From contig NZ_JACJPX010000002.1 of assembly GCF_014696315.1 (NCBI RefSeq), positions 186,001 through 250,000 on the forward strand: 64,000 nt of DNA. Reading direction: 5' to 3'. How positions within the stretch are numbered: position 1 is the first letter of the stretch; each line of letters begins with the position of its first letter. This document shows positions 1-64,000 of this stretch, one piece after another. Both the position numbers and the translations under genes were made by a program. The DNA comes from Calothrix membranacea FACHB-236 (GTDB lineage Bacteria > Cyanobacteriota > Cyanobacteriia > Cyanobacteriales > Nostocaceae). The notes beneath the pieces were generated by a model, which made no database searches, had not been told where the DNA came from, and was given only the letters and a program-made list of their open reading frames with translations.

Positions 1-1822
1 ACTTTATCAACAAGCTTTGGCTATACACCGGGAAGTTAGCGATAAAGCAAGTGAAACCGCCACCTTGAAATATCTTGGTGATGTACTCGCAAAACAAAAT
101 CAACCACAATTAGCGATCGCATTCTACAAACAATCAGTCAATCTTACCGAAACCATTCGTCAAAGTCTGCGTGTCGTTCCCACAGATATCCAAAAATCCT
201 ACACCGAAACTGTGGCTGACAGATATCGCCGTTTAGCCGATTTATTACTCAAGCAAAATCGCCCATCGGAAGCACAACAAGTTTTAGATTTATTAAAAAT
301 ACAGGAAGTACAAGATTTCATAGGCAATAGCCGAGTAAATAGCCCAAAAAGCGCCAATAATCCGCCAAAAGTAGCCAATCCTCAACGCGGAGTAGGTAAT
401 AACAATTCTCAGCCAACGCAAAACTTACCTCTCAAACCCCAAGAACAAGAAATCTCGCAAAAATATACCGCTATTCAAGATAAAGTGATTCTTTTAGGTA
501 AAGAACTCACAAGTCTGCGGAAAATTAATCCTAAAGAACGCACATCTGCTCAAGAAAAACGTATCGCTGAACTGGTGAAACTTGAGCAGGATAGTACTGC
601 TGAGTTCAATAAATTTATCAAAAATCCGGCTGTGGTAGCGCTGGTGCAACAATTATCTGTAACTTCCAACCAAGAAAATCTGAATTTACGACAACTCAAT
701 GCTATTCGAGATAACTTGCGTCAGTTACATCATAAAGCTGTCTTACTTTATCCGTTGGTTTTGGAAGATAGATTAGAGTTAGTCATTGTTACCGCAGATG
801 CACCACCGATACATCGCACAGTTAAAGTTACACAAGCAGAGTTAAATAAAACAATTGAAGAGTATCGCAAAACAATAGTAGTTACGCATAAAAATGTTAA
901 AGAACCTGCACTGAAACTATATAACTGGTTAATTAAGCCCATAGAAAACGACTTAAAACAAGCCGATGCTAAATCAATTATTTATGCTCCCGATGGACAA
1001 CTGAGATATATTCCTTTAGCAGCAGTATATGATGGTAAAGATTGGTTAGCACAACGTTTTGTGATTAATAACATCACATCAGCTAGCCTCACCAAATTTG
1101 ACAACAAACCAGCGAACAATATTAACGTTCTAGCTGCTGCTTTTACTAAAGGCGAATATACAGTCAAAGTTGCCAGCCGCGACGAGAATTTTAGTGGTTT
1201 GGAGTTTGCTAAAGTAGAAGTAGAAAACTTAGCTAAGACAATTCCTGGTACTAAGATATTATTAGATAATCTTTTTAGCCCTGCCGCCACAATTCCCCAA
1301 ATGAATGATTACAAAATTGTGCATTTGGCGACACATGGGCTACTAGTTAAAGATAATCCAGAAGATTCATTTATTCTCTTTGGTAATGGACAACAGGTAA
1401 CTCTACGCGAGATAGAAAATTGGTCTTTACCGAATGTTGATTTAGTCGTTTTGAGCGCTTGTCAAACAGGCTTGGGCGATAAATTAGGTAATGGACAAGA
1501 AATCCTGGGATTAGGATATCAGTTTCAACTCACGGGCGCAAAAGCTTCTATGGCTTCATTATGGTCTGTGTCTGATGGTGGTACACAAGCTTTAATGAAT
1601 GTTTTCTATCAAGTTTTGCGTTCAGGTAATCTCACCAAAGCTGAAGCTTTACAAAAAGCCCAAATTGCCTTAATTACAGGTAATTATGCTGGACTGAATA
1701 AAACCACAGAAATAGCTAGCGTACGAAATAAAAGTAGTCGTATTTTAAGTGCTGGCTCGAAGAGTGAATTCAGCCATCCCTTTTATTGGGCACCCTTTAT
1801 CCTAATTGGTAATGGACTATAA
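1..1822 (+). CDS. TPR-CHAT domain protein, 5' end outside the window
   Basis: The reading frame is open from the first base, so the true start lies upstream. The first visible part (to about base 330) reads as tetratricopeptide repeats (LGDVLAKQNQPQLAIAFY), followed by a charged, coiled-coil-like linker and then a C-terminal CHAT domain. CHAT domains are caspase/separase-like cysteine peptidases. The expected His (HLATHG, near base 1333) and Cys (LSACQTG, near base 1458) are both present, and the protein ends with the usual FYWAPFILIG block, so the catalytic half looks intact. TPR-CHAT proteins are very common in filamentous cyanobacteria and are thought to act as signalling or death-effector peptidases, but no substrate can be inferred here. 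The next gene is 400 bases away, so it is probably not co-transcribed. Confidence 0.9.
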   Translation, partial: LYQQALAIHREVSDKASETATLKYLGDVLAKQNQPQLAIAFYKQSVNLTETIRQSLRVVPTDIQKSYTETVADRYRRLADLLLKQNRPSEAQQVLDLLKIQEVQDFIGNSRVNSPKSANNPPKVANPQRGVGNNNSQPTQNLPLKPQEQEISQKYTAIQDKVILLGKELTSLRKINPKERTSAQEKRIAELVKLEQDSTAEFNKFIKNPAVVALVQQLSVTSNQENLNLRQLNAIRDNLRQLHHKAVLLYPLVLEDRLELVIVTADAPPIHRTVKVTQAELNKTIEEYRKTIVVTHKNVKEPALKLYNWLIKPIENDLKQADAKSIIYAPDGQLRYIPLAAVYDGKDWLAQRFVINNITSASLTKFDNKPANNINVLAAAFTKGEYTVKVASRDENFSGLEFAKVEVENLAKTIPGTKILLDNLFSPAATIPQMNDYKIVHLATHGLLVKDNPEDSFILFGNGQQVTLREIENWSLPNVDLVVLSACQTGLGDKLGNGQEILGLGYQFQLTGAKASMASLWSVSDGGTQALMNVFYQVLRSGNLTKAEALQKAQIALITGNYAGLNKTTEIASVRNKSSRILSAGSKSEFSHPFYWAPFILIGNGL

Positions 1823-2241
1823 ATAGCAACCATAGGATGATTTAATAAAGTGTAACGTAGCAATAATAAGATAATGGCAACTAATTACGCTATAATCACT
1901 TTTTAGAAACTGTACATCAGTAGCGGAATTTATCTTAATTCCATCACAAAAATCAGACATAGATGAAGATATATTATGAGATTTACATCTCATAATTTTA
2001 ACTTTTTAGTGGCGTAACACATCTTACTGTAAATCAGGGATATTTGTGGTAAATAAACCTCAAAAGTGCTATTTATTACAGAACTTATCCTGGGGATTTG
2101 TTAACAAATGTATCAACAAAGAGGTGAATAGCTATCTCACTAAAAATGTAGAACCAAATTTTTTCTGGTGTTTTTTTAGAGTTGCTTTTCTTTGATGCTA
2201 GGATCTACGACAATAAATATTGGGAGAAAAGTGCTATAGCT
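1823..2241. other. Intergenic region with no recognised gene
   Basis: AT-rich spacer between the CHAT gene and the XRE regulator. I see no ORF, tRNA or clear terminator. An in-frame TTG at 2182 would extend the regulator by 20 residues, but that extension does not look like protein of this family. Confidence 0.5.
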
Positions 2242-2583
2242 GTGAAACAAAAAGCAAAACCAAGGATCGCTTTGCTTCGTGAAAAGGCAGGGCTAACCCA
2301 GCTTGAGTTGTCGCGTCTTGTTGGCGTGACTGAAAGCACTATCCAGAACTGGGAAAGCGGCAGGACTGGAACGGATCATATTGAAAGAATTGTTAGGTTT
2401 TGTAAGGCTCTTAATTGCCAAGTAGAAGACCTAATTGAGTATATGAGCGAGTCACCAGAAACATCCGGCGCTCCACCAAGTTCGTTAAGTCAAATACACA
2501 ATCTCTTGGGAACTGAGAACCCTGCCCCTACTCTCAGTTCTAATGCTGAAGTTGCATCAACGCAACACGCTACAAGTAGCTGA
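2242..2583 (+). CDS. XRE-family helix-turn-helix transcriptional regulator
   Basis: Small DNA-binding protein of 113 residues. An XRE/Cro-type helix-turn-helix occupies roughly residues 8-65: the turn LTQLELSRLVGVTESTIQNW is followed by the DNA-contacting ESGRTG and by helices ending near DLIEYM. The C-terminal third is Ser/Pro/Thr-rich and looks disordered. I chose the GTG at 2242 because family members usually begin a few residues before RIALLREKAGLTQ. An in-frame TTG at 2182 would add 20 residues. The gene stands alone, and neither its target nor its ligand can be read from the sequence. Confidence 0.8.
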   Translation: MKQKAKPRIALLREKAGLTQLELSRLVGVTESTIQNWESGRTGTDHIERIVRFCKALNCQVEDLIEYMSESPETSGAPPSSLSQIHNLLGTENPAPTLSSNAEVASTQHATSS

Positions 2584-2697
2584 AATCTATCTTCAGCTAA
2601 CTAGACGCTATAGCAAGATCATTCTAGCTGCATTGGTAAAATTCTCATACCATGTGTAGCTATTTTCCTAACTCTTTCACTTTGTTCTTAAGAGGTT

Positions 2698-2797
2698 ATA
2701 CCAATTCAAATAATGTTTGCGACACATCAATATATTCTAGAGAGCAAGGCATTGCCTTGCCCCTACAATCTGTCGCATTCTTTTTTCAAATTGGTAT
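2698..2797. repeat. 100-bp MITE-like foldable element
   Basis: The element is bounded by a 9-bp perfect terminal inverted repeat, ATACCAATT at 2698-2706 and AATTGGTAT at 2789-2797. Nested inside are a second pair (TGCGACA 2718-2724 with TGTCGCA 2771-2777) and a central hairpin (GCAAGGC 2744-2750 with GCCTTGC 2754-2760). It encodes nothing. The nested symmetry is that of a miniature inverted-repeat element, and a related shorter copy lies at 30147-30225. No target-site duplication is obvious. Just downstream, 2894-2916 carries a TTTTGAA tandem repeat. Confidence 0.6.
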
Positions 2798-2807
2798 TAG
2801 TTAAATG

Positions 2808-2866
2808 TAGGGTGGGCAACATTAATCATCAGGGTTTGCACAAAATATTTCGCAATACCCACCCTA
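2808..2866. repeat. Short inverted repeat with TAGGGTGGG arms
   Basis: TAGGGTGGG at 2808-2816 is mirrored by CCCACCCTA at 2858-2866 around an AT-rich loop. The GGGTGGGCA motif recurs in other cyanobacterial spacers, including an incomplete version near 30310-30340 here. It could act as a transcript end between the two convergent genes, but it has no clear U-tract. Confidence 0.45.
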
Positions 2867-2920
2867 TAACTTACTTATCAATAAGGTAATTAGTTTTGAA
2901 TTTTGAATTTTGAATTCCCC

Positions 2921-3595
2921 TTAGGAATTGGCTTGCTGCCACATAGTATCCACAGTCACAAATTCATAACCTTGTTGTAATAATTGGGGAATCAAAATTT
3001 GGATTGTAGCAGCAACATCTTGACCGCCATCATAACCATCATGCAAGACAATCAGCGAGCCGTTTTGTACTTGCTCTAGAACGCGTTGCACTACGGTATT
3101 AACGCCAGGTCTCACCCAATCTTCTGGGACAACACTCCACATAACTGGGCGATAATTCCACTGAAAAAATAATTTTAAAGTTTGCGGTGTAAAAAAACCA
3201 TTGGGAGGCCGAACATCCCTGACTTGTTCGGGTGGGAGATTGCACGCACTATAAATAGCAGCTTGGGTTTTAGCCAAACTTTCTCTCAGGGCCGTTGGGG
3301 ATAGCATGGGGAAAGAACGATGATCGTACCCATGCAATCCAATCCAGTGTCCGCGATCGCATACTGCTTTAGCTATCTGTGGTGAACGATTGACACAAGC
3401 ACCTAACCAAAAAAAACTCGCTGGAATCTGATAACGGTCTAAAACTGCCAATACTTCGGGTGTGTATTGGGGATGAGGCCCGTCATCAAACGTGAGTGCG
3501 ATCGCTTTGCGTTTGCGATCGCCATTCCACAAACATTTAGGAAATGTCGGTTGCAGAAGGCGATAGATAATCGGAAACAAGGGAGCAAATTGCAT
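2921..3595 (-). CDS. Polysaccharide deacetylase (NodB homology domain)
   Basis: Carbohydrate esterase family 4 enzyme of 224 residues that would remove N- or O-acetyl groups from a polysaccharide or peptidoglycan. The NodB motifs are in order: TFDDGP at residues 35-40 (catalytic and metal Asp), HGYDH at 88-92 (the two metal His), RPPNGFF near 129-135, and a late LIVLHDG with the catalytic His. The length suits a bare catalytic domain. The first 20 residues are mildly hydrophobic but lack a clear signal peptide. It is monocistronic and converges on the XRE gene. The exact substrate is not determinable. Confidence 0.88.
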   Translation of the reverse strand: MQFAPLFPIIYRLLQPTFPKCLWNGDRKRKAIALTFDDGPHPQYTPEVLAVLDRYQIPASFFWLGACVNRSPQIAKAVCDRGHWIGLHGYDHRSFPMLSPTALRESLAKTQAAIYSACNLPPEQVRDVRPPNGFFTPQTLKLFFQWNYRPVMWSVVPEDWVRPGVNTVVQRVLEQVQNGSLIVLHDGYDGGQDVAATIQILIPQLLQQGYEFVTVDTMWQQANS

Positions 3596-3629
3596 TTTGA
3601 TTTATCGAGTGCTGAGTCCTGAGTTGCAG

Positions 3630-3649
3630 AGACGCGATTAATCGCGTCT
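3630..3649. repeat. 20-bp perfect palindrome, copy 1
   Basis: A perfect palindrome built on GACGCGATTAATCGCGTC. The same 20 bases occur again at 15166-15185, with matching flanks (GAG before, GT after). This is a dispersed intergenic repeat of the host genome. Confidence 0.7.
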
Positions 3650-4293
3650 GTACAAGATTGCTGAGTAAAAAATACTCATCTCTAGACCTAGCCTAGCCCC
3701 TATGACTCTCTTGTGAAGAAACCATAGCACAAGTTAAACAGCCTTGTTTGCCCACTACAAATTGACAGACAAGGGTGAACTTGATACCAAGTCTTTCCTT
3801 TTATCTTGGCTCATGGCAAAAACGCCGCTACACAGATTGAAAATACTCTATGAGAAGTCAGCTTATAGATTTCTACAAAATTTATAATTCAAAAACTGGT
3901 GAATATAAGCTTTTTAGCCATTTTCATTCAGGTTTCGGTATATGAGTGTGAATGGGCCTGGTAAATGACTTGAACAGAATTAGAAACCCTTGATCTCAAC
4001 CGATAACCTCTATCAAATTCTGGCGATAACAGGAGTTAGAAGCAGTAAGCGTAGCTTTTGAGGAGTTGGTGATGCGATTAATACAGGAGCCTGGTTGGTG
4101 TACATTCTAAACCTCAGGGTTTAATCAGATTATATATACACACCATACGGAGCAAATACTGGGCAAATGCTGAGTTGATATGTGTATGCACTGTGCTAAC
4201 TTTACTAAGGAATTTGTGTAAAGTATGTGAAGCATGACACCTTATTTGTCTGTAATTTAACTCCCCGAAGACAAAAAAAAATTGCTGGATTTT
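3650..4293. other. Intergenic region downstream of patX
   Basis: Contains no ORF of convincing length or composition. A 12-codon ATG frame at about 4052 follows a GGAG, but it is too short to support. No tRNA or hairpin terminator was recognised. Confidence 0.45.
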
Positions 4294-4530
4294 TTAAACG
4301 GCAGGATGAACATTTTTGTAGGATTCTATCAGTTCTCTACGCCCACTACCGCGATGCGGTACAGGCTTTTCTGGCTGGTTAGGCTTGGGCTTGGGTCTGG
4401 CTGAGAGCAACTGTTCTGAGCCAGATGAGGATGGTAACAAATGCGAAAATTGATTGATCGTAGCTTGACAGTTGATAGCTAGGGAAACAGCTACCAAACT
4501 GGAGGCTAAAAGTGAAACTACAGCACGCAT
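4294..4530 (-). CDS. patX: PatX: secreted RGSGR-peptide inhibitor of HetR
   Basis: Small protein of 78 residues. The N-terminus (about residues 3-20, VVSLLASSLVAVSLAI) is a hydrophobic signal-like segment. A Pro/Lys-rich middle is followed by HRGSGRR, with the pentapeptide RGSGR at residues 60-64 and 14 residues after it. RGSGR is the peptide that binds the HetR hood domain in PatS, HetN and PatX. A hydrophobic N-terminus plus a C-proximal HRGSGR is the described PatX pattern, whereas PatS is much shorter. A TCCGGA motif 57 bases upstream and an NtcA-like site beyond it match the published patX promoter layout. The predicted role is a processed, cell-to-cell signal that suppresses heterocyst formation in neighbouring cells. 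hetR lies 9.7 kb away. Confidence 0.88.
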   Translation of the reverse strand: MRAVVSLLASSLVAVSLAINCQATINQFSHLLPSSSGSEQLLSARPKPKPNQPEKPVPHRGSGRRELIESYKNVHPAV

Positions 4531-4587
4531 AGCAGATGTTTATTTTAGAACTCTCTTATTCCCTCCTACTTAGTTTTTATTACTGCA

Positions 4588-4593
4588 TCCGGA
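4588..4593 (-). promoter_or_regulatory. DIF1-type motif TCCGGA at the -35 position of patX
   Basis: TCCGGA lies 57 bases upstream of the patX ATG on the coding strand. DIF1 (TCCGGA centred near -35) marks promoters induced in developing heterocysts, and is reported within 69 nt upstream of patX genes. A transcript would start near 4556. A convincing -10 is not obvious (TAAGTA or TAGGAG at about 4572-4563). Confidence 0.65.
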
Positions 4594-4607
4594 CAAATCC
4601 CTAAAAC

Positions 4608-4621
4608 GTGTTTTTTTTTAC
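4608..4621 (-). promoter_or_regulatory. NtcA-like binding site upstream of patX
   Basis: On the patX strand the sequence is GTA-N8-CAC, one base from the NtcA consensus GTA-N8-TAC. Its centre is 24 bp upstream of the DIF1 motif, so it falls near -59 of the inferred start, the usual place for a class-I activator. The spacer is a run of A, so chance similarity is possible. Confidence 0.45.
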
Positions 4622-4640
4622 TGAATAAAAATCAACTTGA

Positions 4641-6407
4641 TTAAATAACAAGATGTTCTACGAGTAACCAATTACCAGCCGAGTTCAACCGACCCCAAAC
4701 TGTCACCAATTGCTCATGGGAGCAAGCTTTTAGTTGTTCATCAACGTACGATCGCACGGTTACAAGCTGCCAAATCTGCTTTTGATGCGTTGTTGGTGTC
4801 ATGATGCTGAATCTGTAATCTTGCTGATGTAAGCGATGAAATACACCTGTATAGCAATTACTCAACCGTGATAATACTGGATTTGCAAACTCGTAATTAC
4901 ACGTAGATGATATTAAGCCAGGACAGTTACCATCAAGCGGATAGCTGGCAGGATTGTTGAGATAATTTATTTGCGACCGTATCCACTGAGGATCAGCAAG
5001 TGTTGAATTGAACAATGGAATAATTGCCGCAGGCGATCGCTTGTCTTCTAATAAAGCCATTTGTAGCGCCCTCACTGGTAAATCCCGCGGTTGACAGTTC
5101 AACTCAATGCACATAGCCGCAGCCATTCCCGCAGCTTGACCAATACCCATCACCACAGGTTGCAATCGAGTTGCGCCATTAGCAATATGGGAAACAGAAA
5201 TATTCTTTTCGCAGACTAAAAAGCCGTCTATAGTTGCAGGAATCAGGCTGCTATAGGGAATTGTGAAGGGTGTCCCCGTCCAGCGTCCTCCCCAACGAAT
5301 CGATTTAGGTTGCAGGGGAAAGTTAAAGCCTGGGTAATGGTGGTCGTTGGCATAGTTAGCGATCGCGATTGCATCTATATTTAATGATGCAACCTGACCC
5401 CCAGGCACAGGTAAGATATTCTGTTCGGTAATCGTTGTCATTCCCACCAAGCGCCGACTTTCGCGGTAATAGGGATGCAAAGCAAAAGCTGTGGGTGAAT
5501 GGGGAAATACCTGTGCAGCTAAACCATAGCGCCTACCAACCTGATTTTGGATGTAATGGGCAAAATTTTGACTATGCCAGCGAGATTCTTGAATATATTC
5601 ATCTCTGCTTGCTTTTGACTCTATTAGCCGCCCTAAACCTTCGCCATAGTCATTACCGCATATAGGCCAATTGAGCATCAATAGACCCCCTGGTAAGCGC
5701 CCATAATGCAAAAATTGTTCTGCACCATAACCATCCCAAGCACCTGCAAATTTAGATGGATCGTAATTTGGCCCTGGGGGAATTTCTGGGGCGATATCTG
5801 TACCAAAATCTTGCATTAGCACCACCCCAGTTGGCGCTTGTACAGGGTATTTTTCCGTGAGAGAATTAGGAGATTCTGGGGCGCTAGGTTCTTCCCATTG
5901 CGATCGCCATTCCCAACCCCAACGAAAAGGTATTTCAGCCAAAGCTAATAAATCGCCTAATTCTGTACCATCGAGAGTAATTTTGGCTTTAACAATAAAA
6001 TTGCTAAAGCGAACCCCAGTTATACAACTTCCTTCGCGAAACACCTCTAAGGGAACTTCTCCCCCAATCCAATGCAGATTTGCCAACTCCGCCACCCAAT
6101 CCGCAAAAATCTGCGCCCCAACTCGCGGATCGAAACTAAAAAAGCTTACCCAGCTGTGATCCAAACCTTCTGGTTGACGTTGCTGTAATTCTCGTAAAAA
6201 CTCACCCCACAACCCTGTCTGAAAAGCTTCTAATTCATTGCCATCAGGGACAGATACCCCAGCAGAGGTTAACATTCCCCCCAACCAGGCAAACTCACTC
6301 ACCAGGATAGTTTTTGCCCCACGTCGCGCCGCCTGAATCGCTGCAGCTGTACCGCCTACTCCACCACCCACAACTAAAACATCAGCTTGATATATCTGAT
6401 TCAGCAT
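4641..6407 (-). CDS. FAD-dependent oxidoreductase (FAD_oxidored family)
   Basis: 588 residues. The N-terminal dinucleotide-binding fold (VLVVGGGVGGTAAAIQAARRG, acidic partner after the second strand) is followed by LGGMLTSAG, typical of FAD-dependent proteins of the FAD_oxidored family. A later FAD-contact region reads NGATRLQPVVMGIGQAAGMAA. The last ~120 residues are a less conserved C-terminal extension. No partner enzyme is next to it, so the substrate is unknown. Its stop lies about 110 bp upstream of the patX start on the same strand, with the patX promoter motifs just beyond its 3' end. Confidence 0.85.
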   Translation of the reverse strand: MLNQIYQADVLVVGGGVGGTAAAIQAARRGAKTILVSEFAWLGGMLTSAGVSVPDGNELEAFQTGLWGEFLRELQQRQPEGLDHSWVSFFSFDPRVGAQIFADWVAELANLHWIGGEVPLEVFREGSCITGVRFSNFIVKAKITLDGTELGDLLALAEIPFRWGWEWRSQWEEPSAPESPNSLTEKYPVQAPTGVVLMQDFGTDIAPEIPPGPNYDPSKFAGAWDGYGAEQFLHYGRLPGGLLMLNWPICGNDYGEGLGRLIESKASRDEYIQESRWHSQNFAHYIQNQVGRRYGLAAQVFPHSPTAFALHPYYRESRRLVGMTTITEQNILPVPGGQVASLNIDAIAIANYANDHHYPGFNFPLQPKSIRWGGRWTGTPFTIPYSSLIPATIDGFLVCEKNISVSHIANGATRLQPVVMGIGQAAGMAAAMCIELNCQPRDLPVRALQMALLEDKRSPAAIIPLFNSTLADPQWIRSQINYLNNPASYPLDGNCPGLISSTCNYEFANPVLSRLSNCYTGVFHRLHQQDYRFSIMTPTTHQKQIWQLVTVRSYVDEQLKACSHEQLVTVWGRLNSAGNWLLVEHLVI

Positions 6408-6557
6408 TGCGTAACCCCATTCATTAAAGAAGTATAAGCAACAATGAAATGAAAAGCGTAGTAAATTATTAGATGAATGAATTGCAACAAGTCAAGAGTT
6501 AGGCTTCTGCGAGTAGGAATATTAAAATTGTTAAAATTGAATTGATGAAGATAGCGA

Positions 6558-7001
6558 ATGAAAGTTTTTTTAGCTAATACAGATCATCTCGAAAGCCTAT
6601 CGATATTGTTTGATCAATATCGTGTTTTTTATGGGCAGGTATCAGACATTAAAGCTGCAAAAGAATTTCTGAAAGAGCGTTTCCAGCATCATGATTCAGT
6701 AGTATTTGTAGCTCAGGATAATGGGGAAATCATAGGTTTTACTCAACTTTATCCCAGCTTTTCTTCAGTTTCGATGAAGCCAGTCTGGATATTAAACGAT
6801 TTGTATGTCAAAGAATCACATCGCCGGCAGAAAGCAGCAACATTATTGATCAATGCTGTACAAGATTATGCAAAAAAGAGTGGTGCAGTTCGGATAGTTT
6901 TAGCCACTCATATTTCTAATACAACTGCTCAAAAGCTCTATGAATCACAAGGATATATCAAAGATGTAGAATTTGACCATTACGCTTTACGATTGCAGTA
7001 G
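6558..7001 (+). CDS. GNAT-family N-acetyltransferase
   Basis: 147 residues, the usual length for a single GNAT fold. The acetyl-CoA-binding core is visible: a beta strand WILNDLYV followed by the pyrophosphate loop region SHRRQKAATLLINAV (RxxxxA type) at about residues 88-105, then the C-terminal motif NTTAQKLYESQGY. It would transfer an acetyl group from acetyl-CoA to an amine, with unknown acceptor. It is divergent from the FAD gene, with a 150-bp shared upstream region. Confidence 0.85.
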   Translation: MKVFLANTDHLESLSILFDQYRVFYGQVSDIKAAKEFLKERFQHHDSVVFVAQDNGEIIGFTQLYPSFSSVSMKPVWILNDLYVKESHRRQKAATLLINAVQDYAKKSGAVRIVLATHISNTTAQKLYESQGYIKDVEFDHYALRLQ

Positions 7002-7151
7002 TAGCATTACATCTCTAACTATGTTCCACCAGGTTTTGCAACTTCGGAGATTGACAGAGGTACTGTATTAAAAGCAGAAATCTCAAACCTGATAGCTTAA
7101 CTTTAACCACTAAATGTTACATCTAATAACGTTGAGAGGTGAAAAACCAAC

Positions 7152-8198
7152 GTGAAAGCACAGGTATTTAGAGGCGTAAATCAACTTTCCTACGAAGAAA
7201 TCCCAGTACCGACTCTGGAACCGGATGAAGTGCTGGTTCAGGTTCGGGTGGTAGGGTTGTGTCAATCAGATATTAAAAAAATTCGTTATCCCTTGTACGA
7301 ACCGCCGCGGATTTTTGGACATGAAACGGCGGGAACGATCGCATCTGTGGGTTCTGAGGTAAAAGGTTGGCAAGTGGGACAAAGGGTAGCGGTAATGCAC
7401 CATATCCCCTGTATGCGTTGCGCCTACTGCCTCAATGAAAATTATTCCATGTGTGATGTTTATAAAAATATCTCCACCACAGCCGGATTTAACGCTAGTG
7501 GCGGCGGTTTTGCGGAATATGTCAAAGTACCAGGACATATCGTGCAAAATGGCGGCTTAATTCCCATCCCCGACGATATCAGTTTTGAAGAAGCGAGTTT
7601 TGTTGAACCGACTAACTGCTGCTTAAAAGCAGTCAAAAAAGCGCAAATTGCACCCGGACAAACCGTATTGATTACTGGTGCGGGGCCAATTGGCTTAATG
7701 TTTGTCATGTTAGTCAAGTATTTCGGTGGGAGAGCGATCGCTACCGATTTATTACCTTCTAGAATTGAAAAAGCTTTAAATCTCGGTGCGGAAGCTGCTT
7801 TTGATCCTCGCGATCCCGATTTACCAGCGAAAATCCATGCAATCACTGGTGGGATGGGTGTTGATGTCACCTTACTAGCTGTTCCTAGCGATAAAGCATT
7901 CTTTCAAGCCTTGGATTGCACTCGTAAAGGCGGCAAAATTCTCTTTTTCGCAGAGTTCCCCGACGAAGTACAAATTCCCATCAACCCGAATATCTTGTAT
8001 CGCCGAGAAATTGACTTAATGGGTAGTTACAGTTCATCCTACCGCCTGCAAAATCTCTCAGCCGATATAGTATTTAATCGGCGGATTAATGTACAAGCAT
8101 TAATTAGCGATCGCTATCCCCTACAAAATTTATCAGCCGCCGTCGATCAAGCGATCGCCCCCACACCAGAAACCTACAAAATCTTGATTTATCCGTAA
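7152..8198 (+). CDS. Zinc-dependent medium-chain alcohol dehydrogenase
   Basis: 348 residues, standard for the family. Catalytic zinc ligands Cys37, His57 and Glu58 (GHE) are present. So is the structural zinc loop with Cys87, Cys90, Cys93 and Cys101 (CMRCAYC...C). The NAD(P)-binding fold begins VLITGAGPIGLMFV around residue 172, with an Asp after the second strand that favours NAD. Family members oxidise alcohols or polyols (sorbitol, threonine and similar); the substrate here cannot be assigned. The start is GTG, preceded by GAGAGGTG about 10 bases upstream. The next gene begins 150 bp downstream, after a repeat tract. Confidence 0.88.
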   Translation: MKAQVFRGVNQLSYEEIPVPTLEPDEVLVQVRVVGLCQSDIKKIRYPLYEPPRIFGHETAGTIASVGSEVKGWQVGQRVAVMHHIPCMRCAYCLNENYSMCDVYKNISTTAGFNASGGGFAEYVKVPGHIVQNGGLIPIPDDISFEEASFVEPTNCCLKAVKKAQIAPGQTVLITGAGPIGLMFVMLVKYFGGRAIATDLLPSRIEKALNLGAEAAFDPRDPDLPAKIHAITGGMGVDVTLLAVPSDKAFFQALDCTRKGGKILFFAEFPDEVQIPINPNILYRREIDLMGSYSSSYRLQNLSADIVFNRRINVQALISDRYPLQNLSAAVDQAIAPTPETYKILIYP

Positions 8199-8217
8199 AT
8201 CAAGGTGTCATTCGGTC

Positions 8218-8348
8218 ATAGGTAATGGGTAATTGGTAATTGGTAATAGGGGTTTGTCATTCGTCATTTGTCATTTGCTGTTTGTTATTCCCCTTTATCC
8301 TTTTCCCTTTTCCCCAGTCCCCAGTCCCCAATCCCCAATCCCCAAAAA
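8218..8348. repeat. Short tandem (7-bp) repeat tract before the PiT gene
   Basis: Successive degenerate heptamers: GGTAATT units (8220-8248), GTCATTT-type units (8255-8275), then CCCCARTC units (8308-8345) running right up to the next gene's ATG. These are the short tandemly repeated sequences of heterocystous cyanobacteria. The same C-rich unit reappears inside the downstream coding sequence. Confidence 0.7.
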
Positions 8349-9665
8349 ATGCCCATCACCCTCGCAATCGTCGCCTTACTCGCTTTCTACGTCGCCTTTA
8401 ATCTTGGTGCTAATGATGTTGCTAATGCAATGGGAACGTCTGTCGGTTCCAAAGCTGTCACCTTAAAACAGGCGTTAATTATTGCTGGGACGTTAGAGTT
8501 TGCAGGTGCGGTATTGTTTGGGCATGAGGTAACGGAAACGCTAGCAACAAAAGTTGCTAACCCCGCCTTATTTGCGGCTACACCCCAAATTTTGTTGATG
8601 GGAATGGTAACAGTGTTGTTAGCATCTGGGGTATGGCTGCAAATTGCCACATCGCAGGGTTTACCTGTATCCTCATCTCATGCGGTAGTCGGTGCGATCG
8701 CAGGTTTTAGTTGGGTAGCTTTGGGAGTCGGTGCAATAGATTGGTCATCCATTGGCTCAATTACCATTGGCTGGATTTTAACGCCGATCATTAGTGGTGC
8801 GATCGCCGCTTTATTTTACAGTCAAATCAAGCGCTGGATTTTAGACCAACCAAATCAACTGGTGCAATTAAATGAGTGGCTTCCTTGGTTGAGTGCGCTA
8901 CTCATAGGAACATTTGGCGTGATTGTCCTCCCATCGCTGACTCAACCTTTAAGCAATTTTTTAATTAACCAAGTTGGCTTAAATCTCCCCGCTTACGATA
9001 TTCCCATCTTCACTGGTGCAGTAGCCGCAGTTGGGCTTACCTTCTACAGCTGGAACCAATTAGAAAACAAAGCCAAATTCTTTTCCCAATCCCCATTACC
9101 CCTTATCCCCAGAGGGGGCCCCGAGTTCCCCAATCCCCAATCCTCAATCCCCAATGCCACCGAACATTTATTTGCTCGCTTCCAAGTACTCAGCGCTTGC
9201 TTTGTCGCCTTTGCTCATGGTTCTAATGATGTAGGAAATGCGATCGCTCCTTTAGCTGCGATCGTTTACATTAATCGTACTGGTAACGTACCGATAAATG
9301 ACATTACCATCCCCTTATGGATTTTAATCCTTGGTGGTATCGGCATTGTGGGGGGTTTAGCCATCTGGGGTAAAAAAGTAATTGCCACCATTGGCGAAAA
9401 TATTATTTCTTTGCAACCTAGTAGCGGCTTCTGTGCGGAACTAGCAACCGCCACAACTATATTACTCGCCTCTCGCCTAGGATTACCTGTATCTACCTCT
9501 CACGCTCTTGTTGGTGGTGTGGTTGGCATTGGACTAGTGCAAAATATCAAGTCGATTCAATTTCAAACCCTCAAAGGTATTGCGGCTGCATGGCTCATCA
9601 CAGTTCCCGCTAGTGCGATTCTCAGCGCAGCTATATTTAGTCTTGTCCGGATGATTTTTCTGTGA
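8349..9665 (+). CDS. PiT-family inorganic phosphate transporter
   Basis: 438-residue, multi-span inner-membrane permease of the PiT (PHO-4) family, which takes up phosphate (some members sulfate) with a cation. The two inverted family signatures are clear: NLGANDVANAMGTSVGSKA near the N-terminus and HGSNDVGNAIAPLAA in the second half, each later paired with PVSSSHA or PVSTSHA. I chose the ATG at 8349; an upstream GTG at 8268 would add 27 residues that only translate a repeat. The central cytoplasmic linker (bases ~9085-9160) is Pro/Asn/Gln-rich and is encoded by the same C-rich heptamer repeat seen upstream. Confidence 0.9.
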   Translation: MPITLAIVALLAFYVAFNLGANDVANAMGTSVGSKAVTLKQALIIAGTLEFAGAVLFGHEVTETLATKVANPALFAATPQILLMGMVTVLLASGVWLQIATSQGLPVSSSHAVVGAIAGFSWVALGVGAIDWSSIGSITIGWILTPIISGAIAALFYSQIKRWILDQPNQLVQLNEWLPWLSALLIGTFGVIVLPSLTQPLSNFLINQVGLNLPAYDIPIFTGAVAAVGLTFYSWNQLENKAKFFSQSPLPLIPRGGPEFPNPQSSIPNATEHLFARFQVLSACFVAFAHGSNDVGNAIAPLAAIVYINRTGNVPINDITIPLWILILGGIGIVGGLAIWGKKVIATIGENIISLQPSSGFCAELATATTILLASRLGLPVSTSHALVGGVVGIGLVQNIKSIQFQTLKGIAAAWLITVPASAILSAAIFSLVRMIFL

Positions 9666-10637
9666 ATATTACTTTAAATTTTAATACCTATCAGTTACAG
9701 CTATTTTCAGGTAAATAGACCACCCTGTAAGGTTACTAAAATCTCTCTCACTTTACTCTTTAATGTTTTTCTCAAACTAGCTTTTTAGTTCAAAACCCTA
9801 TTTATATCCCTATTAACCGAAATTTTTCCCCAATTTTTTATAAATATGGGCAAAGCTAATTTATGAAAAAATATCAAAAATTTGGATAATTATCTGTAAC
9901 TTTCCTGATATCAAAAAATTAGAAATAAGTCGCAATATTACAACCTCTCAGGTGATATCAACTAGTTTTGAATACAGATTGCTAAACGCTGATGTCAAAG
10001 CGTTTTTGCATAATGGCAGGTAATTCACTAAAATATATTCCAGCAGTCAGCAATAATTTTGATTTCAGCAGACAAATAATTTAATCCCAGTCAGCAGTAT
10101 AAACTGTCTCTTAAGTTACATTCCACTAAAATTGTTATACCCCTAACAGTTTAGCTCGCCTGGTGGTAGCCTAGTACTCCTTCACGATTTTTTGACAATT
10201 ACTATTCACACAAAAAGAATATGTATTGATTTGGAGTAAAAATTTTTCTCCCAAAAAAATCCTGTTCAAAAACATAGATGATTGAACTAATACTTCTGTG
10301 CGGAAGTCAAAAAAAGCCTGTGTGTTTAGTCGCTTAACTGATAGTGACTTGTAACACTGATAGTTTTGCCTGATGGGATGGCAACTTTATTTACCTCCCG
10401 CCGTACAAAAACTGAGAAAATTTATACAAGTCATGCTACAAGAAACACAGTTAATTGAGTCATGAGTTAAATTATTCTCTTTGCCAACTCTGTGTTCAGC
10501 ATGACAAAATTACGTTGATATGCGTAAGTCCTGTTAAAATTTTTGGTTTATCTAAGAAGGTACAAAAAATTAGTATGAGTGCCAAGCAGTTATACGGGAA
10601 GCAGCTTTATCGTCAAGGTGTTAGAGGTTAAAAGCTA
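9666..10637. other. Long intergenic region before the coiled-coil/EamA gene
   Basis: About 970 bases without a supported gene. It contains a small hairpin with a T-run at 9984-10007 (listed separately). At 10575-10631 there is an 18-codon ATG frame (MSAKQLYGKQLYRQGVRG) that ends 6 bases before the next start codon. I see no known RNA family. Confidence 0.5.
9984..10007 (+). terminator. Hairpin followed by a T-run, possible terminator
   Basis: AAACGCT (9984-9990) pairs with AGCGTTT (9999-10005), and the right arm runs into a T5 tract. The stem is short and it lies about 320 bases past the PiT stop, so it would end a long 3' UTR or an unannotated RNA. Confidence 0.35.
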
Positions 10638-12920
10638 ATGGGGCGATTTGAAAAGCAACCAGACAACCCGCGAGCCAGAGGAGATTTATCCAGAGCAGCA
10701 GAAAATGCCCTGTGGGCTGTTGTTGAGGACTTAGAAAATCTTCAACAACATGTGCTGCGCTCATTACAGGAAGAGGTAAAGCGACTTCAGGCGGAAAAAA
10801 ACCGTTTAGGAGACGACATTCAACGGCTGCTGGAAGAAAAAGAACAGTTACAACAGGTGCGTCAAATCACCGAGCAGCAGGTGTTAATCCGGCAGTTAGC
10901 AGAAGCTTTGGCGAAACACATCTCTTCCCAACTGCAATCCTCACTGACGACCTTAGCTAACGAAGCAATAGAAAGTAATTCTTCCCAAAGAGCTGCATTA
11001 GGGCCAGGCCAGACGCAGAACAACGATAACAACGAAAAAGTAGAGCAAATGCTTGGCTCTTTGGATGATACTATTACCATTACCTTTAACTCACTGCAAC
11101 AAGAGCTAAAGAATTATCAAAGCAATATTTCCCAGCAGTTGTCTCGGATGCAAAATCAACAACAGCAAGGGGAGTTTATTATAGCGGAGTTAATCAACCG
11201 ATTGCAAGGTCTAGAAAAAACAATTGCACAAACTCCCCTAACAACAGTACAAGTATCACCCCCTACTGTGTTGCAAACTGCCGAAGAACCAGCAGCCACA
11301 GTATCATTACCCACAATCTTGCAACCTAATGAAGAACCAGTAGCGAAACTATCACCCCCTACTGTGTTGCAACCTGCTGAAGAACAACAAAAAAGCTCTT
11401 GGGCAATTTCTCCACAGTCAGCAGGAATAAATAGCCAAGCTGTCGAGCCACTTAATGCCATCCCTGTAGAATTTTCCCAAAACAAAACTAAATCACAGCC
11501 GGAATTCGAGGCTCCACAAGAAGCTACATTTTTGCCAGAAAGTGAAAGTTCGACGGAACCAATGTCTTTCCGTTCTAGTTACTTTTCAGAAAGCGAAACG
11601 ACAGCAGAGCCGACTGTTCCATCACCAGAAGCCACCCCCCCACCAACAACGAGTAGAGCTGATGAGGAGGAAATTTCTGTTTTCTTTAATAGCTTATCGG
11701 AGAGTGAAACTAAACCGGAGCCGACTCTACCATCACTAGAGGAAACACCCGCGCCATTGACGAGCAACTCGGATGAGCCAATCTCTGTACTCTCTAATAA
11801 CTTATCATCAAGCGAAAATCAGCCAGAACCTGGTTTGCGATCGCGCAAGCAGGGAATCAAACCGCCATCACTGAATTTACCTAACTCCTCGAAGTTATCG
11901 ACTATCCAGATAGGTTTCTTGCTGATTGTGTTGTCAGCAGTGGTGTCATCACTTTATAACGTTGCCATCAAGGTGATTTTCCAAGATGCAGCGATTTTGG
12001 GAGTAGTGCAAGTAGAGCGTTTAATGTTACCGACTTTGGGTAATACGCTCTTAATTTTAATGCTGCGGTTGCTGGTAGTTGTACCGCTGATGCTACTCCT
12101 AGCGCCGATTATGCATCCACCAGTCTGGCAAGACTTGCAAAATTTATTTACCTCAGTCAAGGGAAATGCCAATCCCGACAATCTCAAGACAAGGAAGGTT
12201 TTGCAGTTATCAATTGCTAGCGGATGCTTTTTGTTTTTATCTCAAGTGCTGATCTATGTTGCTATCGGTCAAGTTACCACAGGTATGGCGATCGCACTTT
12301 TCTTTATCTATCCTCTAATTAGCGGTCTTTTGTCTTGGTTATTATTCCGCGATCGCCCTAGCGTATTTCGTTATGGTGCTATGGGTGCGCTGTTCTGCGG
12401 AGAATTACTAGTTTTAGGCGGTGCGACTAGTTCTAGTCTAGGTAACGTTCCCCTGGGAAGTACCACTGCAATTATGTCGGGAGTAGCTTTTGCTTTCTAC
12501 GTTGTCTTGACACGGATATGTGCTAATAAAGTACATCCAGTATCTTTTACCTTAATTAACTTCGCTACCATGTTGCTGTTAAGCTTCATCGGTTTCATGG
12601 TGCCATTGCCCGAAGATTTGAGTTCAGCATTTAACCCTGCAAAGTTATTAGAAATCATTTTAAGTGCATTTATTTTGGGTGTCCTGACTCTATTTGGTTA
12701 TGTGGTTAATAATGTTGGTATTCGCCAACTTGGTGCAATCCGTTCCGCAATTATAGGAGCTAGTGTCCCATTTCTCACTGTGATTTTTGCTGGTTTGTTA
12801 ATTCAAGAAAACTTAGAGGTAGTACAAATTTTAGGAGTACTATTAGTTACATTTGGAGCAGCCGCCTTTAGTATTGAAAAAATGCGTAATCAGCCAAAAT
12901 CTTCAAATTCTGCAAATTAA
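10638..12920 (+). CDS. EamA-type membrane transporter with long N-terminal coiled coil
   Basis: 760 residues in two unlike parts. Residues 1-~200 are charged and helical with strong coiled-coil character (LQEEVKRLQAEKNRLGDDI, EEKEQLQQ). Residues ~205-410 are a low-complexity Pro/Glu/Ser/Thr linker with a 16-residue repeat (SPPTVLQ..EEP, three copies) and a longer SESET..PEPT repeat. The last ~340 residues form about ten membrane segments of the drug/metabolite (EamA) transporter type, starting near TIQIGFLLIVLSAVVSSLYN. Typical EamA proteins are ~300 residues, so this is a fusion with a cytoplasmic scaffold-like domain. From memory, Anabaena has a related transporter directly upstream of hetR, so the neighbourhood is probably conserved. 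The cargo is unknown. Confidence 0.82.
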   Translation: MGRFEKQPDNPRARGDLSRAAENALWAVVEDLENLQQHVLRSLQEEVKRLQAEKNRLGDDIQRLLEEKEQLQQVRQITEQQVLIRQLAEALAKHISSQLQSSLTTLANEAIESNSSQRAALGPGQTQNNDNNEKVEQMLGSLDDTITITFNSLQQELKNYQSNISQQLSRMQNQQQQGEFIIAELINRLQGLEKTIAQTPLTTVQVSPPTVLQTAEEPAATVSLPTILQPNEEPVAKLSPPTVLQPAEEQQKSSWAISPQSAGINSQAVEPLNAIPVEFSQNKTKSQPEFEAPQEATFLPESESSTEPMSFRSSYFSESETTAEPTVPSPEATPPPTTSRADEEEISVFFNSLSESETKPEPTLPSLEETPAPLTSNSDEPISVLSNNLSSSENQPEPGLRSRKQGIKPPSLNLPNSSKLSTIQIGFLLIVLSAVVSSLYNVAIKVIFQDAAILGVVQVERLMLPTLGNTLLILMLRLLVVVPLMLLLAPIMHPPVWQDLQNLFTSVKGNANPDNLKTRKVLQLSIASGCFLFLSQVLIYVAIGQVTTGMAIALFFIYPLISGLLSWLLFRDRPSVFRYGAMGALFCGELLVLGGATSSSLGNVPLGSTTAIMSGVAFAFYVVLTRICANKVHPVSFTLINFATMLLLSFIGFMVPLPEDLSSAFNPAKLLEIILSAFILGVLTLFGYVVNNVGIRQLGAIRSAIIGASVPFLTVIFAGLLIQENLEVVQILGVLLVTFGAAAFSIEKMRNQPKSSNSAN

Positions 12921-12966
12921 ATTGTAATGCAAGTACTATCTAATTTTTGAAAGTTCTCTCTATACC

Positions 12967-12998
12967 TATTCCCGAATTATTTAAATAATTCGGGAATA
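12967..12998 (+). terminator. 32-bp perfect palindrome after the EamA gene
   Basis: A perfect palindrome centred on TTTAAA with outer arms CCCGAATTATT, lying 46 bases past the EamA stop. As RNA it folds to a ~14-bp stem. It is not followed by a strong U-tract, but its position suits a transcript end that insulates the hetR promoter region. Confidence 0.55.
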
Positions 12999-15087
<2,089 letters not shown>

Positions 15088-15165
15088 TAAATTTAGGTCA
15101 AAGCCATTGCGGTGGGCGGGTTCCCCGACTTGTATCAACTGGCGTTCAAAAGTCAAAACTTGGAG

Positions 15166-15185
15166 AGACGCGATTAATCGCGTCT
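15166..15185. repeat. 20-bp perfect palindrome, copy 2, supplies a stop codon
   Basis: Identical to the palindrome at 3630-3649. On the minus strand it provides the last codons and the TAA stop of the hybrid kinase gene, so the repeat lies across the gene's 3' end. Confidence 0.7.
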
Positions 15186-18100
15186 GTCAAAAGTCGAGTA
15201 TATTTGTGAATTTTGTATTTTGTATTTTGAATTGTTGATCAACTCTTGAATGATGGCATTCAGCTGTTTTAATTTCACAGGTTTGGACAGGTATTCATCG
15301 GCCCCTGCATCCAGACATTTTGCTCTATCTTGGGGCATAGCTAACGCCGTTAGCGCAATAATTGGTATCGAGGCTAAGGAGTTATGGCTACGGATCTGGC
15401 GAATAGCTTCTAAGCCATCCATTCCTGGCATTTGGATGTCCATGAGAATCAAGTCAGGACTATGAGCAATGGCGAGGTCGATCGCAGCTTGGCCATTGTT
15501 TGCGAGTATCAACCGATAGTCTAGGCTATTAAGATAAGCGGCTAGAGTTTCAATATTTGCCTCATTGTCCTCTGCTAACAAGATAAGAGGATTTTGAGGG
15601 GGTGTATCCTTTATTACAGATGAAATCGAGGAATTTTCGCCAGTTAGTTGGTGATAGTTCACTCCGGAAGTAGTAGGAATTGCCGTAGCTGGCAAAATTT
15701 TTGTGTAAGGTAAGCGAACCGTAAAACAGCTACCTTGACCTAATTCACTACTAACCTTGACATCACCGCCATGTAGTTCGGCAATTTGCTTCACTAAAGT
15801 CAGCCCTAAGCCTGTACCAGAATACTGACGACTAAGGCTGCTGTCAACTTGCACAAATGGCTGAAAGAGTTTCTCCAGATCCTCAACTGCGATTCCGATT
15901 CCGGTGTCAATCACAGAAAAAGCGATCGCTGTGGGAGCTAACAATGTTTTCTCCTCAGTATCGGAGTGCGATCGCTCTAACCTTACTTTTAAAGTTACTG
16001 ATCCCCCTACAGGGGTGAATTTCACAGCATTGTGGAGTAAATTGATGAGCACTTGCCGCATTCGTCGCTCATCCACTTCTATTTCTTCCAAAGTGGTGGA
16101 AATCTCTGTCTGTAATTGAATATTTTTTTGAATTGCCTGTTGCCTAACTAAAGACAAACTAGAATGACAGATTTGATTGACCAAAACAGAAGAAATTTTC
16201 AGTTCTAGCTTGCCTGCTTGGATTTTTGCTACTTCTAGGATGTCGTTAATCAATTCCAGCAAATGTTGACCGCTACTCACAATAGTTGCGACTGCTCGAT
16301 GCTGGCGTTCATTCAATGTCCCGAAAACATCTTCTTGCAATACTTCTGACATCCCCAAAATGGCAGTTAAGGGAGTACGCAGTTCATGGCTCATATTAGC
16401 GAGAAATTCATCTTTCAGGCGGGTAGCGCGAATCAGTTCCGCATTAGTACGGGTGAGTTGTTCGTTAGCTTGTTGAAGTTTGACTTCTACCTGTTTGCGA
16501 TCAGTAATATCTCGCCCAACTGACTGATACTCAATTAAGCGTCCCTGCTGATCAAATAAAGCCCGATTGTTCCACTGCGTCCACCGAATACCTCTGGGGG
16601 TGACCACCCGATTCTCAATCGTGACAATGGGGTTATGGAGATTCATGGAATAAATTAGCTGATTTACCTGTTCGTGGTCTTCTGGAAAAATAATTGGCTG
16701 ATAGCTACTGCCAATAACTTGTACTTGCTCCAGCCCAAAAAAGCGGCAATAAGCTTCGTTGACATAGAGAATGGTGGTATCTGGTAGAAATCGGCAAATC
16801 AACTCTGTTTGGTCTTCCACAATGGCCCGATAACGCGCTTGAATTACCTCCGCTTCCTGCTGTGCTGTTTCAGCAGACAGACGCAGCTTGTGTTCCCGCA
16901 TAGCAGCTTCCTGACGAATCTGCGCCAGTTTCAAATTCGCTTCCACCCGTACCAGCAATTCACGGCTCGAGAAGGGCTTGATTAAGTAATCATCGGCTCC
17001 TGCTTCTAACCCTTCAATGCGTGATTCTTCCCCCGCCCGGGCAGAGAGGAGAATGATTGGCAGTTCTCGTGTCTGGAGATCGGCACGTAGTTCCCGTAGT
17101 AGCCCAAAGCCATCAAGCCGGGGCATCATGACATCTGTTAACACCAAATCAGGAAGCTGTTGCCGTACAGATGCGATCGCCTCTATACCATCGGCAACAG
17201 CATGAACTCGATAGCGTTGCTCCAGAAGCCGCTTGGCATAGTTCCGCATGTCTGCATTATCATCAACCAGGAGGATGAGAGCAGAAGAGGTTGTAGGAGA
17301 AAAAGAGTTAGTGTTTAATAAATCTTCTCTACCAGAGGTTACAGTAACGCTCTCCCTGCTCCCCTTCGGGTTCGCCAGTCCCCCAGACGCTCGAAGACTC
17401 GCTAACGCTGCGCTATCGTGACGGAGACCGCCAAGACGGGGGCTGGTCTCACCTGCCCCCTGCTCCCCTGCCCCTGCCTCTTCCGGTAGCCACCGCCAAG
17501 CTTCTTCAATATAAGCAGTAGCACCCATTGCTGTAGATGCTAGGGTGCGAGAAACGTGGTTATGTCTGAGGCTATCGTGCTTGGCTACGCTAGCACTGGG
17601 TAAATGAGCGAATCCGGTGGGGATCGCCACCCTAAAGCAACTGCCTTTTCCTAATTCACTGGTGACCTGGACAGTACCACCATGCAGCTTCACTAACTCT
17701 TGTACCAAAGACAAGCCAATGCCTGAACCTTCAAAACTTCGCCCCTGCGCTTCTTTAACTCGATGAAACCTTTCAAATAAATGGGGAATTTCGTTTGTAG
17801 AAATGCCAATACCTGTATCCGCCACAGTTAACTCAACAAAATCGGCAAAATCCTGTAAACGGACTGTAATCTCGCCATTAAAGGTAAATTTAAAGGCATT
17901 GGACAACAAATTGAAGACTATTTTCTCCCACATTTCCCGATCTACATAGACCAGAGCAGATAACGGGGAACATTCCACAACCAAAGACAGCCCAGCACGT
18001 TCAATTAGCGAGCGAAACGTACTAGCAAGTTCTGCTGTCCATGTAGATAAATCAATTGGCTCATAAACCGCTTGAATGCGTCCGGCTTCAATCCGCGAGA

Positions 18101-19328
18101 AATCTAAAAGGGTATTGACTAGTTTCAACAAGCGTAAGCCGTTGCGCTGTAAAATTTCTATGCGATCGCGTTGGCTGGGCGGTAAGGGAGCCTCGGTATC
18201 AGCTAGGGCATCCTCTAGCGGAGCCAGCATCAGGGTTAATGGTGTGCGAAACTCATGGGAGACATTGCTAAAAAAGACGGTTTTGGCGCGATCAATCTCT
18301 GCCAAAGCCTCTGCCCGTTTGCGTTCGGCTTCATAAGCACGGGCTTTAGATAAAGTATTGGTGACTGCATCAGCCAGCATTTCGTAGAATTGGCGATAAG
18401 GCTGATCGAGCGCTCGCCGCGAACTCACCCCTGTTATAATCACTACCAGTGGGTACTCTGCCCCAGGTAAGCGGATTGGTAATATCAAGGCGGTTTGTGG
18501 TGGTTCTGGATAGGGGCCGCAAGATAACCCAGCTAATAAATCCTGTAAGCCATCAACCTGTAGCGAGTGCTGTGATCGCATGACATCAGCCAACGGCCAC
18601 ACCGATGGCGATGTAGAATCTAAATCTACTACCGTTGGGGTAACAATGGTTTCTTTTGGCAAGCCTACATTTTCCACTAGTCGAGCCTGTTTGCCTTCAG
18701 CATCAACCAAATAAATCAGTACAAAGGGCAAATCGAGATCGTACCGAGCCAAGGCTTGAGCTACTGCTGTGATCGCTGCTGCCACAGTTTTAGTATCCGT
18801 CGTTTGGTCAGATAAATCCCGTAATACCTGAAGTCGCCGTTCTGCCAGGGTTTGCTGAGTCAACTCTATCACTGGATGGAACAGTCCGCCGACACCGCCT
18901 GTTTCGTCGCGGATGGGACTAAAGGAAAATGTAAAAAATGTCTCCTCCATATAACCGTTGCGATCAAGAAAAATCGGCCGATTTTCCAGGTAAGAAGTCT
19001 CGCCTTCCCAAGCCCGGTTAAATGCTTCGCCAATAGCTGGCCATGCTGAAGCCCAGCATTCTCGGAAATCTTGACCCATTGAATAGGGATGCTTCCCACC
19101 ACAGATAGGCCAGTAGCCGTCATTATAAATCTGGATATAGTTCGGGCCCCAGGCTATAGAGATGGGGAAATTGGAAGCAAGACAAAGGCTGACAGTGGTT
19201 CTTAAGCTTTGGGGCCAGGAAGCGATCGCCCCTAGTGGTGTTTTCGACCAGTCTATTGAGCGAATCAGCTTGCCCATTTCTCCACCACCGATGAGCCAGT
19301 CCATAGAGGCTGCTTCCTGATTACTCAT
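15174..19328 (-). CDS. Hybrid sensor histidine kinase with two kinase cores and two receivers
   Basis: 1384 residues, apparently cytoplasmic (no membrane segments seen). Domains in order: PAS-like sensor (~40-155), GAF-like region (~170-330), first HisKA with His358 (FFSNVSHEFRTP) and ATPase (~465-570), receiver with phospho-Asp732 (LVLTDVMMP), PAS (~830-945), second HisKA with His981 (FLANMSHELRTP) and ATPase (~1090-1210), and C-terminal receiver with Asp1297 (LILMDIQMP). Both kinase cores keep DTGIGI and GxGLGL/GIGLS boxes, so both look active. This suits an internal multistep phosphorelay. Residues ~616-665 are a Gly/Ala/Arg-rich insert encoded by an interspersed repeat, and the final residues come from another repeat. 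An AGGA lies about 10 bases before the ATG. The signal and output are unknown. Confidence 0.9.
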   Translation of the reverse strand: MSNQEAASMDWLIGGGEMGKLIRSIDWSKTPLGAIASWPQSLRTTVSLCLASNFPISIAWGPNYIQIYNDGYWPICGGKHPYSMGQDFRECWASAWPAIGEAFNRAWEGETSYLENRPIFLDRNGYMEETFFTFSFSPIRDETGGVGGLFHPVIELTQQTLAERRLQVLRDLSDQTTDTKTVAAAITAVAQALARYDLDLPFVLIYLVDAEGKQARLVENVGLPKETIVTPTVVDLDSTSPSVWPLADVMRSQHSLQVDGLQDLLAGLSCGPYPEPPQTALILPIRLPGAEYPLVVIITGVSSRRALDQPYRQFYEMLADAVTNTLSKARAYEAERKRAEALAEIDRAKTVFFSNVSHEFRTPLTLMLAPLEDALADTEAPLPPSQRDRIEILQRNGLRLLKLVNTLLDFSRIEAGRIQAVYEPIDLSTWTAELASTFRSLIERAGLSLVVECSPLSALVYVDREMWEKIVFNLLSNAFKFTFNGEITVRLQDFADFVELTVADTGIGISTNEIPHLFERFHRVKEAQGRSFEGSGIGLSLVQELVKLHGGTVQVTSELGKGSCFRVAIPTGFAHLPSASVAKHDSLRHNHVSRTLASTAMGATAYIEEAWRWLPEEAGAGEQGAGETSPRLGGLRHDSAALASLRASGGLANPKGSRESVTVTSGREDLLNTNSFSPTTSSALILLVDDNADMRNYAKRLLEQRYRVHAVADGIEAIASVRQQLPDLVLTDVMMPRLDGFGLLRELRADLQTRELPIILLSARAGEESRIEGLEAGADDYLIKPFSSRELLVRVEANLKLAQIRQEAAMREHKLRLSAETAQQEAEVIQARYRAIVEDQTELICRFLPDTTILYVNEAYCRFFGLEQVQVIGSSYQPIIFPEDHEQVNQLIYSMNLHNPIVTIENRVVTPRGIRWTQWNNRALFDQQGRLIEYQSVGRDITDRKQVEVKLQQANEQLTRTNAELIRATRLKDEFLANMSHELRTPLTAILGMSEVLQEDVFGTLNERQHRAVATIVSSGQHLLELINDILEVAKIQAGKLELKISSVLVNQICHSSLSLVRQQAIQKNIQLQTEISTTLEEIEVDERRMRQVLINLLHNAVKFTPVGGSVTLKVRLERSHSDTEEKTLLAPTAIAFSVIDTGIGIAVEDLEKLFQPFVQVDSSLSRQYSGTGLGLTLVKQIAELHGGDVKVSSELGQGSCFTVRLPYTKILPATAIPTTSGVNYHQLTGENSSISSVIKDTPPQNPLILLAEDNEANIETLAAYLNSLDYRLILANNGQAAIDLAIAHSPDLILMDIQMPGMDGLEAIRQIRSHNSLASIPIIALTALAMPQDRAKCLDAGADEYLSKPVKLKQLNAIIQELINNSKYKIQNSQIYSTFDRRD
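17335..17485. repeat. Interspersed repeat inserted in frame in the hybrid kinase
   Basis: This ~150-base stretch is GC-rich and imperfectly symmetrical: CTCCCTGCTCCCC and GTTCGCCAGTCCCCC on one side, GACGGAGACCGCCAAG and CTGCCCCCTGCTCCCC on the other. It resembles the dispersed intergenic repeats of Nostoc genomes, yet it lies inside an open frame between the first ATPase and the first receiver, where a length-tolerant linker is expected. Confidence 0.55.
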
Positions 19329-19798
19329 TAGAATTTTCCTAGGATGAAAATATTGTTGACTGTTGAGTGTTGATTGTTAACTGGAAAGATAAATTTTCAG
19401 ACGTGCTGGCATACGCAGTTTATGACGACTATTGTCACAAAATGCTTTCAATGTAACTAATAACTCTTTATACTCTGCGGTAAGCGCAAAGCCAACGTAA
19501 TTTATAATTCCTAATTAATAACTATAGCCAGTAGCAAATTACGTAATTACGTTAAATTTTATGTCGATTATTACTAATAACTGGCTTGAGATTTAATTTT
19601 GATTATTTAAATTAAAGCAGTTTTGTTAAGACAAACAAAATTGAGATGCGTTAGCAATAGGTAACGCATCCTCGTGAACTTCAAAAATCAAATTATGAGT
19701 CCTACATAAATAGTAAGTGTGGCTATTTCCGATTGGAAATAGCGCTTTTCATTTTTGAAATTTAGCCTGAGAGAGCAGCAACTTCCAAATAATAGTTT
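19329..19798. other. Intergenic region with two hairpins
   Basis: No gene seen. Two perfect 9-bp stems are present: GATGCGTTA 19645-19653 with TAACGCATC 19662-19670, and GCTATTTCC 19722-19730 with GGAAATAGC 19735-19743. The second sits 55 bases past the stop of the minus-strand gene at 19799 and is followed on the plus strand by GCTTTTC, so it may terminate transcription there. Confidence 0.5.
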
Positions 19799-20410
19799 TT
19801 ACTTATTAACTGGTTGTACAGGAATTGGAGTACTTTCAAAAACTGGGTTAAATTGTGTGGTTGGTTGCAGTGGTGATGTAGAAGAAGGTGCAAAACTGCT
19901 GACTCTATCGCTACCACTAATACAAGTATCTAGTGTGGGCACAAGAGCTGACTTAGTTTCAGTCCGTAAACCGACAACGCACTGAGAAAAGGTCACAGGC
20001 AACAAACTGCGACCACAGTAATTTAAAATTGCTGGGTTAGCTGCCTCTTTACTAGGGTTAAGGCTAATATTTACTACACAGGTAGCCAACTCTTCGGGAC
20101 GACGTGCGAGTGTGCAGGAATTAAGAGCATCTACAGCACTGATTTGTGTTTCTCTGCTAATTTTGACTACACAACCAGACAAGTCCCGTGGACGTAATGC
20201 TCCAGCACAAGCTTGTGATGCTGAGTTCACATTAATGTTGAAGCGTAAAAGCTGTCCAGCACAGGCACGGTAATCATTATTACTGTAGGTGGCGGCTGCC
20301 ATAGAGGGAACCATCGTTGCCAACCATCCAGCGATCGCTAAAACGGGCCCTGTCCATTTAATTGCTTTAGCTGACAACATCCTATATTGAGAACCGCCTT
20401 TTTTGCTCAT
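19799..20410 (-). CDS. Secreted cysteine-repeat protein of unknown function
   Basis: 203 residues, not recognised beyond being a conserved-looking cyanobacterial hypothetical. A basic N-terminus and hydrophobic core (WTGPVLAIAGWLATMVPSMAAA, ending near residue 40) form a likely signal peptide. The mature part repeats a ~37-residue unit with paired cysteines: RACAGQLLR, SGCVVKIS, NSCTLARRPEELATCVVNIS, NYCGRSLLPVTFSQCVV. This suggests about four copies of a small disulfide-linked helical hairpin. The tail after residue 165 is Ser/Pro/Thr-rich. AGGAGT sits 8 bases before the ATG, supporting this start. It is probably periplasmic. Confidence 0.65.
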   Translation of the reverse strand: MSKKGGSQYRMLSAKAIKWTGPVLAIAGWLATMVPSMAAATYSNNDYRACAGQLLRFNINVNSASQACAGALRPRDLSGCVVKISRETQISAVDALNSCTLARRPEELATCVVNISLNPSKEAANPAILNYCGRSLLPVTFSQCVVGLRTETKSALVPTLDTCISGSDRVSSFAPSSTSPLQPTTQFNPVFESTPIPVQPVNK

Positions 20411-20690
20411 AAATTTTTACTCCTGAATATTCCGTTCACCAAACAACCAATGGCTATGCTAACTCAATAACAGTGCTCAATCCTCGTTAATATAGTAATT
20501 TTACTGGCAATGAACAGCCCAAGGGAGTAGGAGAGCAGAGTAAGCAGAGGAAGCTAATTATTCATTACAGGAATTTCCTGTTCCCTATAAAAAACATTAA
20601 TTACCAATTACCCTTTGCCAGTTGGGGATCAATACCCTGCTAGAAGATTTATCCTGTGTTGATGTGCTACGATATTTTGATCGAAGATAA

Positions 20691-21033
20691 GTAGGTAACG
20701 TAAACAGTATTTCTGTGTAGAAATGCTACGTGAATCAATCTAGCGATTGAGTCGCCTACGAAACCGCAAAACAAAAAACTCATGTATTCGAGTACCTAGG
20801 GGCACTGGGGAATTAACGCTTGGGAACCAATGCCTAGAGCAGGTAGTATGTGGCTTTGAGAAACAAAGCTGAATCAACTACCGTCGGTTTTACCGGCTTA
20901 AAGCTCTGGCGGTGGAAAAGATAACTCGGTTCTAATTTAGATTCATTCTACTAGAGCAAGGGTTTTCAGTGAACTAAGAATCCCTCGACTTGAGAAACAA
21001 ATAAGCGATCGCTTTATTTGTTAAGTTGGGGGA
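20691..21033 (+). promoter_or_regulatory. Strongly foldable leader upstream of rpsD (candidate structured RNA)
   Basis: Many consecutive helices can be drawn by eye. A multi-branch domain is closed by GTAGG 20691-20695/CCTAC 20755-20759, with inner ACGTA/TACGT, ATTTCT/AGAAAT and TCAATC/GATTGA stems. Next come CTAGG/CCTAG (20796-20800/20833-20837), GGTAG/CTACC around a GCTTTG/CAAAGC hairpin (20842-20882), and a GTCGG/CCGGC hairpin (20883-20897). Last is a long stem TCCCTCGACTT 20981-20991 with AAGTTGGGGGA 21023-21033 enclosing AACAAATAA/TTATTTGTT. The last stem ends 55 bases before the rpsD ATG. It may be an autoregulatory S4 leader, a free RNA, or a relic of an IS605-type right end (the AAGAATCCC-hairpin is reminiscent of one). 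No Rfam class was assigned. Confidence 0.45.
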
Positions 21034-21088
21034 ATGCCACAATGGTATGTCTGGGTAAAGTTGAAACAGGAATAGATTAAGGAAACAC

Positions 21089-21697
21089 ATGTCCCGATAT
21101 AGAGGGCCTCGCCTCAGAATTGTACGCCGCTTAGGCGATTTACCAGGATTAACTCGTAAAAGCGCTAGACGTGCTTATCCACCTGGGCAGCATGGTCAAA
21201 ACCGCAAAAAGCGTTCTGAGTATGCTGTCCGGTTAGAAGAAAAGCAAAAACTGCGCTTAAACTACGGTCTGACCGAAAAGCAACTGCTACGTTATGTCCG
21301 TAAAGCCAGACGAGTTACTGGTTCTACCGGACAAGCGCTGTTGCAACTTCTAGAAATGCGCTTGGATAATACGGTTTTCCGCTTGGGTTTAGCTCCCACT
21401 ATTCCCGCAGCACGGCAACTAGTAAATCACGGCCATATAACTGTAAATGGACGTGTAGTTAATATTGCTAGCTACCAGTGCCGTCCTGGTGAAGTAATTG
21501 CTGTCAGGGATAGAGAAGCATCCCGTAAGTTGGCAGAAACCAACCTCCAATATCCTGGACTAGCTAACCTACCCAGTCACTTGGAGTTTGATAAAACCAA
21601 GCTTGTTGGTAAAGTCAACGGTGTTATTGAAAGAGAATGGGTGGCGCTACAAGTTAACGAACTGCTGGTTGTGGAATACTACTCCCGCCAAGCGTAA
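21089..21697 (+). CDS. rpsD: 30S ribosomal protein S4
   Basis: 202 residues, standard for cyanobacterial and plastid S4. It begins [20 protein letters not shown] and carries the N-terminal globular region, then the S4 RNA-binding domain ([37 protein letters not shown], ~residues 91-130). S4 is a primary 16S rRNA-binding protein that nucleates 30S assembly, and in other bacteria it represses its own mRNA. RBS-like AAGGAAACAC precedes the ATG. It is monocistronic, isolated from other ribosomal genes as usual in cyanobacteria, and preceded by an unusually structured leader. Confidence 0.97.
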
Positions 21698-21724
21698 TAG
21701 TCATTCGTCCCTTGTCCTTCTTAC

Positions 21725-21760
21725 AAAGTTCTGATCGGAGGAAACCTCCGCTCAGACTTT
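21725..21760. terminator. Terminator hairpin between convergent rpsD and moaA
   Basis: Long imperfect stem AAAGTTCTGATCGGAGG with CCTCCGCTCAGACTTT around an AAA loop, 28 bases past the rpsD stop. It is followed by GCGCTTTGTCC and can serve both strands. Confidence 0.65.
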
Positions 21761-21810
21761 GCGCTTTGTCCTTTGTAAATAACCAAGGACAAATGACTAA
21801 GGACAAATGA

Positions 21811-22797
21811 CTACCCCCCAATCTGGGACATGGTACGTGAATAGATGCCCGTTGTACCAGATTCGCGTCCTTTAAAGTTGATTTCCGGCTTAATAGCTAA
21901 TAAATGTCTTACTTGCTCTTGCAATTGTGCGGTACTAATACCAGACCGGAGAGCAGTTTTTAAATCTAATTGACCAGTTTCATTTAATAAACAGGGACGC
22001 AACCAGCCATCAGCGCTCAAACGCATCCGGTTACAGCGATCGCAAAAACACTCTGACATCTGACTGATAAATCCTAGTGTTCCCTTAGCTCCCGGAATTT
22101 GAAAGATATCGGCTGGCCCGTTACCACGAACTTGAGAATCTGTCAATCCCCAGCGATCACGGATTTGTTGCCGCAGTTGTGCAGAAGAAACCCATCCGCG
22201 ATCGCCAAATAATTGCCAATTGCCAATGGGCATAAACTCAATAAAGCGGACGTGCCAGTTGCGGTCAAGGGTGAGGGCAGCTAAATCTAGCACTTCATGG
22301 TCATTTACCCCAGGAATCACCACTACATTCAGCTTCAAGGGGTCGAAACCGACACGATGGGCTGCTTGAATACCCTGCCAAACTTGCTCCCAGCGTCCAC
22401 GGCCGCGATTGCCAATAATTTGGTCAAAGGTATCTGGTTCTAGAGAATCGAGGCTAATATTAATGCGTCGCAAACCTGCATCATAGAGATTTTGGGCGAT
22501 GGGAGCGAGTAAGAAACCGTTAGTTGTCATGGATAAATCTTGCGTTTGGGGAAAAGATGCGATCGCCCTCACCAATTCCACCACATGGGGACGCAATAAA
22601 GGTTCCCCACCAGTCAAACGAAAACGAGTAAAGCCTACAGGGATAAATACTTCTGCAATGAGGGTAAGCAGTTCCTCATCAGTTAAAAGTTGTTGTTTGA
22701 GAATATAGTCGATTTCTGCGCCTTCTGGCATACAGTATTGACACCGGAAATTGCAGCGATCGATTAAGCTAATCCGGAGGTAATCTACCTGGTTCAT
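21811..22797 (-). CDS. moaA: GTP 3',8-cyclase MoaA (molybdenum cofactor biosynthesis)
   Basis: 328-residue radical-SAM enzyme that, with MoaC, converts GTP to cyclic pyranopterin monophosphate, the first step of molybdopterin synthesis. The radical-SAM cluster motif C-x3-C-x2-C is at Cys15, Cys19 and Cys22 (CNFRCQYC). The second, substrate-binding cluster is present near residues 260-280 ([18 protein letters not shown]). The C-terminus ends in Gly-Gly, as MoaA requires for activity. No other moa genes are adjacent. Molybdenum cofactor serves nitrate reductase, relevant to a nitrogen-regulated cyanobacterium. Confidence 0.96.
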
Positions 22798-23232
22798 TTT
22801 AAGTGTTTATTTCTATTCTATTTTCCCTAATGGGGTAGCACACCTGATAGTAGGCTTCCGAGAGGTTACGGTTAACCACTTTTCATTATTTCTTTTGGTT
22901 TGGCAAAGGGATCAATAGTGAATGCCAATCTTTCACCTTTTTTCCTCTCTTCTTGGCGCTAACGCCGCAAAATTTTTCGACTACAAACAGTTAACACTCA
23001 GCAGTCAACAAACCTATTGATATGCGATCGCCCTCACTGAAAGTGAATATGCCAAAGATGGACACAAACAACTAGAATTAGATATTCTTTAAGCGTCTTT
23101 AGCAATTACTACATTGCTTTGTTATCTCATTACGTTGAATGCCTAAAGTCAAATTTTTCCCTCAATCTCGTGCATCCAGCAAGTTTTTAGTCTAGCGAAT
23201 TTTCAACAATCATGGTTGTGAGGGGATAGTAA
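22798..23232. other. Intergenic region between moaA and the MlaE-type gene
   Basis: No gene supported. A 23-codon open stretch ending near 23093 (AIALTESEYAKDGHKQLELDIL, starting after a stop) could be the tail of a decayed gene, but it is too short to identify. Divergent promoters for moaA and the permease must lie here. Confidence 0.4.
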
Positions 23233-24018
23233 ATGGTAGTAAAAATACAACATAGAAGAAATTTCAAACAGTTTTCAATTGGGCGCTATTTTTCCGTATT
23301 TCTGCTTTTTGGTCAAGTATTGCTACATTTCCTCCAAGGGAAAACCTATCATCGCAAGATTCTGGAACATATGGTGACTGCTGGGCCAGCTTCTCTGTGT
23401 CCAGTTCTGCTAGTCAGCGGTTTTGCAGGTATGATTTTCACCATCCAAACAGCCAGAGAATTAGTGCAGTTTGGTGCTGTGAGTGCCGTAGGAGGAGCCT
23501 TTGCATTAGCTTTTTGCAGAGAATTGGCTCCCATTTTGTCTGCTAGCATCATTGCTGGACAAGTAGGTTCAGCCTTTGCAGCAGAAATAGGCGCAATGCG
23601 AGTGACAGACCAAATTGATGCGCTGCATATGCTGAGAACCGATCCAATTGATTACCTAGTACTTCCTAGAGTCATTGCTTGCTGCTTGATGACACCATTA
23701 TTGACAATTTTTGGTTTGGTTACTGGCATCATCGGTGGAATTTTTGCTGCATCGCAGTTTTATCAGATTATGCCAGAGACATTTTTAGAGTCAGTCAGAG
23801 GTTTTTTAACACCATCAGATTTATGGATTGTTTTGCTCAAAGGGTTTCTTTTTGGAGCTATAGTTGCTGTCAATGGTTGTAGTTGGGGTCTCACTACTAG
23901 AGGTGGAGCAAAAGAAGTAGGAGAATCAGCAACCACAGCAGTTGTCACTACTTGGGTGTCAATTTTTATGATGGATTTCTTATTGTCTGTGTTGTTTTTT
24001 GAGAAGCCAACATTTTAA
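23233..24018 (+). CDS. MlaE/YrbE-family ABC transporter permease
   Basis: 261 residues with about five to six membrane spans, the length of the MlaE (YrbE, DUF140) family. The family hallmark GFAGMIFTIQTARELVQFG and the EIGAMRVTDQIDALHMLRTDPIDYLVLPRV block are clear. These permeases work with an MlaF-type ATPase and an MCE-domain protein to move phospholipids or other lipids across the envelope; in plants and cyanobacteria the TGD1-type system is the relative. No ATPase or MCE gene is adjacent, so its partners are encoded elsewhere. Confidence 0.88.
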   Translation: MVVKIQHRRNFKQFSIGRYFSVFLLFGQVLLHFLQGKTYHRKILEHMVTAGPASLCPVLLVSGFAGMIFTIQTARELVQFGAVSAVGGAFALAFCRELAPILSASIIAGQVGSAFAAEIGAMRVTDQIDALHMLRTDPIDYLVLPRVIACCLMTPLLTIFGLVTGIIGGIFAASQFYQIMPETFLESVRGFLTPSDLWIVLLKGFLFGAIVAVNGCSWGLTTRGGAKEVGESATTAVVTTWVSIFMMDFLLSVLFFEKPTF

Positions 24019-24177
24019 ATAATTCGTAATTCCTAATTCGTAAATTGAATGAGTTGGGGCATAAATCCGCAACTCATCCAATACCAAAATCTGATGATTT
24101 GGTGTTTGTTATTTGAGGTTTAGTGTTTGTAAGAGGGAACAGGTAATAAAAAGTATTGGTAATTAACTACTTAGTAT

Positions 24178-24238
24178 TATTGCCCCCTCTGCACCTCTGC
24201 TCCCTCTGCTCCCTCTGCTTCCTCTTTCCTCATCCCCC
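24178..24238. repeat. Pyrimidine-rich short tandem repeat at the 3' end of the oxidoreductase gene
   Basis: Degenerate units of CTGCTCCCTCT/CTGCACCTCT run from about 24181 up to the stop codon of the minus-strand gene at 24239. This is the usual STRR type for this genome. Confidence 0.55.
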
Positions 24239-25801
24239 TCATCCCGCCGCTACCAAAGGCTTCGGTATTTCAATTCTCCCTCGCACAGATTGTCCTGTCA
24301 GCAATTCCGCTACATCCATACCGTTACCAATTACGCCAGGTACGCTGGGATAGCCTGCACTCGCACCTACTAAGAACAGATTCGGCAATTCTGTTGTATA
24401 TCCCAGGCGCTCTAAGCCTACTTGTTTAGGTACTAACTTTGCACCGTAAATATTACCCTGGGGTTGTCCAAGATAAAATTCACTGGTAGTAGGTGTACCG
24501 TAAATTTTCATCCGAGCATACTTGTCTACATCGGGAATTAAATCGCGGACACTGGTCATTACTTGCTGATAAACTTCCCGTTTTTTCGCTTTATAGCCAT
24601 TGGGGTCGTGTTTGTGTAGATATTCAAAAGGTTCATAAGGGCAGACTGTGGCAATTTCTAGAATATGATGCCCTGGTGGCCCCATTCCTGCTTCCTGAGA
24701 CTTCATTGTTGGACAAGAGAGGAAAATCCACGGATGACTGAGTTCTCCTGCAAGTTGTTGTTGATATTCTTGATTGAGATTGCCTGTGGGATAGTACCAA
24801 ATATTCCAGTTACCAATACCGTAGCGTTCTGGCTCGAAGCTACTATCTAAACCTAAGTAAATATTAAAAGCACTAGCAGAGTAGTCGTAGCTAGTTAAGC
24901 GTTGACGTTCTTTGTGGCTCAAGGCTTCCACATCATGCATTAACTCTACTGTTAATTTAGGGTCTAGGTCGCTGATATAAGCTTTACGCGCGCTGTAGGT
25001 GATACCATCGGCAATGACGCTGTGGATGGTGTTGTGACTAACTTGAATATGTTCTACAGGTGTTAAGTACTGAATTAAGCCTCCACCAGCTGTAATTGCT
25101 TCAGTAATGCTATCTACAAAATGTTTGAAATGATGTTTTGGATAGTAGGCTCCTTCAGAATAGTCCCAAACTAGGGAAGTATGGGTAATTAGAGCAATTT
25201 CTTTGGGTGGTAATGCATAGTCACCACTTTGTCCTGCTAATACAGCTTGCAGTTTCGGCGACAAGCCAACATAGTTATACAAATCTTGTAGCGTCCAATT
25301 CCGCTTCCAAAATAAATTCCAGTATTTTGGTAACTTCAACCAATCAGACCATTTACGGTCAAACCAACGCACTTCTTGAACTAAGCTGCGAATTTCTTGA
25401 TGGAGTTGCTTAATCTCATCACAGTAGCGGTTAATGGCTCGTTGTTCTTCAGGAAAGCTAGTAAGTAAGGCTTGACGCAGATTTTCCCATCCCAATGGAA
25501 TCGCAAAATTCGCTTCTGGTGTAATTACTCGGTCAATACAGTCTGGATCTAGGCTGTTGAAGGGTACATCCCGTTCGATGTAATTGAGAAATTGGTTGAT
25601 AGTCTTACCCGAACCACATTGGGAAATATAATGCACATCCGCGCAAAAGCTGTATTCTCCATAATCAAAGGTATGACAACAACCACCTGGTAAGTAATGC
25701 TTTTCTAAAACTACTACCCGGTATCCTTGCTTCGTTAAACAGGCTGCTGCTGACAGTCCACCTAACCCAGCTCCTAAAATCACATAATCAAAGATTTCCA
25801 T
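24239..25801 (-). CDS. Carotenoid desaturase/isomerase-like NAD(P)/FAD oxidoreductase
   Basis: 520 residues of the phytoene desaturase (CrtI/CrtH/retinol saturase-like) superfamily. The N-terminal FAD-binding fold reads YVILGAGLGGLSAAACLTKQGYRVVVLEK, followed by GGCCHTFDYGEYSFC. The C-terminal FAD motif is present as NLFLVGASAGYPSVPGVIGNGMDVAELL. These enzymes desaturate or isomerise carotenoids or other polyprenoids at membranes, but this subgroup has members of unknown substrate and I would not call it CrtH. GAGGAG lies about 8 bases before the ATG. It is monocistronic, with a 1-kb non-coding region upstream. Confidence 0.82.
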   Translation of the reverse strand: MEIFDYVILGAGLGGLSAAACLTKQGYRVVVLEKHYLPGGCCHTFDYGEYSFCADVHYISQCGSGKTINQFLNYIERDVPFNSLDPDCIDRVITPEANFAIPLGWENLRQALLTSFPEEQRAINRYCDEIKQLHQEIRSLVQEVRWFDRKWSDWLKLPKYWNLFWKRNWTLQDLYNYVGLSPKLQAVLAGQSGDYALPPKEIALITHTSLVWDYSEGAYYPKHHFKHFVDSITEAITAGGGLIQYLTPVEHIQVSHNTIHSVIADGITYSARKAYISDLDPKLTVELMHDVEALSHKERQRLTSYDYSASAFNIYLGLDSSFEPERYGIGNWNIWYYPTGNLNQEYQQQLAGELSHPWIFLSCPTMKSQEAGMGPPGHHILEIATVCPYEPFEYLHKHDPNGYKAKKREVYQQVMTSVRDLIPDVDKYARMKIYGTPTTSEFYLGQPQGNIYGAKLVPKQVGLERLGYTTELPNLFLVGASAGYPSVPGVIGNGMDVAELLTGQSVRGRIEIPKPLVAAG

Positions 25802-26440
25802 TTCGGACTCCTCTGGTAATCTTGATATTTCTTGATTTCGGCGATATGGTTTTTGATTGCTGTTTTTTCACAGCAAAAATATGCAAATTCTCAGTGTTGA
25901 TTCATCTGGCTGTTAGATTTTCACCTCATCTGCATTGAAGACTGGGTAAAAAATAAAATTAGCGCCGATGAACTATTGAGCGTACAAACAAAATTTTTTA
26001 ATTGCCTCAGCTAGCTATAAACAATCACCACCTGAGCATTAAGAAATCGACGGCTTTTTATGAAATCAGCCGGGTGTATTAAACTGCAATTATTAAGCGA
26101 TCGCTGCAACTATTTTGAGGGTAAGTAGTCTTTTCCAATTCAGGTAGAAGCCTATCCCTGGAAAAACAGATAACTCACCCTATGCCTTGCCTGGTAAGGG
26201 TTACAAGAAAGCTGAAAACTCTCGATTTTGATATATATGTTTAATGTCTTTAGCTTAACAAAAATAGTAAGATTTATTAGTTAAGCTTGAATATTTTTCG
26301 TTTTTCTTAACAAAAGTCAGTGAACCTATCATCTGCTCAACCTTGCAACCGTAAATACAGCTAAATGTTTAAAACTGAAAAAAGAGGAAATTTCTAATAG
26401 CTGAAAATCTAAAAATTTCCCTTTCATCTATAGAAAATTG
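25802..26440. other. AT-rich intergenic region
   Basis: Promoter side of the minus-strand oxidoreductase gene. I see no ORF, tRNA or known RNA family in this part. The candidate RNA that follows is listed separately. Confidence 0.45.
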
Positions 26441-26446
26441 TGTTAA

Positions 26447-26672
26447 TATAATAGTGGAATTGCAAAGAACCTCTCAAATAGGTGGAAGTGGCGACACGAT
26501 AACCACAAGGTTTTATTAAGAGTCATGCCAAACCAATAGCTTAGGAAGAAGCGACTACGGGGGGTTTAAAGATAAATGCAAGACCTGTAAATACAAACTC
26601 GTTATGGAGGCAATGTTGGATCAAATTGGCTCACAGATATGAGGGGTCTGGTTACTAATAACTAGACCCCTC
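26447..26672 (+). ncRNA. Candidate small non-coding RNA with its own promoter and terminator
   Basis: A perfect TATAAT -10 box at 26447-26452 predicts a start near 26459, and a strong terminator-like hairpin ends at 26672, giving a transcript of about 215 nt. No ORF lies between, and the next gene is on the opposite strand, so this is not a leader. Short internal stems such as ACCT/AGGT and ACC/GGT are possible. The -35 region is poor. I do not recognise an Rfam class; 6S RNA, tmRNA, SRP RNA and RNase P RNA signatures were looked for and not seen. Confidence 0.45.
26641..26672 (+). terminator. Terminator-like hairpin
   Basis: GAGGGGTCT (26641-26649) pairs perfectly with AGACCCCTC (26664-26672), with GTTA/TAAC pairing further inside. 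It is followed by TACTTATTTA. On the minus strand the downstream side is not T-rich, so plus-strand use is favoured. Confidence 0.6.
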
Positions 26673-26828
26673 TACTTATTTATGGGTATCAGCCTTTGGT
26701 TCCTTTTGACTTCATGGTTGTACTAGTACCGCAGTGCGGAAGTCAAAATTCAAAAGCTGCTACAAGTTACTTTATAAACCTGTAGCAAGCAAAATGCAGA
26801 AACCACAAATCTTTTGAACTTTCAAACT

Positions 26829-27764
26829 CTACAAAAAGTTTGTTTCTGCCAAAAACTCGACAATCGCTGCATTAACTTCTTTTGCAGAACCAATTGCAGC
26901 ATCATGACAGCAGTTACGCAAAATTTTTAATTTTGCATTGGGGAGACATCTATACAGTTTCTCTGCATGATTAGCAGGAAACCAATTATCTTGCTCACCC
27001 CATAAAACTAGGCTAGGACATTCAATTTTACTTAAGTTACTTTGAATTTTACTGAGCATATTTGGCTTCTGAGTTTGCCAATGCTCAATTTCTCTAGCTG
27101 CTATTTGTAATTCTTCCGCAACTTTTACTAGTGTCCCAGGAATTTCAATAAATGGGTAAGCTATCCAATAGATATCTTCTTGGGTTAATACTGATGGGTC
27201 AAATAGCACTTGTCGTCTCTCTATTGCCATAATTTCTCTAAATAGAGGTGCGAAGAAATATGCTAGACGTAAGCTGTCAATTGTTTGGATAACTTCTAAC
27301 GGCGTTTGTGATAGTATCCACATTGCCCAATGAGGTAACCTTTCAGCAAAAATTGGCACGTTGACAACGACTAACCGCCCTACAAATTCAGGATATTCTT
27401 GAGCAAGAGAAAGAGCAACTAACCCACCCAAAGATTCTGCCACAATTACTGGTGGTTCATCACATAATTCCTGAATTATGCGTGCTAATTCCAGAACTTG
27501 ATGACCATTATCTTCTCTTCTAAATACAGGTTTTTCTGAAAAACCGAAGCCTTTAGCATCAAAACAAATTACACGGAAATATTTAGACAAGGGGTCAATA
27601 CTGTAACGCCAATTATAGCTCCAGTTGCCCATTCCATGTAGTAAAATTAGCGGTTTACCTGTACCTTTTTCACCATAAGCAATTTGTACAGGATAACCTT
27701 TAGTATCAGTAATAATTAAACTTTGTTGCCCTTGAGGAAAAGTAGTCTGCCACCAATCTTTCAT
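26829..27764 (-). CDS. Alpha/beta-fold hydrolase
   Basis: 311 residues with the elements of the alpha/beta hydrolase fold: oxyanion HGMG (residues 43-46), nucleophile Ser111 in AESLGGL, acid in WGEQDNWFPANHAEKL, and catalytic His in the CCHDAA segment near the C-terminus. Family members hydrolyse esters, epoxides or haloalkanes; the natural substrate is unknown. It is the last gene of a minus-strand cluster: the DUF4112 stop is 20 bases upstream, so the two are probably co-transcribed with the BrkB-like gene. Confidence 0.85.
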   Translation of the reverse strand: MKDWWQTTFPQGQQSLIITDTKGYPVQIAYGEKGTGKPLILLHGMGNWSYNWRYSIDPLSKYFRVICFDAKGFGFSEKPVFRREDNGHQVLELARIIQELCDEPPVIVAESLGGLVALSLAQEYPEFVGRLVVVNVPIFAERLPHWAMWILSQTPLEVIQTIDSLRLAYFFAPLFREIMAIERRQVLFDPSVLTQEDIYWIAYPFIEIPGTLVKVAEELQIAAREIEHWQTQKPNMLSKIQSNLSKIECPSLVLWGEQDNWFPANHAEKLYRCLPNAKLKILRNCCHDAAIGSAKEVNAAIVEFLAETNFL

Positions 27765-27784
27765 TACTGTAATTAATACCTAAA

Positions 27785-28291
27785 TTAGCCACCAGTGATG
27801 GCTTGCCACAGTAATCTAATTAGTATCACAGGTAAGACAACTAAGACAATGGCAATTACCAATAATCCGGCGACTAGAGCAAAGATAAATAATCTGTCAG
27901 CTTTTTGACTTTGGCTAGAAAACTTTAAGTTATCTTCTAAAAGCTGAATATTCAGAGTATTTGCTTTCCAAGCAAAATCAAACAAGTCTCCCAACATGGG
28001 GAAAGAACCTACCAAACCATCTACAATGATATTAAAAACCATTCTGCCAATGGTAGCTCTTGGTATGCCTAAGCGGGCTGCTTCCACAACAATGTAACAA
28101 GAAAGCATTACACCTAAAAAATCACCGCCAACAGGTAATAATCCTAAAATTGGATCTATCCCAACACCAACCTGAGTACCGGGAATAGTAATAGCATTAT
28201 CTAAAATTCTACTTAGCTGACGCAGCCGCCTTACTCTAGGAGCCTTAGCATCAGGTTCAATAATCGGATAGCGAGAAGGTGAATCAGGCAT
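27785..28291 (-). CDS. DUF4112 membrane protein
   Basis: 168 residues matching the DUF4112 pattern: LDNAITIPGTQVGVGIDPILGLLPVGGD, a glycine-rich loop between amphipathic and hydrophobic helices, then DGLVGSFPMLGDLFDFAWKANTLN. A C-terminal transmembrane span (LFIFALVAGLLVIAIVLVV) anchors it. The family has no established function. It lies between the BrkB-like gene (60 bases upstream) and the hydrolase (20 bases downstream), which suggests an operon for envelope function. Confidence 0.85.
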   Translation of the reverse strand: MPDSPSRYPIIEPDAKAPRVRRLRQLSRILDNAITIPGTQVGVGIDPILGLLPVGGDFLGVMLSCYIVVEAARLGIPRATIGRMVFNIIVDGLVGSFPMLGDLFDFAWKANTLNIQLLEDNLKFSSQSQKADRLFIFALVAGLLVIAIVLVVLPVILIRLLWQAITGG

Positions 28292-28351
28292 GAGTGCGAT
28301 CGCTTTGTTAAATTTGAATAGTTAAGTATTTTACTGCTGTCTATTAAATAA

Positions 28352-29251
28352 TTAATTTTGTTTAATCAATTTTGACGATTTGCGGAACTGCATATCTTCA
28401 CCAACTGTAACGTTTAATTGGTCGCCCACTAGCAGCACAACCGCACTCATCCATAACCAAAGCATTAAGACAACCACAGCTCCAACAGCACCATATACTT
28501 TATTGTAGTTACCAAAATTAGCTACATAAAGTCGAAATAAAGCCGATAAAATTGCCCAAAAAACAGCAGCTAAACTAGCCCCAGGCATCATTGGTGTACC
28601 GGGATTCCATATACTTGGCCCATAGCGATAGACAAAGCTAAAGGTAAAAGCAACAATACTTAAAGCTAAAGGCCAGCGTAAAAGTTGCCAAATATCAAAT
28701 AAGAAGATTAAATAATTATTTTCGCTAATTACCATCGCCAAAATTAGGTCGCTGATAAAAACTAAAAATGAAGCCAATACCAAAAGCAACATAGTACCGA
28801 CTGTTAGCCCTAAAGAAACCAGCTTGGCTTTCCAAAAAGGACGCATTTTTTCTGGGGGAATTTGATGAATTTGATCTAAGGCTGTCATCGCCGTACTTAC
28901 CGCACCCGAAGCAGTCCAAATTGCGATCGCAAAACTGATAGAAAACAAACTCCCATTTTTGGAATGGGCGATTTCTCGAGAAGCAAAATCCCGAATCAGC
29001 ACCAGCGCTTCTTCCGGTGCAATTTGACTTACCAGCGCCGCCAGTTGTTTAAAGGTATCCTGTAAGGATTCTGCAAATAAGCCAATGGCTGTAAAAAAAG
29101 CCAGTATTGCTGGAAACAGCGATAACATGGCGTTGAAAGCAATTTCTGAAGAAAGTCCTAAAAGTCGTCTTTCTAATGTCCTAGCAAAAGTTTTTTTGAG
29201 GTTACGCCAGGTAAGGTGGCGAAAGAAACGAATAAACCGAGGCTGGTACAT
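28352..29251 (-). CDS. YihY/virulence factor BrkB family membrane protein
   Basis: 299 residues with about six membrane spans, matching the YihY/BrkB family: N-terminal LGLSSEIAFNAMLSLFPAILAFFTAIGL, central WTASGAVSTAMTALDQIHQI, and late YGPSIWNPGTPMMPGASLAAVFWAI...VVVLMLWLWMSAVVLLVGDQLN, a near-universal block. The family was once called RNase BN in error; its real function is unresolved. It is the first gene of the likely BrkB-DUF4112-hydrolase operon. Confidence 0.88.
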   Translation of the reverse strand: MYQPRFIRFFRHLTWRNLKKTFARTLERRLLGLSSEIAFNAMLSLFPAILAFFTAIGLFAESLQDTFKQLAALVSQIAPEEALVLIRDFASREIAHSKNGSLFSISFAIAIWTASGAVSTAMTALDQIHQIPPEKMRPFWKAKLVSLGLTVGTMLLLVLASFLVFISDLILAMVISENNYLIFLFDIWQLLRWPLALSIVAFTFSFVYRYGPSIWNPGTPMMPGASLAAVFWAILSALFRLYVANFGNYNKVYGAVGAVVVLMLWLWMSAVVLLVGDQLNVTVGEDMQFRKSSKLIKQN

Positions 29252-29254
29252 GAT

Positions 29255-29345
29255 TGTTGGGGACTGGGGATTGGGGATGAGGAGGCAGGGGGGCAGGGAG
29301 CAGGGGGAGAATAGATTACCAATGCCCTATGCCCCATGCCCCATG
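29255..29345. repeat. Short tandem repeats (GGGGATT and CCATGCC types)
   Basis: GGGGACTGGGGATTGGGGATGAGG is followed by a purine-rich GGGGGGCAGGGAGCAGGGG tract and then three consecutive GCCCCAT units (29330-29354). This is characteristic STRR sequence, placed between divergent genes. Confidence 0.65.
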
Positions 29346-29445
29346 CCCCATGCCCTATTCCCTTTTATTTTTAACCTTTGACTCTTGACTTTTACGTTTC
29401 GCTGATAACTAATAACTAATGACTATTAACCAATCAACAATCGCT

Positions 29446-29928
29446 ATGAGTCAAGACTTAACAACGCAATGGTTGAGCGAGATCCAGTCTCTCAAACAGC
29501 AAATGGTAGAACTTCAGCGCGATCGCGATGCAGCTTGGGAAAGCGCCCAAAAGTGGCGTAAACTCTACAACACCGAAGCAGAACAACGTCGTACAGATAC
29601 TCAGTTATCCCAACAGGCGATCGCATCTCTAAAAGCTGAATTGCAAAAACTCCAGGGTTTAGACACAGACGCACTCCCTGATGCGATCGCAGCAACCGCC
29701 ATCCAACAGGAAGTAGCACAGCTGCAATCGGTAGAAGATTTGAAAACAAAATTAGTTACAGTCATTAAAGAACGCGATCGCCTGTTGCAAGCTTTGAAAA
29801 CCGAGCAAGACAACCACGCTCAAACCCGCAATAATTTAACTACCGCTTTGGGTGATGCGATCGATAGCTGGGCTAGGGAAAAAGTTGGATCTGAACAGGA
29901 TACACAGGAAAATTCTTCTGTGGAATAA
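29446..29928 (+). CDS. Coiled-coil protein of unknown function
   Basis: 160 residues, almost wholly helical and charged with heptad spacing (IQSLKQQMVELQRDRDAAW; ASLKAELQKLQGL; VEDLKTKLVTVIKERDRLLQ). No enzymatic motif is seen. I chose the ATG at 29446 because an in-frame ATG at 29419 lies in repeat-like sequence (AATAACTAATGAC) and adds nine residues of no clear structure. It is conserved-looking but unassigned, and may be a small scaffold or division-associated protein. Confidence 0.6.
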   Translation: MSQDLTTQWLSEIQSLKQQMVELQRDRDAAWESAQKWRKLYNTEAEQRRTDTQLSQQAIASLKAELQKLQGLDTDALPDAIAATAIQQEVAQLQSVEDLKTKLVTVIKERDRLLQALKTEQDNHAQTRNNLTTALGDAIDSWAREKVGSEQDTQENSSVE

Positions 29929-30033
29929 ATAGTTAACAGTTAATCAGCCAAAACACATTGAGTTTGCATATTAAATTTATGAGTCTCCTGTGGGGCGGGC
30001 ATTTTAGGGACTTCCAACTAAAAAAATATACCA

Positions 30034-30082
30034 TCCCTGCCCCCCTGCCTACGCGAACGTTGCGTAGGCAGGGGGGCAGGGA
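30034..30082. repeat. Very stable 21-bp inverted repeat
   Basis: The left arm 30034-30054 (starts TCCCTGCCCCCCTG) and right arm 30062-30082 are perfect complements around a 7-base loop GAACGTT. It is an intergenic palindrome made of the genome's CCCCTGC repeat plus a CTACGC/GCGTAG core. It may act as a bidirectional transcript end after the coiled-coil gene. Confidence 0.65.
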
Positions 30083-30146
30083 GCAGGGGGAGAAAGAAAA
30101 ATATTATCTCTTGTAAATTGGATAATTTATTTTCTGGAAATCCCTT

Positions 30147-30225
30147 ATACCAATTCTCCAAAATATGGCTACACATAGGAAGCAGGGGGAGAATTATCTG
30201 TAGCCTGGATTTAGAGAAGTGGTAT
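30147..30225. repeat. 79-bp MITE-like element related to the one at 2698
   Basis: Ends ATACCA...TGGTAT, with the extended pair ATACCAATTCTC/GAGAAGTGGTAT and an inner TGGCTACA/TGTAGCC pair. It shares the ATACCAATT terminus with the 2698-2797 element but has a different interior. Confidence 0.5.
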
Positions 30226-30431
30226 TACCTGCCTTGATAATGCAACTTAAATGCCAATTAGCTTAGTTCAGAATTTTTGAATAGTGGCTCCAAACCCATC
30301 CAATATTAGGATGGGCAATACCCACCCTACAAAAGCCTGAAGCACTGGCTTCTTTTGACTTCGCCCTAGTAAGGCACAAATAACCGATGATAATAAAATT
30401 AATGTTTTAAGAATTTATACAATTTCAGCTC

Positions 30432-30986
30432 ATGTTACGCCAAATTTCTTTGGGAACCATCGGTTTAACTGTCGGTGCTATCCTAACCATTGTTGGCTTT
30501 GTAGCCTACGCGGCTGATAATGCCACACTCAATCTTGTGGGATTTTTTTACGGCTTTCCTCTATTGTTAGGAGGACTAGCGCTTAAAGCTAATGAACTCA
30601 AGCCCATACCTTTTAGCCAAACTACTACGCCTGAAGTTTTGGCACTGCGCGAACAACAAGCCACTGTCACTCAAAATAAAATCCGTAAAGATATTACCCG
30701 CTATTGCTATGGGCAAAATGCTCATCTTGACAGGGCACTCTCTTTTCTGGGTTTAGGTAAAACAGACGAAGACACACCAATTGTCACAGGCTTAAAAGAA
30801 AAAGAAATTAATGGAGCTTACGCTTTAATTTTAGAATTTGATTCGCCACTACTCCCAATTGATGCTTGGCAGCAAAAACAGGAAAAAATGCTCAAATATT
30901 TTGGCCCTAATGTTGAGGTACAAATCACACAGCCAGAAGTAGATAAAATTGAATTAGCACTGATTACTACAACTAGTAATTCGTAA
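30432..30986 (+). CDS. DUF2854 membrane protein
   Basis: 184 residues. Two N-terminal membrane spans (ISLGTIGLTVGAILTIVGFVAYA and LNLVGFFYGFPLLLGGLAL) are followed by a soluble domain with the DUF2854 signature (LREQQATVTQNKIRKDITRYCYGQ, then HLDRALSFLGL). The family is found in cyanobacteria and chloroplasts and is thylakoid- or envelope-associated in plants; its function is not known. It is followed by the convergent CRR7 gene. Confidence 0.85.
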   Translation: MLRQISLGTIGLTVGAILTIVGFVAYAADNATLNLVGFFYGFPLLLGGLALKANELKPIPFSQTTTPEVLALREQQATVTQNKIRKDITRYCYGQNAHLDRALSFLGLGKTDEDTPIVTGLKEKEINGAYALILEFDSPLLPIDAWQQKQEKMLKYFGPNVEVQITQPEVDKIELALITTTSNS

Positions 30987-31090
30987 TTTAAATATAAATT
31001 CCCACTAAATCAACAATTTAGTGGTCTTTAATCAGTGGGGTTTCCAGCTACCACTGATTTTTAACTTAATAAGATTATGGTGATGACAAT

Positions 31091-31351
31091 TTACTTTTCT
31101 AAGCGTACTGCATACCACTGTAAATATTTACCAGGCCCTAAATCCAACTCACAGCTTGTATCGATTAAATACTGGACTTGAGCTTCTACCCCATCAATTC
31201 TTTGCACATCAGGTGGTAAATCCTCAAAATCGATTTTTTGTAGAACTAACTTAAGTTTTTCTAATAACTCTGAGGCAGTTAAAAATTGTTCTGGTTGGTT
31301 TGTTTCCAAAACAACGTAATTATCTTGTAGATACATTAATGGATCGGGCAT
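31091..31351 (-). CDS. Chlororespiratory reduction protein 7 (CRR7) homologue
   Basis: 86 residues; it starts MPDPLMYLQDNYVVLETNQPE and ends LGPGKYLQWYAVRLEK, the pattern of the CRR7 family. In plants CRR7 is needed for accumulation of the chloroplast NDH complex (subcomplex A assembly); in cyanobacteria the homologue presumably helps NDH-1 biogenesis. The length is right for the family and no cofactor motif is present. It is convergent with the DUF2854 gene, about 100 bases apart. Confidence 0.82.
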   Translation of the reverse strand: MPDPLMYLQDNYVVLETNQPEQFLTASELLEKLKLVLQKIDFEDLPPDVQRIDGVEAQVQYLIDTSCELDLGPGKYLQWYAVRLEK

Positions 31352-32494
31352 TGAATTTACCGATGTTTTTTCAACAATTAATTTTTTGTAGAACCGTAAT
31401 AGAAGCTAATGAAGCTTTAATCTTATTTTAGTTGAGCCGCGTAGTAGCGATCGTTAAAGTGAATCCTTTTTTCAAGATATAATCCTACTTCCTGCCAACA
31501 TCACAAAACAAGAAAGTCCCTTTTAAACAATCTATAGCCTTAAACTCAGCCCTTCATGCTCATAAATTATTACCTAGTGAATATCACACAAGCTATTGAT
31601 CTGTGATCGCTTATCTATAAATGAACTTTTTTTGATTTTTTTCAGTATTTACACGTAAATTAATCTAAAAACTAGTAAATATATTGAGATTTTCTTATCT
31701 ATATTTTTTCAGCAATATCATGATCAAAAACTCTAAAAATATAATCTAAGTCATCAAAAACTTTAATAATAGTGATTTTCAGGATTTATCTTGAGAGTTT
31801 TTTTCTCAGTGCATTTTATTGTTTGCCAATAAATGCTGAGTGCTAAAAAATACTGTATAACTGAAAACGAGGGTGAATATTAGAAGTTTTCCCGGAAATG
31901 GCAATTCGACTTCAGGACTAGGGAAATATAAATAGTACGCCTAATGTGAATTAGAAACACCTCTTATGCCATAAGGGTTTCTAGATTAGTCCAAAATCAT
32001 TGTTTTGTGACTACCTACGAAATTATAAGGGTTTCAAGGCTTAATTCTCATTAAACGTTAAAAATACATTTCTGACTATGTCCTTAACTGGACAAGCAGA
32101 TTGCAATTGCCTTTGTGTTTTCAATAAATTGTCTATGCAACCTAGTAATCTACTATTTGCTTGGCTGAGAATCATTGAGTGTCCTACGCACCAACAGCAG
32201 GATACCTTCCGGCTACAAGTCTTGGCATCGATATGGAAGCAAGCATCCCTAGCTTCCGTTAAGACAGCCTTTTTTCGTGTTTATCTGCAAACTCACTACT
32301 TATACCGATTATCTCATCCAACATTTGCATTACTGGGCATTCGGCAAACTGGTACATCAAGAAGCAGAACCTAACCTGTTTCTCGCAATCCAGTAAGAAC
32401 CAGAACACTATCGCTCACAGGCGATTTAGTTCAGGGGGTAAGTTTTTCCAAGTTCGCCTTTAGCGATACTTTTATTTTCTGTGGAACGCAACTC
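31352..32494. other. 1.1-kb region with no supported gene
   Basis: A hairpin at 31952-31983 (TAGAAA/TTTCTA with CTTAT/ATAAG) is the only clear structure. A 98-codon frame at 32078-32374 is open but has atypical composition and no family resemblance, so I do not call it. The 3' part must contain the promoter of the diguanylate cyclase gene. Confidence 0.45.
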
Positions 32495-33517
32495 ATGTCA
32501 GGCATAAGCCCATTTCCTCTTTCTAAGCAACCGCCACTAATTTTAGTGGCTGATGATGACAAGACCATGCGAGTGCTGTTGCGTAAAGCTATGGAACAAG
32601 AAGGCTATCGGGTGGTTGAAGTCAATGATGGCCAACAGTGTCTAGATGCTTACGATACTATCAAACCGGATATAGTCTTGCTAGATGCAGTAATGCCTGT
32701 CATGGATGGCTTTACCTGTTGTAAGCAATTGCTCAAGATTGCTAGAAATAACTTGATGTCAGCACTAGCCAGTTTTGATACAGATTCTGCTCTTGGCAAT
32801 ACAGTGATTTCTAAACTATGGGAGCGGACTCCCATATTGATGATTACTTGCTTAGATGATGAAGATTCTGTCAATCGTGCTTTTGAAGCTGGAGCGATGG
32901 ATTACATAACTAAACCTATTCACTGGGCAGTTTTACGCCAGCGTTTACGACGGCTATTGCAACAGGCACAAGTATATAAACAATTAGAAGCGGCAAACCA
33001 AGCTTTACAGCATATTGCCAATGTTGATGGTTTAACAGGATTGGCTAATCGTCGCCGTTTTGATGATTATTTAAATACTCAATGGATTAATTTAGCGCAA
33101 GAGGAAGCACCTCTATCATTAATTTTATGTGATATCGACTTTTTTAAACTTTACAATGATAAATATGGTCACCCAGCTGGAGATGTATGTCTACAAAAAG
33201 TGGGTGCTGTCTTAAGTCATACAGCCCAGAAAAATCACGATTTAGTGGCGCGTTACGGCGGTGAAGAATTTGCCGTGGTTATGCCTCATACCCATGCGTT
33301 TGGTGCAGTTCACGTTGCTGCTGCAATGCAAGCTGGAGTGAGAAATTTACAAATAACTCATGCAGGTTCAGAGGTTAGCCAATATGTCACATTAAGCATG
33401 GGTGTAGCGACTGTTATACCTACTTGGGAATCTTCTCCTGCAGATTTAATTGTGACAGCTGATAAAGCACTTTACCAAGCAAAGGCAGAAGGACGCAATC
33501 GCATTATCCTCAAATAA
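32495..33517 (+). CDS. Response regulator with GGDEF (diguanylate cyclase) output
   Basis: 340 residues. Receiver domain ~14-145 with phospho-Asp64 (IVLLDAVMPVMDG), acidic DDD at 20-22 and Lys140 in ITKPI. A helical linker precedes the GGDEF domain (~175-340) with LTGLANRRRF and active-site GGEEF at 255-259, so it should make cyclic di-GMP from two GTP when phosphorylated. Two oddities: the receiver has about 25 extra residues after helix 3 (MSALASFDTDSALG region), and the inhibitory I-site RxxD reads KNHD (246-249), so product inhibition may be weakened. The cognate kinase is not adjacent; a terminator follows. Confidence 0.92.
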   Translation: MSGISPFPLSKQPPLILVADDDKTMRVLLRKAMEQEGYRVVEVNDGQQCLDAYDTIKPDIVLLDAVMPVMDGFTCCKQLLKIARNNLMSALASFDTDSALGNTVISKLWERTPILMITCLDDEDSVNRAFEAGAMDYITKPIHWAVLRQRLRRLLQQAQVYKQLEAANQALQHIANVDGLTGLANRRRFDDYLNTQWINLAQEEAPLSLILCDIDFFKLYNDKYGHPAGDVCLQKVGAVLSHTAQKNHDLVARYGGEEFAVVMPHTHAFGAVHVAAAMQAGVRNLQITHAGSEVSQYVTLSMGVATVIPTWESSPADLIVTADKALYQAKAEGRNRIILK

Positions 33518-33538
33518 TTAATCAATAACGAGTCTATC

Positions 33539-33570
33539 AATCCTAGGCTTTGACTCTAGGATTTTGCTTT
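33539..33570 (+). terminator. Rho-independent terminator of the GGDEF gene
   Basis: AATCCTAG (33539-33546) pairs with CTAGGATT (33556-33563), and the right arm runs into TTGCTTT. It lies 22 bases past the stop codon. Confidence 0.65.
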
Positions 33571-34030
33571 AAAATTTTAATCATCAGTTTTAAGTATAAC
33601 GGCGTAAATATTTGTATTTACGATAAAGCAGGAGGCAGCATGGGAGAGGATTTGAGCTTTTTTAATTTTTATTAAAATATTCTTTTTTTCCGAACAACTT
33701 AGCTAATCCTGTAGATACATAACTGATAAATATTTAAAATCTATATTACAATTTTATCCTTAAAGCCTAAAATGATTTTTCTATTTAATCTAGAATATAA
33801 AATCTTGAATAATTAACAAAAATCACTATGATATTACAGCGTAAATAAGCAAAAAATAGTGGTTTTTGCTAGTATAAAAAAGGTACCAATAGTAATAGCA
33901 AATAGAAAAATAATGCTACAAATGTATAGGTTGATTTGAGGGACAAAACATAACCTAAATATGTAGCGACCATTCTTCAACTTGGTAAAATTTCGGATTT
34001 TATTTCAATTACTAAGATGATGAGGTGGGG

Positions 34031-34222
34031 ATGCAAAGTTTTGCGTCCTTACAGATGATTGATATGGCACAAAAATTTATTGACTTGGTATTAGATGAAG
34101 AACCTTGAGAGCAAACTTTAAAATTGGAAATCTCAAGTCTTTTACACAAGCTCAAGCTTAAAAGTAAAGGCTCAATAAAAATACAAAATGGTATGACTAA
34201 GAGGGATAAACTGGCAAAGTGA
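34031..34222 (+). pseudogene. Small ORF interrupted by one in-frame TGA
   Basis: An ATG at 34031 preceded by GGTGGGG opens a frame of 25 codons (ends DLVLDEEP), a TGA at 34106, then 37 more codons in the same frame (EQTLKLEISSLLHKLKLKSKG...) to a TGA at 34220. The two halves read as one plausible small helical protein, so this may be a single-base nonsense mutation. I cannot assign a family. The last 26 bases overlap the 3' end of sasA on the other strand. Confidence 0.25.
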
Positions 34223-35384
34223 AGTGAAACCATGCTCCACCATTAGGGACAGAGTCTACCCAAATCTGACCATAGTGCGCCCGAATAATTCGTTGGCATA
34301 CGCAAAGACCAATACCATAACCTTCTGTACCTTCATCTCGTTGTAAACGGAAGTGGTTTTCAAAAATGCGATCGCGGTTTTCGTAAGGAATTCCTGGGCC
34401 AGTATCACCAATACTAATTTGCACTTTTTGAGTAGTACGATGTAGTCCTGTAATACTAATTTTGCCACCCGCCGGCGTATATTTAATAGCATTATCCAAC
34501 AGGTTGATCAACACTTGGTGAATGCGCTCTGGATCGGCATAAACATAGGGTAAGTCTTGGGGGACATCTGTTTCTATCTGTTGAGATTTGGCAGTGTAGC
34601 GATCGCGCAATTCTTCCAATACATGGAAACAGAGTTTGCCGATTTCCATTTTTTGGGGTACTATTGGTAACTCTGTATCATTGCCCCTACCTACTTGCAA
34701 AAGATCCGTAATCATACGGTCAATTGTTTTAGTTTGAGTCCGGGCTTGCTTGAGTAAGTGCGCCGTCATTGCTGGTTTGAGGCGCTGGAATTGGCCGGTT
34801 TCGATATTGTAGTTAGATTGAAGCGTTTCTATGGCGATCGCAGCAGCAGTTAAAGGATTACGGAGGTCATGGGCCAGCACAGAGATTACCCTGTCTTTAA
34901 ATTGCAACTGCTCGTGAAGTTTTTCTTGTTCCTGTTTCAAACGAAAAATTTCGTCAGAAAGGCGTATAAGTTCGGCGGAAACAGCAACGGAACTAATTGT
35001 AGATTTGGGCGCGACTACTCGACTATTGTCCTCTAGACGTTCTTGTAAATCTTCTTGTAATTTTAAATAGGCATCGACAGAAGCTTGCCAGCGAGGCCAC
35101 CAATTTTTTAGTTGACCGATTATATTACTACCAGCAATAATTTGCCTGGGTTCCGGGTGGATTTTGACTAAGGCTGGCGTTGCCACTAATTTAAAGTGTT
35201 CCGCCAAATAAGGTTGTTGTCCTACATCAATGATTTGAAGTTCAAACTGATACCCAGCCTGTAATTCTTTTAAGTAAGCACGTATTCGCTGTACCTGTTG
35301 TCGGGACTTGGGCCGTCCATCAACAAACAGCAACAGCTGGAGTGGAGCCTCAGAATAGATCGGCTGATCTTGGGAAACTGGCAT
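34197..35384 (-). CDS. sasA: SasA, circadian adaptive-response sensor histidine kinase
   Basis: 395 residues from the ATG at 35384. The N-terminal KaiB-like thioredoxin-fold sensor ([18 protein letters not shown] ... [14 protein letters not shown] ... [12 protein letters not shown], ~10-100) binds KaiC. A linker leads to HisKA with [15 protein letters not shown] (phospho-His) and an ATPase domain with [16 protein letters not shown] and [12 protein letters not shown]. SasA autophosphorylates on contact with KaiC and passes phosphate to RpaA to drive clock output. An in-frame TTG at 35411 would add nine residues; ATG is preferred. It is divergent from the secreted-protein gene, with only 146 bases between the starts. 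Confidence 0.93.
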
Positions 35385-35530
35385 GTAATCGTGTTTCAGC
35401 ACTGGTAACAACCCGGCGGCGCTTGACAGAAAGTTTAAGATGGACTGACGCTGGTCGATGGTCGTTCTTTCTTTTAAATTTAATATCTATTTTAGATTTT
35501 TCCTACACCTATCAGTCCTGCATTTTTCAG

Positions 35531-37048
35531 ATGAGACACATCTTTTTCAGCTTTTTGCTACCTTTTTCCTTGGTTTCTGTTCCTGATAACCTTTCGAGCC
35601 TTAATGATCGCTCTGTATTATCAGCGAATCTAAATCTGGCGGCAGTACCGGCAAATGAAAGCTTTTATACTGCAGCCAGCCGAATGGTACAGCAACAGAT
35701 TGATTTGATTGCCCGCATTGAACAAGCTATTACTACGCCTGATGCAAATCGGATGCGTTCGGTTCAAGGGCAATTAAATGTCTACACCAAGTTTGTAGAC
35801 GCTTTTCTCAACCGTCAATACAAAAGCCCCAAAACTTTATGTATGTCTAGAGTTGACGTTACGGAGAACTTGTCTTTTTTAGCCGAGCCATTAACTGAGC
35901 CACAAATAAAAATTTACTGCTCTTTGTATGCTTCTAACCAAGAATTATTAAAACTTACCCCAGTAATAGATCGGTTATTATCCCGACGTGGGGAATTAAG
36001 CTTAGTCAGACCACTACCTTTAGTATCGGGAGAACGACAATCAGATTCTGTGTTAGCGATCGCGCCGATGCAACTTCCTCATCTGGATAAGCTGGCGACA
36101 CCTTTTGCCACACAAGAACCAAATTTATTTTCACCTCCACTACCTATTATCGGTAGAACTGGGAAAACTGCAATAGCAGATTATGTACCCCTTGTACAAC
36201 CCGCGATCGCACCTCCTCCGGAAGCGCTGACAATTTTGGCAGATGCCAAGAAATATTTGACCGCAGCCCAGGTGGAATTCCCCTTAAAAAATCAATTTAC
36301 TAAGCCTCAGGAAACTTCTGCGGTACTTGACCACTTTAGCTACGACATCGATCCCCAAGAACCTCAAATTTACGCTGCGTTTTTGAAATTGCCTCGTACT
36401 GGCATTTTCCGCGTTTTACCTAATTCGGCTTACCAGCGTCCGCTTAATACTATCGAAAACCGCTTGGCACCTACTGTTAGTGAACGCTATCCTTTTCCTT
36501 TGTTGGGTGATTATCAAGGCGGATTTAATCCCAGTCTAGCACTTCAACTAGTTGGCGATCGCTTTGGTTTGAGACATCAAGGTGTAGATTACAGCTTTAT
36601 GGTGGATTTGGGTGATATTCCCCTGACCAAGTTAGATTCTCAGTTGCAAACCTTGGCCAAACCCACAAGAGAATTTTTCCTCAAATACCAACCGCCTAAG
36701 CAATTAGATGCTTTACAAATGGAACGGCGACGCTTGTTGACCGGTAAAGACCAGAACTGGAATTTAAATCAAGTGATTTTGACTAGCGCTAAAGCGCAAT
36801 TAAATCATACCTACTTAGTGCGATCGCTACAATTTCAGTTACCAGACATAATTTTGAACAATAGAAAACTTACACCCCAAGAACGGCAATATTTAGGGCA
36901 AGCAGCACAACTACACAGTAGTGATATCCTTCTAGCCTTTCGCCCTGTTCGTCGTCGTTCTGATGGCAGTTACACTGTGCTGTGGCGAGTTTTAAATCAG
37001 TTTCCCTCACCCCAAATTAATGACTTGGACAAATACAGCAGCAATTGA
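35531..37048 (+). CDS. Secreted or periplasmic protein of unknown function
   Basis: 505 residues from the ATG at 35531. The open frame extends back to 35342, but that would run antisense through the sasA start and yields non-protein-like sequence. The first ~20 residues (HIFFSFLLPFSLVSV) look like a signal peptide. The rest is soluble, with repeated AP/PP stretches around residues 165-235 and a C-terminal block (LTPQERQYLGQAAQLHSSD, then AFRPVRRRSDGSYTVLWRVL). I do not recognise a domain. It shares a divergent promoter region with sasA; whether they are functionally linked is unknown. Confidence 0.7.
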   Translation: MRHIFFSFLLPFSLVSVPDNLSSLNDRSVLSANLNLAAVPANESFYTAASRMVQQQIDLIARIEQAITTPDANRMRSVQGQLNVYTKFVDAFLNRQYKSPKTLCMSRVDVTENLSFLAEPLTEPQIKIYCSLYASNQELLKLTPVIDRLLSRRGELSLVRPLPLVSGERQSDSVLAIAPMQLPHLDKLATPFATQEPNLFSPPLPIIGRTGKTAIADYVPLVQPAIAPPPEALTILADAKKYLTAAQVEFPLKNQFTKPQETSAVLDHFSYDIDPQEPQIYAAFLKLPRTGIFRVLPNSAYQRPLNTIENRLAPTVSERYPFPLLGDYQGGFNPSLALQLVGDRFGLRHQGVDYSFMVDLGDIPLTKLDSQLQTLAKPTREFFLKYQPPKQLDALQMERRRLLTGKDQNWNLNQVILTSAKAQLNHTYLVRSLQFQLPDIILNNRKLTPQERQYLGQAAQLHSSDILLAFRPVRRRSDGSYTVLWRVLNQFPSPQINDLDKYSSN

Positions 37049-37175
37049 TGATAGCTGTAACATTTTGTAATTCTAAATCTTGGCTCAGTATTTTTGCTGG
37101 TGACATTGATATTAATAATGACTAAAAATTTAATCAAAGATATAATTTGTTCCTAAATTTTTTGTCATTAAAATT

Positions 37176-38174
37176 ATGATTAATTTTAGCGTGGCTATAT
37201 GTACATTTAATGGCGAAAAACGTTTACCTGATGTTTTAGATAAGCTCAAAGATTGTTGTGCATATACCGCGCAGTTAGGTATAGAGACTGAACCAATAAA
37301 TTGGGAAATACTTGTTATTGATAACAATAGCAAAGATAATACAGCCAAAGTAGTTCAAGAATATCAAGCAAATTGGCCTGCTGCTTATGCACTTAAATAT
37401 TACTTAGAAACGCAGCAAGGATTAAGCTATGCGCGAGAGCGTGCTATCCAAGAAGCAGAAGGTTCATTGATCGGGTTTCTCGATGATGATAATTTACCAA
37501 CTCCTAATTGGGTAGCATCTGCCTATAATTTTGGCAAAAATCATCCTCAAGCCGGGGCTTATGGTGGCAGAATTTACGGAGATTATGAAGTTACACCACC
37601 TCATAACTTCGATAGGATTAGTCTATTTTTAGCTATAGGTGGTAGTAGTAGAACTATTTGCTATTCTGCACCAGAAAACAGCTTGTACTTTAAAAAAGTT
37701 CTGCCTGCAGGTGCAGGATTAGTAGTACGTAAACAAGCCTGGATCGAAAATGTTCCTAAAACTCTCTTTTTCCACGGTCGAGTAAATGGTTCATTGGTCA
37801 CTGCTGAAGATATAGAAGCATTAACTCATATAAAAAAAGCAGGTTGGGAAATTTGGCATAACGCCGAGATGGAAATTTATCACCGGATTCCTAAGCAGCG
37901 TTTAGAAAAAGAATATTTGTTTAAATTAATGCGTGGTATAGGATTAAGCCGACATTACACGCGGATGCTAGATTTACAAATTTGGCAGCAACCTTTTGTT
38001 TCTCTAGCTTATATGGCTAACGATATCCGCAAAATATTTCTCCATTGGTTCAAATACCGCTTAGTTCTAAAAACTGATATTGTAGCTGCTTGCGAGTTGG
38101 AACTTTTAATTGGAGCTTTTCTTAGCCCCTTTTATATTTATAAAAGATATTTGTTAAATTTCACTAATAATTAA
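37176..38174 (+). CDS. hpsE: Hormogonium polysaccharide biosynthesis glycosyltransferase HpsE
   Basis: 332-residue family-2 (GT-A) glycosyltransferase. The nucleotide-sugar site is visible: VAICTFNGEKRLPDVL at the N-terminus, ILVIDNNSKDNT at ~45-56 and the DxD metal motif in IGFLDDDNLPTPNW at ~99-112. The acceptor-side region GAGLVVRKQAW and AEDIEAL follow. HpsE contributes to the extracellular polysaccharide needed for hormogonium gliding motility in Nostoc punctiforme; the assignment rests on overall resemblance. The second glycosyltransferase starts 69 bases downstream, so they probably form an operon. Confidence 0.82.
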   Translation: MINFSVAICTFNGEKRLPDVLDKLKDCCAYTAQLGIETEPINWEILVIDNNSKDNTAKVVQEYQANWPAAYALKYYLETQQGLSYARERAIQEAEGSLIGFLDDDNLPTPNWVASAYNFGKNHPQAGAYGGRIYGDYEVTPPHNFDRISLFLAIGGSSRTICYSAPENSLYFKKVLPAGAGLVVRKQAWIENVPKTLFFHGRVNGSLVTAEDIEALTHIKKAGWEIWHNAEMEIYHRIPKQRLEKEYLFKLMRGIGLSRHYTRMLDLQIWQQPFVSLAYMANDIRKIFLHWFKYRLVLKTDIVAACELELLIGAFLSPFYIYKRYLLNFTNN

Positions 38175-38243
38175 GCCCCAAATTTCTAGAATTTCGCTGG
38201 GACAAGATGATTATAAAAATTATTTTAATAAGTTAATTTAACT

Positions 38244-39125
38244 ATGCAACTTCAGCCGGAAACAGCTTCAACAATTAAGAATATTGCCCAGGATAGCAGT
38301 GATGAGAATTCTCTAGTTAAGCGTATTAGTAGAGTCTTCATTATTGCCTATAAAGAATCTACTCAGGAGTTAGAAGAATTATTAACAAATCAAGGGTTTA
38401 GCAGCGAAGTTCTCAGACAGGAACGCAAAACAGAATATCAAAGCTACTCTCGGAGTTATCTTTGTCTTTTAAACCATCGCACAGCTTGGGAAAGGGCGAT
38501 TAAAGAAACTCAAGCAACGATGATTATTGAGGCAGACTTTGTACCAGTAGTTAATTTTGGCAAGCTGCCTTTACCCTTTAATCCTCACCAAAGTAATGTA
38601 GGAATTAGTTGGCTATACACTTGTGCGCCACAAATATATTACGTTTCACCTGATGGTTATGCTGAAGGCTTTTCTGCCTCAACTGTAGCTTATATTGTCA
38701 CTCCTGAAAGTGCCAGATTTTTAATAGAACTTGCTGAAGAAATTCGCACCCAAGTAGGAGAAACTAACTATTCTAGTTGGGACTCAACTATTGATAGTTT
38801 TCTCCGACGTAAAGGTCTGAAAAACTATATTCCTTGGCGGAACTATGGCGAACATGGAGGATTACCAAATCCAGAGCATCATAAGAATAATCTCAGCAAA
38901 ACTCATCGTGCTGATGTCCTCTACGGTAAACTTGCCTTCATGCCCTTGTATGTTGTCAAAAATAGTAAACTCAATTTGTTTGGGGTAAGATTTTTGGCAA
39001 GACTTAAGGGTATTGCCCGTCTGGGAACTGGACGCTTTCTGCGAGTGAAAGTACTCCAAGGTTCTAACTTTCCTCTGCGGCTACTCTGGTTTGCAATTTT
39101 GAGACAGTTAACAAGGAATTTTTAA
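38244..39125 (+). CDS. LPS-type glycosyltransferase (GT25-like)
   Basis: 293 residues. The core resembles GT25 beta-galactosyltransferase-like proteins: RVFIIAYKESTQELEELL at ~28-45, SYLCLLNHRTAWERAI at ~73-88, IIEADFVPV at ~95-103 (the ExD pair), and FSASTVAYIVTPESARFLIE in the middle. These transfer sugars to lipopolysaccharide or surface glycans. It lies directly behind hpsE, suggesting they act in the same surface polysaccharide pathway. The basic, hydrophobic C-terminus may associate with the membrane. The sugar is unknown. Confidence 0.75.
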   Translation: MQLQPETASTIKNIAQDSSDENSLVKRISRVFIIAYKESTQELEELLTNQGFSSEVLRQERKTEYQSYSRSYLCLLNHRTAWERAIKETQATMIIEADFVPVVNFGKLPLPFNPHQSNVGISWLYTCAPQIYYVSPDGYAEGFSASTVAYIVTPESARFLIELAEEIRTQVGETNYSSWDSTIDSFLRRKGLKNYIPWRNYGEHGGLPNPEHHKNNLSKTHRADVLYGKLAFMPLYVVKNSKLNLFGVRFLARLKGIARLGTGRFLRVKVLQGSNFPLRLLWFAILRQLTRNF

Positions 39126-39408
39126 CAAAAATAACAGGGTATAGGGAAATCCCCACCCAATACTGCTCGGTTAAGGATTTTCAACTCGGAATTTGTTTTG
39201 GGGAAATGGTGAAAGGGTAAGGGTTAAAGGTTTTTTCTTGCCCCTTTACCCCTTCCCCTTTTGTCCGTAATCGACAAGTATTGAATCCCCACTCATACAT
39301 CAATAATCAAATCTTAAAAATCTTCTCCGTGAAATTTCATACTCAAATTTGAACTGGAGTTCACAGTCTGCGCTAGGGTAGGAATTGACACTAGATTTGT
39401 GATTTCCT

Positions 39409-40824
39409 GTGCTGCCTTGTAAACGTCCGGCTATATTTCTGAGTTTGGCTGTTTTACTCACTTCGTTAACAGCCTGCGCTAACAGTCCCACTGCTCAAAA
39501 CCTTGAGCAGTCTTTGGCGGCTGATCCTCAGTTGCAAAATAACCCAGTTGTGTTTGGAGAAGCTAAGGATAGCCAACAGCAAGCACAGCAGAACGAATCA
39601 ACAGTTAAATTACCAACTGATTTTCCGCAAGATATTCCTTTATATCCCAACGCTAAATTAGAAGCAGTTACACCACCTAGCGGTACAGAAAACAGCACAT
39701 CCACTCGCTGGCTAAGTTCTGACCCCAGCAATTTTATTGCCAACTTCTACCGCGAACAATTGCAGGCGAACAATTGGCAGATTTTACAACAACCGACAGA
39801 TGATTTATCAGGCGTTTTTGAGGCGCGTCGCAATGATTTGCAGGTGAAAGTTTCTATTCAAGCTCAATCAGTAACTAACCCTACACCAAATCAACCACAA
39901 ACAGCCACCCAATTACTGATTGAGTATCTTCCTGCAGCTACAGCCACGGCACAACCTACACCAACTACTAATCCTAGCGAAACTACTACCACCACAACGT
40001 CTAACAATATTCCCCAACCTGGTAATCCAGAATTTATTGGCCCTATACTACCTGCAAACGTGGCGACACAGCCAGCAAATACATCTAATAGCCAACAGGT
40101 GGCGACAGTTACCGGGGAAGCTCAAGAATTTAGCGATTTGAATAAAGTACCTCAAGAACTGCGGCAACACATTCAAGATTTAGCAAAATTAGGAGTTTTA
40201 TCTCCAGACTCTTCAGTTAATAAGAGCAACTCCAATACTACAAGTAACCTATTTGCGCCTAGTAAAACCATAAATCGTAGAGAGTATGCTCGTTGGCTAG
40301 TGGCTGCTAATAATGCCATGTATGCTAATAACCCAGCTAAACAGATTCGCTTAGCATCAGAAAGCGCTCAACCAGCTTTTAGTGATGTGTCCTCAAAAGA
40401 CTCTGATTTTCCTGTGATTCAAGGATTAGCCGAAGCTGGATTAATTCCAAGTCCCTTGTCTGGGGATACTACAGCAGTTTTATTCCGTCCTGATGCACCC
40501 CTAACAAGGGAGCAGTTGTTACTGTGGAAATTACCTTTAGATACTCGCCAAGCTTTACCATCAGCGAATTTAGAGGTGGTGAGGCAAACTTGGGGTTTCC
40601 AAGATGCAGGGAAAATTGACCCGAAAGCTTTAAGAGCAGTGTTAGCTGATTACCAAAATGGCGAACAATCAAATATTCGCCGTGTATTTGGATATACAAC
40701 CCTATTCCAACCGAAAAAACCTGTAACTCGTGCAGAGGCGGCGGCGGCTTTGTGGTACTTCGGCATTCAGGGTGAAGGAATATCGGCTGTTGATGCTTTG
40801 AAGTTAAAGCGTCCACAAACTTGA
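39409..40824 (+). CDS. S-layer homology (SLH) domain lipoprotein
   Basis: 471 residues from GTG at 39409; a TGA codon eight bases before the start in the same frame rules out a longer form. A lipoprotein signal peptide ends at the lipobox LTAC (cysteine ~23). A conserved domain at ~65-150 (DFPQDIPLYPNAKLEAV...NFYREQL) is followed by a Thr/Pro-rich linker (~165-190, including TTTTTTSN), then an SLH module in the C-terminal half (INRREYARWLVAANNAM, AFSDV, VIQGLAEAGLIPSP, then FRPDAPLTREQLLLW and KKPVTRAEAAAALWYFG). It is probably anchored at the outer membrane or thylakoid with SLH contacting peptidoglycan or pyruvylated polymer. Confidence 0.8.
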   Translation: MLPCKRPAIFLSLAVLLTSLTACANSPTAQNLEQSLAADPQLQNNPVVFGEAKDSQQQAQQNESTVKLPTDFPQDIPLYPNAKLEAVTPPSGTENSTSTRWLSSDPSNFIANFYREQLQANNWQILQQPTDDLSGVFEARRNDLQVKVSIQAQSVTNPTPNQPQTATQLLIEYLPAATATAQPTPTTNPSETTTTTTSNNIPQPGNPEFIGPILPANVATQPANTSNSQQVATVTGEAQEFSDLNKVPQELRQHIQDLAKLGVLSPDSSVNKSNSNTTSNLFAPSKTINRREYARWLVAANNAMYANNPAKQIRLASESAQPAFSDVSSKDSDFPVIQGLAEAGLIPSPLSGDTTAVLFRPDAPLTREQLLLWKLPLDTRQALPSANLEVVRQTWGFQDAGKIDPKALRAVLADYQNGEQSNIRRVFGYTTLFQPKKPVTRAEAAAALWYFGIQGEGISAVDALKLKRPQT

Positions 40825-41167
40825 TACTTTAGTGCAAATTCATGTCTTACTTAAGTAAGCTGACTCAGTTTTTCGTACGGACTACAAACTGTACTGATAT
40901 TTGGCATGAAAGTCTAAAAATTTTTTGTAAAACAAATGTAGATCGTATATAAAAATTCAGTGAATTTAGGCAATTACAGCATTTTTAGCTTATATTTTGG
41001 AAGTAATAAAAATTGTAGATTGTCTCATTAAAAACACGTAAATGAGTTTGAAGACTTGAGGTCAAAGATTAATTTTGCCAAACTTCAAACCCATGCCAGT
41101 GTATCTATTGAGAAACTTGGCATTTTTTAATTAAGACGTACCAAATTATAACCAGAGTTGCACGATC
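40825..41167. other. Intergenic region with a possible terminator
   Basis: ATGCCA (41093-41098) pairs with TGGCAT (41118-41123), which runs into five Ts, 40 bases before the GDSL gene. Given its position it could terminate read-through from the SLH gene or act as an attenuator. No ORF is seen. Confidence 0.4.
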
Positions 41168-42325
41168 ATGAAAAAACGCTTTGTCGCAGCAGGCTTTATT
41201 CTTTTCTCTTTTATGTTGCCATCGAAAGCAACTGCTGCACAATTTAGTGGGATTTACGTATTTGGGGACAGTCTTTCAGATGCAGGTAATGTATACAACT
41301 CTACTATAGACCCCAAGACAGGAGTAGGATTTCCACCGCCGCCTTACTTTGACGGAAACTTTTCCAATGGGCCTATCTGGATAGATGAGCTTGCTAAGAA
41401 ACTGCAATTAGATAGTTCTCCTACTCTTTATACTGATGTTGCCAAGGGTGCTGCGCCGAAAAACGGCATTAACTATGCTTTTGGTGGAGCTACTAGCATA
41501 GATAAAAATACTATTTCGCCGCTTTTACCTGGCTTTCAACAGCAGATAGCAGCATTTACAACGCCACTTTTTCCAACTAAAAATGCTGACTCAAACGCAC
41601 TTTATGTATTGTGGACTGGTGCGAATGATTATTTACCTACGAATGCTGATCCCAATTATTTTAAACCTTTGACAGATCCGACCAAGACAATTACAAGTTT
41701 AAAACAAGCGATCGCATCTCTAGCTGATGTGGGGGCTAAAAATATTCTGGTAGTTAACTTACCCGATTTAGGCCAGCTACCTCGCGCTAACAATCTCGAT
41801 CCTACTTTTCCTTTACCTCCAGAAACCCCAGCAGCAGAAGTTTCCCAAGCTCTCACAGATTTGACTAAAGAGCATAACTCTGATTTATCAGATGCGATCG
41901 CTGATTTAAACAAAGTCCTCAATCCTGATGTCAAACTCATCAGTCTGGATGCTAATTCTGTATTTACAGATATTATGAACGATACAAAAAATATGCAGGG
42001 GGTCAAATATGGTTTCAAAGAAGTGGCAAAACCTTGCCTAGTTGATCCATCCTGTGCAGCTGACCCAAGCATCCAAAATCAATATTTCTTTTGGGATGGG
42101 CTTCATCCCACAACTGCTGCTCATAAAGTCTTAGGAGATTACGCCTTTCAGCAAATCGAAAAATCTATGCAGCCAGTCCCCGAACCCTCTACAGCATTGG
42201 GGACTGTGGCTATCGGTGCTTTTGGTGCAGCAGCTTTACTTAAACGCAAACGCAAACAATCTCTGCTTAAGACAGTAAGTCTGGTTCCTGCTGGACAATC
42301 AACTCATACAAAGGTTGAAAACTAA
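41168..42325 (+). CDS. SGNH/GDSL hydrolase with PEP-CTERM sorting signal
   Basis: 385 residues. The signal peptide ends near residue 24 (ATAA). Block I YVFGDSLSDAGN carries the catalytic Ser35; block III contains TGANDY; block V FWDGLHPT carries the catalytic Asp and His. This makes it a secreted esterase/lipase-like enzyme of the thermolabile hemolysin/GDSL type. The C-terminus has the full tripartite PEP-CTERM tag: VPEPST, a hydrophobic stretch (ALGTVAIGAFGAAALL) and KRKRK, implying processing by an exosortase encoded elsewhere. About 20 extra residues follow the basic cluster. Its last 59 bases overlap the convergent aldolase gene. Confidence 0.9.
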   Translation: MKKRFVAAGFILFSFMLPSKATAAQFSGIYVFGDSLSDAGNVYNSTIDPKTGVGFPPPPYFDGNFSNGPIWIDELAKKLQLDSSPTLYTDVAKGAAPKNGINYAFGGATSIDKNTISPLLPGFQQQIAAFTTPLFPTKNADSNALYVLWTGANDYLPTNADPNYFKPLTDPTKTITSLKQAIASLADVGAKNILVVNLPDLGQLPRANNLDPTFPLPPETPAAEVSQALTDLTKEHNSDLSDAIADLNKVLNPDVKLISLDANSVFTDIMNDTKNMQGVKYGFKEVAKPCLVDPSCAADPSIQNQYFFWDGLHPTTAAHKVLGDYAFQQIEKSMQPVPEPSTALGTVAIGAFGAAALLKRKRKQSLLKTVSLVPAGQSTHTKVEN

Positions 42326-43043
42326 ACCAGCCTAAATCATGGCCGCCTACTTGTTGATGTGCCAAGCTAGCTGATTCTGGCCTAATTAGTTGAGGTTTAC
42401 CAGCCGCCTCAGCAAGTAACTGGGCTTGACAAGAACGCTCCATTGTGATGAACCACCAAGCAGTTTCATCAACTGAATGACCAACTGTTAATAAGCCATG
42501 ATTCTTCAGAATTATGGCTTTATTTTGTCCTAAAGTTTCGGCAATTCGCTGACCTTCAGCAACTTCCAGAACTACTCCTGTATAGTCATCAAATAGACTA
42601 TGGTCTTGGTAGAAAGCACAAGCATCTTGGGTTAAGGGGTCAAGCAGACGACCAAGACTAGACCAACTTTTACCATAAACCGAATGGGCATGAGCTGCGG
42701 CTATGACATCAGGACGCGCTGCATGGATTTGGGAATGAATCGCAAAAGCTGCGCCATTGATGGGGCGATCGCCTTCGACGATTTCGCCTGTTTGGTTTAC
42801 TAAAATTAGATCACTAACGCGAATTAAAGCAAAGTGTTTTCCTAAGGGATTAACCCAGAATTGATCGGGATTTTCTGGATCGCGTACAGTGATATGACCT
42901 GCAATACCTTCATCAAATCCAAAGCGGGCGAATAGTCGGAATGCGGCTGCTAGGCGTTGCTTGCGGTGTAGCCGTTCTTCTTTTAACGAAGCAAAGGTGG
43001 GTTGCTGAAAAAAGTTTGGCTTGGCCCTGGATATTGCTTGCAT
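42267..43043 (-). CDS. Class II aldolase/adducin family protein
   Basis: 258 residues. Zinc-binding class II aldolase (fuculose-phosphate aldolase/adducin head) fold: GFDEGIAGHITVRDP near residue 47, the metal His pair AAAHAHSVYGKSW in mid-protein, and KNHGLLTVGHSVDETAWW near residue 180. Related enzymes cleave or epimerise sugar phosphates; this branch, common in fungi and cyanobacteria, has no settled substrate. It is convergent with the GDSL gene with a 59-base coding overlap, and divergent from the M42 peptidase. Confidence 0.85.
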   Translation of the reverse strand: MQAISRAKPNFFQQPTFASLKEERLHRKQRLAAAFRLFARFGFDEGIAGHITVRDPENPDQFWVNPLGKHFALIRVSDLILVNQTGEIVEGDRPINGAAFAIHSQIHAARPDVIAAAHAHSVYGKSWSSLGRLLDPLTQDACAFYQDHSLFDDYTGVVLEVAEGQRIAETLGQNKAIILKNHGLLTVGHSVDETAWWFITMERSCQAQLLAEAAGKPQLIRPESASLAHQQVGGHDLGWFSFQPLYELIVQQEPDLLS

Positions 43044-43113
43044 TTTGACCCTTGAATATGTGATTTTCCGTAAAAATCTTTATACTTAATTGTTAGCTTA
43101 AAATCATAGCTCT

Positions 43114-44157
43114 ATGTGGGATTACGAGCATTTATTCAAAATTATTGCAGAATTGGTGATGCATCATTCTCCCAGTGGTGTAGAAACCGAAATTAACCAA
43201 TTTTTACTGCAAGAATTTGCCAAACTGGGTGTAGAAGTATGGAGCGATCGCGCTGATAATGTCATTGCCAAAATTCCTGGTAAAAATCCTGACCGAGCAA
43301 TTGCGATTACTGCTCACAAAGACGAAATTGGTGCAATTGTCAAAACTATTGGCGATGACGGACGCGTAGAAGTCCGCAAACTCGGTGGCTCTTACCCGTG
43401 GATTTATGGTGAAGGTGTTGTAGATTTATTGGGCGATGCCGAAACTATTAGTGGTATTCTCAGTTTTGGTTCTCGTCATGTTTCCCATGAATCGCCCCAA
43501 AAAGTCCAGCAGGAAGATACTAGCATCAAGTGGGAAAATGCTTGGATTGAAACCAAATGTAACACTGCTGAGTTAGAAGCAGCCGGCATTCGTCCTGGAA
43601 CGAGAATGGTAGTTGGTAAGCATCGCAAGCGTCCCATTAGATTAAAGGATCACATCGCCAGTTACACTCTGGATAATAAAGCTTCGGTGGCAATTCTGCT
43701 AGCACTAGCGCAACAACTCAAACAACCAGCAGTAGATGTTTATTTAGTCGCCTCAGCCAAAGAAGAAGTAGGAGCCATCGGGGCGCTATTTTTCACCCAA
43801 AATCAAGTATTGGATGCTTTGATTGCTTTGGAAATTTGTCCTTTATCTAGCGAATATCCGATTGAGGATGGTAAAAGCCCGGTAATTCTCTCTCAAGATG
43901 CCTACGGTATATATGATGAGACGCTGAATGGGCAACTATGCAATTGTGCTAAACAGATAGATATACCAGTGCAGCTGACTATTTTGAGTCAGTTTGGTAG
44001 CGATGCTTCAATTGCCATGAAATTTGGCCATGTAGGGCGTGCTGCTTGCTTGGCATTTCCGACCCAAAACACTCATGGCTATGAAATTGCTCATTTAGGC
44101 GCGATCGCTAACTGCATATCTTTGTTACAAAACTTTTGTGAAAACTATCCTGCTTGA
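43114..44157 (+). CDS. M42-family metallopeptidase (glutamyl aminopeptidase-like)
   Basis: 347 residues, typical of M42. Metal ligands and catalytic residues sit in order: AITAHKDEIGAIV (His/Asp, ~67-79), the bridging Asp in YTLDNKASVAILLA (~190), the Glu pair in SAKEEVGAIGA (~218-228), and a C-terminal His in TQNTHGYEIAHLG. M42 enzymes are cytosolic, tetrahedral dodecameric aminopeptidases active on short peptides, here presumably for peptide turnover. It has its own promoter region, divergent from the aldolase gene. Confidence 0.88.
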   Translation: MWDYEHLFKIIAELVMHHSPSGVETEINQFLLQEFAKLGVEVWSDRADNVIAKIPGKNPDRAIAITAHKDEIGAIVKTIGDDGRVEVRKLGGSYPWIYGEGVVDLLGDAETISGILSFGSRHVSHESPQKVQQEDTSIKWENAWIETKCNTAELEAAGIRPGTRMVVGKHRKRPIRLKDHIASYTLDNKASVAILLALAQQLKQPAVDVYLVASAKEEVGAIGALFFTQNQVLDALIALEICPLSSEYPIEDGKSPVILSQDAYGIYDETLNGQLCNCAKQIDIPVQLTILSQFGSDASIAMKFGHVGRAACLAFPTQNTHGYEIAHLGAIANCISLLQNFCENYPA

Positions 44158-44546
44158 CTAGATGACTGTCAGTGACTGCGATCGCATATCTTCCACCATT
44201 TATGCAATACTCCAAAAGCAACAATTTTTCCGTTTAAAGCAAATACCTGATTTTTTATGATTTTTTACCCTAGGAAGAAAAGATATTTAGACGGTATAAA
44301 TTTATAGTGAGTACGTCAGTTTCCAGTAGGGTTAACGCATTTTCTTGCCAAACTTGTTTCCATCAAGGATTAAGTTTACCCAATGTTAGTATTGGGTAAA
44401 ATTATAATCCTTATGTATACAACCTCTAGAGTTGAGATTCGTTAGCCCTGCTGTTTTTGTTTTATTAAAATAAAATTTTTTTTTCATTACTTGGCTAGAT
44501 TTTTATTGTCAATTCAATTAAAAATTAATCAATAGGAGAAAACATA
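44158..44546. other. AT-rich intergenic region
   Basis: No ORF, RNA gene or clear hairpin recognised. The last bases carry AGGAG (about 44534), the ribosome site of the next gene. Confidence 0.45.
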
Positions 44547-44804
44547 TTGGTTAACAAAAATGATTTTCTCTATGCCCGTAGCCGCTACTATGGACAGATT
44601 AAGCCTGAAAATCTAGCTTTTAATGCTAATTTGCAAGAATTTAGCCAGCGCATTACTTATATTTCTAACTTAGTAACAAGTGGAAAAATACCTTCCCATG
44701 AAGCTTATCAACATATAAAGGCTCTTTGGAAGGGACTCAAGCTTAGTAAAAAACAATTGAAAATAGGTAAAGAAACTCCAGAGACTTTTTCTGAAGACTT
44801 ATAG
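44547..44804 (+). CDS. DUF7219-like small conserved protein
   Basis: 85 residues from a TTG start. The start is supported by AGGAG eight to nine bases upstream and by the lack of an in-frame ATG before FLYARSRYYGQ. The sequence NDFLYARSRYYG...LAFNANLQEFSQRITYISNLVTSGKI...EAYQHIKALWKGLK matches a small cyanobacterial family of unknown function (recorded, as I recall, as DUF7219). It is soluble, helical and basic. It stands alone. Confidence 0.7.
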   Translation: MVNKNDFLYARSRYYGQIKPENLAFNANLQEFSQRITYISNLVTSGKIPSHEAYQHIKALWKGLKLSKKQLKIGKETPETFSEDL

Positions 44805-45093
44805 CTGGAATTTGAGATTTTTTAAAACATAAATTCAGATTTTATTGATGTTTATCCTAATTGGCTACAAAGTTCATTTATAGGGTTACCTAGTCTAGTG
44901 AAGTAAAAATTAATCAGTGTGTATCTGTCTTGAAAAGTTTGCGCGTTCGGGCTTCCCGGTGCAAAACTTTTCGCTGCGTTTATCCTCTTCCATTCCTGCG
45001 GAACGGTACGCGAACAGCGGTTAATTATTTTATGGCTGTACCTCACTGTACACCAACATAGGAACCGCTATATGTCACACTTTACTTAATGAA

Positions 45094-45165
45094 AGCCGAT
45101 GACGGGATTTGAACCCGTGGCCTGCTGATTACGAATCAGCTGCTCTACCACTGAGCCACATCGGC
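45094..45165 (-). tRNA. trnT-CGU: tRNA-Thr (anticodon CGU)
   Basis: A 72-nt cloverleaf: acceptor GCCGATG/CATCGGC, D-arm with GCTC-AGTGGTA-GAGC, anticodon stem GCTGA/TCAGC around loop TTCGTAA (anticodon CGT, reading ACG threonine codons), and T-arm with GGGTTCAAATCCC. The discriminator base is T. CCA is not encoded. It lies 34 bases upstream of the divergent DUF3493 gene. Confidence 0.95.
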
Positions 45166-45200
45166 GTACACAATCCAAGATTGTAGCATAATTTTGACTC

Positions 45201-45470
45201 ATGGTAGAACCAAATCCAAAAAGTCGCCTTAACCCTGAACAATATGCCCGCCTCAAAGCTGAAATGGCAGCGCCTTACCGAGGCTTGCGAAAATTTATCT
45301 ATGTCGCTTGTGGCGCGTCTGGGATGATTGGCGTTTTCGTATTTTTTTTTAGACTGCTGGCTGGGCGAGATATCGATAACAGTCTGTCTAACCTACTGCT
45401 GCAAATAGGAATTGTGGCGCTGATGGTATTTCTCTGGCGTTGGGAACAGCAAAAGCAAAAACGCTCTTAA
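45201..45470 (+). CDS. DUF3493 membrane protein (LPA3-like)
   Basis: 89 residues with an N-terminal soluble part (RLNPEQYARLKAEMAAPYRGLRKF, the DUF3493 hallmark) and two membrane spans (GASGMIGVFVFFFRLLA and LLLQIGIVALMVFLWRW). The plant relative LPA3 helps photosystem II assembly; a role in the cyanobacterium is inferred only by homology. The small size is normal for the family. Confidence 0.82.
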   Translation: MVEPNPKSRLNPEQYARLKAEMAAPYRGLRKFIYVACGASGMIGVFVFFFRLLAGRDIDNSLSNLLLQIGIVALMVFLWRWEQQKQKRS

Positions 45471-45803
45471 ATTTATTAGATGTTCTTAAGTTCCTAGAAC
45501 ATCTGTAATTTTTGAGATTAGCTTAAAGAAAAATAACAATTTTAGTTGCAAAACCTGATACCAAGGTACTGCTATTTCTTTATATATCTTTATCATATTT
45601 AAGTTAATTAACGATAGTTGAATTTTTGAAATATAAAGTCAGAAAAAATAAAAACAATCTTAGGAAATCAAAAAATAGAAATTTTTCTGAGAAACTAAAA
45701 ATTGTTGAAACGAGGTCAGCCAATATAAAGACCTTGAATATAAATAAGCCAATTTAAATAAGGGTCAGCAACATTTTGAGACCCTAAATTTAAGGAAAAT
45801 CAC

Positions 45804-45855
45804 AAAAATAAAAGCGCTAAGACTGACAATTTGTTAACTTGGCGCTTTTATTTTT
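45804..45855. terminator. Bidirectional terminator-like hairpin
   Basis: A 14-bp perfect stem, AAAAATAAAAGCGC (45804-45817) with GCGCTTTTATTTTT (45842-45855), extended by UAAG/CUUG, with a 16-base loop. T-rich on the plus strand and equally on the minus strand, it separates DUF3493 from the convergent SLH/DUF1565 gene. The rest of the 45471-46097 spacer shows no gene. Confidence 0.65.
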
Positions 45856-46097
45856 GCGAATTCATAATTATGAGGAAATAAGTTCGTAGTCAGGAGTAAT
45901 ATCCTAAATTCTGAGGCACATTTTGTGCTATCTACAAACTTATCAACATTACATTCATGAACAGGCTACTAGTGGTTAAGCACATCAATTCGGTATTAGA
46001 ATAATTCGTAGTTATGACCAGAAAGCTGTATTTTTTAGCACTCAAATTACTGACTACGAATCGGTCAAAACTTTTGCGAGCGACCACTAACATTCAT

Positions 46098-47774
46098 CTA
46101 TGGAACCTGCACTACATAAGAAGACGGAATTGCTGGGGCACGTCCTGCATTAACTAGTGCTTGGTAAACAAACGCAGCAACTTCTGCCCTAGTAGCATCA
46201 CGATTAGGATTAAGTTGCTTGACTGTGGGATAGTTGATCACTAGTTGCCGTGCTGTAGCAGCAGCAACTTGATTCAGCGCATATTTGGGAATCTGCGCCG
46301 CATCACTATAAAAAGTGAGGATATTTTGATTATCCGCAGTTAACCCAAGACCACTAGCTAAAGCAACTAAAGCTTGCACTCGAGGAATTTGCTGCTGTGG
46401 TTTAAATGTACCATCAGGATATCCAGACACAAATTGGCTTTGGTAAGCAGATTGGATAGCAGCATAAGCCCAAAAATTACTTGGGACATCCTTAAAATTA
46501 ATTGCTGGGCGTTTAGATGCTGGTGTCAAAGCCTTGGTGATAATAGTAGCGAATTGAGCACGTGTTACCGGATCGTTTGGTTTAAAGGTGCCATCAGGAA
46601 AGCCAGCAATAATTTTTTGAGAGGCTAAAGCTTCGATATAGGCTTTAGCCCAGTAACCTGTAGGTACATCGTTAAAGGCAGTAGCACCGCCAACGTTTGC
46701 CGCCACAAAATCGACTGAACCATTAATGCGCTTTTGATCGATATCATTGCCAACAGCGACAATCTGATTTTTAGTAGCATTATTTACGTCATAACGAGTG
46801 TTGTTACGGATGAGATTACCACCAGGACTTTCATTTGTACCCAAGTCTGGTGCAGCATTAACAGTTGCTACAACACCATCCCGCTTATTGTTCTGAATAA
46901 CATTTTTACGTAGTATAGGTTTACCCGTTTCTGAGATAAAAAGACCGTCTTGGTTTTCGATAATTTGGTTTTCTGTAATTAAAGGTGTGGAAGTTCCACC
47001 AATTGCCAAACCAAAACCAGTATTCTGAAACAAGTTATTCCGAATTTCGCCTTGGGCAGTTTTAGCTACAGAAACCCCATTACCTGAGTTCTGCACGAAG
47101 ACATTGTTTTCGATTTTGGGATTTCCTGTCCCCGTGACAAAAACTCCCTCTCTAAGACTTTGAGTAAACGTATTATTTGTGATCAGGGGATTAGTGGATT
47201 CCACCCACACACCTGTACCCCGTTGATTGGGGTTGGTTACAGTTAGACCTGCGATCGTGGTGCTATTATCCGCCAAAATTGTAATATCCTGTCTGGCAAA
47301 TGTTTTACTGGTGTAGAAACCTCCACCTGTAATTAATATTCCCTGACCTTTGGTGGCTTCATCACCTCGTAGAGTTACTCCTGGTTTGAGGATGAGTGGA
47401 AAAGTTTCTCCACTTTGTTGATTATAAGTACCAGGCGCTAATTGAATGACTGTCCCGGCTTGGGCTTTAGTCAGGGCAAAAGTAATAGTTTTCAAAGCAG
47501 CGGCTTGTGTTGTACCTGCAGCAGTATCTGAACCAGTTGCTGAGTTTACATAAATTACAGTTGCAGCTGCTGGAGTTTGGGCTGTCAGAGTAGGAGTAAT
47601 ACCTGCTTGCCGAGTGGAATCGGCATTTACTACGCCAGGTAATAGTGTTAAACCACTGGAAACCACTAAAACAGTACTAAGTCCGGCTCTTAATGGTAGA
47701 TTAGATGTGAGGATACTGCCAAAAATAGGGCAAAAACCTTTCGCTGGAATAATTTGAAAACCCCGATATTTCAT
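46098..47774 (-). CDS. DUF1565 beta-helix protein with C-terminal SLH repeats
   Basis: 558 residues from the ATG at 47774; the frame stays open to 47858, but the extension lacks signal-peptide character. A signal peptide (LPLRAGLSTVLVVSSGLTLLPGVVNA) is followed by a DUF1565/right-handed beta-helix region starting YVNSATGSDTAAGTTQAAALKTITFAL, with parallel-helix repeats such as NNTFTQSLREGVFV and NNVFVQNSGNGVSV. Three SLH modules fill the C-terminal ~190 residues (FNDVPTGYWAKAYIEAL, NFKDVPSNFWAYAAIQSA, then a diverged third). It is likely a cell-surface or outer-membrane-tethered protein, possibly polysaccharide-binding or -degrading. Confidence 0.82.
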   Translation of the reverse strand: MKYRGFQIIPAKGFCPIFGSILTSNLPLRAGLSTVLVVSSGLTLLPGVVNADSTRQAGITPTLTAQTPAAATVIYVNSATGSDTAAGTTQAAALKTITFALTKAQAGTVIQLAPGTYNQQSGETFPLILKPGVTLRGDEATKGQGILITGGGFYTSKTFARQDITILADNSTTIAGLTVTNPNQRGTGVWVESTNPLITNNTFTQSLREGVFVTGTGNPKIENNVFVQNSGNGVSVAKTAQGEIRNNLFQNTGFGLAIGGTSTPLITENQIIENQDGLFISETGKPILRKNVIQNNKRDGVVATVNAAPDLGTNESPGGNLIRNNTRYDVNNATKNQIVAVGNDIDQKRINGSVDFVAANVGGATAFNDVPTGYWAKAYIEALASQKIIAGFPDGTFKPNDPVTRAQFATIITKALTPASKRPAINFKDVPSNFWAYAAIQSAYQSQFVSGYPDGTFKPQQQIPRVQALVALASGLGLTADNQNILTFYSDAAQIPKYALNQVAAATARQLVINYPTVKQLNPNRDATRAEVAAFVYQALVNAGRAPAIPSSYVVQVP

Positions 47775-48087
47775 TTTTGATGTCTGTGAAGTGCTGAATG
47801 AAGTTACCTTAACAATAAGGTGGTAGGTGACAGCTATTAAGCTGCCAAACCCATGCAAAACTATACCGGATCGTCAGCAATTGATCAGCTAAATTTCACA
47901 GATAAATTACAGAATTTATATTATTTATCACTAAAAATTTTTGTAAAGTCACTTCGGGAACTGATATCACTCGATCCTTGACAGCTTTTCTTCAGCGGGT
48001 ATCAATACATATCTAGTCCAAGATTGGCTACTAGATTGTGTAGAAATATCATTTTCACCACAGCCAGCCTTTGGGAAATCAACAGAG
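47775..48087. other. Divergent promoter region
   Basis: Spacer between the SLH/DUF1565 gene and the DUF1400 gene. It must hold both promoters, but I see no clear motif. No gene. Confidence 0.4.
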
Positions 48088-48603
48088 ATGCGGTATCAGT
48101 TTGTGAGCTTAGTGCAGATTTTGCTGTTAACAGTTACTACTCCCGTCTGGGCAGCAGAACAAGTAGTGCTAAACTACAAAGTTTTTCGGGAATCACTTTC
48201 AGTAGCGGAACTTTCGAGATTTGCCCAAACAGGCGAACTTTCTAGTTCCCTCAAAATAAATTTTGCTTTGGCGCGACAAAACCCCAAAGCAGTACGTCAG
48301 TATTTAACGCAACCAGTGAAAGTCAACCCAGTATTTTTAGATAGAGTGTTAAATACGCCCATTGGTAACGTAATTTTGGATCAAATTAGTCAAGTAATTC
48401 ACACACCGTCTCAAAAAGCAGACAGGCAAGCTTTACGTGCTGCTTTGGTGCTTTCTGCTAGGCAAGATAGCCAGATAACGCTGATCGAAATTTTGAAAAA
48501 TTATCCCACATCAGAAGTGGAAGTTGACGGGGATCGCTTGGAAACTGCCTACCGCCAACTCCAGCGCTTGCAGACGAACATAGAAAATTTGATAGGCGTT
48601 TAG
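48088..48603 (+). CDS. DUF1400 domain protein, secreted
   Basis: 171 residues. A signal peptide (FVSLVQILLLTVTTPVWAA) precedes a DUF1400 domain: VVLNYKVFRESLSVAELSRFAQTGELSSSLKINFALARQNPKAVRQYL. In cyanobacteria DUF1400 usually forms the N-terminal part of larger alpha/beta hydrolases; here it is a stand-alone domain with no hydrolase motif, so a structural or inhibitory role is possible. Its stop overlaps the stop of the minus-strand small gene by four bases. Confidence 0.8.
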   Translation: MRYQFVSLVQILLLTVTTPVWAAEQVVLNYKVFRESLSVAELSRFAQTGELSSSLKINFALARQNPKAVRQYLTQPVKVNPVFLDRVLNTPIGNVILDQISQVIHTPSQKADRQALRAALVLSARQDSQITLIEILKNYPTSEVEVDGDRLETAYRQLQRLQTNIENLIGV

Positions 48604-48797
48604 TAAGCCAGTGTCTCTAAAGTTTCTCGCAAATAGCGTTGTACTTGTTGTTCTAAACGCACTCCGTCTAATTGCACATCGCGCTCTAGTTGCCAGCGTT
48701 GGAAACCGGAACTAGCAGCGATCGCGGATTTGAGGCTGTGCCAAATTTCACTATCATTAGTAAATTGGCGATCGCTAGAAGTTGGAATTTGAGCCAT
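48600..48797 (-). CDS. Small conserved-looking protein of unknown function
   Basis: 65 residues, helical and charged (SEIWHSLKSAIAASSGFQRW, LEQQVQRYLRETLETLAY). Composition and codon use look coding, and it lies on the same strand as the following membrane-protein gene, 90 bases further on. No domain recognised. It converges on the DUF1400 gene with a four-base overlap of stops. Confidence 0.6.
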   Translation of the reverse strand: MAQIPTSSDRQFTNDSEIWHSLKSAIAASSGFQRWQLERDVQLDGVRLEQQVQRYLRETLETLAY

Positions 48798-48889
48798 AGT
48801 TTCTCATTCCTGTGTTTTAACTTCAAAATTTACTGCAGGTTGCACTTCAGGCAATTCGACTTGCAGAAGAGAAAATAAATGATGTTTTC

Positions 48890-49543
48890 CTAATCTTCAT
48901 CGGTATTTTGCTCTAGGGTCTGCTGGGTGTTTTTGTTAATACCTAACACGGATTTAAATAACCGAGGCAATATTTGATTAACCCGCACCCCTACAATTGT
49001 GTAATCCTGCTGAATCTTATCTAAAGGTAATGGTTCTATGGCTGCAAATTCTGTGTCATTAGTCACCAAAATTCTGGCTACACTCACGGGAATTTGCAAA
49101 AACAGATTGCTGGCAAAAAAAGCTAAAGCAGCTAGCAGCAATCCGACGCTGCGCCATTGGGGTAGAAAACTGGCAATGTCGGCTACCAGTGGCGCGGCTT
49201 GGTAAATTTGCCACAGCACCCCTACTAATAATATTGCTGCCAAAACGGACAGCACACGATTGAAATTAGTATTAATTAAACAAAGAATTTTCCGTTGTTG
49301 CTCAGTCAGATTTTCTGGCTTGAGTGCGACTCCCAAAATCGCAAATATGTAAAATGGCCGACGAAATTGCATCCACAGTAGTGGTAGCACTCCAATCGCG
49401 GCCACTAAACATAGTTCCATCCACACAGGTAAGACTGGCTCGCCTACGGATAGAAACACTAGGCACAAAAACAAAAAAATCGGCAGCGTCGCCAAACCAG
49501 CGACATGAAGCCACAAGATAGGTTCAGAGCGAAATGAGGCCAT
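48890..49543 (-). CDS. Integral membrane protein with acidic low-complexity tail
   Basis: 217 residues from the ATG at 49543; a TTG at 49558 would add five. About four membrane spans: VAGLATLPIFLFLCLVFLSV, MELCLVAAIGVLPLLWM, VLSVLAAILLVGVLW and VGLLLAALAFFASNLFLQI. A soluble part follows (VARILVTNDTEFAAIEPLPLDKI...GVRVNQILPRLF), ending in the tail NKNTQQTLEQNTDED. It matches a cyanobacterial family labelled, as I recall, 'low-complexity tail membrane protein'. It lies downstream of infB on the same strand (122 bases), but its function is unknown. Confidence 0.72.
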   Translation of the reverse strand: MASFRSEPILWLHVAGLATLPIFLFLCLVFLSVGEPVLPVWMELCLVAAIGVLPLLWMQFRRPFYIFAILGVALKPENLTEQQRKILCLINTNFNRVLSVLAAILLVGVLWQIYQAAPLVADIASFLPQWRSVGLLLAALAFFASNLFLQIPVSVARILVTNDTEFAAIEPLPLDKIQQDYTIVGVRVNQILPRLFKSVLGINKNTQQTLEQNTDED

Positions 49544-49665
49544 AGTTACATTTCTCAATTCTGAGTTGTAGGTGCTGAGTTGTAAGTTTGAAGTTACGAG
49601 TATTGAGGTTGAAAACTCAAGACTCAGAGCTTTTTACTTAGAACTCAGCACTAGTAGACTCAGCA

Positions 49666-52600
49666 CTACTTTGTCATTGTCAGGGTGCGACGTTTAGTCA
49701 CCATTTGGTAGGCTTCGATGATGTCACCTTCAGCCCAATCGTGGAATTTATCTATGCCAATACCGCATTCATAACCGGCATTGACTTCACGCGCATCTTC
49801 TTTCATCCGTTTGAGGGAATCCAGAACGCCTTCATAAATCACCTTACCGTTACGACGTACCCGCACTTTGCAGTTGCGGACTAGTTTGCCAGATTGCACA
49901 TAACAACCAGCAACTGCGCCTCGACCAACTGGGAATACGGCACGGACTTCGGTTTGTCCCAAGGATTCTTCCACCAATTCGGGTTCCAACAGACCTTCCA
50001 AGGCTCCTTGAATATCTTCGAGGAGTTTGTAGATGATGTTGTATTCCCGCACATCTACACCTGCTTCATCGGCAGCTTGTCTGGCTCCACTGGCATAGGT
50101 GGTGTTGAAGCCAATAATTACAGCGTTACTAGCAGCAGCTAAGTCGATATCCGTTTCGGTGATTTCTCCAGCAGTAGCTAACAACATCCGGATTTGGACT
50201 TCGTTTTGCGGAATTTGTCTGAGCGATCCCACAATAGCTTCCACTGAACCTTGCACATCTGCTTTTAGGATTAAGTTGAGTTCTTTCAACTCGCCCTCTT
50301 GTGCTTGAGCTGAGAGGGTTGTGAGCGTAACACGTCCCTGTAATAGTCGGGATTGACGCTGTTTGTCTGCGCGATCGCTGGCCAGAGCACGTGCTTCTTT
50401 TTCGTTCTCGAAGGCCTCAAATTCATCACCTGCGGCTGGTACATCGCTCAAACCTAAGACTTCGACAGCAAAGGAAGGACTAGCAATTTCTACTCTTCTT
50501 CCTCTGTCATCGACCATTGCCCGCACTTTACCAAATGCCGAGCCAGCTACCAACATATCTCCGACATGCAAGGTGCCATTTTGAATCAGCAAGGTAGCAA
50601 CTGCGCCCTTAGCTTTATCCAAATGCGCTTCTATGACAGTTCCTTTGGCAGCCCGGTCTGGGTTGGCTGAGAGTTCGCCTACTTCTGCTACTAACAGAAT
50701 CATTTCCAGGAGTGTATCTAGGTTCTCGCCCTTGATCGCACTCACGGGAACCATAATTGTTTCACCACCCCAGTCTTCTGCTGTCAGACCGTAGTTGGTA
50801 AGTTCTTGTTTAACTCGCTCTGGTTGTGCGCCTTCTTTGTCAATCTTGTTAATTGCTACAACAATTGGCACTCCAGCAGCCTGAGCATGGCTAATGGCTT
50901 CAATTGTTTGGGGACGCACGCCATCATCAGCAGCTACTACTAAAACAGCAATATCTGTGACTCTTGCTCCTCGTGCTCGCATTGCTGTAAATGCTTCGTG
51001 ACCAGGAGTATCCAGGAAGACGATTTGATGTGGCTTACCTTCATGTTCGATATCAACATGGTAGGCTCCAATGTGCTGAGTAATACCACCTGCTTCGCCA
51101 GCCGCAACTTTTGTTTTGCGAATGGAGTCCAGCAATGTGGTTTTCCCGTGGTCTACGTGACCCATAATGGTCACTACTGGTGGACGACGTTGGAGATTCT
51201 CCATGTCTGCCAAATCCAGCATTTCTGTAACTTTGCGGGCTTCTGCTTCTGGTTCAGCAGTTTCAACTGCTACTTCTAAATCGTTGCAGATTAAAGTAAT
51301 GGTTGGCACATCCAAATTTTGGGTGATGCTCACTGCCATACCTTTGAGGAACAGGATTTTTACAATCTCTGTATCTGCGATCGCTAAACCATCAGCCAGT
51401 TCCTGCACTGTCATTGGCCCAGTTACCACCAATTTTTCTGGACGTTCCCGCTTAGTCTCTACTTCTTGACGACGATTTTGGTCGCGATTGGTAGCAGCCG
51501 ACTTTTTCCCTCTAGTGGTAGGGCTAGCAACAGCTATTGTAGGTTGTTGTGTTGGTCGCGTAGCTTTTGGTTTGGGAGGACGAGCTATTGAAAGGCTGAC
51601 CTGGACTGTGGCTGGAATTTCCAAACCTTCTTCATCCAGTAAATCGTCTTCCTCAAAATCATCATCTAATAGCGGCTTGACTCGCTTGCCTTTGACACCA
51701 GCCTTGCCAGATTTCTCTTTGATTTCATCAATGATTTCTTCTTCTTGCCACTTTTTACCACCTTTGGCTGGACGTGGTGGTGTGGGGCGTTTCAAATCGA
51801 GAATGTCAGCCGGAATGGCTTCATCAAGTGTTGTTGTTGCTCCTGCTTTCCCCGCACCGCCTTGCATTGGTCTAGGTGGTGTAGCAATTGGCATTGCTGC
51901 TACAGCTTCACTGGGACGAACTGGTCTGCTGGGCCGTTGGGGATCGGAGAATGGAGCGCCACCAGGAGCGCGATTTCCTCTTTGTTCGGGTTTGACTGGG
52001 CCTGGAGTTGGACGAGCCTGTTTTTGTGGTGTAGGCTGTGAAGCTTGGTCTGTGGATGGTTTAGCTGCCCTTGGCTTAACTTGCTCGCGTTCTTCTTCGC
52101 CACGTTTTGGGCGTTCGCGTTTGAGAATTGGTTTTTCTGCCTGGCTCAGCGGCTCGATCGCTGGTGGGTCTTCAGACATTGGCCTGGCAGGAGGCGCAAC
52201 TAGTTGAGGTTTTGGCGGCTTTTCTGGTCTCAGTTTGGATGAAACTGGTTTTTCCGGCTTTTCCGCAACTATTTTTTCTTGTGGCTGTGTATTAGGCGTT
52301 GTATCCGCATCTTTAACAGCTGGTTGCTGTTGGGTCTCAGAAAGATTTCGGGGTACGGGTCGAGTTGGTGCCGTCGGCTGCATGGGTGAGACTGGTGTAG
52401 CGAAGGGCTTTGGAGGTGAAGGAGGGTTAGCTTCAGACAAAGCAGATGGGGTAGTTGTATTAACTGATGCCTCTGGGGCGTTGGAGTTAGGATTTCTCAA
52501 TATTTTGGGTTTACGAATTTCCAAAATTTGTTGTTTGTGAGGTGATGGTGCAGGTCGATTTCGAGAGCCAGCTTGTGGCCCTTGTGCTTGATGCGTGTTT

Positions 52601-52803
52601 ATACCTGTTTCTTTTTTCGGTGTTCCATTCGTTGCTGCGAGTTTTTCCGCTGCGGAACGGATGCGTTCTGCCTCCGAATCTGAAATTGTACTGCTATGGC
52701 TTTTGACCGAGATGTTGAGCTGGTCGCATATTGCTAATAGCTCTTTGTTATCCAAATTCAATTCCTTTGATAATTCATAGATTCTAACTTTGCCGTTGTT
52801 CAT
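49666..52803 (-). CDS. infB: Translation initiation factor IF-2
   Basis: 1045 residues, long as in other Nostocales. An N-terminal IF2_N module ([19 protein letters not shown]) is followed by ~400 residues of Pro/Lys/Arg/Ala-rich linker, a second IF2_N-like module ([25 protein letters not shown]), then the GTPase core: GHVDHGKTT (G1), GGITQHIG (G2), DTPGH (G3), NKID (G4) and SAIKGENLD (G5), and the C-terminal domains that bind fMet-tRNA. It places initiator tRNA on the 30S subunit and drives subunit joining. The strong site AGGGGAAGAGTGG precedes the ATG. It is the fourth gene of the rimP-nusA-ylxR-infB cluster, separated from ylxR by 475 bases. Confidence 0.97.
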
Positions 52804-52974
52804 CCACTCTTCCCCTTTAATTTACAGTTTTAGCGGATGGTTGCCTGGTTTGTGACATCTCCATCCTTTGACTACTGTTTTTTGGTTGCCGTTTAGATTT
52901 TGTCGGTGCCTCCAATCAGGAAAGAGAGATGTCTCGGTTTATTGCTGGCATCCCCACCAGTAATCATGATGTCT

Positions 52975-53020
52975 GGGCACCCATAAAAGTTTTTTAAATA
53001 AAAAATTTTTATGGGTGCCC
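52975..53020. repeat. 46-bp near-perfect palindrome between ylxR and infB
   Basis: Outer arms GGGCACCCATAAAA and TTTTATGGGTGCCC, and inner TTTTTTA/TAAAAAA, form a stem of about 21 pairs with only one G-T mismatch and a tiny loop. Contained in a 475-base gap that otherwise holds no supported gene (a 69-codon frame at 52893-53102 simply translates through it). It could be a small mobile repeat or a strong RNA hairpin in the operon mRNA. Confidence 0.65.
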
Positions 53021-53278
53021 TGAATGCCGAACTGCGCCTGAGCGCTACCAGGTTGCCATTTTTTAGTTTTTTGTTTTGCTGATTCTGAGTCTTCCACAAC
53101 ACAATCGAGTAAAACTTGTTGGGAGTATTACTTCGTCTCTCTTAATTGTAAAAGAGGCGTTTGTCAACTACACCCATTTACTATTTTGACACTAACCCCA
53201 GCAATCAACAGAGACTGTGTTACTACCGCTAGTTCGGCTTCTGGCACAATTACTCTAGGGATTACCGCTACAAATTTC

Positions 53279-53554
53279 TTAAATTAAAATTTGATTTTGG
53301 GTATTGCTTTTGGCTAGACGCTGCCACAATGTTTGATACAGTGTTTCTGGCACTGTTGCATGTAGCGATCGCCCTAGTCGATTTTTTTTCTGAGCGGCTT
53401 GCAAGCAGCTCGTTTGTGGGCAGATATAGGCAGAACGCCCCATGCCCTCATCTAATTGTACCTTTCCCGATGGAAAGACGCGGACAATCCGCCAAAACTC
53501 TTCTTTTAAGCCTACTTGGCGGCAACTAATACAGCGCCGATAATTCGGTTTCAT
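53279..53554 (-). CDS. ylxR: YlxR-family RNA-binding protein
   Basis: 91 residues with the YlxR pattern: MKPNYRRCISCRQVGLKEEFWRIVR near the start, then GRSAYICPQTSCLQAAQKKNRLGRSL. The two cysteine pairs and the GRSAYIC motif match the family. In other bacteria YlxR (RnpM) is a nucleic-acid-binding protein that modulates RNase P or transcription, and is encoded between nusA and infB as here. Spacing to nusA is 146 bases. Confidence 0.92.
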   Translation of the reverse strand: MKPNYRRCISCRQVGLKEEFWRIVRVFPSGKVQLDEGMGRSAYICPQTSCLQAAQKKNRLGRSLHATVPETLYQTLWQRLAKSNTQNQILI

Positions 53555-53700
53555 GAATTTTTTGCTACATCACATCAGCAGTCTTGTTAAGCAAGGATGA
53601 TTGAAATCTCTATCTTTGCTTCCCTCAAACCTCAAATGCAAGGCAATTAATAATACATTTTATTAAAGTACTATTACTTAAATAACTGGATGTGAATAAA

Positions 53701-55008
53701 CTACTCGTCATCGTTATTGTCAAAAGAGTCATCTTCTAATTCTAATTCTTCTTGATTGTTATCATCTTCTAGTTCTGGCAGATCGGATTCATCCTCATCT
53801 TCATATTCATATTCTTCCTCTTGCTCTGCTTGATATTTGGCACGAGCGGCAGCAAATTTAGCATCTTCTGCAGCTTGGTCATATTTAGCTTTATCTTTAA
53901 TATCAATCTTCCACCCAGTCAAACGGGCTGCCAAACGGACATTTTGTCCTTCTTTACCAATAGCCAAACTCAGTTGATCTTCCGCCACTAGTACATGAGT
54001 TTGCCGCGTTTCTGGGTCCATGAGGCGGACTTCATCTACTCGTGCGGGGCTAAGAGCATTTGCAATGTAAGTTGCTGGATCTGGAGACCAGCGAATCACA
54101 TCAATTTTTTCACCACGTAATTCGTTAACTACCACTTGAATCCGTGATCCCCGTGCGCCAATACAAGCTCCAACTGGGTCTACATCACGGTCGAGAGTAT
54201 CTACGGCAATTTTAGTCCGAGGGCCAACATAACGAGAAGGAGGATTGGCTTCTCGTGCTACCGCAACAATCCGCACAACTTCATCTTCTATTTCCGGTAC
54301 TTCATTGGCGAATAAATACACTACTAAGCCTGCATCAGCACGAGAAACTAATAATTGTGGGCCGCGTTGCTGACCTTGGGAAACTTTTTTGAGATACACC
54401 TTAAAGGTGGCATTTGCTCGATAGTTATCATTAGGTAGCTGTTCCCGTTTTGGTAATTCTGCTTCTACTTCTGGTTGACCAAAACCACTGCTAACAGCCA
54501 AAATGACCGATTGTCGCTCAAACCGCAAAACTCTTGCTTGCAGGACAGTACTTTCTAAGTCTTGGAATTCTTCTTGCACCATCTGGCGCTGTTGATCCCG
54601 CAGTTTTTGGGCGAGTACCTGCTTAGTTTGCATCGCCGCCATCCGACCAAATTCGCCTTGGTCTGGAGTAACATCTAGGACTACAGAGTCTCCCAACTGA
54701 GCTTCAGGGGCTACTTGTTGTACTTCATCTAGAGATATTTGGTGGTCAGAATTGCTAACTTCTTCAACGATGGTTTTAGTCGAGAGAACTCGGAAACCTT
54801 CTTCTTCGATATCGAGTTCTACCTCAAAATTCTCAAAGTAATCTTCATCAAATTGTTTGCGCTCCAAATTTTGGGCACGACGATAGCGTTCATAACCCTT
54901 AAGCAGAGCTTCTCTAATTGCTGATTGTACTGCCAGCCGAGGTAAATTACGTTCACGACTTATACTTTCAATTAAGTCTTTTAAGCCAGGTAAAGTGACC
55001 ATTGACAT
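53701..55008 (-). CDS. nusA: Transcription termination/antitermination factor NusA
   Basis: 435 residues. An N-terminal RNA-polymerase-binding domain (to ~130) is followed by the S1 domain (~135-200) and tandem KH domains (SRYVGPRTKIAVDTLDRDVDPVGACIGARGSRIQVVVNELRGEKIDVI; then LSLAIGKEGQNVRLAARLTGWKIDI). The C-terminus is a long acidic tail (EEEYEYEDEDESDLPELEDD..) in place of the E. coli repeats, as usual in cyanobacteria. NusA pauses RNA polymerase and helps intrinsic termination. AGGAG at 55015-55019 precedes the ATG. It is the second gene after rimP. Confidence 0.96.
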   Translation of the reverse strand: MSMVTLPGLKDLIESISRERNLPRLAVQSAIREALLKGYERYRRAQNLERKQFDEDYFENFEVELDIEEEGFRVLSTKTIVEEVSNSDHQISLDEVQQVAPEAQLGDSVVLDVTPDQGEFGRMAAMQTKQVLAQKLRDQQRQMVQEEFQDLESTVLQARVLRFERQSVILAVSSGFGQPEVEAELPKREQLPNDNYRANATFKVYLKKVSQGQQRGPQLLVSRADAGLVVYLFANEVPEIEDEVVRIVAVAREANPPSRYVGPRTKIAVDTLDRDVDPVGACIGARGSRIQVVVNELRGEKIDVIRWSPDPATYIANALSPARVDEVRLMDPETRQTHVLVAEDQLSLAIGKEGQNVRLAARLTGWKIDIKDKAKYDQAAEDAKFAAARAKYQAEQEEEYEYEDEDESDLPELEDDNNQEELELEDDSFDNNDDE

Positions 55009-55029
55009 AAGTAATCTCCTTTAAAAATT

Positions 55030-55217
55030 AAGGATGGGAAACTAGGGGCTAGGGACTAGGTGCTAGAGATTAAGGGCTAGAGACTATCAACTAAAAGCTA
55101 GGTAGTGAAAACTACACATTAGAGACTAAGGATTAGAGAAAAGTTTTACTCTAGTCCCTAGCCTCTAGCTCCTAGCCTCTAGCCTCCAGCCCCTAGCCTC
55201 TAGTCCCTAGCCTCTAG
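55030..55217. repeat. Array of degenerate CTAGGGA-type heptamer repeats in the rimP-nusA gap
   Basis: Left part: GGGGCTAGGGACTAGGTGCTAGAG units. Right part: the inverted complement TCTAGTCCCTAGCCTCTAGCTCC in repeated units up to the rimP stop at 55219. The two halves can fold onto each other over more than 60 bases. This lies inside an operon between two co-oriented genes. Confidence 0.7.
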
Positions 55218-55218
55218 G

Positions 55219-55680
55219 TTATCGGCGCTCATCCAGCTGCACCCTAGTAATTAGAGCGCGGGGAATTTCGACTACACGACCTTTTTGGTTTAAATAAACC
55301 GTTTGTTCATCCCGGCGAATCAACTGACCTGTCCACTCTTGCTGTCCGTCGTAGGGTGGGGAAGTGGAAACGATCACAGGAAATCCTTTAAAAGAAATAA
55401 ACTCCCTGTCTGTCACCAGTTGCCGCGATATACCGGGACTAGATATTTCCAAGACATAGGCATCTGGAATAATCTCCGCCGCATCTAAAGAAGCTTCTAA
55501 AGCACGACTCATCCTTTCGCAATCATTTAATCCAGTGTCTTCTTGAGGATTGCGAATGTCTACCCGCAACACTGGCGGACGTTGGTTAGTGTGAAAAACT
55601 ACTCCAACGACTTCCAATCCCAGTTCTTCTGCCACTGGTGTTGCTAAATCAATAATTTGTGGGACTAAAGGATGAGTCAT
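55219..55680 (-). CDS. rimP: Ribosome maturation factor RimP
   Basis: 153 residues from the ATG at 55680 ([27 protein letters not shown]), the start used by the family. The frame stays open to 55761, but those residues translate a terminator hairpin. RimP/DUF150 N-domain (~1-75, with [14 protein letters not shown]) and C-terminal SH3-like domain (~85-153) are both present, with SPGISRQL and [16 protein letters not shown]. RimP binds the pre-30S particle for 16S maturation. It is the first gene of the minus-strand rimP-nusA-ylxR-infB cluster. Confidence 0.93.
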
Positions 55681-55693
55681 GCGAAAATCCAAT

Positions 55694-55718
55694 AAAAAAA
55701 GTGGGCTTCGACCCACTT
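55694..55718 (-). terminator. Intrinsic terminator/attenuator hairpin 13 bases before rimP
   Basis: On the rimP strand AAGTGGG pairs with CCCACTT around TCGAAG, and the right arm merges into T7, the exact layout of a Rho-independent terminator. An upstream hairpin CGAACC/GGTTCG (about 55757-55774) and CTTC/GAAG could compete. Its place in the leader of an operon encoding NusA suggests attenuation. Confidence 0.6.
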
Positions 55719-55926
55719 CCTGCGATAGGGATATCTTCCAAGAAGTCTTGTTACGAACCAAATATGGTTCGACCTAATCTGAGTTTAGCGCATTTCTTTT
55801 GGAGGGAGTAGGAAGAAATTATTATATGGGGCATTGGGCATGGGGCATTGGGCATGGGACAGTAATGGGTGTTTGGGGTTGGCCATTAATTACTTCTCCC
55901 TGCTCCCTGCCCCTTGCCTCATTGCT

Positions 55927-57378
55927 TCATCTCCCTGACTTTTCCCTGGCTGTTATTGCACTACTTTCTGTGATTGGCTGCAATGGTACTTGTGTCCGTA
56001 ACTGCCTGGTTTGCTGGAGAATTTGGTCTATATCTTCTTGAGATAAGCGCTGAACGTAATTCAGTTTGACTTCTTCTAAAAAGTCAAAAAGTAAACTCTG
56101 AATTTCGGAAAGTACATGTTTATTTTGAACTTCTGTACCCAGAGCTTGGCTAAAGCTTTGTACTAACTGACTGGTAAGTTTTGCCCCAACGGGATCTTCT
56201 ACTGCACTAACCAACACGTTATAAAGATTAGTTGTGATTTGGGTTGCTAGCTGCTCACTGATTTGGGTTTGTGCTTGTCCCACTCCAGGAAGGGTTTGCA
56301 AGTTCCGATACATCGGAACTTGCTGGAAAGCTGTGTTGATATTGTGGCGCAAAATGGCATTAATTTCAGGTTGAATTTTGGGCAATACTTGGTAAACAAC
56401 TGTTTGCACTAAAAGACCTGCGATCGCTTCTACTTCATTAACATTATTAATATCTATGTAAGGGCGCAGGTTCTCTTGTTGCATCAGCCAGCGGGTAAAT
56501 TCCCCACGCTGAATTGATCCCTGAATTTGGTTAATGACTCTTACCACCACAATTTCTGTGATTTCTTCGGCAAAATTGGCGACAATTCCTTGGTTAACTT
56601 GCCGCCATACTGGACGTAAATTTATTAGCCGTGCCTGATCGAGGCGAATTAAAACTGGGGCGATTCGCAACCATCGCCAAAATGGTAACAGTAATAATAA
56701 ATCGTACCAACGCCACAACACAGCATCTAACCAGCTAAAACCCGGATGACTGCGTCTGATATAAAAGCTGCGGACTAATAACTCCAGCGCAAATAAACCG
56801 ACAAAGGGTAAGTCAATCAGCCAAAAATTATCTAGTAATTCGCCATCTTCACCAATGCGGCGGTAGTAGTTCGTGGCAATTAAAGGGCGAATATTCTGCT
56901 TAAAGAAATTAATTTCTGGATTCCAGCCCTTTTGAGATAAATATTGCTGGCTCCAAAAAGTTCTAAAAGCTTGCTTGGCAGATTCTTGACCGACGCGATC
57001 GCGCATTCGGTTTTTGATTTTTTCTAAGGTACCACTCTTCCCAACCGCTGCAAAAGGGTTGCTGTCAACTATCTCGATACTGAGACGGCTAATTTCTTCT
57101 AGCTTTGTTTGAACTTGAGGCGACTGTAACCCCGTCTGGCTGACCTGTTCTTCTAATGCTGTTACTGCTTGCAGGTAGCTTTGCGTTTCTCTATGAGGTT
57201 CAATACCTTTAATTGGATCATAAATTTGGGTAATTTGCGGTAATTTTCTGTAGTAAAAATCTCGCCAAGGTACGTAACTTAAATTAAACAAAACTAAGCA
57301 TAAATTTGCCGTAGCTGTAATTGCCATAACTTTTTCAAAGTAATGTTGTGGCCGCTGGGAAGATTTGATTTTAGCCAT
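55927..57378 (-). CDS. Large membrane protein of unknown function
   Basis: 483 residues. An N-terminal span (AITATANLCLVLFNLSYVPW) and a second hydrophobic cluster at ~200-260 (LIDLPFVGLFALELLVRSFYIRR; WYDLLLLLPFWRWLRIAPVLIRL) are followed by a long helical soluble half with repeated amphipathic segments. The W-x-R-W / LRIAPVLIRLDQARL stretch is faintly like an ion-channel S4 or linker region, but I would not name it a channel. Conserved-looking in cyanobacteria, monocistronic. C-terminal residues run into STRR-like sequence just beyond the stop. Confidence 0.65.
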   Translation of the reverse strand: MAKIKSSQRPQHYFEKVMAITATANLCLVLFNLSYVPWRDFYYRKLPQITQIYDPIKGIEPHRETQSYLQAVTALEEQVSQTGLQSPQVQTKLEEISRLSIEIVDSNPFAAVGKSGTLEKIKNRMRDRVGQESAKQAFRTFWSQQYLSQKGWNPEINFFKQNIRPLIATNYYRRIGEDGELLDNFWLIDLPFVGLFALELLVRSFYIRRSHPGFSWLDAVLWRWYDLLLLLPFWRWLRIAPVLIRLDQARLINLRPVWRQVNQGIVANFAEEITEIVVVRVINQIQGSIQRGEFTRWLMQQENLRPYIDINNVNEVEAIAGLLVQTVVYQVLPKIQPEINAILRHNINTAFQQVPMYRNLQTLPGVGQAQTQISEQLATQITTNLYNVLVSAVEDPVGAKLTSQLVQSFSQALGTEVQNKHVLSEIQSLLFDFLEEVKLNYVQRLSQEDIDQILQQTRQLRTQVPLQPITESSAITAREKSGR

Positions 57379-57640
57379 TTTTTTAGTGTTGAATTATACA
57401 GTAATTGGCTATAAGTTTTTAAATTATATAATTTTTGAGCTTTCTTAGATGACAGCACTGCTAGTGAAAAATAATTCCCTAAAATGATGAAAATTTCTCA
57501 TCAAAGATTAATTAAGTTAACCAATTAAAGTATTTTTAATCAAAAATAATTAATAATTAAGAAAACAGATGTTCAAGAAACTTAAAATGCACCTGTTAAC
57601 CTTTATATTCTGCTGATTTCACCCAAAGGAGTTTTAATTT

Positions 57641-58348
57641 ATGTGGTGTGGCTTTGGAAAATCAAGCGTTACCATTGCTACCGCTTGCCTAATTACAGCA
57701 AGTGTAGTAGCTTCAAGCACTTCTTTTGCTGCGCGTCAGCGTGACTATACACCGCAGCAGTTACGTGCTGTGCTTCATGGTTTAGGCTATAAAATCACCG
57801 TAAACAATTCACCCTTAACGGATAATGAAGCCAAACAAGCAATCCGTGAATTTCAAAAGGGTTACAAGTTAGGTGTAGATGGGATAGCAGGCCCAAAAAC
57901 TCAAGATTGGGCAGCGCAAATCATTCAAATTTTGCAAGCCAATTTAAATGCGGTAGTTAAACCCAAAACCCCCCTACCCCGCGATCAATTTTATGGGCCT
58001 CAGACAGAAGCTGCTGTTAAAGAAGCTCAGAAAAAATTTCAGTTACAAGAAACTGGAATTGCTGATTTAGCATTCCGCCAAAGGCTAAATACCGAAGCTA
58101 AAAATGCTATTGGCAAACCAGCACCGTCACCGACAGCATCACCAACAGCGTCACCGTCACCAACGGCTACGCCTACACCAACATCAACAGCAACACCAAC
58201 GGCTACGCCAACAGCAACACCAACGGCTACGCCCACCCCAACATCAACAGCAACACCAACGGCTACACCCACACCGTCACCAACGGCTACGCCCACACCA
58301 ACATCAACAGCAACACCCACAGCTACGCCTACACCGTCACCTAAATAA
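57641..58348 (+). CDS. Secreted peptidoglycan-binding-like protein with Pro/Thr repeat tail
   Basis: 235 residues. A signal peptide (SVTIATACLITASVVASSTSFAA, ~9-31) precedes a PG_binding_1-like region with two partial repeats: LRAVLHGLGYKI...AIREFQKGYKLGVDGIAGPKT and FYGPQTEAAVKEAQKKFQLQETGIADLAF. The last ~70 residues are a Pro/Thr/Ser/Ala-only tail encoded by near-identical 15-18-base DNA units. The tail may span the cell wall or be glycosylated. RBS AAAGGAG precedes the ATG. Role inferred: envelope or sheath component. Confidence 0.78.
   Translation: MWCGFGKSSVTIATACLITASVVASSTSFAARQRDYTPQQLRAVLHGLGYKITVNNSPLTDNEAKQAIREFQKGYKLGVDGIAGPKTQDWAAQIIQILQANLNAVVKPKTPLPRDQFYGPQTEAAVKEAQKKFQLQETGIADLAFRQRLNTEAKNAIGKPAPSPTASPTASPSPTATPTPTSTATPTATPTATPTATPTPTSTATPTATPTPSPTATPTPTSTATPTATPTPSPK
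58125..58345. repeat. Coding tandem repeat (Pro-Thr tail)
   Basis: Units such as ACCAACGGCTACGCC, ACATCAACAGCAACA and ACCGTCACC recur in mixed order across ~220 bases. Such tracts vary in length between strains by slippage. Confidence 0.65.
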
Positions 58349-58477
58349 ACACCCTAGGCGTGACGGAAAGTATGAGGTGTAAAGTCTGAAGTCTGAAACT
58401 AACTGGCCCATACAAATATGGGAAAGACTGAAGATAGTTGCACTGTTTGGGTGCAACCAAATCATTCGCTTTATTCT

Positions 58478-59371
58478 TTATCTTGTCTGAGTTGGTTCTT
58501 CTAAAGGTCTGCCTTTGGGTGTCGGTAAAATTGGCCGACGGTCATCGTAAGGCATAGGAATATACTGAACTGTGGGTCTGCCTCCTTGTGGTTGGGGATA
58601 CAAATCCATGAGTTCATAAATCGAACGGGGCAGCCCAACAGTAACGGGCAGCCCCATTTCTGTTGCTTCCTCTACGGTAATGGGATAGTCGTGAGTGACA
58701 CGTCCAGTTGTTAAAGCTTCGATAATTGGTTCGATATTTTCTGGGCTGACTTTTTGTGAGGGAATACTGTCTTTGAGTAAAGTCCGGACAAAGCGCTGTA
58801 CTTGTTGAATGGCTTTACCTGCCAGGTCTGCCATGATTAAAGTTTGGTCATCAACTTCGCCAATAGGTTTATCTTTAACGACCTTCATAATACTTGCTGC
58901 GGGGAAGTTACCTAATTGGGGATCAACTGGCCCTAAGACAGCATTTGCATCCATGACAATTTCATCAGCAGCCAGCGCTAGCATTGTCCCGCCACTCATT
59001 GCATAGTGAGGTACAAACACGGTGACTTTTGCTGGGTGGCGAATTAATGCTCTAGCAATTTGTTCGGTAGCTAAAACTAAACCGCCAGGGGTATGCAAGA
59101 TTAAGTCAATGGGAACTTCTGGGGGAGTAAGGCGAATTGCCCGTAGTATTTGTTCGGAGTCTTCAATGGTGATGTAGCGTGATAAAGGTATACCGAGTAA
59201 GCTGATAGACTCTTGACGGTGAATTAGGAAAATTACCCGGCTGTTACGTTCCCGCTCAAATTCTTGTAAAGCGCGCACACGGCGATATTCGATTTGACGC
59301 TTTTGCCAGATGGGTTGTAGAGAAGAGAACAAGAGGAAAATCCAGAATAAATCGCCAATACCAAATGCCAT
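58478..59371 (-). CDS. SDH-family Clp-fold serine protease (SppA-like), membrane-anchored
   Basis: 297 residues. One N-terminal membrane span (GIGDLFWIFLLFSSLQPIW) precedes a Clp/crotonase-fold domain with LILHTPGGLVLATEQIARALIRHP and the nucleophile Ser126 in HYAMSGGTMLALAADEIVMD, as in the stand-alone SDH (Ser-Asp-His) signal-peptide-peptidase-like proteins. DANAVLGPVDPQLG continues the fold. It probably degrades membrane or signal peptides. The C-terminal tail is Pro/Arg-rich. Convergent with the peptidoglycan-binding gene. Confidence 0.88.
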   Translation of the reverse strand: MAFGIGDLFWIFLLFSSLQPIWQKRQIEYRRVRALQEFERERNSRVIFLIHRQESISLLGIPLSRYITIEDSEQILRAIRLTPPEVPIDLILHTPGGLVLATEQIARALIRHPAKVTVFVPHYAMSGGTMLALAADEIVMDANAVLGPVDPQLGNFPAASIMKVVKDKPIGEVDDQTLIMADLAGKAIQQVQRFVRTLLKDSIPSQKVSPENIEPIIEALTTGRVTHDYPITVEEATEMGLPVTVGLPRSIYELMDLYPQPQGGRPTVQYIPMPYDDRRPILPTPKGRPLEEPTQTR

Positions 59372-59464
59372 GATGATTGTCCCAAAATAACGGATGTCGT
59401 CATTAATTGTGACAATTTTCAGGCGATCGCAATTCTATCTACAGGTCTATTAAGTTACTTAAAA

Positions 59465-60274
59465 TTACAATAATTCTGCTAAATCATCAGGATTTACGCC
59501 TAATTGCCGCAAACGTTCAGCTAGTTGTGCTGCTTTTCTTTTTGCTTGTTCAGCTTCTTGTTCTGCAATCATAGCTCGTTCATTAGCAGCAACCGCTTCT
59601 TCTGTAGGTTCAGGAATCAATTCTCCTGATAAAGTGAACCACCTTAACCACAATCTTTCAATATCTCGAAATGAGCCTTGCCATAAACCTAAACTTAATT
59701 CGATTTCTGGCATGAGTAAGCGTCCATCAGTTAAATTCATCGGTTCATAATGACCACCGACTAACTGAAATGCTCTGAGTTCATTTGTGTAACGGCTAAA
59801 CACAATATAGTAAGGAACTCGCAAAATTCGTTCGTAAACTTCCCATTTAGTAGGAGGTTTATCTGTGGCATTTTGTTTATTACCTAAATCTTCATCTTCT
59901 GTTCCAGGAGATAATAATTCCACAATTACAAAAGGATTTGCTGGTTCTTGCCAAGTCACATAACTTAAACGTAAATCCTCACCTTTATATTGTTTTTGCA
60001 CGCCGACAACACCAAACCAATCTGGGCGTTTGTACCATAAAGGATGCTGAAGGTCGTAGTAAAGATTGAGGTCAGCCGCGCTGAAAACTAGTTCGGGATT
60101 CCAATTAATTGGTTGAAAAGTTAAGTATAAAAGTAAGGGCTGTAAAAAGTGAAAATAGTCTGGCAAACCTGGCTCCTCTGGGTTCTCGCTGGGTAGATCA
60201 TACATTGTTGGTAGGGTTTCCCAAGGAGGACGTGGCGGATCAGATTGGGGGATGTATTTGGGGAAAGTGGTCAT
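59465..60274 (-). CDS. Uma2-family (DUF820) endonuclease-like protein
   Basis: 269 residues with the PD-(D/E)XK-type Uma2 pattern: LNLYYDLQHPLWYKRPDWFGVVGV (with the catalytic Asp), PFVIVELLSPGTEDEDLG and KWEVYERILRVPYYIVFSRYTNELRAFQL. The C-terminal ~45 residues are a coiled coil (AANERAMIAEQEAEQAKRKAAQLAERLRQ) ending in LGVNPDDL, a common appendage. These proteins are extremely abundant in cyanobacteria; whether they cut DNA in vivo is not established. Confidence 0.88.
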   Translation of the reverse strand: MTTFPKYIPQSDPPRPPWETLPTMYDLPSENPEEPGLPDYFHFLQPLLLYLTFQPINWNPELVFSAADLNLYYDLQHPLWYKRPDWFGVVGVQKQYKGEDLRLSYVTWQEPANPFVIVELLSPGTEDEDLGNKQNATDKPPTKWEVYERILRVPYYIVFSRYTNELRAFQLVGGHYEPMNLTDGRLLMPEIELSLGLWQGSFRDIERLWLRWFTLSGELIPEPTEEAVAANERAMIAEQEAEQAKRKAAQLAERLRQLGVNPDDLAELL

Positions 60275-60299
60275 AAATTTTCAAGAAATAAGCTACAGA

Positions 60300-60449
60300 T
60301 TAAGGAAAAATCCTGTAAATATCTTTACGATGTGCGACTCTTTGACAAATTAATGTTTGTGTTTCTTTGTAAACAGTAATACCTATTCTGTAATTGCCTA
60401 CGCGAATCTTATATTTATCATCGTAATCCCTGCATTTTTTGTAAATAGC
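60300..60449 (-). pseudogene. Relic of a RelE/ParE-type toxin
   Basis: A 49-codon open stretch reads KYKIRVGNYRIGITVYKETQ...CQRVAHRKDIYRIFP, matching the C-terminal half of RelE/ParE toxins (RVGDYRI and VxHRxxIY motifs). It lacks a start: the preceding codon in frame is TAG, and the expected upstream residues appear in another frame (ELGYLQKM), suggesting a frameshift as well. No intact antitoxin is adjacent. A short decayed copy of a plasmid-type addiction gene. Confidence 0.6.
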
Positions 60450-60698
60450 CTAATTCAAAGGTATTTTCTGACTCTAGTTTTTGAAACATTATTGGTTCTA
60501 TCTACAACTAGCTACGAAGTGCTAAGACACCGCACCTTGAACGCCAAATTTTGAGATTATCGCTGCTACTATTATCTCTAAATGTTCAGTTTTCTCTCAT
60601 CAAACGCCGCTCACACCCAGATGGGAAACTTTTCCCAGGTTGGTAATGCTACGGTACACACAAGCTGGAAAATCTTACCCACTTTACCTTTCATCTGC

Positions 60699-60776
60699 TA
60701 GGGTGCGTTATGGACTTTAGTTCTAATACACCGCAAATCTCAGACGGTGCGTTGCACTACGTGACAACACACCCTA
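60699..60776. repeat. Inverted repeat with TAGGGTGCGTT arms
   Basis: TAGGGTGCGTT (60699-60709) is mirrored by AACACACCCTA (60766-60776) with one mismatch. This GGGTGCGTTA family is a widespread intergenic repeat in cyanobacteria. It sits in the 60275-60954 spacer, which otherwise holds only the toxin relic. Confidence 0.5.
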
Positions 60777-60954
60777 CGAAAAAGCTACAAAAAAGACTGA
60801 ATTATTTGTACTTACAGCGTGTGGATGTTAATCAGAGAAATTTTACGTAATTTAATGGTATAAAAAATTTTGTCTTAATTGGTAATAAACAACTATATTT
60901 GCCTAAATATCTTGGGGAATACTGAAAATTAGTCCAAATCAAGGTGTATGAAAG

Positions 60955-61422
60955 ATGGCAGATACTCAAGTTAGTGCAAAACTTTCCGCAGCAGATAGAG
61001 AAGCGGTGATGGAAGCTATTAGTACAATTCGCCAAAAGTTACCGTTCTTGATTGATTTGTCTACTGAGGAACGTAAAGCTTTACCCAAGCTGGGGGATAA
61101 GAGTCGGGCGTTTGTCAGTAAGGCGTTGGAAATAGCTGCACAAAATCCTGATTTTTTACCGCGTTCTTTTGATGTGGATGAAATGCGGCGAGATATTGAA
61201 TTATTTGAAGCTTTGTATCCGATTTTGCTGTCGTTGACGCAACTGCAAGAACTGGTGGATGATACTTCTGTGGCTGTTGGTAGCGAAGCTTATGCGGCGG
61301 GTTTGCTGGTATATAACTATGCCAAAGCTAGTGGTAAAGGCGCTGGTTTAGATTCAATGGTTGATGATTTGGGGCGAAGATTTGCCCGCAAAGCGAAAAA
61401 ATTGCAACCGCAAACGTCGTAA
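60955..61422 (+). CDS. Conserved hypothetical protein
   Basis: 155 residues, soluble, predicted helical (AADREAVMEAISTIRQKLPFLIDL; EMRRDIELFEALYPILLSLTQLQELVDD; SEAYAAGLLVYNYAKASGKG). The pattern resembles small cyanobacterial proteins of no known function that are often near endonuclease-like genes. It is followed by a 21-bp tandem repeat. No catalytic motif is visible. Confidence 0.65.
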   Translation: MADTQVSAKLSAADREAVMEAISTIRQKLPFLIDLSTEERKALPKLGDKSRAFVSKALEIAAQNPDFLPRSFDVDEMRRDIELFEALYPILLSLTQLQELVDDTSVAVGSEAYAAGLLVYNYAKASGKGAGLDSMVDDLGRRFARKAKKLQPQTS

Positions 61423-61514
61423 TTTGAGAAATTAACTCGACATTTCTAGATAAAAACATCAACTTTGAGCTTCTGAACTTGGGTGTTTCAGTTTTAAGTG
61501 AAAAACTCCGAGTC

Positions 61515-61682
61515 AGAAGCTTAAATTTTGCGGTTTTCAGTAAGAATGTTTTGGTTTCAAACGAGAACATTTTCGTTTCAAGTGGGAATGTTCTAGTTTC
61601 AAACGAGAACATTTTTGTTTTCAGTAAGAATGTTCTCGTTTGAAATCAGAATAGTTTCGTTTTAAGTTAAAAGCTTTTCGTT
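61515..61682. repeat. Array of about eight 21-bp tandem repeats
   Basis: Seven exact-length 21-base units run from 61536 to 61682, preceded by one diverged unit at 61515. Units alternate between types such as TCAAACGAGAACATTTTCG and TTCAGTAAGAATGTTTTGG, each ending GTT. Since 21 is a multiple of 3, all frames repeat as 7 residues; the plus strand reads NVLVSNENIFVSSG-type units before a TGA at 61641. The rest of the 61423-61901 spacer shows no gene. Confidence 0.75.
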
Positions 61683-61901
61683 GAATTGACTACCGTAAAG
61701 GTTTGACAAGAGAACACTGGGAATAATATCGGTTATTACGGAGCTAATGAGCGAATAGAAACCCGAATTTTTAGAAAGGTTGGGGTTCTGAATCCTCATA
61801 TTTTTGCAAAAACAGAGAATTAAATCTTTCTAAATCCGAAATGTATAATGCTGACTGAGTAGTTATCTTATATGTATTAGAGCTTACACCTGAATCTTTT
61901 C

Positions 61902-62267
61902 ATGAATCCTCAGAATAAGCCCAAGAGTTTACAGGATATTCTCAAACAACGTCAGCAATCAAGCTTTGTAGGTCGAGAGGAACAAGTTAATCTATTTCGC
62001 CACAATCTCGAATTACCTTTAGACGACTCTCGCCGACACTTTTTATTTAATGTTTGGGGTCAAGGGGGAGTAGGGAAAAGTACGCTATTGCGGCAATTTC
62101 GCCAAATTGCGTCCGAAGCGAAAATGATCGCGGCTCTTACTGATGAAGGTGAAAAAACTGTACCAGAAGTCATGGGTCGTTTGGCGGAACAGTTAGAACT
62201 GGAAGGTCATAAGCTACCACAGTTTACTGAACGCTACAAAGTTTATCGCCAGAAACTTATCGTTTAA
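61902..62267 (+). pseudogene. P-loop STAND-type NTPase, truncated N-terminal fragment
   Basis: 121 residues. It begins like cyanobacterial ATP-binding/TPR proteins (LQDILKQRQQSSFVGREEQVNLFRHNLEL) and keeps the Walker A motif GQGGVGKSTLL, then ALTDEGEKTVPEVMGRLAEQLE and TERYKVYRQK. In full-length relatives that last block continues for several hundred residues of ATPase domain; here it stops after KLIV. The stop overlaps the TPR start by one base. I infer an internal deletion that joined the fragment out of frame to the TPR part. It lacks Walker B, so ATPase function is unlikely. Confidence 0.65.
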
Positions 62268-63076
62268 TGGAGCTTTATCAAAAAGCGCTCCAAGATTTTG
62301 ATCGCACTGTTGAACTTAACCCCAAATACCATTGGGCAATCGCTCGTCGCGGTGAAACTTACCACTTAATGCAGCGTTATGAGGAAGCACTGCTTGATTT
62401 GAACCGTGCTATTGAACTCAATGCCAAATATGATTGGGCGATCTCATGTCGTGGTGAAACTTACCGCTTAATGAGGCGATATCAGGAAGCACTGCAGGAT
62501 TTTAATGTTGCAATTGAACTTAATCCTAAATCCGAGTGGGTGATCGCTAGGCGCGGTAAAACTTACTGCTTAATGAAGCGATATCAGGAAGCACTGCGGG
62601 ATTTTAATGTTGCAATTGAAATTGATCCCAAATATGGTTGGGCAATTACTAGTCGAGGTGAAGTTTATCTTTTAATGCAGCGTTATCAAGAAGCACTCCA
62701 AGATTTTAACCTCGCTCTAAATTTAGATATAAATAATGATTGGCGTTTGTATAATCGTGCTTTAGCATATAAAGCTCTTCAGCAAGATGACAACGCAAGA
62801 GCTGACCTAGCACTTGCTATTAAGCTTGCTAAACAAAGTTATGAAATAAATCCTCAAAATTGGCGCAATACCTTTAATTTAGCTATCTACTATTTAGCTG
62901 TTGATTATCCCCAACCAGCAGAAGATTTATATCATTCTGCTCTATCTCAAGGTGCTTCCTTAGACAGTAAACGTGAAGCAATTCAAGACATCGATGACTT
63001 TTTAACAATTTTCCCTAGTCATGTACAGGCCCAATCTATGCGCCAGTTATTACAATCTTCCTTGACATCAATATAG
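62267..63076 (+). CDS. Tetratricopeptide repeat protein (C-terminal remnant of the NTPase/TPR gene)
   Basis: 269 residues from an ATG that overlaps the upstream stop. Five or so TPR units of ~34 residues are evident: YQKALQDFDRTVELNPKYHW, AIARRGETYHLMQRYEEALL, AISCRGETYRLMRRYQEALQ and so on, ending with a divergent C-terminal region (PQPAEDLYHSALSQ). The same frame just before the ATG reads ETYRLM, i.e. more TPR, so the ATG is probably not a native start. It may still be translated by coupling. Together with the fragment upstream it derives from one large STAND/TPR gene. Confidence 0.7.
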   Translation: MELYQKALQDFDRTVELNPKYHWAIARRGETYHLMQRYEEALLDLNRAIELNAKYDWAISCRGETYRLMRRYQEALQDFNVAIELNPKSEWVIARRGKTYCLMKRYQEALRDFNVAIEIDPKYGWAITSRGEVYLLMQRYQEALQDFNLALNLDINNDWRLYNRALAYKALQQDDNARADLALAIKLAKQSYEINPQNWRNTFNLAIYYLAVDYPQPAEDLYHSALSQGASLDSKREAIQDIDDFLTIFPSHVQAQSMRQLLQSSLTSI

Positions 63077-63110
63077 TAAATACACAAAAGCTAAATTATT
63101 TGCCAAAATT

Positions 63111-63863
63111 CTAATCTTGCGGTTCAATTCCCGCCGCCCGCAATTGTGCTGCTAGTCGTTCAGCGCGTTGACTTTCTTGTTCAGCACGTTGTCTTTCTTG
63201 TTCAGCACGTTGTCTTTCTTGTTCAGCCAATTCTGAACCCCAAAGTAGTAGATTTCCTTGTTCATCCCACCAACGCAACCAATTTCCTGTACGATTTTCA
63301 CGAGTACCTTGCCATACACCCAAATAAATATTCATTTCTGCTATCCAGTAACGCTGGTTTTCGTTGGGGGTTTGGACAACGTATCTACCAGTATTATTAT
63401 CTAAGCCATAAACTTCTAAATCTCCGCTATCAGGTTCAAAGAGTGCATAATTTGGTACTTTTAAGACGCATTCGTAAAAAAACCATTTACCTGGGGGGTA
63501 GGTGGGTTTGATGGAGTATTCTCCACCTTCTGTATCAGAAAGAAATTCTATGACAATTACGGGAATGTCTCCCTGTAGCTGTGGTGTATAACTACGGGTT
63601 ACATCTTCTCGATTAACACTAATTTTGGGAATATAAGCCCAGTTTGGAGCTTTGACGACAATTTTGCCATTTAATGTGGCGCAGATACCGTAATTTGTTG
63701 GTGTGAGGGCGTTAGGTGGAAGTTTACCAGCAAGTTCTAAACTTTGTGTTAGTGCAGCAGCTAAGGCTGGTTGGTTGATGTTGTCCACTGGATCGTCTGG
63801 AAGTTTGTAATCGTCGGGTAGTTTTTCCCAAGTGATTTGATAGTTTTGGGTGAGGGCTGTCAT
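63111..63863 (-). CDS. Uma2-family (DUF820) endonuclease-like protein
   Basis: 250 residues, second Uma2 gene in 4 kb, with the pattern IPKISVNREDV...DIPVIVIEFLSDTEGGEYSIKPTYPPGKWFFYECVLKVPNYALFEPDSGDLEVYGLD. The C-terminal ~35 residues are an exactly repeated heptad coil (EQERQRA twice, then EQESQRA) ending AAGIEPQD. It is only distantly like the 59465 gene, so not a recent duplicate. Convergent with the TPR remnant. Confidence 0.87.
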   Translation of the reverse strand: MTALTQNYQITWEKLPDDYKLPDDPVDNINQPALAAALTQSLELAGKLPPNALTPTNYGICATLNGKIVVKAPNWAYIPKISVNREDVTRSYTPQLQGDIPVIVIEFLSDTEGGEYSIKPTYPPGKWFFYECVLKVPNYALFEPDSGDLEVYGLDNNTGRYVVQTPNENQRYWIAEMNIYLGVWQGTRENRTGNWLRWWDEQGNLLLWGSELAEQERQRAEQERQRAEQESQRAERLAAQLRAAGIEPQD

Positions 63864-63916
63864 GGTAGGTTTTCCTTTGGCGTGCTGTCAAAGTTGGAAA
63901 GAACCTCACCCCCCTA

Positions 63917-63942
63917 CCCCCCTCTCCGCAAGCAGAGGGGGG
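63917..63942. repeat. C-rich hairpin repeat upstream of the Uma2 gene
   Basis: CCCCCCTCT (63917-63925) pairs with AGAGGGGGG (63934-63942) around CCGCAAGC. A common intergenic palindrome of this type; nothing else is seen to the window end. Confidence 0.45.
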
Positions 63943-64000
63943 AGTAATTTTCCAACCTTTGCTGTGGTAACCCGACATTCCGCAGGTTAGTTAATAAAGA

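Follow-up and report, generated by a model that had tools for sequence, protein, structure and literature searches.

Filamentous cyanobacteria carry a small gene, patX, whose short peptide product restrains the differentiation switch HetR. As reportedly set out by Elhai and Khudyakov in 2018, the PatX class comprises small hydrophobic proteins with an RGSGR motif whose genes have a DIF1 motif and an NtcA site, and the NtcA-binding site is said to lie upstream of DIF1 in heterocyst formers. HetN is a full-size short-chain-reductase-like protein with an internal RGSGR. PMC7761841 and PMC7377430 largely restate the description of the PatX class, and the former also gives HetN as a protein with this internal motif. 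In Nostoc/Anabaena PCC 7120, according to PMC12756182, PMC7377430 and PMC7761841, PatX is a small precursor with an export signal and an internal RGTGR, transcribed from a hetZ-dependent DIF1 promoter; PatP is reported to process it (PMC12756182), and HRGTGR binds HetR at 88 nM. The same sources report that the peptide binds HetR directly and that hetL suppresses PatX (PMC12756182), and that patX, patS and hetR all have DIF1 promoters in this strain (PMC7377430). PatS, likewise a source of RGSGR that inhibits HetR, is a short peptide ending in this motif, with 17 aa in PCC 7120 (PMC12756182).

Identity of the patX gene

The window, by which we mean the whole 64-kb stretch of DNA analyzed, contains a 78-aa open reading frame (Table 1) that the initial annotation had read as PatX on account of its hydrophobic N-terminus, an HRGSGRR near the C-terminus and 14 residues beyond RGSGR, all of which are present. 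The assignment is borne out by the NCBIfam equivalog NF047413 ‘heterocyst-inhibiting protein PatX’, which aligns with residues 1–66 at 89.2 bits (E 2.2e-25), far above its curated cut-off of 30 bits. The protein has the PatX layout, with signal-peptide-like residues at about 1–23, a variable middle, HRGSGR at residues 59–64 (HRGSGRR at 59–65) and the 14-residue tail. Its N-terminus, MRAVVSLLASSLVAVSLAINCQA, is hydrophobic and signal-like by eye, and NF047413 aligned from profile position 1. The remark that such genes lack a domain model held for Pfam, which gave 0 families at E 0.001, but not for NCBIfam, where a model exists. The lack of any Pfam family rules out HetN, and PatS is ruled out by length and the 14-residue tail, a separate patS candidate being present in the genome.

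Table 1. Features of the patX locus and related loci (window positions unless a contig or locus is named)
Feature	Position	Strand	Basis or remark
patX	4294..4530	minus	78 aa, ATG start; ORF reading and NF047413 match
Inferred 5' leader of patX	4531..4556	minus	primary sequence conserved across the family; putative start
DIF1 motif TCCGGA	4588..4593	minus	palindrome; inferred -35 element
NtcA-like site GTA-N8-CAC	4608..4621	minus	one mismatch to GTA-N8-TAC
hetR, target of the PatX peptide	14188-15087	plus	299-aa ORF; PF03574, 263.6 bits
Own patS candidate MLINSSDERGSGR	G000:C79:2171-2194 (L085, L202)		separate from patX
Model-missed HRGSGR ORFs near hetR	L168 (G060), L169 (G185), L171 (G008), L183 (G289)		

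A profile search of its own genome with NF047413 gave no second PatX copy (three further matches had E 1.33 to 2.2), and patX is single-copy there. The closest named relatives found were the PatX proteins of Nostoc carneum NIES-2107 (99% identity) and N. linckia FACHB-104 (97%). Sequence comparison shows that orthologues keep the N-terminus and RG(S/T)GR, and mostly the tail. An RGSGR context missing from syntenic orthologues had been named as grounds for doubt; RGSGR was found in 45 of the 46 orthologues compared, syntenic ones included, and RGTGR in the remaining one. The G191 protein, with 76 aa, has RGTGR. By the curated equivalog model, the 78-aa ORF is an ordinary, intact PatX orthologue, a further member of a type already published. 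It resembles PatX of PCC 7120 as a small precursor with an internal H-RG(S/T)GR and a DIF1 promoter, and is predicted to share its export and its inhibition of HetR; it differs in having RGSGR instead of RGTGR and in the mismatch in its NtcA site. Genes for a polysaccharide deacetylase (2921-3595) and an FAD-dependent oxidoreductase (4641-6407) flank patX on the same strand. An Rfam search over the window found a tRNA at 45094-45165 only.

DIF1 and NtcA-like sites at patX, patS and hetR

TCCGGA begins 63 nt before the patX ATG, leaving the 57 nt between them (4531-4587) that the initial annotation had counted, and its center at 4590.5 is 24 bp from that of the NtcA-like site, read from 4621 to 4608 with its center at 4614.5. 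The proposed -59/-35 layout also holds arithmetically, as placing DIF1 at -35 would set the start near 4556 and the NtcA-like site near -59. The window has 7 copies of TCCGGA against a mean of 7.30 over 100 shuffles and is thus not enriched, so the hexamer alone proves nothing and the evidence lies in its position among relatives. We compared 48 loci and counted 46, namely the window, 38 same-family loci drawn with NF047413 and 7 named loci; L014 and L041 were left out for misassigned start codons, although their sequence has the same DIF1 spacing, and L048, L065, L073 and L075, which are distant or second copies, lie outside the tabulated loci.

All 46 loci have DIF1 in the same place, starting 63 nt before the ATG in 43, 62 nt in two and 66 nt in one, and in the eight genomes of the window’s genus it is at 62–63 nt without exception. 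A GT-N10-AC core is found at the expected place upstream in 44 of the 46, with the full GTA-N8-TAC in 32; the two loci without it (L034 and L038, both genus g6) keep DIF1. The genomes of these two loci are about 4 Mb, with hetR 0.37–1.1 Mb from patX. Among more distant loci (27 ORF readings at 25 loci, one of which, L072, takes an incorrect internal codon as its start), exact TCCGGA is found within 110 nt in 6 of the 27 readings, and TCCGGA with at most one mismatch at 50–75 nt in 21, compared with 2.1 in shuffles; the inexact form is TCCTGA in 11 of 15 cases. The fixed DIF1 spacing seen when these relatives are compared is not chance, and the spacing of DIF1 and the NtcA-like site at this gene agrees with that of the PatX class.

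The two partner genes differ from patX in this respect. Candidate patS genes (DERGSGR followed by a stop codon) were identified in 19 of the 32 genomes searched, including all eight of the window’s genus. The candidate in the own genome lacks an exact DIF1 over 2.1 kb of upstream sequence, and none of the eight has exact TCCGGA in the upstream DNA examined (1.5 kb for seven, 329 nt for G403), compared with nine of 11 genomes outside the genus. Five of the eight are without even a one-mismatch DIF1 within 800 nt, with such sites present in G399, G401 and G403. In G382, a DIF1 precedes the DERGSGR codons of patS by 661 nt. For hetR, upstream regions could be compared in the 26 of 28 genomes with a recognized start (G382 and G305 left out). 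Exact DIF1 is within 400 nt in five of these, all of genus g2, and 682–1428 nt upstream in four other genomes; the window’s genus has none in any of eight (979–1341 nt examined), and the window itself has no TCCGGA between 9652 and 14187, that is, before hetR. One-mismatch sites do exist upstream of hetR, such as TACGGA at 212, shared by four members of the window’s genus, and may be functional. The upstream sequences suggest that DIF1 control of hetR as in PCC 7120 is not general. Of patX, patS and hetR, only patX has a clear exact DIF1 in the upstream DNA examined for the window’s genus, unlike PCC 7120, where all three are reported to have one.

The promoter also varies within the genus. 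The CAC for TAC half-site and an altered -10 region are common to five of the eight members (the window’s own genome G000, G400, G401, G402 and G405), but G399, G403 and G404 have the common form, with GTA-N8-TAC and the usual -10 region. Being common to five genomes, the mismatch is a clade feature, and because both elements are unlike those of most relatives, the patX promoter could be reduced in strength or in its dependence on nitrogen. The promoter may thus have drifted in a five-species clade in which this PatX orthologue is just a back-up, redundant or in decay, to patS, which the own genome does contain. We consider this unlikely, since the ORF, HRGSGR, DIF1 and the tail are intact and the PatX proteins are nearly identical across the five species; in addition, patS of the genus, with its lack of exact DIF1, is not an obvious replacement for patX. 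An intact PatX serving under its own DIF1 promoter is the reading we prefer.

Leader conservation, processing and linkage to hetR

Conservation at patX extends into the leader. We collected hetR from 40 genomes, recognized its start in 37 and used the 35 in which both genes were readable for comparison. Mean pairwise identity in these genomes is 0.825 over the 26 nt that precede the patX ATG, whereas the hetR leader reaches 0.501 and hetR four-fold sites 0.472 (0.58 in the best 20-codon block). Four-fold sites of patX itself have 0.788 in codons 2–10, 0.678 in codons 11–20 and 0.587 near RGSGR. Where hetR four-fold identity falls below 0.4 (152 pairs), the patX leader still has 0.781 and the stretch from -120 to -102 only 0.314. 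The patX leader is therefore conserved beyond neutral sites. Structured RNA as the cause was rejected: when 33 distinct sequences (of the 35) were folded together and scored against 100 column shuffles, no stable consensus fold appeared in any of four stretches, with -50..+66 reaching -1.5 kcal/mol (13/100 shuffles as good) and shuffles equally good in 31/100 for -26..+66, 67/100 for -26..+40 and 16/100 for -50..+10. The conservation thus looks to be in primary sequence. The window’s own -26..+66 folds at -21.7 kcal/mol, a single-sequence value without shuffle comparison. Because the conservation of codons 2–20 could stem in part from codon choice for the signal peptide or for initiation, any role at the RNA level is a putative one, and we met no report in the literature of post-transcriptional control at the patX leader, such as small-RNA pairing.

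At the other end of the gene, 14 residues follow RGSGR in 26 of the 46 loci, five in 10 and 3–19 in the other 10; several PatX copies in other families stop at RGSGR, some with ERGSGR as in PatS. A tail of 14 residues is the most frequent form, which makes its removal, or processing on both sides of the peptide, a question for PatX in general. PMC12756182 reports two peptides flanking the active one, of which one is GPDIIFWAHDR. This sequence is found within maltose-binding protein, the fusion partner (a 33-residue piece containing the peptide matches MBP chains), so the site of C-terminal cleavage in the native PatX tail cannot be read from it.

Two loci elsewhere have a different arrangement. 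A 338-aa ORF with 17 RGSGR copies (L118, G398:C95:52997-53263, minus; 26.1 bits, below the cut-off of 30) and a 201-aa ORF with 11 copies (L107/L072, G229:C156:26003-26221, plus; 34.1 bits) each carry RGSGR units in tandem behind a signal-like N-terminus, with no TCCGGA in the 300 nt upstream of either one. A hetR gene is present in G398, and G229 gave no match to hetR. By their repeat structure, these ORFs resemble a polyprotein precursor of the inhibitor, a form possibly new to the literature, as a search of titles and abstract openings found none for a PatX-type inhibitor.

In the window, hetR is about 10 kb from patX and divergently oriented. Among 42 patX copies in the window’s family, 23 are within 20 kb of hetR, 10 farther away on the same contig and nine on other contigs; the corresponding numbers for 35 copies in other families are 14, nine and 12 (both counts leave out three weak rows, and G229 is without a hetR match). 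In the other families, 13 of the 14 close copies are within 3.3 kb, all upstream of hetR on the same strand. A literature search found no paper with patX–hetR synteny as its topic, though PMC11298460 describes patX directly upstream of hetR in one strain, Leptolyngbya BL0902. At L068 (G336:C102) and L074 (G039:C35), a tandem pair of patX genes lies immediately upstream of hetR, and each of these genomes has a third copy on another contig that ends in PERGSGR at the stop codon (L049 and L046).

Across 386 genomes, 62 have a PatX match, 59 of them with hetR; G171 and G367, which have a PatX match but no hetR match, score below the PatX cut-off. Conversely, 59 of the 80 hetR-bearing genomes have a PatX match and 21 have none at E 0.001. 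Raising E to 10 gave nothing above the cut-off in these 21, a threshold at which unrelated control genomes also match (12/14). Of 30 loci from these genomes, four carry a small ORF with HRGSGR where the match lies, close to hetR (Table 1), and G118 has a short ORF ending in HRGSGR with DIF1 61 nt upstream that NF047413 missed. As such ORFs occur in at least five of these genomes (G008, G060, G185, G289 and G118), the model misses distant members and the figure of 21 overstates absence. In G382 and G334, both of the window’s family, there is no small RG(S/T)GR ORF in about 19 kb upstream or up to 1 kb downstream of hetR, and the profile model search found no PatX match elsewhere in the genome.

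Proposed action of PatX and its place in the genus

Our analysis itself gives the sequence, family membership, promoter layout, conservation and hetR linkage, and the remaining steps are carried over from PCC 7120. After nitrogen step-down, patX would be turned on in prospective heterocysts by NtcA together with the HetZ-dependent DIF1 system, with transcription starting near 4556. Its product would be exported by its Sec-type signal peptide and cleaved in the periplasm, by PatP in PCC 7120, to free an HRGSGR-type peptide that would bind HetR, stop it from binding DNA and so limit differentiation. We hold this account as a whole, a patX orthologue in a host close to N. carneum acting by these steps, to be very probably correct. 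Weighing against it are the hetR-bearing genomes without a PatX match (21/80) and the altered NtcA half-site and -10 region. Further points against it are that patX inactivation in PCC 7120 is described in PMC7761841 as giving no discernible phenotype in nitrogen-depleted medium, and that PatX effects in the non-heterocystous Leptolyngbya BL0902 appear mostly HetR-independent in PMC11298460.

The Leptolyngbya transcriptomes, together with the PatX-like gene of G229 in a genome without a hetR match, would fit a PatX that works mainly through something other than inhibition of HetR, for instance as a regulator in its own right. Given the direct peptide–HetR binding and the effect of hetL reported in PCC 7120, and the linkage of hetR to patX here, we regard such a route as very improbable. 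That the RGSGR ORF and the nearby TCCGGA coincide by chance in an intergenic region is refuted by conservation and hardly deserves credence: the hexamer is at chance frequency in the window and two other genome matches of one RGSGR codon pattern look like chance, but the NF047413 E-value, the orthologues with fixed promoter spacing and the single genome match argue against it.

Returning to PatX as a HetR inhibitor, we tentatively propose an extension for the window’s genus, possible though doubtful, in which DIF1 is absent from hetR and patS and kept only at patX, PatX would be the main early cell-specific inhibitor of HetR, and its leader and first codons would add post-transcriptional control such as small-RNA pairing. 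The locus provides a clean, hetR-linked PatX orthologue from a lineage in which only patX among the three core genes has a visible exact DIF1. The relatives of N. carneum are thereby a natural test of whether PatX can fill the role that PatS has in PCC 7120.
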